Source of the DNA: Bacteroidia bacterium | Lineage (GTDB): Bacteria; Bacteroidota; Bacteroidia; UBA4408 | NCBI GenBank assembly: GCA_023262495.1 | Contig: JALRAS010000014.1 | Span: 1-39,124 of the forward strand | DNA: 39,124 bases | Reading direction: 5' to 3' | Shown: positions 1 to 39,124 of the stretch, piece after piece | How the letters are laid out: each line of letters starts with the position of its first letter | Position numbering within the stretch: position 1 is the first letter of the stretch | Translations under genes and position numbers: made by a program | The notes under the pieces: model-generated | Told to the model about the DNA's origin: nothing | What the model saw: only the letters and a program-made list of their open reading frames with translations | The model's database searches: none

Positions 1-2
1 AT

Positions 3-665
3 GATTTCTTCCATTTGGCAGGAAACATGCTCATGCTGTATTTTGGTGGTAGGATTTTTGCTGATTTTTTAGGACATAGGCGGGTGCTACCGCTTTATCT
101 CGCGGGTGGAATCATAGGTGCACTGCTTTACATATTGCTCTTTAATACTATTCCTTTGTTTGCCGATGCCGGGTTTAATGCTCAATTGATGGGCTCTTCT
201 GCTGCTGTTCTCGCTATTTTTTTTGCTGCCGCAACCTATTTACCCGATTATGAGGTGGGCCTTATTCTTATAGGGTCAGTTCGATTAAAGTATATTGCTT
301 TGGTTATTTTTCTGATTGATTTGCTTAGCATCGACCAAAGTAATCCGGGTGGACACATGGCTCATATAGGTGGAGCATTGCTTGGTATCGCTTTTGCAAA
401 AGGTTTAAGAAAGAGCTATGATTTTACGCACTCCTTTAATAAATTCATCAGCAAAATTGAAGCATTGTTGAGCAGGAATAAAACCTCTGCCAACCGAGTT
501 GTTTACAGGCAAAATCCGCGTGCCACATCACAGTCGAAGCCCAAATCAGCAGGCAAGCAAGAAATTATCGATGCCATTCTAGATAAAATTTCAAAGTCGG
601 GGTACGATAGTTTAACCAAAGAAGAAAAGGAAACTATCTTTAAACTAAGTAAGGACGAAGATTGA
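3..665 (+). CDS. Rhomboid family intramembrane serine protease, C-terminal part (5' end outside window)
   Basis: The frame is open from the window edge, so the true start lies upstream; reading in frame from position 3 gives DFFHLAGNM, the conserved rhomboid HLxxNM region. Rhomboids cleave transmembrane substrates inside the membrane using a Ser-His dyad. The nucleophile is the second serine of GSS near base 198, and the histidine is in HMAHIGG near base 363. Several hydrophobic helices surround these motifs. The last 60 or so residues are hydrophilic and end in a short helical segment (QEIIDAILDKISKSGYDSL) typical of the tail on Bacteroidota rhomboids, often annotated DUF6576. A hairpin terminator follows the stop. 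The substrate cannot be inferred. Confidence 0.9.
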   Translation, partial: DFFHLAGNMLMLYFGGRIFADFLGHRRVLPLYLAGGIIGALLYILLFNTIPLFADAGFNAQLMGSSAAVLAIFFAAATYLPDYEVGLILIGSVRLKYIALVIFLIDLLSIDQSNPGGHMAHIGGALLGIAFAKGLRKSYDFTHSFNKFISKIEALLSRNKTSANRVVYRQNPRATSQSKPKSAGKQEIIDAILDKISKSGYDSLTKEEKETIFKLSKDED

Positions 666-694
666 AAAAATACCCTACACCAGGATTAAAACAA

Positions 695-723
695 AAAAGC
701 CGAAGTAAAATACTCCGGCTTTT
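695..723. terminator. Bidirectional rho-independent terminator
   Basis: Inverted repeat of 13 bp arms with one mismatch (AAAAGCCGAAGTA / TACTCCGGCTTTT) around an AAA loop. On the plus strand it ends in TTTT after the rhomboid gene. On the minus strand it ends in a run of six T directly after the 3' end of tRNA-Asn. It therefore probably serves both converging transcripts. Confidence 0.8.
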
Positions 724-724
724 G

Positions 725-798
725 CTCCCTCTCTTGGGCTCGAACCAAGGACCCCATGATTAACAGTCATGTGCTCTAACCAGCTGAGCTAAGAAGGA
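725..798 (-). tRNA. tRNA-Asn (GTT)
   Basis: The minus strand folds into a full cloverleaf of 74 nt. The 7-bp acceptor stem TCCTTCT/AGAGGGA has one G-U pair, the D arm contains AGCTCAGCTGGTTAGAGC, and the anticodon arm is CATGA-CTGTTAA-TCATG with anticodon GTT. The T arm contains GGTTCGAGCC and the discriminator base is G. CCA is not encoded. A terminator hairpin starts two bases beyond the 3' end. Confidence 0.96.
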
Positions 799-835
799 AT
801 CTTTTTAATTGGAGCGCAAATGTACAGAAGAAAGT

Positions 836-843
836 TATATTTG
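836..843 (+). promoter_or_regulatory. Putative Bacteroidota -7 element upstream of the PfkB gene
   Basis: TATATTTG matches the Bacteroidota -7 consensus TAnnTTTG and lies 28 bp before the ATG at 872. The nearest TTG (809-811) is 24 bp upstream, slightly farther than usual, so only the -7 box is persuasive. It would drive the operon running to 7112. Confidence 0.45.
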
Positions 844-871
844 CAAAAATTTTTTTAATCTAATTTAAAAT

Positions 872-1795
872 ATGAGTCTATTAGCAGTTGGCACAGTAGC
901 TTTTGATGCCATTGAAACACCTTTTGGAAAAACAGACAAAATTGTTGGTGGCGCTGCCACATACATCTGTTTATCAGCATCTTATTTCACCAAAAAAATC
1001 AACCTGGTATCAGTCGTGGGAGAAGATTTTCCTCAAGAGTCGATTGGCATGTTGCAACAACATGGCGTAAATACAGCCGGTTTACAGGTTAAAATGGGAG
1101 AAAAAACATTCTTTTGGAGTGGAAAGTACCACAACGACATGAACAGCCGCGATACACTCGACACCCAGCTGAATGTGCTTGAAACATTCGATCCGGTTAT
1201 TCCTGAGGCCTATCAAGATTGCGAATTCTTGATGCTCGGGAATCTTGTTCCTGCGGTGCAACGCAAAGTAATCATGTCGCTCAAAAATCGTCCAAAGCTG
1301 ATTGTGATGGATACCATGAATTTTTGGATGGATATAGCCATGGAAGAACTTGTTAAAACAATTGCAATGGTTGATGTTTTAACTATCAATGATGCAGAAG
1401 CACGTCAGTTGTCCGGTGAGTATTCATTGGTAAAAGCAGCTCAAAAAATATTAACGATGGGTCCAAAATACCTGATCATTAAAAAGGGAGAACACGGTGC
1501 TTTACTATTTAACAACAAGCAGGTGTTTTTTGCCCCTGCCTTGCCGCTTGAAGATGTTTTTGATCCAACTGGTGCCGGTGATACATTTGCAGGTGGATTT
1601 ATTGGTTACCTTGCCAATACTAAAGATATATCGTTCGATAATATGAAAAGAGCCATCATTTTTGGTTCAGCTATGGCTTCGTTCTGTGTGGAAAAATTTG
1701 GAACCGAAAGAATTGTAAATTTAGGTAAGGAAGAGCTCGACCATCGTATACAAGAGTTTGTAAACTTGGTTCAATTTGATATCTCCTTGGTATAA
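872..1795 (+). CDS. PfkB-family carbohydrate/nucleoside kinase
   Basis: A 307-aa cytoplasmic kinase of the ribokinase/PfkB superfamily, which phosphorylates a sugar or nucleoside hydroxyl with ATP. The C-terminal PfkB signature [12 protein letters not shown] is at residues 231-242; D237 is the predicted catalytic base and the GAGD turn forms the anion hole. The N-terminal substrate lid contains IVGGAATY near residue 25. Length is normal for the family. The substrate cannot be read from the sequence; adenosine-kinase-like, ribokinase-like and heptose-kinase-like members look alike at this level. It is the first gene of a tight operon, 2 bp before GDP-L-fucose synthase, so an activated-sugar role is a reasonable guess only. 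No Shine-Dalgarno is visible, as usual for this phylum. Confidence 0.88.
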
Positions 1796-1797
1796 AA

Positions 1798-2751
1798 ATG
1801 AGTATGAATAAAGAGGCAAAAATATTTGTGGCTGGCCACAGAGGAATGGTAGGTAGCGCCATGGTAAGAAGGTTAGAGCGTGCAGGTTTCAACAACATAA
1901 TTACCCGCACTTCATCCCAGTTAAATCTCACCAATCAAGCAGCTGTTGCCGATTTCTTTGCTGCCGAAAAACCCGAATATGTGGTGCTCGCTGCTGCTAA
2001 GGTGGGCGGTATTATGGCCAACAATACCTATCGCGGTCAATTTATTTATGAAAATTTGATGATACAAAACAATGTTATTCATCAAAGCTATGTTAATGGA
2101 GTAAAGAAGTTGTTGTTTTTAGGTTCTTCTTGTATCTATCCTAAAATGGCTCCACAGCCGCTTAAGGAAGATTACCTACTTACAGGTACATTGGAGCATA
2201 CCAACGAACCCTATGCCATTGCAAAAATTGCAGGGATAAAAATGTGCGAAGCATACCGAACTCAGTATGGTTGTAATTTCATTTCTGCAATGCCCACAAA
2301 TTTATATGGCCCTAACGATAATTATGATTTACATAATTCGCATGTGTTGCCCGCACTCATCAGAAAATTTCATACTGCCAAGGTAAACCAAGATAAAAGT
2401 GTGGTAATTTGGGGAACAGGAACACCTCGCAGGGAATTTTTACACGTTGATGATTTGGCTGATGCTTGCTACTATTTACTAGAGCATTATGATGGAGAGC
2501 AACTTGTTAATGTGGGCAGTGGGGTAGATGTAACCATTTTTGAACTTGCCAACCTGGTTAAACAAATTGTTGGTTTCAATGGTGAAATTGAGCTCGATCC
2601 CTCTAAACCTGATGGAACACCACGAAAATTAATGGATGTAAGTAAACTGGAAAAGGTGGGTTGGAAGTACAAAATTTCATTGGAAGAGGGAATAGGCAGC
2701 GTTTACAAAGAGGTTCTCGAAAAGAAAATTTTTGACACACAAACCGTATAA
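1798..2751 (+). CDS. fcl: GDP-L-fucose synthase (GDP-4-keto-6-deoxy-D-mannose epimerase/reductase)
   Basis: A 317-aa extended SDR enzyme that converts GDP-4-keto-6-deoxy-D-mannose to GDP-L-fucose with NADPH, supplying fucose for surface glycans. The nucleotide-binding motif GHRGMVG is at residues 13-19. The catalytic residues follow the family pattern: Ser in GSSCIYP (109-115), Tyr139 and Lys143 in [11 protein letters not shown], matching the S-Y-K triad of E. coli Fcl. Length is as expected (about 320 aa). The partner enzyme GDP-mannose 4,6-dehydratase (gmd) is not in this window. The stop overlaps the next start as TAATG, indicating translational coupling with the outer-membrane protein downstream. 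A second in-frame ATG lies two codons further on. Confidence 0.95.
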
Positions 2752-4346
2752 TGAAAGCGCTAATGGCAATATTCATTTTCCCACGTGTACGTGATGTAGT
2801 GAAATTGTTGTTGCTGTCATCTTCATTTGCTTATGCGCAGCCCATTATCTATCAGCATAATCAGTTTTTTGCGCAAGATGTCGAACGTCAAGCTGCTGCT
2901 ATACAAAATCAATGTCAAGCTGCTGTAAAACCATTTGTAAATGGTGTAAACTATAATAAGCAACAGCTCGACTCATCAAATAATGCGAGATACGCTTACA
3001 AAACTTATAAGCGCGCTTGGTTACGTAAAATGAAGCAAGAAAGTTTGCTCCTGGTGGATAGCCCCGATTTTAAATTATCACTCGATCCGCTATTTTATTT
3101 TGAAGGTGGTCAGGACAGCAAGTTCAGCGATTCTACCTATTATACCAATACGCGGGGTGTTTTAATTAGAGGCAGTATAGGCCAAAAATTTGCTTTCGAA
3201 TCAACCTTTTTAGAGAATCAAGCCGTGTTGCCCGATTACTTAAGTCAGTTTGTTAGAACTTGGGAAGTAGTGCCCGGGCAAGGCCGCGTAAAGAAGTTTA
3301 AAACCAATGGATTTGATTTTGCTAATGCATCGGGCGTTATGTCATATAGTCCATTCAAAGTGTTAAACATAATGGCAGGTAGCGGCAAGCTATCTGTTGG
3401 AAATGGATACCGATCATTGTTCTTGAGCGATAATGCATTCAACTATCCGTACTTGAAAATAAATTTTCATACCCAAAAATTCGCGTATACCGCGTCATGG
3501 GCATCAATGCAAGTAATAAAAAATGGGCGGTTTGTATTTAATCCCCTCAGTGAACCCATCTTCACAAAAAAGGCATACACATTTCAATATCTGAGCTATC
3601 GACCTCTGAAACGCCTCGAACTGGGCTTGTTTCAAGCAGTGATGTGGAGCGCTCAGCAAACAGGCAATGCCAATTTTGATTTCAACATCATCAATCCATT
3701 AATCTTTTCACACTTGGCTCAATATAATCTTAATGAATCTAATAATGTAATGCTTGGTGCCAATATCAATGTAAAAATTACATCCTCAATTAATCTGTAC
3801 GGACAATTGATGGCAGATGATATTAAAAATAAGCAAACAGGTTTTCAGGGTGGTGTCAAATATTTTGATGTAGCCAAAATCAACAATTTATATATGCAGA
3901 TAGAGTATAATCGTGTGGGTGCGTATAGCTACGCTTTTAATGATGCATTTCAAAGTTTTAGCCATTACAATCAGCCTATTGCCCATCCCCTTGGAGCTAA
4001 CTTCAATGAGTTAGTGGGTATTGCCAACTATCGTTGGAAAGATATTTTCATCACCGGCAAAATCAACTTAATCAGCTACGGTCAGGATGTGAAGGATTTT
4101 TATGCCGGCAATACGGTGATCACCGATTATTTACCTTCCGATGTGCAGCAAAATACGATGCAATATAAGGCAAATACCAGTATCATAGATGCTAAACTCG
4201 GCTACGTGATTAACCGTGCGTCTAATCTGAATGTGTCTGTGGGTGCTATGCTACGAAACAATCAAACTTCAACAGGCAGTTTGCAAACAAATTATGTATA
4301 TTTGAGCGTTGGTACCTCAGTCATAAATAAGTACTACGATTTTTAG
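2751..4346 (+). CDS. Wzi/RemB-like outer-membrane beta-barrel protein, paralog 1
   Basis: A 531-aa exported protein with a signal peptide ending near SFAYA-Q (residues 25-30), preceded by an unusually long N-terminal region. The rest is rich in alternating aromatic/polar strands typical of a large beta-barrel. It resembles the capsule assembly Wzi family and the gliding-motility protein RemB. Diagnostic stretches shared with the second copy at 5502-7112 are GNGYRSLFLSDNAFNYPYLK and HYNQPIAHPLGANFNE. In Wzi-type proteins the barrel anchors surface polysaccharide; in Flavobacterium RemB is linked to gliding. Translational coupling to fcl and proximity to a WecA-like transferase favour a polysaccharide surface-attachment role here, by inference. 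No catalytic motif is visible. Confidence 0.8.
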   Translation: MKALMAIFIFPRVRDVVKLLLLSSSFAYAQPIIYQHNQFFAQDVERQAAAIQNQCQAAVKPFVNGVNYNKQQLDSSNNARYAYKTYKRAWLRKMKQESLLLVDSPDFKLSLDPLFYFEGGQDSKFSDSTYYTNTRGVLIRGSIGQKFAFESTFLENQAVLPDYLSQFVRTWEVVPGQGRVKKFKTNGFDFANASGVMSYSPFKVLNIMAGSGKLSVGNGYRSLFLSDNAFNYPYLKINFHTQKFAYTASWASMQVIKNGRFVFNPLSEPIFTKKAYTFQYLSYRPLKRLELGLFQAVMWSAQQTGNANFDFNIINPLIFSHLAQYNLNESNNVMLGANINVKITSSINLYGQLMADDIKNKQTGFQGGVKYFDVAKINNLYMQIEYNRVGAYSYAFNDAFQSFSHYNQPIAHPLGANFNELVGIANYRWKDIFITGKINLISYGQDVKDFYAGNTVITDYLPSDVQQNTMQYKANTSIIDAKLGYVINRASNLNVSVGAMLRNNQTSTGSLQTNYVYLSVGTSVINKYYDF

Positions 4347-4372
4347 TGTATAAATTCTTTTTACGAACTTTG
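4342..4372 (+). promoter_or_regulatory. Weak candidate promoter for the WecA-like gene
   Basis: TTTA-N19-GAACTTTG differs from TTTG-N19-TAnnTTTG by one base in the -33 box and one in the -7 box, with exact spacing. It overlaps the stop of the preceding gene and ends 14 bp before the ATG at 4387. It could be an internal operon promoter. Confidence 0.3.
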
Positions 4373-4386
4373 ACGCAAGCAAAAAC

Positions 4387-5493
4387 ATGGGATTAACAAT
4401 ACTCGCATTCTTCACTTCATTTTTGGTGGTAATATTTTTTACACCATCACTGATTAAAGTGGCGGAGTTAAAAAACCTTACCGACACTCCCGATGAACTT
4501 CGTAAATTGCATAAGCGATCTAAACCCACTATTGGAGGAATTATCATTTACGCAGGAACATTGTTCTCTTATGCTATTTGGTTGCCCACTGATGATGCTT
4601 CAGATTTTAAATACATTGTTGCCACCACATTGCTCATGTTTTTTGTTGGAGTAAAAGACGATATCATTGGAACAGCGCCAATGAAAAAGTTGGCTGCCCA
4701 TATCTTGTGTGGTTTAATTATTGTGCTTATGGCAAACATCAGAATAAAGAGTTTGCACGGGATATTTGGTATTTATGAAATACCTTATTGGGCAAGTATT
4801 TTTCTTTCGTTGTTTACCATGATTGTAATTATCAATGCATTCAATCTAATTGATGGTGTTGATGGCTTGGCAGCCGGTATTGGATTTATTGCTGCTATGG
4901 CCTTTGGCACTTGGTTTTTGTTGCTCAAAGATTTGGTTATGTCATGCATGGCATTTGCGTTGGCGGGTTCACTATTGGCGTTTTTGTATTACAACTTTTC
5001 TCCTGCAAAAATTTTTATGGGTGATTCCGGATCCCTTACCATCGGTTTAATTATGTCGGTGCTTGCCATTAAACTGATTGAGTTTGAGCGTGTATCTTTA
5101 ATTTACCAGCTCGCGCTCTCTACAAAACCTGTTATTGCTATCGCCTTTTTGATTTATCCGCTGGTAGATACAATGCGTATTTTTATTTATCGCATGCTCA
5201 ATGGTCTTTCGCCTTTCAATGCCGATAGAAATCATATTCATCATCGATTGCAAGATGTTGGGTTTAATCATCGACAAACTTCTTTTGTATTGTATGTGTC
5301 AAATATGCTTGTTATAGCTGTTGCTTTTTTAACCATCAAATTGCAGCCTACTTTTTCATTATTGGTTGTGGTTGGCTTTGCTGTCTTCTTATGTTTGATC
5401 CCATTTTATCTGATGAAAGAAAAAATACCTGTGATAAAAACATTAAACAGCGAACCTGAGTCTGCTGAAATCAACAACATCAAGCAAGTATAA
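4387..5493 (+). CDS. WecA/TagO-like undecaprenyl-phosphate sugar-1-phosphate transferase
   Basis: A 368-aa polytopic inner-membrane enzyme of the MraY/WecA superfamily. These transfer a HexNAc-1-phosphate from a UDP-sugar to undecaprenyl phosphate and so start polysaccharide or O-antigen synthesis. Motifs in order: GVKDDIIG (D91 D92, Mg binding), NAFNLIDGVDGLAAG (150-164), FMGDSGSLTIG (D213) and the histidine loop HIHHRLQD (283-290). The HIHH motif is typical of WecA/TagO rather than MraY. About ten hydrophobic helices are visible. It sits 40 bp after one Wzi-like gene and 8 bp before the second, consistent with one operon for surface glycan synthesis and anchoring. The exact sugar (GlcNAc, GalNAc or other) is unknown. 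Confidence 0.9.
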   Translation: MGLTILAFFTSFLVVIFFTPSLIKVAELKNLTDTPDELRKLHKRSKPTIGGIIIYAGTLFSYAIWLPTDDASDFKYIVATTLLMFFVGVKDDIIGTAPMKKLAAHILCGLIIVLMANIRIKSLHGIFGIYEIPYWASIFLSLFTMIVIINAFNLIDGVDGLAAGIGFIAAMAFGTWFLLLKDLVMSCMAFALAGSLLAFLYYNFSPAKIFMGDSGSLTIGLIMSVLAIKLIEFERVSLIYQLALSTKPVIAIAFLIYPLVDTMRIFIYRMLNGLSPFNADRNHIHHRLQDVGFNHRQTSFVLYVSNMLVIAVAFLTIKLQPTFSLLVVVGFAVFLCLIPFYLMKEKIPVIKTLNSEPESAEINNIKQV

Positions 5494-5501
5494 TTCACCT
5501 G

Positions 5502-7112
5502 ATGAACAGCTTGAATTCGTATTTTTCACATCGCGCTCAGTGTCTAATTGTTTTGATGCTGATTTTTCAAGATGTGTTTGCACAACCCGAAAATTTGCCT
5601 CTTTTGCGTGAGGCCAATATTGGGATTACCAATGCCGCACGTGAAAATCCTTATCAATTTCATACTGCCATTCGCCCCTATTTAAAAAGTGAGATTCAAT
5701 CGCTCAATGGTGTCAACGAGAATGATACCGCTATGCCTTCAAGCAAAAAAATGGTATTAAGGAATTATATCAGCCAAGGTCATTTGCTTGGATTAGATGC
5801 TGGTAAATTTTTTATCAAAGCTGATCCTGTTTTTTCTGCGATTGCCGGCTATGATGCGAATGCAGGCGAACGATTAATGCAAACGTCTATTGGCTTTAGA
5901 ACACAAGTGCAACTGGGTAAAAAATTGTTTGGAGAAGTAAAAATAGAAAGTTTTAATGCCGATTATGCCAGCTATATCGACTCGGTAATTGCCAAAACAC
6001 AGGTTGTTCCGGGAGGCAACTTTGCCGGCCGAACGGGCTTGGGATACAGTAGTAATTTAAACACAGGTTATTTATCTTATTCACCCAATAAAATCTTTAA
6101 TTTTCAAGCAGGGTTCGGCAAAAATTTCTGGGGCGAGGGATATCGTTCGCTGCTGTTGAGCGACAACGCATACAGTTATCCATACCTAAAAACAACCGCA
6201 CATTTTTGGCGTATCAAGTATGTAAGTATGGTGGCTAATTTTAAAGATGTTCAAAGAGATCCTGGAAATAGCAACACATTCAGAAATAAATATGCATCGT
6301 TGCATTACCTGAGTTGGAATGCTACAAAATGGTTGAACTTTGGCCTATTTGAAGCCATAGTTTTTGAAAATAGAAACAAAGCAAGCTATCATGCCTTTGA
6401 TGTCAATTATCTTAACCCGGTTATATTTTTTCGTCCTGTAGAATACTCCCTGGGGTCGGGAGATAATGCCTTACTTGGAGCTAACTTTAAAATTAAGTTA
6501 ACTGCAAACATGCAGTTGTATGGGCAAGTCATATTAGATGAGTTTTTCTTGAAGGAGATTAGAGCAAGAAACGGTTGGCAAGACAATAAGCAAGGAGCGC
6601 AAGCCGGGTTAAAGTATTTCAATGTGGCCGGAATAAAAAATTTAAATTTTTTAACCGAGGTAAATGTGGTAAGACCCTATACATACTACCACAAGAACGC
6701 TACTCAAAACTATGGGCATTTCAATCAGCCACTTGCCCATCCATACGGAGCAAACTTTTACGAAAGTATGAGTACCCTAAACTATAAATACAAGCGGTGG
6801 TTTGTGGCTGCCAAATTTATTTATGCCGTAGTGGGTCTCGATAGTAATCAAACCATTAGCTACGGACAAGATATTTATCGTGCCTATGATCAACGCCCTT
6901 CTGTTTATGGAAACGGACTTGCACAAGGTTTAAAAACAACACTCATTTTTGCCACAGCCAAGGCATCATATTTAATTAACAGCGCCTATAATTTACGCAT
7001 CGAAGGATGTATGATCCCCCGTATTGAAAGCAATATCAACGGCACCAAAAGAGCACTTATCTTTCAGCTAGGCATCAGCACCTCTCTCGATAATAGATAC
7101 CTCGATTTTTAA
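5502..7112 (+). CDS. Wzi/RemB-like outer-membrane beta-barrel protein, paralog 2
   Basis: A 536-aa exported protein with a signal peptide ending at VFA-Q (about residue 28). It is a clear paralog of the gene at 2751-4346, sharing GEGYRSLLLSDNAYSYPYLK, HFNQPLAHPYGANF and the closing YLDF/YYDF C-terminus, so both barrels end in an aromatic residue as expected for Bam-dependent insertion. The GFGKNFWGEGYRSL stretch is characteristic of the Wzi/RemB-like family. It follows the WecA-like gene by 8 bp and is the last gene of the operon. A 7-bp-stem hairpin (AATTCGG/CCGAATT, 7111-7131) overlaps the stop codon and belongs partly to a dispersed repeat. The two barrels may handle different glycans or act together. 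Confidence 0.8.
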   Translation: MNSLNSYFSHRAQCLIVLMLIFQDVFAQPENLPLLREANIGITNAARENPYQFHTAIRPYLKSEIQSLNGVNENDTAMPSSKKMVLRNYISQGHLLGLDAGKFFIKADPVFSAIAGYDANAGERLMQTSIGFRTQVQLGKKLFGEVKIESFNADYASYIDSVIAKTQVVPGGNFAGRTGLGYSSNLNTGYLSYSPNKIFNFQAGFGKNFWGEGYRSLLLSDNAYSYPYLKTTAHFWRIKYVSMVANFKDVQRDPGNSNTFRNKYASLHYLSWNATKWLNFGLFEAIVFENRNKASYHAFDVNYLNPVIFFRPVEYSLGSGDNALLGANFKIKLTANMQLYGQVILDEFFLKEIRARNGWQDNKQGAQAGLKYFNVAGIKNLNFLTEVNVVRPYTYYHKNATQNYGHFNQPLAHPYGANFYESMSTLNYKYKRWFVAAKFIYAVVGLDSNQTISYGQDIYRAYDQRPSVYGNGLAQGLKTTLIFATAKASYLINSAYNLRIEGCMIPRIESNINGTKRALIFQLGISTSLDNRYLDF

Positions 7113-7115
7113 TTC

Positions 7116-7276
7116 GGGTTAATTCCGAATTAATCAATAGAAGTTACGAATGTAACGCACTAGTGATTTTATGAGGGCAATCCAGCTTAGCAGGTGTTTT
7201 CAATCCATTGATTCAATGGATTTAATTACAGCTGTTTCAGCGATTCCGCATTTTCTAATGCGGAATTTGGGTTAAT
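7116..7276. repeat. Dispersed hairpin-rich repeat, copy 1
   Basis: About 160 bp between two convergent genes. From 7128 to 7277 it is about 90% identical by hand alignment to 38092-38242. Internal small palindromes: GTTAC-gaat-GTAAC (7143-7156), CCaGCTtAGCaGG, CCATTGA-t-TCAATGG (7205-7219), GCTG-ttt-CAGC (7231-7241) and TTCCGCATT-ttct-AATGCGGAA. The right end AATTTGGGTTAAT is the inverse of the left end of copy 2. GGGTTAAT occurs at both ends (7116-7123 and 7269-7276). No open reading frame is present. It is MITE- or REP-like; the family is not recognised. Confidence 0.85.
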
Positions 7277-7277
7277 A

Positions 7278-8633
7278 CTACTTGGGCACTGTCAGTTGTT
7301 GCTCTGTAATCGTATAATCCCATTGTTTAACGCCTTCCCGATCATAAATTTCAAACATAACCTTTCTTTCATTTTTTGCACCGCTGATGCCAATTCTTGA
7401 ATAACTGTTACCCATGTATAAGCTGCCTTCCACACGCGTAGGGTTGTTATACTCATTTGATTTGGATATGTTATAAGCGTTAGATGTAATGGGCGATGAG
7501 GTAAAATCATGCAAATCATAAAATCCTGGTAAGCTGATTTTATGCATCTCGGTAAAATGTCGGTCACCGGTTAAAAAAATAACACCTTTAATCTTGTTTA
7601 ACCGAATAAAGTTTATCAATTCATCAAACTCCGCAGCATAGTGTCTTAAACATTCTTTCTCTGCTATTGGATTTAAAACCTGACTGCCGTTTACAATAAA
7701 TTTAAAAACAGACTTACTACTGATGAGTGCATTTTTTAACCAATCGAGTTGTGTTTTTCCATAGTAGGTTTTTTCATGATTAGGTTGGCCGTTTATACTA
7801 TCAGGCAACTCATTAGCACTTCTGTAAAAGCGATCATCCATCATGAAAAATTGAGCATCACTGTATAAGAAGCTCTGATAGATACCATCATTTCCCTTGT
7901 TGCCATAATTGCGTTGAGGGTAATATTGTTTAAATGCATGATAGGTTACATGCTTTAAATCAAAAGATAAATTGGCATCATTGGGTCCGTAATCATGGTC
8001 ATCCCAAATGGCATAGTTGGGCCTAAGTGAAAGCACACGCTGAAGCGCTTTAGTTGACCTGTCATGACTATATCGATAGGCAATACCCGAAGCACTACTG
8101 TAATCTGCTTCGCGCAAATATAGATTATCTCCGCCCCAAATATTAAAATCTGCTTCCGTATCAGCCATCTTTTCTAGGATGTTGGTACTTTGACCGTATG
8201 GTTTACCTGGCCTATCGTACAAAGAGTCGTTGATATAGGTGCACGATCCAAATAAAAATTTAAAATCTGGCGCTGGTTTTCTCCATTCCCACAATTCCTT
8301 GGTTTTAAATTCATATACCTTAGCGGCTGGCAATAGCTTGCCATCAATCAAAAATTGATACTGATAAATGGTATTCATTGCCAAATGCTCCAAAACAAAA
8401 GTGATGGGATGATAGGCTTGTTGCTGTTTTACATCACCATTAACAATGCATTTTTCCTTGTTATTTTCTTTCTTCCAATATTGAATAGCAGCACTATTTA
8501 CAGGAGCCTTCACTTCAAGCCAAACAGCTGCCTCTCGGTGTTCAACATAACCCAACATAGGCCCCGAAACAATTTGAGCGGATACCAAAAAGTAACTGAG
8601 ATTTAAAGCAACTAAAAGTATATTTCTAAACAT
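7278..8633 (-). CDS. PhoD-like alkaline phosphatase/phosphodiesterase, exported
   Basis: A 451-aa protein with a signal peptide (cleavage near VSA-Q, residue 19), an N-terminal Fn3-like PhoD domain (about 22-112) and a metallophosphatase domain. Metal-binding motifs are visible: FGSCTY (128-133), IWGGDNLYLRE (165-175), IWDDHDYGPND (209-219) and FLTGDRHFTEMH in the C-terminal third. These match PhoD enzymes, which hydrolyse phosphomonoesters or diesters in the periplasm using Fe/Ca. GGDNLYLRE is a slight variant of the more usual GGDNIYADE pattern and is common among Bacteroidota members. The gene is monocistronic and divergent from the YgiD-like gene. Its stop abuts the right end of the dispersed repeat. 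A phosphate-scavenging role is inferred; no Pho-box can be defined here. Confidence 0.88.
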   Translation of the reverse strand: MFRNILLVALNLSYFLVSAQIVSGPMLGYVEHREAAVWLEVKAPVNSAAIQYWKKENNKEKCIVNGDVKQQQAYHPITFVLEHLAMNTIYQYQFLIDGKLLPAAKVYEFKTKELWEWRKPAPDFKFLFGSCTYINDSLYDRPGKPYGQSTNILEKMADTEADFNIWGGDNLYLREADYSSASGIAYRYSHDRSTKALQRVLSLRPNYAIWDDHDYGPNDANLSFDLKHVTYHAFKQYYPQRNYGNKGNDGIYQSFLYSDAQFFMMDDRFYRSANELPDSINGQPNHEKTYYGKTQLDWLKNALISSKSVFKFIVNGSQVLNPIAEKECLRHYAAEFDELINFIRLNKIKGVIFLTGDRHFTEMHKISLPGFYDLHDFTSSPITSNAYNISKSNEYNNPTRVEGSLYMGNSYSRIGISGAKNERKVMFEIYDREGVKQWDYTITEQQLTVPK

Positions 8634-8649
8634 TATTCGATAATTTCGA

Positions 8650-8657
8650 CAAATTTA
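8650..8657 (-). promoter_or_regulatory. Putative -7 element for the PhoD-like gene
   Basis: TAAATTTG on the minus strand matches TAnnTTTG exactly and lies 16 bp before the ATG at 8633. No TTTG was found at the ideal 19-bp distance, so only the -7 box supports it. Confidence 0.4.
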
Positions 8658-8751
8658 ATGAATAATCATCAAGCATTTTGATACAATTAATCACCATTTG
8701 CATTGTATGACAGTGTTTATCACAGCTCGCTATTCAATGAGTGAATAATAG

Positions 8752-9645
8752 ATGTCTTATATGACTCGCAAAGATTTTTTAAAATATATTGGCCTGTTTT
8801 CTTTATCATCTACTACCATGAACGCAAAAGATTTTAGACAAGTTACCTCTCAACTAAAACCAAGTCCACAAATGCCTTTATTGTTTGTAGGACATGGCAG
8901 TCCAATGAATGCCATTGAATCAAACGAGTTTACAAAGCAATGGCAACTCATCGCAAGGCAGCTGCCCGTTCCTCAAGCTATACTGTGTATTTCGGCACAT
9001 TGGGAAACAAAGGGCACCTTTATCACTGCAACGCCTCAACCTAAAACAATTCACGATTTTGGCGGTTTCCCAAAAGCGCTGTTTGATGTGCAATACCCTG
9101 CCAATGGAAATCCTGAGTTGGCAAAAAATATTGCTGCCCAAAGCAAGCCAATGCAAATTCAACTCGATCATCAATGGGGTCTTTATCATGGATGTTGGAG
9201 TATACTCAAACACATGTTTCCCGCTGCTGAGGTCCCGGTATTACAGTTAAGTATAGATTATCAAAAGGAGGCGTCCGCTCACTACGAAATCGGCAAACAA
9301 TTGCAGTATCTTAGGGAAAGAGGCGTGCTGATTATTGGCAGTGGTAATTTGGTTCATAATTTGAGACTCATAGATTGGAAAAAAATGCACCAACCCGAGT
9401 ATGGCTTTGATTGGGCCCTCGAAGCAAGAGCCATCATCAATAAACACATCCTTGAAGGAAATCATGCAGCACTTAAAAATTATCAGCAGTTGGGAAAGTC
9501 TGTGTCGTTGGCAGTTCCTTCACCCGACCACTATCTTCCATTGCTGTACACATTGTCACTTAAAAGAGATCATGAACAGGTAAGCTTGTTCAATGACAAA
9601 GCTGTTATGGGATCAATCAGTATGACTTCTGTGTTGATTGGCTAA
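8752..9645 (+). CDS. ygiD: YgiD/LigB-type extradiol dioxygenase (4,5-DOPA dioxygenase family)
   Basis: A 297-aa class III extradiol dioxygenase homologue. The four predicted Zn/Fe ligands are present: H48 in FVGHGSPMN, H83 in CISAHWET, H202 in GNLVHNL and H259 in PSPDHYLPLLY, equivalent to H22, H57, H177 and H234 of E. coli YgiD. E. coli YgiD opens the ring of L-DOPA; the natural substrate here is unknown. The N-terminus has about 25 extra residues (TRKDFLKYIGLFSLSS) that resemble a weak Tat-like or membrane signal with RK instead of RR. A later start such as the ATG of MPLLF is possible but would remove part of the first strand. The gene ends in a 4-bp convergent overlap with the lipoprotein gene. 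Confidence 0.88.
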   Translation: MSYMTRKDFLKYIGLFSLSSTTMNAKDFRQVTSQLKPSPQMPLLFVGHGSPMNAIESNEFTKQWQLIARQLPVPQAILCISAHWETKGTFITATPQPKTIHDFGGFPKALFDVQYPANGNPELAKNIAAQSKPMQIQLDHQWGLYHGCWSILKHMFPAAEVPVLQLSIDYQKEASAHYEIGKQLQYLRERGVLIIGSGNLVHNLRLIDWKKMHQPEYGFDWALEARAIINKHILEGNHAALKNYQQLGKSVSLAVPSPDHYLPLLYTLSLKRDHEQVSLFNDKAVMGSISMTSVLIG

Positions 9646-10316
9646 AAGGCAGTCATGCGCAAAGAGTCAACCGTTGTAAGCGGTGCGGCTGCGTTTTTAA
9701 TTAATAAAAAGTTAGTAGCATCCATCGATTGGATTTTCCATTTCTTTTCGGCCCCTAAATTTATTTTTACCGAATCGCTCCCCGAAAATAATTGCCAGGT
9801 GCCATCTGTATTGGTTGGTGTGCCGCCAATGGTAAGAGATTGTGTTAAAACCCCGCCATCTTTAAATTCAAGATAGTCATTAGAACCCAAGGCAATATTT
9901 ACATCATTCTCTTTGTAAAAATTCATGCGCCATTTTTTCATGATATTAAAATCGTTGTTCCCAATAGTAGTAAATTTTTGCACGATAGAATAATCTGAAT
10001 TTGAACTTGGACAGTTGCTTTGAACCCTGTATTCATAAGTGGTTCCCGAGGATAGATTAATTACCTTGGTGCTCGTTCCTGAGGTAACCCTAATCACCGT
10101 GTAGGTTGTGGTTCCCAATTTTCGGTATTCAAATAGGTATTGTTGTGCATCTTCGGCAGCATTCCAGCTGGCATCAACCGATACATTGGTCAAATTCTTG
10201 AGCGTAATGGCCTCGGGATAAGCGCAAACCGGCTCCTCAGTTAATTTTTTGCATTGGCTTAAAAATAGCGGTAATGCTAATATGAATAATGGAATAAATT
10301 TGGCAGGATTTTTCAT
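9642..10316 (-). CDS. Fibronectin type III domain lipoprotein
   Basis: A 224-aa predicted lipoprotein. The N-terminus MKNPAKFIPLFILALPLFL is followed by a lipobox-like LSQC with the lipidated cysteine at about residue 22; the Q before Cys is atypical but seen in Bacteroidota. An Fn3 domain covers roughly residues 33-117, with the usual tryptophan (DASWNAAEDAQQYLFEYR) and tyrosine corner (GTTYEYRVQSNC). The remaining 100 residues resemble a small beta-sandwich common in Bacteroidota surface lipoproteins (YLEFKDGGVLTQS, GTWQL). It lies 16 bp after the helical protein at 10333-10833 and probably shares its transcript. A role in binding a partner or glycan at the surface is only a guess. Confidence 0.75.
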   Translation of the reverse strand: MKNPAKFIPLFILALPLFLSQCKKLTEEPVCAYPEAITLKNLTNVSVDASWNAAEDAQQYLFEYRKLGTTTYTVIRVTSGTSTKVINLSSGTTYEYRVQSNCPSSNSDYSIVQKFTTIGNNDFNIMKKWRMNFYKENDVNIALGSNDYLEFKDGGVLTQSLTIGGTPTNTDGTWQLFSGSDSVKINLGAEKKWKIQSMDATNFLLIKNAAAPLTTVDSLRMTAF

Positions 10317-10332
10317 GGGTATAAAATTTATT

Positions 10333-10833
10333 TTATGATTTATGTTGATATAAACTAATTAGATGATGTAAGCTATCATTAATTAGCACGCGGTGAGCAG
10401 GAGAGTAATTTTCCTGATTGGTTTTGGTAATGGTTTCAATGGCCTCCTTCATACTTTCGTGATAATTGGTGAGTTCTGTGATCAGCGTATAGGCCTCAAT
10501 AGCAACAAGTTCGTTTCCGTTCAGCAAAGGATCAACAAAAATGCTTGTGTGTGTACTGTAATCAATACCCGACTCCCAACAAGCAGTCAATAAGGCTGCT
10601 TTAATTTCGTGACTGATGCTTTTGTTTGAGAGCGCATCAATCATAGGTACTTTTACAAAATCTTTGGTGCAGAATCCAAGCACTTTGGTAATTGCTGCAA
10701 TCGTTTGATAAACATCAGCAGAGTTCAAATCTAATAAATAGTTGAGTAAACTCTCAACATGCTTGATGGTGTAGGTATCTTTTTCGAATGTTGCAATTAA
10801 GGAGTCAACCGCTTTTATAGAAGCTTCATTCAT
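10333..10833 (-). CDS. Conserved-looking hypothetical protein, all-helical
   Basis: A 166-aa soluble protein without signal peptide or membrane segments, and I do not recognise it. The predicted structure is entirely helical with repeating 30-40-residue helix pairs (ADVYQTIAAITKVLGF, ISHEIKAALLTACWESG, ELVAIEAYTLITELTNYH), reminiscent of HEAT/ARM-type superhelices used for protein binding. It is encoded just upstream of the Fn3 lipoprotein with a 16-bp gap, and both are probably expressed together. A TAATTTTG box (10856-10863) 22 bp before the ATG supports the chosen start. There are no catalytic motifs. Confidence 0.6.
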   Translation of the reverse strand: MNEASIKAVDSLIATFEKDTYTIKHVESLLNYLLDLNSADVYQTIAAITKVLGFCTKDFVKVPMIDALSNKSISHEIKAALLTACWESGIDYSTHTSIFVDPLLNGNELVAIEAYTLITELTNYHESMKEAIETITKTNQENYSPAHRVLINDSLHHLISLYQHKS

Positions 10834-10855
10834 GATCTTTTATGATTCTGAATGA

Positions 10856-10863
10856 CAAAATTA
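10856..10863 (-). promoter_or_regulatory. Putative -7 element for the 10333-10833 gene
   Basis: TAATTTTG on the minus strand is an exact TAnnTTTG match 22 bp upstream of the ATG at 10833. A good -33 box is not evident. Confidence 0.35.
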
Positions 10864-10942
10864 AAAAATTTAACGCATTGCCGATAAAATAAATCAAGTC
10901 CTCAACAAAAGTTGAATCAATTGCAATATATGGGCAATTACA

Positions 10943-11812
10943 TTAATTACGAGTCCCTTTTTTTTCCTCAGTTTTGATAATCAAATTGTTGGGGTCTTTA
11001 TCTTTTCCTGTCTTTTGCTTATCAGTATTGGAAGTTTCTTTTGAGGTGCTACCTTTCTTATCTTTTGTATCGGTGGCTTGCGTTTCGGTTGTTTTCTTTA
11101 CTACAAAATTTGTTTTGATGCCTGCCAATAATTTGGTTACGTTCTCATCCTTTGCATTGGCCTTTATTGCTTTTTCTAAATTACCGGGAAATATTTTTCC
11201 TCTGTATTTTTTATCTTTGGCATAATCGTATAAAAATTCTTCCACTCTTTTATCAATGGGCTTTTTCGGATCTAAATTCAATGTTTTGGCAACTGCTCTC
11301 TTTTTTGCCTCGGCTTGGGCTTCTTTCAAAAATGCGATGTAGTCGGTCTTTTTAAGTGAAGGTGCTTTTTCTTCTACCTTCTTATAGTATAGATACTCGG
11401 TAGTGTAGAAGGTTTTCATATCGTTGAGCTTTTTCTGAACCGCACCCTCGGCTTGTTCTTTATCTGCAAAATATTCCGGATGAAGGAATATTTTTAAAGA
11501 ATCAATGGTTAAATTAAGATAGTCAATCGTTCGATAATGCTCAATGCCAACACTGTCGCGCAGCACAACAAGTCTGCCACCCAAATCCTTTACTGAATTT
11601 GCTACAATGCTATATGTTTTAATGTTGCTTGCCAACCATTTATCTTTTTCAGAAAAATTAAGTGAAACACTATCAGACTCTATATCAAACACAAAGTTCT
11701 TAATGCCTTCTGTTCGGCTCCACATTTTTGTAATAGTTGGTTTTTCTTCCTGCGCAATGGCGCAGAATAAATTAAAAACTAGAATAATCGTAGTAAGTAT
11801 TTTTTTCATCAT
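10943..11812 (-). CDS. Hypothetical exported protein with charged C-terminal tail
   Basis: A 289-aa protein with a classical signal peptide (MMKKILTTIILVFNLFCAIAQ, cleavage near residue 20). The mature part begins with a roughly 100-residue mixed region (TKMWSRTEGIKNFVFDIESD). A helical, Lys/Glu-rich middle follows, then a low-complexity tail of about 60 residues dominated by K, T, D, E and S that looks disordered. I recognise no domain. The gene is transcribed alone, divergent from the DUF2851 operon. Two adjacent ATGs (MM) exist, and a TAATTTTG box at 11814-11821 almost touches them, so the second ATG or a leaderless transcript is possible. A periplasmic or surface structural role is conceivable but unsupported. 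Confidence 0.55.
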   Translation of the reverse strand: MMKKILTTIILVFNLFCAIAQEEKPTITKMWSRTEGIKNFVFDIESDSVSLNFSEKDKWLASNIKTYSIVANSVKDLGGRLVVLRDSVGIEHYRTIDYLNLTIDSLKIFLHPEYFADKEQAEGAVQKKLNDMKTFYTTEYLYYKKVEEKAPSLKKTDYIAFLKEAQAEAKKRAVAKTLNLDPKKPIDKRVEEFLYDYAKDKKYRGKIFPGNLEKAIKANAKDENVTKLLAGIKTNFVVKKTTETQATDTKDKKGSTSKETSNTDKQKTGKDKDPNNLIIKTEEKKGTRN

Positions 11813-11988
11813 TCAAAATTATTTTACTGTTTCAAAGGAGAGCGCATAACAACAAACCTTAATGAATTAATTCGGTAGATAGTTGTTTACAAAACTAATA
11901 AGATTTTGAAATTTTTCAGCCGTACTAGTTTTAAGTTTTGCACATTCAAAAATAATGTAAAAGGGCAGCAATTACTGAATTTTTCAAT

Positions 11989-11996
11989 TACATTTG
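11989..11996 (+). promoter_or_regulatory. Putative -7 element for the DUF2851 operon
   Basis: TACATTTG matches TAnnTTTG and would give a leader of about 45 nt before the ATG at 12047. No clear -33 TTTG was seen at the ideal distance. Confidence 0.35.
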
Positions 11997-12046
11997 TTAA
12001 GAAATAGTGCTTTATTAAATTATCATAGGATTTTAAAATTATTAAA

Positions 12047-13321
12047 ATGTCCGAAGATCTTTTTCAATACCTATGGAAAATGAAATTATTTGATAGCCGA
12101 AACCTATGTACAACCGATGGCGATCAAATAGAAATTATACATGTAGGGACGCACAACATGCAGTCGGGCCCCGATTTTTTTAATGCAAAGATCAAAATTG
12201 CCGATACTATTTGGGCTGGAAATATAGAATTGCACCTAAAATCTTCAGATTGGATGTTACATAAACATCAACTTGATAAATCATACGAAAACATTATTCT
12301 ACACGTGGTTTATAAGGATGATAAACCTTTGTTTGACTCCTCAGGAAATGCGATTAAAACATTGGTGCTGGAGCAGCACATTAAAAGTGAAATCATTAAT
12401 GCTTACAAGGATTTTAAAGATAATAATGAAATCATTCCATGTTCTAAAAGTATTCAAAAGGTACCTCATGAAATTATACAAACTACTTTAGAACGATTAT
12501 TGGTTAAACGATTGGAGCATAAATCACAACATGTAGAGCGCCTGCTACTCGAAAATAACAACAATTGGGAGCAAAGTTTTTACATGCAATTAGCTGCTAA
12601 TTTTGGTTTCAAGATCAATCAGGTTCCCTTTGAACTACTCGCTCGAAATACACCATTGTCAGTACTTGCAAAGCATAAAAGTAACCTCTCACAAATTGAA
12701 GCCCTGCTCTTCGGTCAGGCAGGAATGCTCAATGAATCATTTAAAGATCCCTATCCGGTAATGTTACAAAATGAGTATGCCTACTTGAAAAAGAAATACA
12801 ACATTACGGGTGTCGACAGCCATCTTTGGAAGTTCTCTAAAATGAGGCCGGTAAATTTTGCATCTATTCGCATCGCCCAGTTTGCAGCACTTGTGCACCA
12901 ATCTTCTCATTTGTTTTCGAAAGTTACTGAAGCCACAAGTCCTCAACAGCTCATGCAATTGTTCAAGGTAAAAGCTTCAACTTATTGGGATACGCATTAC
13001 ACTTTCTATAAGGAATCAGCCAATTTGAAAAAGTATCTTGGAAAGGCAGGAATCGAAAATCTTATTATCAATACCATTGTTCCGTTTATGTTTGTCTACG
13101 GTAAGCATTATGGCGATGAAACTAAATGCGAACTTTCGTTGGAATTGCTTTCTTTGATTAAACCCGAGAAAAATAACATCACCCGACTTTGGCAAAATAT
13201 CGGTATTGATGCTAAAAACGCTGCGCAATCTCAGTCGCTCATTGAGCTTAAAACCAATTACTGTGAGCTGAAAAGGTGTTTACAATGCAGTATAGGACAT
13301 TTTGTATTGAAAAATAATTAA
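12047..13321 (+). CDS. DUF2851 family protein
   Basis: A 424-aa protein of a family widespread in, and nearly restricted to, Bacteroidota. The characteristic N-terminal block is present: IIHVGTHNMQSGPDFFNAKIKI and GNIELHLKSSDWMLHKH (residues about 27-75). The Asp/Glu/Lys arrangement here (GPDFFNA, GNIELHLKSSDW) is reminiscent of restriction-like nuclease folds, but I cannot verify that. The remaining 300 residues are helical. The function is unknown. It is followed 22 bp later by a PspC-domain gene and then queA, an arrangement I have seen associated with this family in the phylum. The C-terminus carries a short Cys-x5-Cys-x2-Cys cluster (CELKRCLQC), possibly metal-binding. Confidence 0.85.
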   Translation: MSEDLFQYLWKMKLFDSRNLCTTDGDQIEIIHVGTHNMQSGPDFFNAKIKIADTIWAGNIELHLKSSDWMLHKHQLDKSYENIILHVVYKDDKPLFDSSGNAIKTLVLEQHIKSEIINAYKDFKDNNEIIPCSKSIQKVPHEIIQTTLERLLVKRLEHKSQHVERLLLENNNNWEQSFYMQLAANFGFKINQVPFELLARNTPLSVLAKHKSNLSQIEALLFGQAGMLNESFKDPYPVMLQNEYAYLKKKYNITGVDSHLWKFSKMRPVNFASIRIAQFAALVHQSSHLFSKVTEATSPQQLMQLFKVKASTYWDTHYTFYKESANLKKYLGKAGIENLIINTIVPFMFVYGKHYGDETKCELSLELLSLIKPEKNNITRLWQNIGIDAKNAAQSQSLIELKTNYCELKRCLQCSIGHFVLKNN

Positions 13322-13326
13322 ATTTG
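13319..13326 (+). promoter_or_regulatory. Possible internal -7 element before the PspC gene
   Basis: TAAATTTG overlaps the stop of the DUF2851 gene and lies 17 bp before the ATG at 13344. A TTTG (13301-13304) is only 14 bp upstream, shorter than the usual spacer. Confidence 0.3.
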
Positions 13327-13343
13327 TAGGCAAGATATTGTTT

Positions 13344-13574
13344 ATGATTCAAAAAGTTACCTCTTGGTTTGAGCAGCATGCTTTCGGTGTTTGTACGTGG
13401 TTGGGAAAAAAACTAGGCATCGAAAGTACACGCATCAGAATGTACTTTATCTACCTGAGTTTTTTTACTGTTGGTTCTCCAATCATCATTTATTTTCTGA
13501 TGGCTTTCATTCTTGAACATAAACATTACTTCCGATTCAATAAAAACAAAAAGAAAAGTGTGTGGGATATTTAA
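13344..13574 (+). CDS. PspC-domain small membrane protein
   Basis: A 76-aa protein. I chose the ATG at 13344 over an upstream TTG at 13338 because the ATG is the stronger codon and sits at a normal distance from a TAAATTTG box. The PspC domain covers most of it: an N-terminal amphipathic part with GVCTWLGKKLGIESTRIRM, then one transmembrane segment (YFIYLSFFTVGSPIIIYFLMAF) and a basic tail (KNKKKSVWDI). Full PspC proteins take part in the phage-shock envelope stress response, but short stand-alone members in Bacteroidota are mostly uncharacterised. It lies between DUF2851 and queA with gaps of 22 and 33 bp, suggesting co-transcription. Confidence 0.8.
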   Translation: MIQKVTSWFEQHAFGVCTWLGKKLGIESTRIRMYFIYLSFFTVGSPIIIYFLMAFILEHKHYFRFNKNKKKSVWDI

Positions 13575-13607
13575 CCTCCCTCAAATGCACTAACTTTATT
13601 GATTTCG

Positions 13608-14822
13608 ATGGAATTTACAGCACACATATTGGATTATCATCTACCCGAAGAACGAATTGCAAAATTTCCGCTCTCGGTAAGGCATGATGCCAAATTACTT
13701 GTATACAAAGATCAACAAATTACTCACGATCGCTTTTACAACTTATCTAATCAACTTGCAGCAGGTAGTTTGATGGTTTTTAACGATACAAAAGTATTTC
13801 ATGCACGCATGTATTTCACAAGCATTACAGGAAAGGTGATTGAACTATTTTGTATGGAACCTGCTGATGGGAAAGATCCTGTATTGGCCATGGCAGCCAA
13901 TGCTCATTCCGAATGGATCTGTATGGTTGGGGGCGCAAAAAAATGGAAATCCGACAAACTGATTTGTCGACTCATGCACCATCAAACCGAAACAATTGTT
14001 GAGGCCTCGCTAATTGCACGCAAGGATGATATGTTTCATATCTCTTTTGAATGGGATAATAACGATTTATCATTTGCAGATATTTTGGAAAAGTCAGGTG
14101 AATTGCCACTTCCGCCATATATGAATAGAAAAGCCAATGCGGAAGATGAAAATAGATATCAAACTGTTTATGCCAAGCAAACCGGTTCGGTGGCTGCTCC
14201 TACAGCCGGGTTACATTTTACCGATGAGGTATTAACATCGCTCAAAGAGAAAAATATCAAAACTGAATTTGTTACGCTTCATGTGGGTGCTGGAACATTT
14301 AAACCTGTTAAAACCAACAACTATAAGGAACACGAAATGCATGCCGAGCTCATTGATGTAAGTGATAAGTCAATTGAAATGATGATGCATCATCTGGGAA
14401 AAGTTATCGTAGTTGGAACTACCTCGCTACGAACGCTCGAAAGCTTATATTGGATGGGGGTTAAAGCAATGCTCAACCCCAACGCATCAATCAATGAACT
14501 AAGCGTAACGCAGTGGGAAGCCTATGAGTTACCGCAATCGTATACAGCGGAGCAAGCCTTGTCTGCTTTGTTGCAAATAATGAAAAAATTAAACTGCAAC
14601 AGAATTATTTGTAAAACACAAATCATGATTACACCGCATTATAAACTTAAAGTTGGCAATGGGTTAATCACTAATTTTCATCAGCCCAAAAGCACCTTAC
14701 TACTACTCATAGCTGCTGTTACCGGAAAGGATTGGGAAAAAATATATGCCGAGGCATTGAGTAACGACTATCGTTTTTTAAGCTATGGCGATAGTTCGTT
14801 ATTGATGAAAAGTAACTCTTGA
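13608..14822 (+). CDS. queA: S-adenosylmethionine:tRNA ribosyltransferase-isomerase, long form
   Basis: A 404-aa QueA homologue. QueA transfers and isomerises the ribose of SAM onto 7-aminomethyl-deazaguanine in tRNA position 34, giving epoxyqueuosine. Family hallmarks are visible: an N-terminal DYHLPEERIAKFP, LMVFNDTKVFHARM, the central AAPTAGLHFTDEVL, VTLHVGAGTFKPV and the C-terminal ITNFHQPKSTLLLLIAA. I take the ATG at 13608; an upstream TTG (13599) in the same frame is less likely. At 404 aa it is about 50 residues longer than E. coli QueA (356 aa). The extra length appears as insertions around residues 80-140 and before the C-terminal block (SVTQWEAYELPQSYTAEQALS). It could be a second paralog rather than the main QueA. 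It is last in the DUF2851-PspC-queA operon. Confidence 0.85.
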   Translation: MEFTAHILDYHLPEERIAKFPLSVRHDAKLLVYKDQQITHDRFYNLSNQLAAGSLMVFNDTKVFHARMYFTSITGKVIELFCMEPADGKDPVLAMAANAHSEWICMVGGAKKWKSDKLICRLMHHQTETIVEASLIARKDDMFHISFEWDNNDLSFADILEKSGELPLPPYMNRKANAEDENRYQTVYAKQTGSVAAPTAGLHFTDEVLTSLKEKNIKTEFVTLHVGAGTFKPVKTNNYKEHEMHAELIDVSDKSIEMMMHHLGKVIVVGTTSLRTLESLYWMGVKAMLNPNASINELSVTQWEAYELPQSYTAEQALSALLQIMKKLNCNRIICKTQIMITPHYKLKVGNGLITNFHQPKSTLLLLIAAVTGKDWEKIYAEALSNDYRFLSYGDSSLLMKSNS

Positions 14823-14889
14823 GAGGTATTGCTTATTATGCCAATGAGATGAATCAATTATACCAATAATTTAAATGCTTATATGGGCA

Positions 14890-15966
14890 TTATTTTAGAT
14901 TTTTTACAGGCCGCAGTTGTTCCAAACCCGATTGTAACATTTCACCCAAGTTAGGCCTTAGTCTGCTTTTATAAACGCTCAGAGAGTCTTCCTTCATCCT
15001 TCCCTTGCGAATTTTTCTTTGCTGATCAATCGGTAAATTAACAATAGCTATACAAGCAGCGCTGCAACATCCTTGCATCGATTTTTTGCAATCATCGCAC
15101 TGTATAAAAAGCAGGTGACAATCATCATTCGCACAATTAGTATGGGTATCGCAAACAGCTCCGCATTGATGACATTTGCTGATAATTTCATTGCCTATTC
15201 TTTCGCCAAGTCGTTCATCAAATACAAAGTTTTTGCCTTTGAACTTCACCGGAAGATTTTGCTCTTTCACTTGCTTGGCATACTCAATAATTCCACCATA
15301 TAATTGATTGACATCGCTAAAACCTTGATGTTTCAGATACGCGCTTGCTTTTTCACATCTCACCCCTCCGGTGCAATACATCAGTATTTTATGATCTTTT
15401 TTGTCCTTCAACATATCGGCCACAAGTGGCAGCTCCTCTCTAAAGGTATCTACATTGGGGCAAATGGCATTCTCAAAATGTCCTATTTCACTCTCATAGT
15501 GGTTTCTCATATCCACTACAATAGTGCCAGGCAAGTCCATGGCAGCATTAAATTCTGCAGCATTTAGATGTTTGCCAACATTGGTCACATCAAATGTACC
15601 ATCATCTAAACCATCGGCAACAATTTTTTTGCGCACCTTTATAGCCAGCTTGTAAAACGATTTACCGTCATCTTCAACGCCTGCTTTAATGGGCATATCT
15701 TTAAACGCTGCATAGGTGTTTAAATAACTAATAAAATTGTCGTAGTTTTCTGCCGGAATACTCATTTGTGCATTAATGCCCTCGTAGGCCAAATAAATTC
15801 TGCCAAGCACATTCATGGCACTCAAATCTTTGTATAAAACATCTCTAAGCTCAGCGGAATTTTCTAATATTACATATCGGTAAAAAGAGATGGTTTTTCT
15901 AACGGTAACATCATTCTTCAACCGCTCCTTCAGCTCTTTCTTGTTTATTCGATTGTGTAAAAACAT
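14890..15966 (-). CDS. trhO: tRNA uridine(34) hydroxylase TrhO (rhodanese-like, YceA family)
   Basis: A 358-aa homologue of TrhO/YceA, which hydroxylates uridine 34 of certain tRNAs using oxygen and a prephenate-derived cofactor-independent route in E. coli. The N-terminal acylphosphatase-like domain includes LGRIYLAYEGINAQMS. The central rhodanese domain includes VVDMRNHYESEIGHFENAI and the catalytic loop MYCTGGVRCEKAS. The C-terminal part is cysteine-rich with at least ten cysteines (KCHQCGAVCDTHTNCANDDC and CDDCKKSMQGCC), probably zinc-binding. A longer in-frame start at 16011 was rejected because a full promoter (15981-16011) lies within that extension; ATG 15966 fits it. It is convergent with queA, another wobble-base modification gene. 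Confidence 0.9.
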   Translation of the reverse strand: MFLHNRINKKELKERLKNDVTVRKTISFYRYVILENSAELRDVLYKDLSAMNVLGRIYLAYEGINAQMSIPAENYDNFISYLNTYAAFKDMPIKAGVEDDGKSFYKLAIKVRKKIVADGLDDGTFDVTNVGKHLNAAEFNAAMDLPGTIVVDMRNHYESEIGHFENAICPNVDTFREELPLVADMLKDKKDHKILMYCTGGVRCEKASAYLKHQGFSDVNQLYGGIIEYAKQVKEQNLPVKFKGKNFVFDERLGERIGNEIISKCHQCGAVCDTHTNCANDDCHLLFIQCDDCKKSMQGCCSAACIAIVNLPIDQQRKIRKGRMKEDSLSVYKSRLRPNLGEMLQSGLEQLRPVKNLK

Positions 15967-15980
15967 GGTGTATTTTTTTG

Positions 15981-16011
15981 CAAAATTAATGGGCTTTTTT
16001 GAATATGCCAA
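15981..16011 (-). promoter_or_regulatory. Bacteroidota-type promoter of trhO
   Basis: On the minus strand TTGG (16011-16008), a 19-bp spacer and TAATTTTG (15988-15981) match the TTTG-N19-TAnnTTTG architecture; the -33 box has one or two mismatches and the -7 box is exact. Transcription would start about 7 bp further on, giving a short leader before the ATG at 15966. This decides the trhO start. Confidence 0.6.
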
Positions 16012-16023
16012 TTAACCTTTATA

Positions 16024-16692
16024 CTAATCGGAGCTTTTTGGAAAATCGGGCCTGAATCCTCCTGTACGGCACCCTTTTGCTTTTTTCTTGATTTGATATT
16101 TAATGCCCAATCGCAAACAAATGGTTTTATTGGTAGTAGCTATAAATTCCTGTTTGAGTGCGCGATTGATGTCGTGGTCATATCCCAATTCAGCTATAAA
16201 AATCCATGGTTTCTTATACAAAAATTCCATTCCAATGCCGGCATACATACTAAAATGCATAGGCCTAAACCCTGTGAAACCCGATTCTCCAACCAAATAC
16301 TTAAACTTGGGCCCAATCAAAAAATAAGGTGTAACATCATAAAGTTCTTGCCTTAATTTTAAGAAATTATTGAAACAAAAATAGTTATTGCCAATTGTAT
16401 TTCCGAACAATCTACTCTTACTCCCATCTTGAAAATACTGCACCTCAGTTACCATTCTAATGTATTCGTGATTGATGTATTCAACAAATAAACTTCCATT
16501 AAATCCAAATTTATATTTCTGATTCTTGTTGTAATCGTTGGTGTCAATTTGCCATCTTTGATTACTCATATTCAAACCACCCATGATCCCAATCCCTTTG
16601 ATGAATTGCGCGTTACAGTTCAAGGCTATTGCTGTAAGAATAAATATCACCGCATGTTTCAAACGAACGATAGAGGGAAAGTTGTAAGACAT
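16024..16692 (-). CDS. PorT-like outer-membrane beta-barrel protein
   Basis: A 222-aa exported protein. I place the start at 16692 because MSYNFPSIVRLKHAVIFILTAIALNCNAQ is a proper signal peptide, while the frame further upstream is the antisense-shifted end of the neighbouring gene. The mature part has about eight amphipathic strands (YKFGFNGSLFVEYI, VTPYFLIGPKFKYLVG, HFSMYAGIGMEFLY, KPWIFIAELGYDHDI) typical of 8-stranded barrels annotated as PorT-like or outer membrane protein beta-barrel. PorT/SprT itself is a T9SS component, but most relatives are of unknown function. It begins 17 bp after the end of the type B T9SS cargo gene, so the pair may be co-expressed and the barrel could help anchor or pass that cargo. 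The extreme C-terminus is basic and Gly/Arg-rich. Confidence 0.7.
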   Translation of the reverse strand: MSYNFPSIVRLKHAVIFILTAIALNCNAQFIKGIGIMGGLNMSNQRWQIDTNDYNKNQKYKFGFNGSLFVEYINHEYIRMVTEVQYFQDGSKSRLFGNTIGNNYFCFNNFLKLRQELYDVTPYFLIGPKFKYLVGESGFTGFRPMHFSMYAGIGMEFLYKKPWIFIAELGYDHDINRALKQEFIATTNKTICLRLGIKYQIKKKAKGCRTGGFRPDFPKSSD

Positions 16693-16709
16693 AAATTGTA
16701 AAAGAAAAA

Positions 16710-19397
16710 TTATTTTCCTCCGTTTGCGGGGCTGGTAAACAATTGTACAAAGCCGTGCAGTGTTTCTGTAACATTCCCTTGCAGCCTGATAGCTGTGAAA
16801 TCGCATATGTAATAATATACACCATCGGTGCAAGGTTGCTTGCTTTGTTGATTGGTTCCGTTCCACAATACCTCCGGATCAGTGGTTGAGAATACCAAAC
16901 TTCCCCATCGATTATAAATTTTCATATCAATGCTTTCAATAAACTTGTAAGGAAAGGGTCTGAATTCATCATTTATCCCATCAGCATTAGGAGTAAATAT
17001 GTTAGGTAGAATATACACAGGGCAGTTGTCAGAGCAAACTGTATCACTCGATAAGCTCTCATTTGCATTGCTATCAAGCGCAGTGATGTAGTAACAACCT
17101 GCAATAGAAATGTCGTTATTATTATGAGTAAAGGTGAGTTTACCTGCATCATCAATAGTTGCAATCAAATTAAAGTCAGCACTATCGTTGGTGCTAAAAT
17201 AAATTTTATACGATAACACATCATCAGCACAACTTAAATTCGGATTGTTCCAACTAAGTGTATTCAAAATAGAGTCGCAGCTGGCGGTGATGGATAAATC
17301 TGGGGAGCAGGGCGGAACGTTATCAACTGGAACTCCGCATGCCTCTTGTGAAAAATTAATCAGCGGTTTTACAATGCCTGGTTCAGAGTAATGTCCGTAC
17401 GATTTTACTTTGTAGCAATAGGTAGTTCCGTTGGTTAATCCTGTATCGGTATATTGTGCTATACTTGAGGTGCCAATGCTGTCGAACAGTAAGGTAGTTG
17501 GATTTTGTCTGTATACAACAAATGAATCTTCGCTCCATGGCACATTTGAAGTCCAGTCGAGTGTCAAGGAATTATCGCTAGGAACAATATCTAAATATAT
17601 TGACGAGGCGCAATGGGAGGTACCTATAAATAAGCGAGGGTTTTCATTGTAAAATCCAATTCGATAGCTGTTTGAATTGTTGTAGGTGTCAACATTAATG
17701 TGTTGAAATATAGTATCCGTTGCGGTGCCAGGAAGGCTTACATTGCCAATTGAATCAACTGGGGTAAGGTTGTTGCAATTGGCTCCTGAACTTCTGAAAA
17801 TAATATATTTGTATGGGCCGGGATAAGTAATAGTGTCTAACTCACTTCTTCTTGGTGGCGACCATATAATGGTATTTTTCCCCTGCTGAATGGCTGTGCT
17901 GTCAACGGTAACATGTGTAATAATAGGTACATCTTTTTTCAAGGTGGTACAATCCTCGTTAGAGGCATAACTCTCTGCACCATCAGTAAAATAAGCACAA
18001 ATCATGTAACAATAATCAATGCCATGAATTAAACCCTGACCGTTATTATCATCGGTAAAGGCATTGGTGGCACTGCCTGTAAGTGTGGCAATTAAACTAT
18101 AGCCGGTAGAAGACGGTACTCCTATTTGACATTGTGCCGGTACAAATCCAGATGGCCCGTTTCTGCGGTAAATCTTATAACCTGCAGCTTGGGAACATAT
18201 TGTTGGATTCCAATTTAAATTGATGGCAGTACCTTGGGGGGTTGCTGTCAAATTGATGGGCGCTGGGCACACTACTGTTATTTGAACGGTTTTAATGTCT
18301 GATAGCGGTTGATCGTTGACATTTAAAGGAATATCTACCGCTTTGAATGATACTTGGTAAGGTGCTTTGCGCACGTTTGCACAGGAAGTGAGCCAAGTAA
18401 AACTGCTTGTTAAGGGCGTTGGACCGGTTAAATTTTGAGTGAAATTTGCAGGGTTGGGATTAAAATTAAATACAGCTCCTGTGGCAGTTAATGTTACATC
18501 ATGATTATCAGGATCGGTGGCTGTTACGGGCAAGTTAACCAAGGTGCCCGCATCCACACAAATATTTTGCACTTGCAACACAGGTGGATTGTTAATACAA
18601 CTGCCATCAACAGTTACCTGCATATCGCGGGTTATTGAATCAATGGGGATGCCTGCGCGCCAACTAATGATAAGAATCACAAAATTAAATTCACCCTGCG
18701 GAGTCGGACATTCCCAAACCAAATCACCGGTTACGGGATTCAAGGTTACGCCTTGAGGAATAGAATATCCTATAATGTTATTTCCTTGCGCTCCCTTGCA
18801 AATGCCAAGCGCATAAGAAAGACTGTCATTGTCGGGGTCTATGGCATTAGGGTTGTGCACAAAGCGCTTGCAAACACAGGCGTTATCGATAGGAGGGTTG
18901 TATAAGATGGCACCGCTGTTTGATCCTAAAAATGGACTTAATGTTACCACAGTTTCAACGTAAAAAGGCACGTTTACTGATCCTGGAATGTTGTTAATTC
19001 CATCATTTCGATTCTCATCTAACACGAACACGGTAAATGTTCCACCTCCCGAAAAAGTATGAATGCACTTGTAAATATTTTTTTTGATACCACCCTGTGT
19101 TGCAGTTGCGTTTTGTATAACCTCACCCATTTTGGCAGGAGGTGGGCAACTTCCAGAGGGGCCATTTTCACGATAAGCAATACAAGTATCTCCATCGCCA
19201 AAATGAAAAGTCATTTGACAGCGGTCTGCCTGAATGGTAGGCCCAATATTGGTGTAGGTGGTAAGCGTAAACTCAAGGGTAAACGGGCTCGTTCCAACTT
19301 GCCTATAGGTGATTTCTCCCGCTCGGTTGTGGGTAGCCCACAGTCTTCCAAACGACAATATCAATAGGACGGTAAATATGTATTTCAATTGTTTCAT
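16710..19397 (-). CDS. Large secreted protein with gliding-motility-associated (T9SS type B) C-terminal domain
   Basis: An 895-aa exported protein. Signal peptide MKQLKYIFTVLLILSFGRLWA. The last 85-90 residues form the type B type IX secretion sorting domain: LPNIFTPNADGINDEFRPF, MKIYNRWGSLVFSTTD, LWNGTNQQ, DGVYYYICDF. Proteins with this domain are exported by T9SS and usually stay attached to the surface with SprF-like partners. Between signal and sorting domain are several Ig/Fn3-like beta-sandwich modules: a cadherin-like segment around 270-375 (NPPVLQVQNICVDAGTL), then Fn3-like repeats with INLNWNPTICSQAAGYKIYRR, LTLDWTSNVPWSEDSFVVYR and NTLSWNNPNLSCADDVLSYK. The cargo is probably an adhesin or cell-surface scaffold; no enzymatic motif is seen. 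The next downstream gene is a small barrel. Confidence 0.9.
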   Translation of the reverse strand: MKQLKYIFTVLLILSFGRLWATHNRAGEITYRQVGTSPFTLEFTLTTYTNIGPTIQADRCQMTFHFGDGDTCIAYRENGPSGSCPPPAKMGEVIQNATATQGGIKKNIYKCIHTFSGGGTFTVFVLDENRNDGINNIPGSVNVPFYVETVVTLSPFLGSNSGAILYNPPIDNACVCKRFVHNPNAIDPDNDSLSYALGICKGAQGNNIIGYSIPQGVTLNPVTGDLVWECPTPQGEFNFVILIISWRAGIPIDSITRDMQVTVDGSCINNPPVLQVQNICVDAGTLVNLPVTATDPDNHDVTLTATGAVFNFNPNPANFTQNLTGPTPLTSSFTWLTSCANVRKAPYQVSFKAVDIPLNVNDQPLSDIKTVQITVVCPAPINLTATPQGTAINLNWNPTICSQAAGYKIYRRNGPSGFVPAQCQIGVPSSTGYSLIATLTGSATNAFTDDNNGQGLIHGIDYCYMICAYFTDGAESYASNEDCTTLKKDVPIITHVTVDSTAIQQGKNTIIWSPPRRSELDTITYPGPYKYIIFRSSGANCNNLTPVDSIGNVSLPGTATDTIFQHINVDTYNNSNSYRIGFYNENPRLFIGTSHCASSIYLDIVPSDNSLTLDWTSNVPWSEDSFVVYRQNPTTLLFDSIGTSSIAQYTDTGLTNGTTYCYKVKSYGHYSEPGIVKPLINFSQEACGVPVDNVPPCSPDLSITASCDSILNTLSWNNPNLSCADDVLSYKIYFSTNDSADFNLIATIDDAGKLTFTHNNNDISIAGCYYITALDSNANESLSSDTVCSDNCPVYILPNIFTPNADGINDEFRPFPYKFIESIDMKIYNRWGSLVFSTTDPEVLWNGTNQQSKQPCTDGVYYYICDFTAIRLQGNVTETLHGFVQLFTSPANGGK

Positions 19398-19463
19398 CTA
19401 TAATGATAAACGAACCTTCACATAATTGTGTTTAAAATTAACGATATTTTTTTAGATAAATTG

Positions 19464-22400
19464 TTAAAGTTTACCTGCTAAAACAAAACTTTTCCTGATT
19501 TTTTTGGTATTGCCCTTCGTGTCAAAGTACTCAAAAAACACAGAATATACGCCTATACTGCTCTTTTCGTTACTTTCAGTGATGCCATCCCAACTAAAAA
19601 CTCCCTGTGTGCCTAGCAACTCATTATCCATAATTTTAACAATAAATCTTCCTCTTGCATCAAAAATACTTGCATTTCCAACATAGCCGGGTTCGGAAAA
19701 TAAATAATTAATGAGCAAAACATCTTGATAGCCATCATTATCAGGTGAAAATATGTCGTTGTTAAAACTTAAAACATCACTGCTTTCTGAGTCCTCCACA
19801 AATTGTGAGTTTTTGTATCCGGGCGTTGCAAATCCCACCTGTTCAGCGGCAGAATGCCAGTTTGATAAATCACTACTGCTTCTGTTAAAACTGATTCTTT
19901 CCAGAGAAACACCTTTCTTATCGGCAATCAGGGGAAAGTGCATGTCTTCGGTATACATTAAACCGTCAATTAAGCTGTCTTTATTTAAAATCAATCCGAA
20001 ACTACCTTCGCTTACATTCATACTTGGCATGTATTCAACTTGAATAAAATTATTTTCGTTGGCGGTTTTATATTGTTTTTTTACCATCTCAGTACCCTCA
20101 CTAAGCACGTAATAAGATTTTGGAAAAATGAGGTAGCCTAGAGAATCTACTGTGTATAGATTTGAAAAAGTGCGGCTTGTTGTATCTACATTGCCAATCT
20201 GCACATCATTAAAGGATAATATTTTTTCACTCTTGTTGTACACCTCGGCAAAATCAAATCCGTCTGTTTTGGGATTAAACAACAACTCATTTAAAATTAA
20301 ATCACCCTCAGCGATTTTTTCTGGAATGCCAAACTTGCCGGTAATAGTGGTGTTGATGAGATTGCCCACACAATCAATCAGATTGCCGGAAATAGTAAGT
20401 GTGTATATCTTACCTTGCTGTAAAGGGAACAAGAGATTTAGCCCTACCTTTTTAACATCAGGTAAATAAGGTACTACAAGAGATGGAGAACCTATACCAT
20501 TATCAATAATATAGGACGAAGCGTTGTAAATAGAATTGAGGTTGAGGGGCTCGGAAAAATACACCACAATATTGGTGGGATTGATATAAGCTATGCGTGA
20601 TATCTCCGGTGCTTGTGTGTCGGGGTTGGAGGCATTTATGCTGTTTGTTTTCCCGGGTGTGCCGCCTTTAACATCATTACTTGCTCTCCAATTCTCACTG
20701 CCGGCACATGGGTTAAGTGGATCAATTTGTTCAAGACTCCAGCCACCTGCTGCTTTCAATGTATTTTGATACCAATTATCGGAATAGCTTACGTTTGAAA
20801 TAATTGTACCCGATCCAGAATTAAGTGTAATCTGTGCTCCTGTGTTGGTGATTGAGGTATAATTATCGGCAATGTAATTATTTCCATATATGCTTTCATC
20901 TCCGTTGCCACTCTTTGGCAGTATAGTCAGGTATTCACCGGCTTGTATTGAGGCGCAGCCTATTTGTGATATAGTACTACCGGTTTTTATAGTATATCCG
21001 ATTAAACTGATGGGTTGTGTTGTTTTATTATACAATTCAATATATTCCGATGCAGGCAATCCAACAACAGGACTTTCATCCGCCATAATTTCATTGATAA
21101 CAATTTCATATGGCTTGGCTTGATATAAACTGAATTGTTGATTGGCATTAGAAGCAATAAGGTTACCTGCACAATCTTTAACCGTGCCGTTGATGCTGAG
21201 TGTGTATGTACTGCTATTATTAAATGATGCGCTAAAGGTGAGCACCACTTCATTATACAAAGGACCAAATAGTTGAATGCCTGAAGGTGATCCAATGCCA
21301 TTATCAATATTATATACAGCAGCGTTTAACAGCGAAATGCTGTCTTGTGGTTCAGTGAATTTTAATCTAAGTGTGTTGGGGGTTTCTATGCAAACTGCCT
21401 TGATATTAGGGGCTTTATTGTCGGGATTAGATGCTGCAATACTATTGCTGCTTCCGGGTGTTCCGCCCGTTGCACTGTTAGAAGCAAGCCAATTATTTTT
21501 TCCTGCACATGGATTAGTAACATCAATTTGTTCTAAACTATAACCACCATCTGCTTTGTTTGCATCGCCATACCAGGTATCAGTATAGTTTACAGCGTGA
21601 ATTACTCTGCCAAGGGTATCGGTAATAATCAAATTTGTTCCTGAGTTGGTAATTGAGCTAGAGGAAAGTCCATCAACCACCAAGGTTTTACCATAGCTTT
21701 GTAGTGAGGAAAGAGCACCTGCAGCGCAAAGAATTACATATTCACCGGGATTGATGGTTGCCGATGGTAAAAGTTTAAATGAACTGCCATATTTTAAACG
21801 CCACTTGCCTAAATTAATTGGAAATAGTGTGCGATTGTATAACTCTACATACTCGTATGATGGCAAACCAACTGTGGGATCAGGATCGGCCATAATTTCG
21901 TTAATCACTACATCAAAAGCTTTTGCATTATAATTAGAAAAATTAGCAGATAGCGAATTGACACTATTGTTTCCCGCACAATCTGTTATGGTTGCCGTAA
22001 GTGTTAAGGTGTAAATTACATTCAGTTGTAAAGCATTGGATAGCGAGAGGATGGCCTTGTTTGCAGGACTCCCCGAAAAGGTAACAAGCGCGGGAATACC
22101 TATACCATTGTTAATGGTGAATTGAGAAGCATTGATAGAAGCCCCATTTACAATAGGTTCAGAAAACGTTACCTCAATTTGATTGCTATTGATGATGCTG
22201 ATACTGCCTAGCTGTGGAGAAACTATATCGGGATTGGGTCCAAATACAGAATTTTTTCTGCCCGGACTCCCTCCATCGGGATTGTTTGATGCAGTCCAAT
22301 TATTGTTGGCAGCGCAAGGGTTCAACGGATCAATCATTTCCAACGACCAACCTCCGGCCGCCTTTGAAGCATCATTGTACCATTGATCGCTGTAGGTAAC

Positions 22401-24491
22401 TTCATGTATTAACTGCCCATTGTTATCTTTGATGCGCAAGGTGGTGCCCGAATTGGTAATGGCTGTAGAACTCAAACTTGTGACAGCAACTACATTGCCA
22501 TATATGCTCATATCGTTGAAGGCAGCAGACGTTGTAATCACTAGAAAGCTGTCGGGTGGAATTACTGCATTAGGAAAATTTCTGATTGTTGTGCCATGCT
22601 CAAAAGTCCAACCTGCGGTACTGATACTGTAATTGGTGGTATTATAAAATTCAACATACTCGGCATCGGGTAATCCAACAATTGGTGAAGGATCGGCCAT
22701 TATTTCGTTGATGACCACATCATAAGGTTGTGGTAAAAAATAGTTGAATGTAACTGAATTAGGATTGAGCAAATTGCCCGAACAGTCACTGAGTCCTGTG
22801 CAGGTGAGTGTGTAATTGATTCCTGCCTGCAGGCTGCTCGAAAGAGTTAATGTTACACAGTTGGCATCTATACTAACAAGTGTGGGTGTACCAATGCCAT
22901 TACTAATTGTGAAATTTGACGCAAGCAACAATAATGGATTGATAGGTTCTGAAAAACAAACTTTGAGTATGGTTGCAGCCGGATTTTCAGTGCTGATAAT
23001 TTGTGGTGAAACAACATCGGGCGTACCGTTAAATACTGAATTTACTTGTCCGGGTGTGCCTCCCGAAGGATGATTACTCGCCAACCAATTTCCACCTCCG
23101 GCACAACCGCTTTCTATGGTCGGATTGATTAACTCAAGAGTCCAGCCTCCTGCTGCCTTTACTGCATCTTGATACCAAGTATCAGCATAGCTCACACTAT
23201 CGATAAAACTACCATTGTTGTTTTTCAAATAAAGTACATCTGCAGCATTGTTCAACGATGGCCATGATGTTACACCAACCACCGTGCCGAATGATTGGAA
23301 TAATGATGTATCTGCATTGGCACACAATATCACGTATTCACCGGGTAGGATGGTATGATTTCCTATAGTGCCATTTGTTCCTGGATCACTTATTTCCCAA
23401 CCGCTAATGTCGATGGGATTGCCCGACCTGTTGAATATTTCTACAAACTCTGCATTCGGCAAACCTACGATAGGTGTTTGATCGGCATAAATTTCGTTGA
23501 TGATAACATCTCTGTAAAGTGCAGAAACTGGCACTGTATAATTGAAATTGGTATTACTTCCTGCCGAAATAGTGTTTCCTGCAATATCTTGAATATTGTT
23601 TGCGCTAAGTGTGTAATTGCTACTGTTAATCAAACTATTGGAAAGTGCTAAATGAACTAGCGAAAAATTAACGGCATCGCGTGTTGCAGTGCTTATCGTG
23701 ATACCATTATTGATATTGTAGTTGCCAATATTTTCGCACGTTGATGAACTTACGGCTTCACTGAAAGTAACATCCACATTCAATGCATTGATAGCCGTTG
23801 CAGCAATAAGTTGAGGTGGTGTTGTATCAACAACTATTGGTCCTGCTTGGATATCATCAAAAAAATGTTTTTGAAAAAAAGATGCCGTTGATTGCACAAT
23901 TGAAAATCCAAAAAAGCCACCTGTTAATACCGTAGCATCGTTCACTAAACCTTCGTTGGTATAAGTACTTCCCGTGCCACTCATGTCTCGTTCAAGTGTC
24001 CAGTCATTGCCCGCAGTCCTTGTTACCTTAATTTTTATGTTGTTGTTCGAGAAGTTGGTAATACCATCTACACCATCAATAATTTTGGTATTAGTGCCTG
24101 ACACTCTTCTGTACAAACAAATATCATCCTGGGTACTCCCAATCCTTACAAAATAGCCACTCGATGAAGCCGATTGCAAATTTGCATCAGTGGATGTAAG
24201 AAACACATCTGTATAATTCAAACCTGAGGTGTTGAATTGTAGGTTTACAAAAAACTCCCACTGACAATCATTAATCAAGGTGCTTGGTGTGGAAAGATAA
24301 TAGCTGCTGTTAGGGATATTTTTGTTGGAACGAAGCTTGTTGTTACCACTCAAAGGGGCAATAACAAATACCGAGTCATCGCCTGTCCACTGCGGATTAG
24401 CTGTGAAATTGCCATCGTCAAACTGATCAGTTAACTGCGCCTGAGCGCACAGAAAAAAAGTCAGTTGAAGAAAAATTAAAATATATTTCAT
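19464..24491 (-). CDS. Giant exported lamin-tail-domain repeat protein
   Basis: A 1675-aa exported protein with signal peptide MKYILIFLQLTFFLCAQAQ. The N-terminal third (20-215) looks like a jelly-roll or lectin-like sandwich. Four tandem units of about 265-269 residues follow, plus a fifth divergent unit. Each full unit has a lamin tail domain starting with VINEIMADPSPIVGLPDAEY-type sequence (residues about 330, 593, 862, 1131 and 1397) and ends WSLEQIDPLNPCAG..NW.ASN..GGTPG. An Ig-like/SbsA-type module with FSEPI and NNGIGSPS follows. The last 115 residues (FSPDNDGYQDVLLINYLFSE, IFDARGRFIVKIMDNELLG, KSFVLAGKL) form a FlgD-like or T9SS-type end domain. An AGGAG lies 4 bp before the ATG, unusual in this phylum. 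The function is unknown; a surface filament, adhesin or nuclease-associated scaffold is possible. Confidence 0.9.
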   Translation of the reverse strand: MKYILIFLQLTFFLCAQAQLTDQFDDGNFTANPQWTGDDSVFVIAPLSGNNKLRSNKNIPNSSYYLSTPSTLINDCQWEFFVNLQFNTSGLNYTDVFLTSTDANLQSASSSGYFVRIGSTQDDICLYRRVSGTNTKIIDGVDGITNFSNNNIKIKVTRTAGNDWTLERDMSGTGSTYTNEGLVNDATVLTGGFFGFSIVQSTASFFQKHFFDDIQAGPIVVDTTPPQLIAATAINALNVDVTFSEAVSSSTCENIGNYNINNGITISTATRDAVNFSLVHLALSNSLINSSNYTLSANNIQDIAGNTISAGSNTNFNYTVPVSALYRDVIINEIYADQTPIVGLPNAEFVEIFNRSGNPIDISGWEISDPGTNGTIGNHTILPGEYVILCANADTSLFQSFGTVVGVTSWPSLNNAADVLYLKNNNGSFIDSVSYADTWYQDAVKAAGGWTLELINPTIESGCAGGGNWLASNHPSGGTPGQVNSVFNGTPDVVSPQIISTENPAATILKVCFSEPINPLLLLASNFTISNGIGTPTLVSIDANCVTLTLSSSLQAGINYTLTCTGLSDCSGNLLNPNSVTFNYFLPQPYDVVINEIMADPSPIVGLPDAEYVEFYNTTNYSISTAGWTFEHGTTIRNFPNAVIPPDSFLVITTSAAFNDMSIYGNVVAVTSLSSTAITNSGTTLRIKDNNGQLIHEVTYSDQWYNDASKAAGGWSLEMIDPLNPCAANNNWTASNNPDGGSPGRKNSVFGPNPDIVSPQLGSISIINSNQIEVTFSEPIVNGASINASQFTINNGIGIPALVTFSGSPANKAILSLSNALQLNVIYTLTLTATITDCAGNNSVNSLSANFSNYNAKAFDVVINEIMADPDPTVGLPSYEYVELYNRTLFPINLGKWRLKYGSSFKLLPSATINPGEYVILCAAGALSSLQSYGKTLVVDGLSSSSITNSGTNLIITDTLGRVIHAVNYTDTWYGDANKADGGYSLEQIDVTNPCAGKNNWLASNSATGGTPGSSNSIAASNPDNKAPNIKAVCIETPNTLRLKFTEPQDSISLLNAAVYNIDNGIGSPSGIQLFGPLYNEVVLTFSASFNNSSTYTLSINGTVKDCAGNLIASNANQQFSLYQAKPYEIVINEIMADESPVVGLPASEYIELYNKTTQPISLIGYTIKTGSTISQIGCASIQAGEYLTILPKSGNGDESIYGNNYIADNYTSITNTGAQITLNSGSGTIISNVSYSDNWYQNTLKAAGGWSLEQIDPLNPCAGSENWRASNDVKGGTPGKTNSINASNPDTQAPEISRIAYINPTNIVVYFSEPLNLNSIYNASSYIIDNGIGSPSLVVPYLPDVKKVGLNLLFPLQQGKIYTLTISGNLIDCVGNLINTTITGKFGIPEKIAEGDLILNELLFNPKTDGFDFAEVYNKSEKILSFNDVQIGNVDTTSRTFSNLYTVDSLGYLIFPKSYYVLSEGTEMVKKQYKTANENNFIQVEYMPSMNVSEGSFGLILNKDSLIDGLMYTEDMHFPLIADKKGVSLERISFNRSSSDLSNWHSAAEQVGFATPGYKNSQFVEDSESSDVLSFNNDIFSPDNDGYQDVLLINYLFSEPGYVGNASIFDARGRFIVKIMDNELLGTQGVFSWDGITESNEKSSIGVYSVFFEYFDTKGNTKKIRKSFVLAGKL
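19827..23510 (-). repeat. Tandem coding repeats (lamin tail + Ig-like units)
   Basis: Five units inside the 1675-aa gene begin near 23504, 22715, 21908, 21101 and 20303, intervals of about 790-807 bp. The conserved start of each LTD is INEI.AD..P.VGLP..E..E.YN. The fifth unit is divergent (LILNELLFNPKTDGFDFAEVYN). Similarity is at protein level; the DNA copies have diverged, so this is an old expansion rather than recent duplication. Confidence 0.85.
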
Positions 24492-24651
24492 AACTCCTGT
24501 TTAAAGCCCTTGCAAGCGGTAAATATATAAATTACTTCTTAAAATGTTTGACAATCATCATCATTTAACCTCCATAAATATCTAAAAGCTGCAAAGTTGA
24601 AAAACTGCTTTTTTGATCATGTTTGGCAAGTATGTGTGGTTAAAAAACGCT

Positions 24652-24666
24652 AGTATACATTATACT
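24652..24666. promoter_or_regulatory. 15-bp palindrome in a divergent intergenic region
   Basis: AGTATA-cat-TATACT is a perfect 6-bp inverted repeat with a 3-bp centre, about 160 bp upstream of the giant LTD gene and 80 bp upstream of the gene at 24747. It could be an operator for a dimeric regulator. In AT-rich DNA it may also be chance. Confidence 0.3.
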
Positions 24667-24746
24667 GTCTCCCAAACGATTTGGTATTTTATAATCTGGC
24701 ATTTGTAGTAAAATTTCTTTTATGAATTATTTAGCATATTTGTGTA

Positions 24747-25217
24747 ATGAAAAGTGCTTCTATTAACGATTTAAAATATGCTTTGCAAGACCTCAGCGCC
24801 AAGGAGTTGATTCAGGTTTGCTTACGTATGTCAAAGCATAGCAAAGAAAGCAAGGAGTTGTTGACTTATTTATTATTTGAGGCCGATAATGAATTGCAGT
24901 ATATCGAGAACATCAAGGCCGAATTAGATGATTATTTTGATGGAATAATTGTGTTGACTTTCAGCAACCTCCTTAAAAAGTTGCGAAAAGCAGTGAGAAT
25001 TGCCAACAAACACATCAAATTTTCGGGAAGTAAGCACGTAGAAGTTGCAGTGCTCATTTATATTTGCGGTAAGTTAAAACCATACGTGAGGTCAATATCA
25101 TCAACGGCCTTGTTTAATTTGTATCAGCGTCAACTTATAAAAATTGAAAAGGCACTGCCCAAGTTGAATGAGGATTTACAATTCGATTACAAAGAAGAAA
25201 TTAAAAATATTCAATAA
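24747..25217 (+). CDS. Hypothetical cytoplasmic helical protein
   Basis: A 156-aa soluble, basic, helical protein without signal peptide, and I do not recognise a named domain. It begins NDLKYALQDLSAKELIQVCLRMSKHSKESKELLTYLLFEA, a pattern of short amphipathic helices. A middle segment (FSNLLKKLRKAVRIANKHIKFSG) is strongly basic and could contact nucleic acid. It ends in two further helices. The gene is followed 7 bp later by the MazG-like pyrophosphohydrolase, so the two are likely co-transcribed. A housekeeping role is plausible but unproven. Confidence 0.65.
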   Translation: MKSASINDLKYALQDLSAKELIQVCLRMSKHSKESKELLTYLLFEADNELQYIENIKAELDDYFDGIIVLTFSNLLKKLRKAVRIANKHIKFSGSKHVEVAVLIYICGKLKPYVRSISSTALFNLYQRQLIKIEKALPKLNEDLQFDYKEEIKNIQ

Positions 25218-25224
25218 TCAAACA

Positions 25225-25545
25225 ATGAGCATTACAGAGGCACAACAAGCAGTTGACAATTGGATTAATAAACACGGAGTACGTTACTTCAACGAACTTA
25301 CCAATATGGCAATTCTTACCGAAGAGGTTGGTGAGGTGGCGCGTATCATCTCTCGTAAATATGGTGAACAATCCTTTAAAGAAGGTGATAAAAATGACCT
25401 TGGACAAGAACTGGCCGATGTGCTTTTTGTACTGATATGCCTTGCCAATCAAACCGGTGTTGATTTGCAAAAGGAACTCGCAAAAAACCTCGAACGAAAA
25501 GCATTACGAGATCACGACAGACACCATCAAAATAAAAAACTTTAG
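25225..25545 (+). CDS. MazG-like nucleotide pyrophosphohydrolase
   Basis: A 106-aa all-alpha NTP pyrophosphohydrolase of the MazG/dUTPase-2 superfamily. These hydrolyse NTPs or dNTPs to NMP and PPi, often to clean non-canonical nucleotides. The Mg-binding motif EExxE-(n)-ExxD is present: EEVGEVARI (residues about 33-41) and GQELADVLFVLICLAN (about 60-75). I start at ATG 25225 (MSITEAQQAVDNWI); the frame extends 19 codons upstream but overlaps the preceding gene and lacks similarity to the family start. The single-domain length of about 105 aa is normal for MazG-like proteins in Bacteroidota. Confidence 0.88.
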   Translation: MSITEAQQAVDNWINKHGVRYFNELTNMAILTEEVGEVARIISRKYGEQSFKEGDKNDLGQELADVLFVLICLANQTGVDLQKELAKNLERKALRDHDRHHQNKKL

Positions 25546-25621
25546 CCATTGAACAGTGGTGTTTAATTGAAGATCTGTTTAATATGCTTTTTGAATCAAA
25601 TGTTGTAAAACAAATTAAGTT

Positions 25622-26563
25622 GTGACGTACCCGCTTCTGAGAATAAGATATTGTCAATTGCTGCGCATACTCAAAGAGGGCGGTTTAGGTAGTATACTAC
25701 TTCCTTTTTTTATTGCAGGCCTGGTGAAGGCTTCCTATGTGGGATACGGTCAAGAAGATCATGCAATTGCAATAACAGGCATCTTGCTCTTATTGTGTGT
25801 AAGTTTGCAATTAAGCAGAAAGGATAAAAGTTTTGTTCGTCTGCACGTATTGGGTTGGCACAGGCAAATGTATTTAGAGTATGTATTGCTTACCATTCCT
25901 TTTGCAATCACAGCATTATTTACAAAACAGTATTATCATTTTCCACTCCTGTTGTTGATACTTTTTTTTGTTCCTCGGTTGCATATAAATCGACCCAAGG
26001 TAACGCTCATTCCTAATCTGTCTAGGGTTTTAAACCCATCTGACTCAATCGAATGGATAGCAGGTATCAGAAATGCTGTATACACCATATTGCCTGTATA
26101 CCTGTTGGCCATTATTGGCTCTTTTGTGCGTATTTTACCGTTAATTTTATTGTGGTTAATGACTGCTACTATTATTAACTTTTATAATGAATTTGAAGAT
26201 GTTCAATCGTTGAGAGCAATACATCAAAATGCCAGAAAATTTCTTCATCATAAAATGCTGGTGCATGCCAAAAGAATCATTTTTTTATACAGTCCGATAC
26301 TAATCGTTAATGCCATTTTTAACCCTTCTTTTATTGATATCAATATCCTTTTTATGTTGGTACAAGTTGCCTTAATAATCTTTGCAATTAATATGAAATA
26401 TAGCAGCTATGTGCCGGCAACAAAAAATAACACCGCCAATTCCATTGTCTCTTTGGTGATTATCAGTGCTGTTGTACCTTATTTACTACCTTTGCCATTG
26501 ATCTTTGCATTCATCTACTATAAAAAGGCTATTCGAAATTTAAATCAATATTTCCATGATTAG
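25622..26563 (+). CDS. Integral membrane protein, probable ABC-2-like permease
   Basis: A 313-aa polytopic protein with about eight hydrophobic segments and a GTG start. The N-terminal cytoplasmic part (LRIRYCQLLRILKEGG) resembles ABC-2 type permeases. Its gene overlaps the following ATPase gene by 8 bp, the main reason to call it the transmembrane partner of an ABC exporter. Sequence similarity to a named family is not obvious to me, so the call rests on context. The substrate is unknown. Mid-protein there is a short soluble loop with an EFEDVQSLRAIHQNARKFLHH segment that could be the coupling helix region. Confidence 0.65.
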   Translation: MTYPLLRIRYCQLLRILKEGGLGSILLPFFIAGLVKASYVGYGQEDHAIAITGILLLLCVSLQLSRKDKSFVRLHVLGWHRQMYLEYVLLTIPFAITALFTKQYYHFPLLLLILFFVPRLHINRPKVTLIPNLSRVLNPSDSIEWIAGIRNAVYTILPVYLLAIIGSFVRILPLILLWLMTATIINFYNEFEDVQSLRAIHQNARKFLHHKMLVHAKRIIFLYSPILIVNAIFNPSFIDINILFMLVQVALIIFAINMKYSSYVPATKNNTANSIVSLVIISAVVPYLLPLPLIFAFIYYKKAIRNLNQYFHD

Positions 26564-27242
26564 CATCCGCAACCTCAATTATGCATTTAATCAAAAAGTT
26601 GTGCTCGATGGATTGCATATTACGTTTGAAGAGCCCAAAATAATTGGTATTGCAGGCCTCAACGGTGCGGGTAAAAGTACGTTTTTTAATGTGCTTTCCG
26701 GATTGTATAAAACCAATGAACAGGTACTTTTTAGAAACGATCAACCGCTTGACATGAACAGTGTTGGTTATCTCGAAACCAATAATTTCTTTTACAGCAA
26801 TATTACCGGCAATGAATATTTAAAAATATTCAACAACAGTAATCAAGAATTTAAGTTAGATAACCTGCAGGCATACTTTCAATTGCCGCTTGATAATTTA
26901 ATTGATACCTATTCAACAGGAATGAAAAAAAAGCTTGCTTTGTTAGGTTTACTCAAGCAAGACAAGCAAATTTATTTGTTGGATGAACCTTTCAACGGTC
27001 TCGACCTCGAGAGTAATAAAATATTGGAATGGCTGATTAAAGCCCTTTTCAATAAAGGAAAAACAGTTTTTATTTCTTCACATATCATCGATCCGCTTTT
27101 AAGTGTTTGCCATCAAATTTGCTATCTCGAATCAGGTAAGTTTACCGGTGTTTTTGAAAAGAGTCAATTTCACCTTGTGGAAGAAGCCATTTTTGGTAAG
27201 TTGAAGCAAGAAGCGCAGCAAATCATTCAAGACTCCATATGA
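26556..27242 (+). CDS. ABC transporter ATP-binding protein
   Basis: A 228-aa ATPase subunit. Walker A is GLNGAGKST (about residues 36-44), the Q-loop region is around YLETNNFFYSNITGNEYL, the signature is YSTGMKKKLALLG instead of LSGGQ, Walker B is IYLLDEPFNGLD and the H-loop is ISSHI. The STGMKKK form is typical of ABC-2 exporter ATPases of the CcmA/NatA type. It overlaps the membrane gene by 8 bp and together they form a minimal two-gene transporter. No accessory or periplasmic component is encoded nearby, so export rather than uptake is likely. Confidence 0.92.
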   Translation: MISIRNLNYAFNQKVVLDGLHITFEEPKIIGIAGLNGAGKSTFFNVLSGLYKTNEQVLFRNDQPLDMNSVGYLETNNFFYSNITGNEYLKIFNNSNQEFKLDNLQAYFQLPLDNLIDTYSTGMKKKLALLGLLKQDKQIYLLDEPFNGLDLESNKILEWLIKALFNKGKTVFISSHIIDPLLSVCHQICYLESGKFTGVFEKSQFHLVEEAIFGKLKQEAQQIIQDSI

Positions 27243-27331
27243 ATTCACTGCTCAACAAGCTAAAATTTTACGGCTGCTGATAAAAGTATGGCGATAAAGT
27301 CTTTATTTTGTAATCATAAAAAGGAAAGGTT

Positions 27332-27883
27332 TTGAGTATAGTTAAGAAAACAAGAAAAAAAGCCGGAGAATATTTTCTAAGAAAAGAGTTTGCCAACATC
27401 AGCAGAACCATAGCGGTAACTAATTTTGATGAGGCAGAAACAATTGCGCTTATTTTTGATGCAACCGATAAAGAAGAATTTGAAGTTGTAAAAAAATATA
27501 TTAAAAAGCTCAAAGAGAACAAGCGCAAAGTAAGAGCCATAGGTTTTTATGATGGAAAAGAAGAACCTGTGCTCATGAGTTCAAAATTGGAGTACGATTT
27601 CTTCTCAAGAAAGCAACTTAAATGGTACCTCAAACCGGATGATCCCATAGTGGAGAATTTTATGCAAGAGCCATTCGACCTGCTCATCAATTTGTGTATG
27701 AACTTTAAAACTCCCTTGCTTTATGTTACAGCGCTGTCGAGAGCTAAATTTAAGGTAGGCCGACAACACACCCAATATGAGCCATATTACGATTTGTTGC
27801 TCAATGTGGAAGATGGCACGGGATTGAAAAATTTTATTGCTGTAGCCGAGAAATATCTATCAATGATTCAACCAAAAAAATAA
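27332..27883 (+). CDS. DUF6913 family protein
   Basis: A 183-aa cytoplasmic protein of a Bacteroidota family annotated DUF6913. The sequence alternates strands and helices (ETIALIFDATDKEEFEVVKKY, KRKVRAIGFYDGKE, PFDLLINLCMNFKTPLLYV), reminiscent of a Rossmann-type fold. The start is a TTG at 27332; no ATG lies nearby in frame. It precedes dapA by 1 bp, and the family is often seen next to dapA in this phylum, so a functional link to lysine or meso-diaminopimelate synthesis is possible but untested. Confidence 0.75.
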   Translation: MSIVKKTRKKAGEYFLRKEFANISRTIAVTNFDEAETIALIFDATDKEEFEVVKKYIKKLKENKRKVRAIGFYDGKEEPVLMSSKLEYDFFSRKQLKWYLKPDDPIVENFMQEPFDLLINLCMNFKTPLLYVTALSRAKFKVGRQHTQYEPYYDLLLNVEDGTGLKNFIAVAEKYLSMIQPKK

Positions 27884-27884
27884 T

Positions 27885-28781
27885 ATGCAAAACAAACTAA
27901 AAGGTACAGGTGTTGCCATTGTTACTCCTTTTTTAAGCAACCAAGCAGTTGATTTTAAAGGACTCGAAAATTTGGTTGAAAGACTTATTACGCAGGGAAT
28001 AGACTACATTGTGGTATTAGGAACCACAGGTGAAACAGTCACGCTGTCAAAAGAAGAAAAGAATGATGTTGTTGCCTGTATCAAAAGTAAGAACGCGGGT
28101 AGAGTGCCGCTTGTAATTGGTATAGGAGGTAACAACACCGCTGAATTGGTAAAGCAGTTAGAAACATTCTCCGATAAAGAATTTACTGCTGTGTTATCTG
28201 TTTCACCATACTATAACAAGCCATCTCAGCAAGGTATTATTGCGCATTACAAAGCGTTGTCTGCTGCTTCTGCGCTACCTATCATTTTATATAATGTGCC
28301 CGGAAGAACCGGATCTAATCTTACAGCTCAAACTACCCTGCAATTGGCACACGAATTACCAAATATTTGCGGAATAAAAGAGGCCTCGGGTAACATGGAG
28401 CAGATTATGCAAATCATCAAAAAAAAGCCGTCTGATTTTTTAGTAATATCCGGTGATGATAATCTTACACTGCCGATCATTGCGGCCGGTGGCTCAGGGG
28501 TAATCTCTGTAACGGCCAACGCTTTTACAAGCGACTACAGTAAAATGGTTACACTTTGTTTACAAGGTAATTTTGAACAAGCACGTACCTTACACTATCA
28601 ACTTACAGGGCTTACCGATTTATTTTTTGCCGATGGCAATCCCGGTGGTGTAAAGGCCGCATTAAAAATACTTGGCGTGTGTGGCGATACGGTGCGCTTG
28701 CCGCTCGTTAATGTAAATGCGAGTGTGCAACAACAAATAGAATTTGCCATTGCTAACTATCATCAAACTATAGGTGCTTAA
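27885..28781 (+). CDS. dapA: 4-hydroxy-tetrahydrodipicolinate synthase
   Basis: A 298-aa class I aldolase of the DapA family. It condenses pyruvate with aspartate semialdehyde, the first committed step to diaminopimelate (peptidoglycan) and lysine. The Schiff-base lysine is K165 in GIKEASGN, the proton-relay tyrosine is Y136 in YNVPGRTG, and the phosphate/pyruvate loop GTTGET is at 46-51. Length and motifs are canonical. It overlaps the LtaS-like gene by 8 bp at its end and follows DUF6913 by 1 bp, so it is the core of a four-gene operon. Confidence 0.96.
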   Translation: MQNKLKGTGVAIVTPFLSNQAVDFKGLENLVERLITQGIDYIVVLGTTGETVTLSKEEKNDVVACIKSKNAGRVPLVIGIGGNNTAELVKQLETFSDKEFTAVLSVSPYYNKPSQQGIIAHYKALSAASALPIILYNVPGRTGSNLTAQTTLQLAHELPNICGIKEASGNMEQIMQIIKKKPSDFLVISGDDNLTLPIIAAGGSGVISVTANAFTSDYSKMVTLCLQGNFEQARTLHYQLTGLTDLFFADGNPGGVKAALKILGVCGDTVRLPLVNVNASVQQQIEFAIANYHQTIGA

Positions 28782-30645
28782 AAACGTATTTAAATTTCTG
28801 CTTTCCTACTTCGTTTTTTGGCTGCTGCTGTTCAACATTGTAAGGATAGTTTTTTTAATATACTACAGTGGCTTAATCACAAATACAGGTGCTTTACATC
28901 TATTAAGTATGCCAATGCATGCCTTTATGCTCGACCTGAGTATGATTTCCTACGTCTTGGCATTGCCACTTGTATTGATAGTGATTCAACAATTCTTAGA
29001 AAAAGAGATTGCTTTACCCATCATAAAATATTATTCAATGCTACTGGTATTGATTTATCTAATGATTGGTGCTGCCGAAATTAATCTTTATGCCGAGTGG
29101 CAGACTAAAATAGATTATCGCGCAGTGGTTTATTTGAGCCAACCGGCTGAAGTATTTCAAACAGCTACCTACACACAAACCTTTATATTTTTTGTTTATC
29201 TAATATTGATGATGTACCTGCTTTTTCGCTTGTATCAATTCCTTGTCAGTGATGCTATTATTGCCCGTAAACAATCAATATTAAAAAATAGTATGCATGC
29301 ATCGGGTTTGTTGATAATGGGTACGGTGGGCATTACATTAGGCATCAGAGGCGGAGTGCAGCAAATACCAATCAATCAAAGTTGGGCGTATTACTCTAAA
29401 AACAACACTGTTAATCAAGCAAGCGTAAATTCACTTTGGAATTTACTCGGAAGTCTTTATCAAAATTCAACTAATATGGATAAGAATCCATACATCAGCA
29501 TGAGTATGGATGAAGCCAACAATGTGGTTAAAGCGCTGTATCAGGTTGAGAAGGATACCACTATATTTTTTATTAATCATAAAAAACCAAATATCGTTTT
29601 TTTAATACTCGAGAGTTTTTCGGCAGATGTGATCCAAAGCTGCGGTGGTGACACAGGAATAACTCCACAGATAGAAAAATTAATCAAGGACGGTTATTTG
29701 TTCACAAACATCTACTCAAGCGGCACACTTTCCCATCAAGGTATTGCAGCCATATTTAGCGGCTTTCCGGCACAGCCCACAACTTCAATCATAAAGGAAC
29801 ACGCAAAATTCAGTAAGCTACCTTCACTCAACAAAAGACTGCTGAAATTGGGGTATAATATTTCGTTTTACTTTGGAGGACAACTTACCTACGCCAACAT
29901 AAAAAGCTACATGTATGTCAATCAATTTCATAAAATAAAGGATATTGATGATTATACGGATGACATGCCAAGAGGTAAATTAGGGATTCACGATCAATAT
30001 ACCTTAACCGACCATTTGAATGAACTCAATTCAAAACCGCCTCCATTCTTTTCATCAATTTTTACAGTTAGCACACACAGTCCATACGATATTCCTGCAC
30101 GTTGGAATATTCAAAAAGGAGGTAGTGAAAGAGATTTCTTAAATGCTGCTTGGTACAGCGATAGCTGTATAGGTGCCTATATCAGTGAGTGTAAAAAACA
30201 AAGTTGGTACAAAAATACCTTGTTTGTTTTAATGGCCGATCATAGCAAACATACCCATTACGATAGAAATTATTTTGAGCCCCTCAACCGACATATTCCC
30301 TTGCTTTTTTTTGGTGAGGTGCTCAGGCCTGAGTTTAAAGGAAAAAAGAACGTCATAGTTGGTGCGCAGCACGACTTGGTTACTACGCTGCTCAATCAAT
30401 TGCATCAGCTGGCAGATGAATTTAAGTGGAGTAAAAATTTAATGAACCCTAATGTGCATCAATTTGCTTATTATGCTTTGACCACAGGCTTTGGTTGGAT
30501 TACACCAACTCATGCGCTCGCCTATAATTATCAAAACAAATCAAATGATTGGAATAATTGTGAACAACAAACATGTACCGATAGCTTAAACTATAAAGGT
30601 AAGGCATACTTGCAAAAACTATTTCAAGAATATTTGGATTACTGA
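28774..30645 (+). CDS. LTA synthase/sulfatase family membrane phosphotransferase
   Basis: A 623-aa protein with five N-terminal transmembrane helices (residues 1-200) and a C-terminal alkaline-phosphatase-superfamily domain (about 270-560). Predicted metal ligands and nucleophile: E280 in FLILESF, T318 in YSSGTLSHQG, D489-H490 in LMADHSKHTH. This architecture matches LtaS/OpgB/MdoB-type enzymes that transfer phosphoglycerol or phosphoethanolamine to glycans or lipids in the periplasm. Gram-negative homologues modify periplasmic glucans or lipid A; no lipoteichoic acid is expected here. GTG start, overlapping dapA by 8 bp; recX follows after 2 bp. The acceptor is unknown. Confidence 0.88.
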   Translation: MLKNVFKFLLSYFVFWLLLFNIVRIVFLIYYSGLITNTGALHLLSMPMHAFMLDLSMISYVLALPLVLIVIQQFLEKEIALPIIKYYSMLLVLIYLMIGAAEINLYAEWQTKIDYRAVVYLSQPAEVFQTATYTQTFIFFVYLILMMYLLFRLYQFLVSDAIIARKQSILKNSMHASGLLIMGTVGITLGIRGGVQQIPINQSWAYYSKNNTVNQASVNSLWNLLGSLYQNSTNMDKNPYISMSMDEANNVVKALYQVEKDTTIFFINHKKPNIVFLILESFSADVIQSCGGDTGITPQIEKLIKDGYLFTNIYSSGTLSHQGIAAIFSGFPAQPTTSIIKEHAKFSKLPSLNKRLLKLGYNISFYFGGQLTYANIKSYMYVNQFHKIKDIDDYTDDMPRGKLGIHDQYTLTDHLNELNSKPPPFFSSIFTVSTHSPYDIPARWNIQKGGSERDFLNAAWYSDSCIGAYISECKKQSWYKNTLFVLMADHSKHTHYDRNYFEPLNRHIPLLFFGEVLRPEFKGKKNVIVGAQHDLVTTLLNQLHQLADEFKWSKNLMNPNVHQFAYYALTTGFGWITPTHALAYNYQNKSNDWNNCEQQTCTDSLNYKGKAYLQKLFQEYLDY

Positions 30646-30647
30646 AA

Positions 30648-31124
30648 ATGGAAACAAAGCGCATACAGCTTGATTATCGTTCGGCCTTAGTAAAGGCAGG
30701 CAAGCACTGTGCCTACCAAGAAAGATCGCAACATGAGGTAAGAAACAAACTGTATGAATGGGGGATAAGAGACGAAGATGCCGAAAATATTATTGTGGAA
30801 TTAATCAATCAAGGGTATATCAATGAGGAACGTTTTGCAATACAGCTGGCAAATGGAAAATTTAGAATTAAACATTGGGGAAAGGTAAAAATTACCCAAG
30901 CCCTTAAATTACATCATGTGTCGGCATACTGCATTAAAAAGGCATTGCAGCAAATACCCGATGATGAGTACCATAAAAGCTTAAAGAAAATATTGCAAAC
31001 AAAAACTAAAAGTATCAGTGGTAAAATGACACCACTAAAAATGCGTAAAATCATGCATTTCGCACAATCAAAAGGGTATGAAATTGACTTGATAAGAAAG
31101 GTGTTGAAGGCAGATGAGGACTGA
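30648..31124 (+). CDS. recX: Regulatory protein RecX
   Basis: A 158-aa helical protein of the RecX family, which inhibits RecA filament growth. Signature parts are LVKAGKHCAYQERSQHEVRNKL near the N-terminus and the block INQGYINEERFAIQLANGKFRIKHWGKVKI at about 48-80. The three-helix repeats run to the end (KMRKIMHFAQSKGYEIDLIRKVLK). It is slightly shorter than some orthologues, as usual in Bacteroidota. recA is not adjacent. It is the last gene of the DUF6913-dapA-LtaS-like operon and converges on ispH with a 12-bp gap, too short for a separate terminator. Confidence 0.9.
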   Translation: METKRIQLDYRSALVKAGKHCAYQERSQHEVRNKLYEWGIRDEDAENIIVELINQGYINEERFAIQLANGKFRIKHWGKVKITQALKLHHVSAYCIKKALQQIPDDEYHKSLKKILQTKTKSISGKMTPLKMRKIMHFAQSKGYEIDLIRKVLKADED

Positions 31125-31136
31125 CCTAATAAGCAA

Positions 31137-31982
31137 TTAGGCAGAGGCCAAGTAGTCTCTAATATCCTCCATCAGCCACATTGGTGTGCTTGTTGCTCCG
31201 CATATACCAACACTTTCACCATCATTAAACCATGCAGGATTAACCTCATTCAACGATGAAACAAAAAATGTTTTCTCGTTTACTTCTTTACATACATTAT
31301 ACAATACTTTTCCGTTGCTCGATTTGGTTCCTGCAACAAAAACTACCTTATCAAATTTACAAGCAAACTTTCTCAATTCGTTATCACGGTCAGCAACTTG
31401 CGTACAGATAGTATCGTGTGCGTTCACCTTAATACCACGATCACGCAAAATCTTGGTAATCTCTCCAAAACGTTTTTTGCTTTTTGTGGTTTGTGTATAT
31501 ACAGTAATTTCCTCTGGAATAGCAGTTTGCTCAAGCTCATCAATATCAGCAAAAACAACACCTTTATTATGAATTTGACCCATCAGTCCTTTTACCTCTG
31601 CATGGCCTTGCTTACCAAATAAAAATATATTTTCCTGATTGTCAAAAGATTTTTTGATCCGATTTTGAAGTTTCAACACAACAGGGCAAGTGGCGTCAAC
31701 CAAGGTAATATTATTCTCAATAGCTGTTTGATAAGTTGATGGCGGCTCACCATGTGCACGGATCAAAACAATTTCATCTTTTAAAGTTGAAAGATGATTA
31801 TGATCGATGGTAATTAAACCCATTCTTTTAAGTCTATTAACCTCTTCATCATTGTGCACAATATCACCTAGGCAATACAAATAGCCCTGAGATTGTAATA
31901 TTTCTTCGGCCATTTGAATGGCATAAACCACTCCAAAGCAAAAGCCGGAATGCTGATCAATAGTGAGTTTCAAGTTTAACAT
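31137..31982 (-). CDS. ispH: 4-hydroxy-3-methylbut-2-enyl diphosphate reductase
   Basis: A 281-aa IspH/LytB. It reduces HMBPP to IPP and DMAPP, the last step of the MEP pathway, using a [4Fe-4S] cluster. The three cluster cysteines are C15 (SGFCFGV), C99 (DATCPVV) and C193 (TICTQVADR). The HGE loop RAHGEPPS and the C-terminal GATSTP motif are also present, so the enzyme looks intact. It follows the unassigned gene 32004-32555 by 21 bp on the same strand and is the last gene of the sigma-crtI-crtB operon. The position implies that precursor supply rises together with carotenoid synthesis. ispH is normally essential, so a further housekeeping promoter would be expected unless another copy exists. 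Confidence 0.96.
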   Translation of the reverse strand: MLNLKLTIDQHSGFCFGVVYAIQMAEEILQSQGYLYCLGDIVHNDEEVNRLKRMGLITIDHNHLSTLKDEIVLIRAHGEPPSTYQTAIENNITLVDATCPVVLKLQNRIKKSFDNQENIFLFGKQGHAEVKGLMGQIHNKGVVFADIDELEQTAIPEEITVYTQTTKSKKRFGEITKILRDRGIKVNAHDTICTQVADRDNELRKFACKFDKVVFVAGTKSSNGKVLYNVCKEVNEKTFFVSSLNEVNPAWFNDGESVGICGATSTPMWLMEDIRDYLASA

Positions 31983-32003
31983 GGTGTATGTTTTTAATTG
32001 TGC

Positions 32004-32555
32004 TTACTGACTAAGTTTTACAACTATATCTGATAACAATTTTTTTTCTGCATTGTTGCAAAAAGAACTCTTTAAAATGTTTGAAGCGAAAAATTTATAC
32101 ATCGCTTTATTTTCGTTTGAGGCACTGATACCGCTTAATCCATCAATAATTACCTTTTTGTCTTCGTTCACATGTTTGCTGTAACCCAAATAAGTAGGCA
32201 TGGCAGATTCAACCGAAAAACGCATGTACCTCATTTCAATATTGTTTCCGTTGAGCGCAATGGCCTTATTTAATTTTTCAGTTGCTCTTTTTACATAATT
32301 TAATTTAGAGAAAGGATTGAAGGAGTGCTTGGCCAATAAGGCCTCTGTAGCGCCCCAATAAGCATACTCTAAAGAACCGGCTGAAGGGTTTAATTTTGTA
32401 AGCTGATTAAAAAGTTGATTGGCCTTGCCTTCATCATCCATTGCAAGATTAAAATCACGTCTGATGTTTTTGATATCACCACCATATACAAGCTTTGCTG
32501 CAACCACATTCATGATGCTGCTCAATAAAATGAGGTATAGCCAATGACGATACAT
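32004..32555 (-). CDS. Hypothetical exported protein in the carotenoid operon
   Basis: A 183-aa protein. I start at the ATG at 32555 because it overlaps the crtB stop as TAATG; a longer in-frame start at 32588 lies inside crtB. The N-terminus MYRHWLYLILLSSIMNVVAA is a signal peptide or anchor. The remainder is helical with TPR-like spacing (NQLFNQLTKLNPSAGSLEYAYWGATEALLAK; RATEKLNKAIALNGNNIEMRYMRF). No enzymatic motif is visible, and it is not a carotene hydroxylase or cyclase, which often occupy this position in Bacteroidota crt operons. Translational coupling to crtB suggests a role linked to pigment or membrane, for example as a scaffold, but this is inference. Confidence 0.72.
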   Translation of the reverse strand: MYRHWLYLILLSSIMNVVAAKLVYGGDIKNIRRDFNLAMDDEGKANQLFNQLTKLNPSAGSLEYAYWGATEALLAKHSFNPFSKLNYVKRATEKLNKAIALNGNNIEMRYMRFSVESAMPTYLGYSKHVNEDKKVIIDGLSGISASNENKAMYKFFASNILKSSFCNNAEKKLLSDIVVKLSQ

Positions 32556-33397
32556 TAAATCAAATTTAAAGTATGCCTGAAATAGCAACTGATAATCAGC
32601 GCATACTTTCTAAAATCGGGTATTCTGATGCGCTCAGAGAGTATGGTACTTGCTGATAGCGATTGAATTTTTGTAAATAAAGAATAGTAATATACATAGG
32701 CAACATAAACACCAAATCTTGCACCACGCGGCAATTGCTTGATGCCTTCTAATCCGGCTTTAAAATCTTGCTCAATGTCTAATTCAATTTGCTTCTTTTT
32801 TTGCTCATTAAATTTATCCAGCTCAAAGCCCGGAAAATAAGCGCGCCCCAATGCAAAGTAATCGGCTTTTAAGTCGCGCAAAAAATTAATTTTCTGAAAG
32901 GCAGCACCCAAACGCATTGCCTGTGGTTTCAGAGCTTGATAATATGTATTGTCGCCTTCGGTAAAAACTCTTAAACACATTAAGCCAACAACCTCTGCCG
33001 ATCCTAAGATATAGTCTTCATAGCTGAGTTGCTCGTAATCTTTCTTGTTTAAATCCATCTTCATACTTTTCAAAAATCTATCAATCAGTTCATGATCGAT
33101 TCCATACTCGTTCACCACTTTTTGAAAGCTGTTAAGTATAGGATTCAAACTAATTCTTTCTTTGATAGCCGCATAGGTGTCGTGTTCAAATCTTTCAATC
33201 AACTCAAGCTTGTTGTGTTCATGAAAGGTATCCACTATTTCATCGGCAAACCTTACAAATCCATAAATTCCGTAAATTGGATCGCGAAATTTTTTGTTTA
33301 AAGATAGAATACCAAGCGAAAATGAAGTGCTGTAATTTTGTGTGGTAATTTTACTGCACTTAAAACTATTTCTGTGATATAGAGCAATTTGATCCAT
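32555..33397 (-). CDS. crtB: Phytoene synthase
   Basis: A 280-aa squalene/phytoene synthase family enzyme that condenses two geranylgeranyl diphosphates to phytoene. Both Asp-rich motifs are present: DEIVD (residues 52-56) and DLKAD (175-179) in NFLRDLKADYFALGR, preceded by YGFVRFADE. Length is typical (about 280 aa). Its ATG overlaps the crtI stop as TAATG and its own stop overlaps the next start the same way, showing tight translational coupling through the operon. Phytoene rather than squalene synthase is inferred from the crtI neighbour. Membrane-associated, cytoplasmic face. Confidence 0.95.
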   Translation of the reverse strand: MDQIALYHRNSFKCSKITTQNYSTSFSLGILSLNKKFRDPIYGIYGFVRFADEIVDTFHEHNKLELIERFEHDTYAAIKERISLNPILNSFQKVVNEYGIDHELIDRFLKSMKMDLNKKDYEQLSYEDYILGSAEVVGLMCLRVFTEGDNTYYQALKPQAMRLGAAFQKINFLRDLKADYFALGRAYFPGFELDKFNEQKKKQIELDIEQDFKAGLEGIKQLPRGARFGVYVAYVYYYSLFTKIQSLSASTILSERIRIPDFRKYALIISCYFRHTLNLI

Positions 33398-34878
33398 TAC
33401 TGTAATTTGAATTGTTTGATAACTTCTTTCGCAACTACCTCTCCCGAAATGAGTGATGGTGGAACCCCGGGTCCCGGAACAGTAAGCTGTCCGGTAAAAA
33501 ATAAATTATTTAATTTCTTACTCTTTAAAGATGGCTTCAATAATGCTGTTTGCATCAAGGTGTTGGCAAGCCCATAGGCATTCCCTTTAAAGGAATTATA
33601 ATCTTCCATAAAGTTTTGATGCGCATAACTTCTTTTGAATATGATGTGTTGTTTGATGGATTGATTGGTAAGCGTCTCTAAACGTTGCATCACCATGTCA
33701 AAGTACTTTTCTCTAATGGCTGGTGTATCCTCTATGCCTGGCGCAACAGGTATTAATATGAAAACATTTTCCTTGCCTTCGGGAGCTACCAAATGATCAG
33801 TAACAGATGGGCAACTCACATAAAACAAAGGTTTTGAAGGCCATTGTGGTTGATCGTATATTTCTATGGCATGTTGCCCAAAATCTTCATCAAAGAATAA
33901 ATTATGATGTTGCAGGCCGGTCAATTTTTTGTCTATCCCTAAATAAAAAAGTAGAGAGGAAGGAGCCATAGTGCGCTTATCCCAGTATGAAGCGGAGTAA
34001 TTTCTGTATGGTGATTCAATCACCTCTTGATCTATATGATGGTAATCGGCACCGGCAATTACAATATCGCACGCGTGCTCGTCTGTGGAGGTAATTACCT
34101 TAGTGATCTTACCTTCTTGATGAACAAAACTTGTTACAGCTTGGTTAAATTTTATCTTTACCCCAAGAGAAGTTGCCAACGCAACCATTCCTTCTACAAT
34201 TTTGTGCATGCCGCCCTTTGGATACCATGTACCCAAGTTAATATCTGCATAATTCATCAAACTGTATAACGCAGGTGTTTGCTCTGGCTTAGCACCTAGA
34301 AATAACACCGGAAACTCCAACAAACTAATAATTTTGGGATTGCTGAAATACTTTTTAACGTGCGCACTGTGTGAAGTAAACAAGTCAAGTTTTAATAAAC
34401 CCTTGAAAAAGTCGTAGGTAAGGAATTCGGTAATACTTCTACCGGGTTTAAAAACCAAATCTTTGATGCCAACATCATATTTAACGGCAGCTTCTTGAAG
34501 GAAGAGTGCTAACTTGTTACCTGCACCCGCCTCTATACTATCTAAAAAAGAAGCTAATTCGTTAACGCTTGCCGGAATATCCCATTTATCTTGTTCGCTG
34601 TAAATTACTTGGTAGGAAGGACTCAATCTTACTAGTTCGTAATAATCAGATACTTTTTTTCCGAATTGGCTAAAAAATCTTTCAAAAACATCAGGCATCC
34701 AGTACCAACTTGGTCCCATGTCAAACAGGAAGCCTTGCTCTTCAAATTTTCTTGCTCTGCCACCCGGGGTAGCATTTTTTTCCAGAATAGTTACATCATA
34801 GCCCGCTTTGGCCATAAAACATGCCACTGAAAGGCCAGCAAAGCCCGATCCTATAACGATAACATTTTTGTTAATCAT
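33397..34878 (-). CDS. crtI: Phytoene desaturase (CrtI type)
   Basis: A 493-aa FAD-dependent desaturase that introduces double bonds into phytoene, typically giving lycopene. The dinucleotide fold is at the N-terminus (VIGSGFAGLSVACFMAKAG, then ATPGGRARKFEE). The substrate region includes FDMGPSWYWMP, and the C-terminal FAD motif is LFFTGQLTVPGPGVPPSLISG, the carotenoid desaturase signature. Length is normal. It is 36 bp downstream of the ECF sigma factor gene and overlaps crtB, so the operon order is sigma, crtI, crtB, unknown, ispH. No lycopene cyclase or hydroxylase is encoded in this window, so the end product cannot be deduced. Confidence 0.96.
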   Translation of the reverse strand: MINKNVIVIGSGFAGLSVACFMAKAGYDVTILEKNATPGGRARKFEEQGFLFDMGPSWYWMPDVFERFFSQFGKKVSDYYELVRLSPSYQVIYSEQDKWDIPASVNELASFLDSIEAGAGNKLALFLQEAAVKYDVGIKDLVFKPGRSITEFLTYDFFKGLLKLDLFTSHSAHVKKYFSNPKIISLLEFPVLFLGAKPEQTPALYSLMNYADINLGTWYPKGGMHKIVEGMVALATSLGVKIKFNQAVTSFVHQEGKITKVITSTDEHACDIVIAGADYHHIDQEVIESPYRNYSASYWDKRTMAPSSLLFYLGIDKKLTGLQHHNLFFDEDFGQHAIEIYDQPQWPSKPLFYVSCPSVTDHLVAPEGKENVFILIPVAPGIEDTPAIREKYFDMVMQRLETLTNQSIKQHIIFKRSYAHQNFMEDYNSFKGNAYGLANTLMQTALLKPSLKSKKLNNLFFTGQLTVPGPGVPPSLISGEVVAKEVIKQFKLQ

Positions 34879-34914
34879 TTACTTTTAAAAATAAAACAAA
34901 GTAAATGTAAGCTT

Positions 34915-35418
34915 TTATCTGAAATCTTTTAATTCTAACATTAATTGTTTTCTCGCAAGGAAGATACGACTTTTTACCGTACCTATAGGAAGTTCAAAAC
35001 GATCGGCAATCTCTTTGTATTTGTATCCTTCAAAAAACATTTTGAAAGGAACACGCAAATCTTCACTCAATCCATCAATAGCTTTATTGATATCTTTCAT
35101 AGAAATTTGTGATACCGGTGAACTTACTCCGCTGTTTTGAGGAATATTCATGTAATACAAATCTTTGGTATTGTCAATGATTTGATTCACCTTTACCGAT
35201 CTTCTATAATTGTTAATGAAGGTGTTTTTCATGATGGTGTATAACCATGCTTTTAAATTAGTAGCATCAGTAAATTTGTCCTTATATACCAAAGCTTTCA
35301 CAAGTGTATCTTGCAATAGATCTTTGGCATCCTCCGAGTTAGAAGTTAAACTAAGCGCGAAGTAGCTCAGCGCTGATTTGAAGTTTAGTACTTGTTTGTT
35401 GAATTCGATTGTTGACAT
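34915..35418 (-). CDS. ECF-type RNA polymerase sigma factor heading the carotenoid operon
   Basis: A 167-aa sigma-70 family factor of ECF size, with sigma2 at about residues 10-75 (SEDAKDLLQDTLVKAL, LKAWLYTIMKNTFINNYRR) and sigma4 at about 105-160 (LSEDLRVPFKMFFEGYKYKE, IGTVKSRIFLARKQL). I start at the ATG at 35418: an exact promoter (35440-35470) lies within the longer frame that begins at 35469. No anti-sigma factor is adjacent, so control probably works at the transcript level through the neighbouring CarH-like repressor. This matches the known logic of light-induced carotenogenesis, in which a MerR/B12 repressor and an ECF sigma factor pair up (for example LitR/LitS of Streptomyces). It may activate its own operon. 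Confidence 0.93.
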   Translation of the reverse strand: MSTIEFNKQVLNFKSALSYFALSLTSNSEDAKDLLQDTLVKALVYKDKFTDATNLKAWLYTIMKNTFINNYRRSVKVNQIIDNTKDLYYMNIPQNSGVSSPVSQISMKDINKAIDGLSEDLRVPFKMFFEGYKYKEIADRFELPIGTVKSRIFLARKQLMLELKDFR

Positions 35419-35439
35419 GGCTGTAAATATATTGTGGAA

Positions 35440-35470
35440 CAAAAGTAAATAAAGATTAAACAAAAACAAA
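35440..35470 (-). promoter_or_regulatory. Promoter of the sigma-crtI-crtB-ispH operon
   Basis: On the minus strand TTTG (35470-35467), a 19-bp spacer and TACTTTTG (35447-35440) match TTTG-N19-TAnnTTTG in every defined position. The ATG at 35418 is 21 bp downstream of the -7 box. The tetramers TACT (from 35447), CACA (from 35436) and TACA (from 35425) recur exactly 11 bp apart across the -7 box and leader, the same spacing as reported CarH operator repeats. Confidence 0.7.
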
Positions 35471-36081
35471 TAAAAAATAAAAAATAATGCCTAAATGTTT
35501 AAATAAGCCTATCAAAAAATAAACAATAATGCTGACGAGCGTTCTTTAAGGGCTAAAAAAAAATCGGTAATAAATTGAAAATAAGCTATTTAAATATTGT
35601 CATCATGCCCAATATTGGAAAACAGTGTTCCTATGATGTTTAACTTAACAGGTTGATATTAACACAATTTAATTTTTAAGGAGGTAAACTATTTGGTGGG
35701 CGCAATCTGTTTTACCGGTGTTGCTTAAGTAATGTAACAAAATAATATACTTAAATATTGCATAATTCTTCCCAATAGGGATATTTCATAGTATGATTTG
35801 ATTGTATGCCTGTATACTAAAGGTAATAGTCAAAGAGTTCCTTCGTATAAGATGTTTTAACAGCCGTAATACCGGTTGTATTTATTTGTGGCACAATTGT
35901 AACACAATTAGTCAGTATAAGTAGATGTTGCTACACTATAATTGAGATGGCTATTTAAGATTGCTATGTGCACATTAGCAGAAACGCCTAATGACAAAGA
36001 AACTACACTATTAAGTCAAACAACTGCAGTCGCTCACGCAGGAGAGAAGGTTGTGCAGAAGCGGGTGGTGTTGAATGCAGC
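35471..36081. other. Long AT-rich intergenic region between regulator and sigma operon
   Basis: About 610 bp without a convincing gene. It contains AACACAATT twice (35661-35669 and 35901-35909), a third copy being at the regulator's start. TTAAATATTG also occurs twice (near 35590 and 35752). An isolated strong Shine-Dalgarno-like AGGAGG near 35680 precedes a TTG-initiated frame of only 11 codons. A patch at 35990-36081 is richer in GC than the rest. The region is unusually long for this compact genome, so extra regulation or a small RNA is possible. Confidence 0.5.
35892..35909 (+). promoter_or_regulatory. Candidate CarH-type operator (11-bp direct repeat) in the intergenic region
   Basis: CACAATT at 35892-35898 recurs at 35903-35909, an offset of exactly 11 bp. 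CarH proteins bind direct repeats with 11-bp spacing containing an ACA core, so this fits in spacing and core, though not in the complete published consensus. Function is inferred. Confidence 0.35.
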
Positions 36082-37008
36082 CTATGAATTATTTGTTACA
36101 AAACTCATCAATTCCTCAGGGGTCTTAAAGAATTTTACGCGCGGTGGAAACTTAATTTCTGTATTGAAAAACTGATATCCTGATACCAATATTTGCTGAC
36201 TTTTAAAATCATTGCTCAGATTGCCAATATACTCCTCTACACTCATCTCTGCAGGGATGCAGGTAATTACAGTGATAATAAATTCTGGTTGATGTAAATC
36301 GGTCACCATTTTGATATCATTGTAAGGCACCGATTGTCCTAAGTAGATGGTTTTGTAGCCGTGTTTTCTTAAAATAAGATTGGCAAATAATAAATTAATT
36401 TCGTGTAACTCATTTTCAGGTAAGAACAATAAACATTTCGATTTCTGCTGACTAGTACTGTGGGTAATGCCATCGATAGCTGCAATCAATTTCTGACGCA
36501 CAAGGTTAGAAATAAAATGCTCTTGTGCAGGGTTGATGGAGTTAGTAATCCAAAGCACGCCAACCTTTACCATGAAGGGTTGTACAATCTCTAAAAAAGT
36601 GCGCTCAAAACCTTTTCTAAGAATATTAGATGATAAAAACTTTTCAAATCTGTCTTCATCTAATTCAGTCATGGCAATGATCAAGTTATCGATTTGAACA
36701 TTGGTGTCAAAATTGGTTTCAGTAACCTTTAACACTGATGCCAAAATTTCTTCCTTAGGCATCTGTGCAATTTTCGAGATTTTGTAGCCACAATTATTTA
36801 AGATACCAATATTGAGCAACCACTTCAAGTCCTCATCATTATAATTACGAATATTTGTATCAGATCTGTTGGGATTGATAATGTTGTAACGTTGTTCCCA
36901 AATTCTAATAGTGTGGGCCTTGATGCCTGAGATACGCTCTAAATCTTTGATAGAATATGATGACACGTTTAAATTTTTTAGAAATTGGTGAATATCTATA
37001 CATAACAC
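36082..37008 (-). CDS. MerR-family, B12-binding (CarH/LitR-like) transcriptional regulator
   Basis: A 308-aa regulator. The MerR-type winged helix-turn-helix spans residues about 18-90 (YSIKDLERISGIKAHTIRIWEQRYNIINPNR). A four-helix bundle and a Rossmann-type cobalamin-binding domain follow. The CarH capping motif W-x9-EH is intact (W153, E163, H164 in LWITNSINPAQEH). H202 in PENELHEINLLF is at the position of the lower cobalt ligand in E/D-x-H-x-x-G, with the glycine replaced by Asn. CarH proteins bind adenosylcobalamin in the dark as tetramers, repress carotenoid genes, and release DNA on illumination. The gene starts at GTG 37008; an alternative GTG at 36966 would begin directly before the MerR domain. 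It lies 663 bp upstream of the sigma gene on the same strand. Confidence 0.9.
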   Translation of the reverse strand: MLCIDIHQFLKNLNVSSYSIKDLERISGIKAHTIRIWEQRYNIINPNRSDTNIRNYNDEDLKWLLNIGILNNCGYKISKIAQMPKEEILASVLKVTETNFDTNVQIDNLIIAMTELDEDRFEKFLSSNILRKGFERTFLEIVQPFMVKVGVLWITNSINPAQEHFISNLVRQKLIAAIDGITHSTSQQKSKCLLFLPENELHEINLLFANLILRKHGYKTIYLGQSVPYNDIKMVTDLHQPEFIITVITCIPAEMSVEEYIGNLSNDFKSQQILVSGYQFFNTEIKFPPRVKFFKTPEELMSFVTNNS

Positions 37009-37023
37009 AATTAATTGTCAATT
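37006..37023 (+). promoter_or_regulatory. Candidate autoregulatory operator at the CarH-like gene start
   Basis: CACAATT (37006-37012) and GTCAATT (37017-37023) share CAATT at an exact 11-bp offset. ACAATTAATTGT (37007-37018) is also a 12-bp palindrome. Its position over the gene's start region suggests autoregulation. Chance cannot be excluded in AT-rich DNA. Confidence 0.35.
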
Positions 37024-37287
37024 GTTTACGATTTGCAAAAAAAATATTTTGAACAAAAAAATAGGTGATTGATTGTAAAAATTCTGTGAATTATTTAATG
37101 CTGAAAGTGATGCTTAAATCACCCTGTTTTTAATACTTTTAATTAACCTTCAATGTGAATTAGACGCCCGATTTCATAAAATCAATTAAATACGTCTACA
37201 AAAACTTATTTTACAAAGATTAATACAACTTTAATGAATAAAATATGTTTTACATTGGAGGTCGTTAATAACAAAGATTGAATTAAA

Positions 37288-37866
37288 ATGTATAGATTAT
37301 TTCCAGGTGAAGTTTTTAAAGAATTTGAAATTAAGGACAAGTTAAAACTTAAATATGCGATTTCAAATTACGGTCGTGTGGTGAGCTTTAGTGATACCCC
37401 TGAAAATGGTAGATTAATCAAGAACAGCCAAGTAAACGGCTATCAATTGTTCAGGTACGTATTAATCATCGAAGGCAAAAGAAAATTCAAACAACTATTT
37501 ATTTACAAATTGGTTGCTGAATATTTTATTCCTAAAACTTCTCCTGAGCAGGAATACGTCATACATGTAGATTTTAACCGAAGCAATGATTTTGTCAATA
37601 ATTTAAAGTGGGCAACATTAGAAGAGAAGCGTGCACACATCAAAAAAAGTCCACATGTTATCGAAGCTAAAAAGAAACTAATTGAGCATAATATCAGGTC
37701 TGACGGACACAAATTAACCGAGTCGCAAGTCATTCTTCTAAAAAAGAAATTACTTGATCCAAATAGAAAAGTAAGATTGAAAATTCTTGCCCGACAATTT
37801 GGAGTAACCGAAATGACCCTGCACCGCATCAGAACCGGTGAAAATTGGGGGCATATCAAGGTTTAA
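37288..37866 (+). CDS. NUMOD4/degenerate HNH protein with C-terminal helix-turn-helix
   Basis: A 192-aa protein. An N-terminal NUMOD4-like segment (YAISNYGRVVS, residues 23-33) precedes an HNH_3-like segment: IYKLVAEYFIP (72-82), VIHVDFNRSND (91-101) and NNLKWAT (104-110). In active homing-type HNH enzymes the first block reads VHRLVA and the second NHIDGN. Here the first His is Tyr73 and the Asn before His93 is Ile, so nuclease activity is doubtful. The C-terminus (KLTESQVILLKKKL and ARQFGVTEMTLHRIRTGENWGHI) is a NUMOD1/HTH-type DNA-binding domain. It is divergent from the CarH-like gene with a 279-bp gap. It may be a homing-endonuclease relic now acting as a DNA-binding regulator. Its promoter is not obvious (TATGTTTT near 37247 is the nearest match). 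Confidence 0.8.
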   Translation: MYRLFPGEVFKEFEIKDKLKLKYAISNYGRVVSFSDTPENGRLIKNSQVNGYQLFRYVLIIEGKRKFKQLFIYKLVAEYFIPKTSPEQEYVIHVDFNRSNDFVNNLKWATLEEKRAHIKKSPHVIEAKKKLIEHNIRSDGHKLTESQVILLKKKLLDPNRKVRLKILARQFGVTEMTLHRIRTGENWGHIKV

Positions 37867-37963
37867 TCAACTCGCCTCTAAATTTATAAATCTCGAGCAC
37901 ATTATTGCCTAAGATCTTATCATTACGGGCAAAAAAATAATCATCTAAGGTTATTACGACCTC
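37856..37963 (-). pseudogene. Possible decayed C-terminal coding remnant
   Basis: On the minus strand a 35-codon frame reads EVVITLDDYFFARNDKILG followed by NNVLEIYKFRGELIKP and a TGA stop. It is preceded in frame by TAG, has no start and overlaps the last bases of the NUMOD4 gene. The composition and the DDYFFARNDKI pattern resemble the last strands of SnoaL/NTF2-like proteins. This is only a hint: the stretch is short and could be chance. Confidence 0.25.
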
Positions 37964-38082
37964 CTATTTTATCCTTTTGCAGCGAATAGTTTTGATACTC
38001 CAATGAAACTATTGATTGAATGATAGCTATTTTAGATATGCTGTATTTTCTAAATTATTATTTAGGTTGAATCAACTACCCA
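37964..38082. other. Intergenic spacer without recognisable gene
   Basis: AT-rich spacer between the NUMOD4 gene end and repeat copy 2. All frames carry frequent stops. I see no promoter, terminator or repeat in it. Confidence 0.5.
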
Positions 38083-38240
38083 ATTAACCCTAATTAATCA
38101 ATAGAAGTTACGGATGTAACGCACTTGTGATTTAATGAGGGTAATTCCGCTTAGCAGGTGTTTTCAATCCATTGAATCAATGTTTTGAATTATAGCTGTT
38201 TCAGCGATTCCGCATTTCTAATGCGGAATTTAGGATTAAT
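38083..38240. repeat. Dispersed hairpin-rich repeat, copy 2
   Basis: 158 bp with imperfect terminal inverted repeats: ATTAACCCTAATT (38083-38095) against ATTAATCCTAAAT read inward from 38240 (11 of 13 match). The interior matches copy 1 at about 90%. It keeps GTTAC-ggat-GTAAC, CATTGA-a-TCAATG, GCTG-ttt-CAGC and TTCCGCATT-tct-AATGCGGAA; most differences fall in loops. It lies directly upstream of the apaG promoter region. No ORF. Confidence 0.87.
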
Positions 38241-38276
38241 AACATTGATTTGGTTTATAAATTTAACATTTTTGGG

Positions 38277-38307
38277 TTTGTTTTTGCTTTTAAAATAGTT
38301 AGTATTG
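38277..38307 (+). promoter_or_regulatory. Candidate apaG promoter
   Basis: TTTG (38277-38280), a 19-bp spacer and TAGTATTG (38300-38307), one mismatch from TAnnTTTG, 17 bp before the ATG at 38325. It lies just outside the repeat and supports the short apaG start over a frame beginning at 38250. Confidence 0.5.
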
Positions 38308-38324
38308 TTGAAAATATTACTGCT

Positions 38325-38717
38325 ATGCCAACAGTTTCTAAAATTACACAAGGCATTCTGATTCAGGCAGAGCCTGAGTTTAATGAAGCATATTCTAGCG
38401 CTGAAAGAGGTAATTATGTATTCACGTATCATATCGCAATACACAATAATACCGAATTTGCTTGTCAGTTGCTAAGAAGAAAATGGATCATCTTTGACTC
38501 CCTAGGCATTCAAAGCGAGGTCAAAGGAGAGGGTGTAATTGGCATGCAGCCCATCATAAAACCGGGCGAAATTTATCGCTACGATTCTTATTGTCCCCTA
38601 AAAACTGATATGGGATACATGAAAGGTTCCTACCAAATGAAGCGCTTGGATGATAATGTGCTGTTTGATGTGCATATTCCTTATTTCGAATTGATTACGC
38701 CCAGCCGATTGAATTAG
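38325..38717 (+). CDS. apaG: ApaG (Co2+/Mg2+ efflux-associated, FN3-like) protein
   Basis: A 130-aa protein matching the ApaG/DUF525 family in full, with an immunoglobulin-like fold. Recognisable blocks are SAERGNYVFTYHIAIHNNTEFACQLLRRKWIIFDSLG, VKGEGVIGMQPIIKPGEIYRY and MGYMKGSYQMKR near the C-terminus. In enterobacteria ApaG is linked to magnesium/cobalt sensitivity and the apaH operon; the biochemical role is uncertain. The frame opens at 38250, but the first 25 residues are not family-like and overlap the candidate promoter, so I use the ATG at 38325. It stands alone between two copies of the dispersed repeat. Confidence 0.92.
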   Translation: MPTVSKITQGILIQAEPEFNEAYSSAERGNYVFTYHIAIHNNTEFACQLLRRKWIIFDSLGIQSEVKGEGVIGMQPIIKPGEIYRYDSYCPLKTDMGYMKGSYQMKRLDDNVLFDVHIPYFELITPSRLN

Positions 38718-38773
38718 TTGACCAAAACAATGTTTTTAGGGGATTTAATTTTTTTTCAGCATTCAGCATTATC

Positions 38774-38800
38774 CTACTTGATTTAATCAATATCAAGTAG
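38774..38800. repeat. Inverted repeat downstream of apaG
   Basis: CTACTTGAT (38774-38782) and ATCAAGTAG (38792-38800) form a 9-bp perfect stem with a 9-nt loop. No T-run follows on either strand, so it is not a classic terminator, although it may stabilise the apaG transcript end. Confidence 0.6.
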
Positions 38801-38821
38801 TGCTCGGCCAAATTTGCTCAT

Positions 38822-38852
38822 AAAAAAAGCTGCCTGTTTTCCAACAGACAGC
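38822..38852 (-). terminator. Rho-independent terminator for the minus-strand gene at the window end
   Basis: On the minus strand a 10-bp stem with one mismatch (GCTGTCTGTT / AACAGGCAGC, loop GGAA) is followed by seven T. It lies about 125 bp after the stop of the partial CDS at 38978. Confidence 0.8.
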
Positions 38853-38888
38853 CCAAACAAATGATCAACCTAATCTGATCAAACTTAA

Positions 38889-38983
38889 TCTCGCACAGCA
38901 GTTATTTGAAATCTATTAATTCAATGATTGAACTATATCTTTCTGGCGATTTCACATTTCTGAACGCGGAATACGAGTTAATT
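38889..38983. repeat. Dispersed repeat, copy 3 (decayed right half)
   Basis: Roughly two-thirds identical by hand to the right 95 bp of copies 1 and 2. Shared pieces include AGCAG, ATTCAATG, GGCGATT, CATTTCT, GCGGAAT and the end GTTAAT. The palindromes are no longer intact and the left half is absent. The stop codon of the minus-strand gene (38978-38980) lies inside its right end. Confidence 0.65.
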
Positions 38984-39124
38984 CAAAGTGATATTTCTAC
39001 TTCTGTTTCTTACCGAAACAGTTGCCTGATCATCGCAAGTACCGCTTCCAAAATCAACTGTTCTTGTAGCTTTTCCTTCTGGAGTTATTTCAATAGTACC
39101 GCTGTCAATCCATCTGCAACTGAG
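38978..39124 (-). CDS. C-terminal end of an exported/lipoprotein-like hypothetical (start outside window)
   Basis: The last 48 codons of a minus-strand gene that enters from the right edge. The readable end is RWIDSGTIEITPEGKATRTV then DFGSGTCDDQATVSVRNRSR and NITLN. The GTIEITPEGKATRTVDFGSGTCD pattern is familiar from Bacteroidota surface lipoproteins, where a G-x-I-x-I-x-P-x-G strand is followed by DFG.GTCD.xATV. I cannot assign a function. The stop TAA falls inside a decayed repeat copy, so the insertion may have altered the final residues. A terminator follows at 38822-38852. Confidence 0.7.
   Translation of the reverse strand, partial: LSCRWIDSGTIEITPEGKATRTVDFGSGTCDDQATVSVRNRSRNITLN

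Follow-up and report, generated by a model that had tools for sequence, protein, structure and literature searches.

The dispersed repeat of the window, i.e. the 39,124-nucleotide stretch of a Bacteroidia contig (JALRAS010000014.1) that was analysed, is very probably a MITE of the IS1380 type, as judged from its sequence. The element is 148 bp long (CCCGAATTAATCA...GCGGAATTTGGG, running from CCC to GGG), and its terminal inverted repeats read CCCRAATT...AATTTGGG. A first-pass annotation of this DNA had reported two dispersed copies of about 90% identity, and both are present, with 90% identity over 153 bp; two decayed copies that it had missed lie in the same window (Table 1). The inverted ends it described are real, except that the outer TTAA/ATTAA, which had been counted in, is target-site duplication lying outside the true ends CCC...GGG; the absence of an ORF from the element was confirmed.

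Copy 1 lies where two convergent genes (5502-7112, + strand; 7278-8633, - strand) end, and fills the gap between their stop codons (7112-7278) almost exactly; the right-hand gene is PhoD-like. A further feature of the window is a gene at 19464-24491 for a 1675-residue protein with lamin-tail and Big_5 domains and a weak C-terminal match to CHU_C (type IX secretion).

Table 1. Copies of the putative MITE in the window, with their domains and target-site duplications
Feature	Coordinates	Strand	Remarks
Full copy 1	7124..7271	+	Covariance-model score 172.3 bits
Copy 1, left target-site duplication	7119..7123	+	TTAAT
Copy 1, right target-site duplication	7272..7276	+	TTAAT
Full copy 2	38088..38234	+	CCCTAATT...AATTTAGG; covariance-model score 152.7 bits; identity to best other copies about 90%
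Copy 2, left target-site duplication	38083..38087	+	ATTAA; exact match to the right one
Copy 2, right target-site duplication	38235..38239	+	ATTAA
Copy 2, domain D1	38088..38141	+	Left transposon end, hairpin GTTAC/GTAAC, stem AATCA/TGATT; closed by CCC/GGG; covariation in helices 2-3
Copy 2, domain D2	38148..38206	+	Long imperfect hairpin CGCTTAGCAGGTG...TTATAGCTGTTTCAGCG
Copy 2, domain D3	38207..38234	+	Hairpin ATTCCGCATTTCTAATGCGGAAT and right transposon end; last ~20 bp are an IS1380-type terminal repeat
Decayed older copy	37996..38075	+	D2-D3 part recognisable; directly upstream of copy 2; profile match 37996-38053, the rest by reading the sequence; 3' limit approximate
Decayed copy downstream of apaG	38817..38977	+	Covariance model 21.7 bits, E=0.001; nhmmer E=3e-10 over 38886-38980

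The own genome (G000) is a draft of 3.0 Mb in 273 contigs, in which about 45 matches were found at the DNA level, roughly 25-30 of them near full length, and 67 with a covariance model, decayed copies included. Extending this model to relatives, as had been proposed, revealed further carriers: 41 matches were obtained in the congener G001 (CAMBZU01, a MAG labelled Chitinophaga pinensis), 24 in G395, 10 in G048, 8 in G135, and 1-3 in each of five others. By covariance model and DNA pattern together, the carriers comprise G395 (JAGPCI01), G048, G135, G076, G017 (JAIXWD01), G337, CALPIR02 and CANLLM01; nine or more Bacteroidota genomes besides G000 have sister families. The family of G001 is such a sister family, with about 68% identity to that of G000, and its copies are near-identical to each other at different sites, which suggests a recent movement or burst. 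The congeners G002 and G003 yielded no covariance-model matches, and of 396 genomes sampled evenly over the phylum only the own genome was positive, which indicates a patchy family. Neither viral contigs (pattern search) nor plasmids (blastn) gave a match, i.e. no sign of carriage by phage or plasmid was seen in them. Left ends seen on their own in G000, with no complete element attached, were checked as candidate autonomous partners and proved to be degenerate or truncated copies, with no interior of transposon size.

Compound structures were also observed. A second dispersed family (ends ATACC...GGTAT(TA)), itself repeated, is inserted in the hairpins of the element in several genomes (L235, 305-470; L118, L130, L132 and L149 in G048; the junction of L115). 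In G135 (L075, L081, L090), one copy seemingly sits inside another, in the loop of its hairpin 1, with the flanks CATTATAGGAGTCC...GGACGAACTAGAATG, and related compounds of this kind occur at three places.

The target-site duplications, another check that had been proposed, were examined on 76 non-redundant copies by comparing 5 bp on each side. Perfect 5-bp direct repeats flank 47 of the 76 copies (12.8 expected), and 332 of 380 flank positions match directly (274.6 expected, z = 11.1); no excess was found in this set at offsets shifted by one base or in the inverted comparison. The target consensus is W-T-N-A-W. Inverted flank matches, hinted at by two IS copies, were rejected on the full copy set. 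The copies are intergenic: none of the 63 examined for their context lies inside a long ORF, and copies in divergent intergenic regions are rarer than those in convergent ones (3:14), as would be expected from a loss of insertions near promoters. For the window copies, no orthologous empty site was obtained, the neighbourhood in G001 being not conserved; at the PhoD locus, synteny is lost.

The palindromes and the dispersal between genes would also suit a REP/REPIN-like element moved by a RAYT (Y1) transposase, one of the options of the first-pass annotation. This origin is contradicted by the 5-bp duplication and by DDE-type terminal repeats common to IS1380, and to our knowledge REPs leave no target duplication; we regard it as scarcely credible.

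CC ends and a 5-bp AT-rich duplication are hallmarks of the IS1380 family, which was guessed first on these grounds; IS1380 elements with matching ends were then found (L238, L239, L242, L246). The congener G002 contains an intact IS1380 element of 1399 bp, bounded by CCCAAATTACGCAGTTG...CAACTGCGGAATTTGGG and flanked by the 5-bp duplication TTTAA; its terminal repeats (CCCAAATTMCGCAGTTGAATA) match at 20 of 21 positions, and its 12-bp end GCGGAATTTGGG is the right end of the G000 family. The right end of the G001 mini-element agrees at 20/20, 19/20 and 19/20 positions with IS1380 elements in G105, G022 and G162, respectively, the 20-bp identity being to the G105 end TTTCTAATGCGTAATCTGGG. The match is poorer at the left end, where CCCAAATTATGCAATAGGAA of the IS1380 elements and CCCAAATTAATCAATAGGAG of the mini-element share 17 of 20 positions. 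Some of the IS1380 insertions (L239, L242) have flanks without a direct repeat. Relatives of the G002 transposase occur in 37 of 395 genomes of the class, and IS1380 fragments that have these ends lie in two carriers, G337 and G076. G076 also harbours a different mini-element of 262 bp (L101, 1220-1490), with IS1380-type ends and a TTTAA duplication, that splits an IS1380 gene; an IS1380 gene of G337 displays the matching uninterrupted (empty) site.

The transposase with matching ends that had been suggested as a search target was thus found in other genomes, but not in G000: the PF13701 profile gave no match in the drafts of G000, G001 and G048, which are many-copy carriers. Repeats may be missing from these drafts, or the source may have died out there; MITEs often outlive their autonomous source. 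A partner in the same genome is usual for a MITE, not required, and its absence does not exclude the membership. Transposases of the PF01609 (IS4/IS5) type were considered as candidates and rejected; the three matches, in two of four carriers, have ends that do not match, and one, in G001, has its own distinct repeat (ACCTGAGTTCGA).

The first-pass annotation had held that ends matching a known insertion sequence would make the repeat just an IS remnant. The ends do match those of IS1380, as expected of internally deleted copies without an independent life; the interior, however, has nothing detectable in common with the IS1380 elements beyond the ~20 bp at each end, so the element is not a simple remnant. 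A constant architecture of ~148 bp, in tens of copies and several genera, also argues against mere remnants, which we consider very unlikely.

For the IS1380-type MITE, we propose that the DDE transposase of an IS1380-family IS acts in trans on the ends of the element (right-hand partner ...CTAATGCGGAATTTGGG); the presumed mover of the 148-bp element is an IS1380-family transposase with CCCAAATTAYGCA ends, and that such a transposase does the moving we infer from the shared ends. Insertion at W-T-N-A-W would generate the 5-bp target duplication, and copies would build up in intergenic regions and decay later. The interior has no IS origin and consists of three hairpin domains of its own, which have stayed recognisable across several genera.

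The consensus folds at -59 kcal/mol into this three-domain hairpin array, and intact members of the subfamilies adopt the same fold. In D1, a stem CCCAA.../...TTGGG encloses AATCAATAG/CTA-TTGATT and a short hairpin, which is GTTAC/GTAAC, GATTT/AAATC, GGATT/AATCC or GACAT/ATGTC according to subfamily; D1 is followed by a junction with a possible extra hairpin, the long imperfect hairpin D2, and D3, which includes the right transposon end. The chain of hairpins noticed earlier is borne out, and covariation supports the helices that hold the palindromes listed for it. In a covariance-model alignment, which is biased to structure and covers 18 subfamily representatives and one reverse-strand row, 36 of 54 pairs show two-sided changes (covariation 0.365 versus 0.138 shuffled). 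Given this bias, a plain MAFFT alignment unfitted to structure was counted as well, with two-sided changes in 28 of 49 pairs (0.248 versus 0.140 shuffled); with the partners slid, the covariation was 0.05-0.12. RNAalifold predicted no structure on the sequence-only alignment, presumably due to misaligned hairpins; the named structure, when counted there, did show covariation. That differences between copies tend to fall in loops holds weakly, since substitutions among the own-genome copies affect 7.9% of stem versus 13.3% of loop positions, and those in loops are partly subfamily polymorphisms.

A structured RNA had likewise been offered as an explanation, and the conservation of the fold, as evident from covariation, upholds this part of the suggestion, whereas nothing indicates that the element acts as an RNA. 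If it were a structured non-coding RNA family spread by transposition, its folded transcript would be under selection, e.g. as a regulator, as a stabiliser of transcripts or for tolerance of the insertion. In agreement with this, most helices display two-sided changes across genera, an unpaired RA/GMA loop in D1 is conserved between covarying helices, and the fold of the + strand is more stable than that of the complement (-62.6 versus -53.4 kcal/mol). RNA made from one strand would, however, favour G-U over A-C mismatches, and the two types are balanced, at 25 versus 24 among variable pairs and 47 versus 51 within copies, i.e. without a strand preference. An apparent G-U excess on counting by cells (45:26) vanished when independent pair types were counted. 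The orientation of copies relative to genes in tandem pairs is random as well (17 same, 20 opposite), no match to Rfam, not even a weak one, was obtained at gathering and permissive thresholds, and no terminator was found at the element. We therefore regard selection on a folded transcript as possible though doubtful, and view as rather unlikely the related idea of an uncatalogued structured RNA domain with a function useful to element or host, for which IS1380 transposases would serve as the vehicle.

The fold could alternatively be kept at the DNA level, through single-stranded or cruciform hairpins that are corrected by template switching, or through hairpins that aid the transposase, and we give this explanation a little less than an even chance. 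Template switching can yield compensatory changes without selection, so the covariation is explicable without an RNA function. In six copies, the 5' arm of D2 now reads as the reverse complement of the 3' arm, and in one copy it is the 3' arm that has been rewritten in this way, a pattern that resembles the outcome of template switching at DNA hairpins; the symmetric mismatch counts are in line with such a process, as are the extra hairpins inserted where D1 meets D2 in G048, G395 and a single G001 copy. The arm-rewritten copies are L008 (1503-1657), L047, L050, L054, L220, L221 and L052, several of which are truncated just past the switch. Templated correction should, on the other hand, remove mismatched loops, and those of D1 and D2 persist in most subfamilies, including the D1 internal loop (RA opposite GMA) flanked by changing helices; furthermore, we know of no need of DDE transposases for internal hairpins. 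On balance, DNA-level causes are somewhat favoured over an RNA function as the reason for the conserved fold, which may benefit the element rather than be a by-product of hairpin-templated mutation.

As a rule, MITEs do not last long and stay within a single lineage, and one multi-hairpin architecture that persists across genera despite sequence divergence is unusual for a MITE. The element can show whether the folds of bacterial MITEs are selected or are by-products of hairpin-templated mutation, and it ties a MITE family to IS1380 and supplies an exact rule for insertion (5 bp, W-T-N-A-W). No IS1380-derived MITE like it was found in the literature searched, i.e. papers available without subscription, among them a 2024 review on MITEs of prokaryotes in which IS1380 goes unmentioned; as far as this literature goes, the IS1380 assignment, the insertion rule and the persistence of the fold across genera are new.

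Among known systems, the IS1380 family (PF13701 transposase), of which ISEcp1 is an example, is alike in the terminal ~20 bp, the CC(C) ends and the 5-bp AT-rich target duplication, whereas the element described here has no transposase and an unrelated interior of ~110 bp. Correia elements and ERIC have different ends, and their target duplication is TA instead of 5 bp. These elements are likewise small and intergenic, and once transcribed they form folded RNAs that RNase III or RNase E cleaves (PMC10969869). Closest, by description, is bcr1 (Bacillus cereus repeat, group A), which is of similar size, high in copy number, intergenic and described as MITE-like (PMC3446304), and whose mobility has been connected with a TTTAT motif of 5 bp (PMC6542083); it belongs, however, to a different phylum, and its mobility is described only as possibly resembling site-specific recombination. 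The BrickBuilt/MITE293 elements of Porphyromonas gingivalis are also MITEs of Bacteroidota; unlike in the element here, their ends are IS5-like (GAGACCTTTGCA) and their interior contains tandem repeats (PMC4596501). MITEs with foldable transcripts are already known, i.e. Correia, ERIC, QMITE2 and bcr1 (PMC10969869, PMC3446304, PMC6542083), and the present element is a structured MITE of a known sort, comparable to bcr1, Correia and ERIC, rather than a new class.
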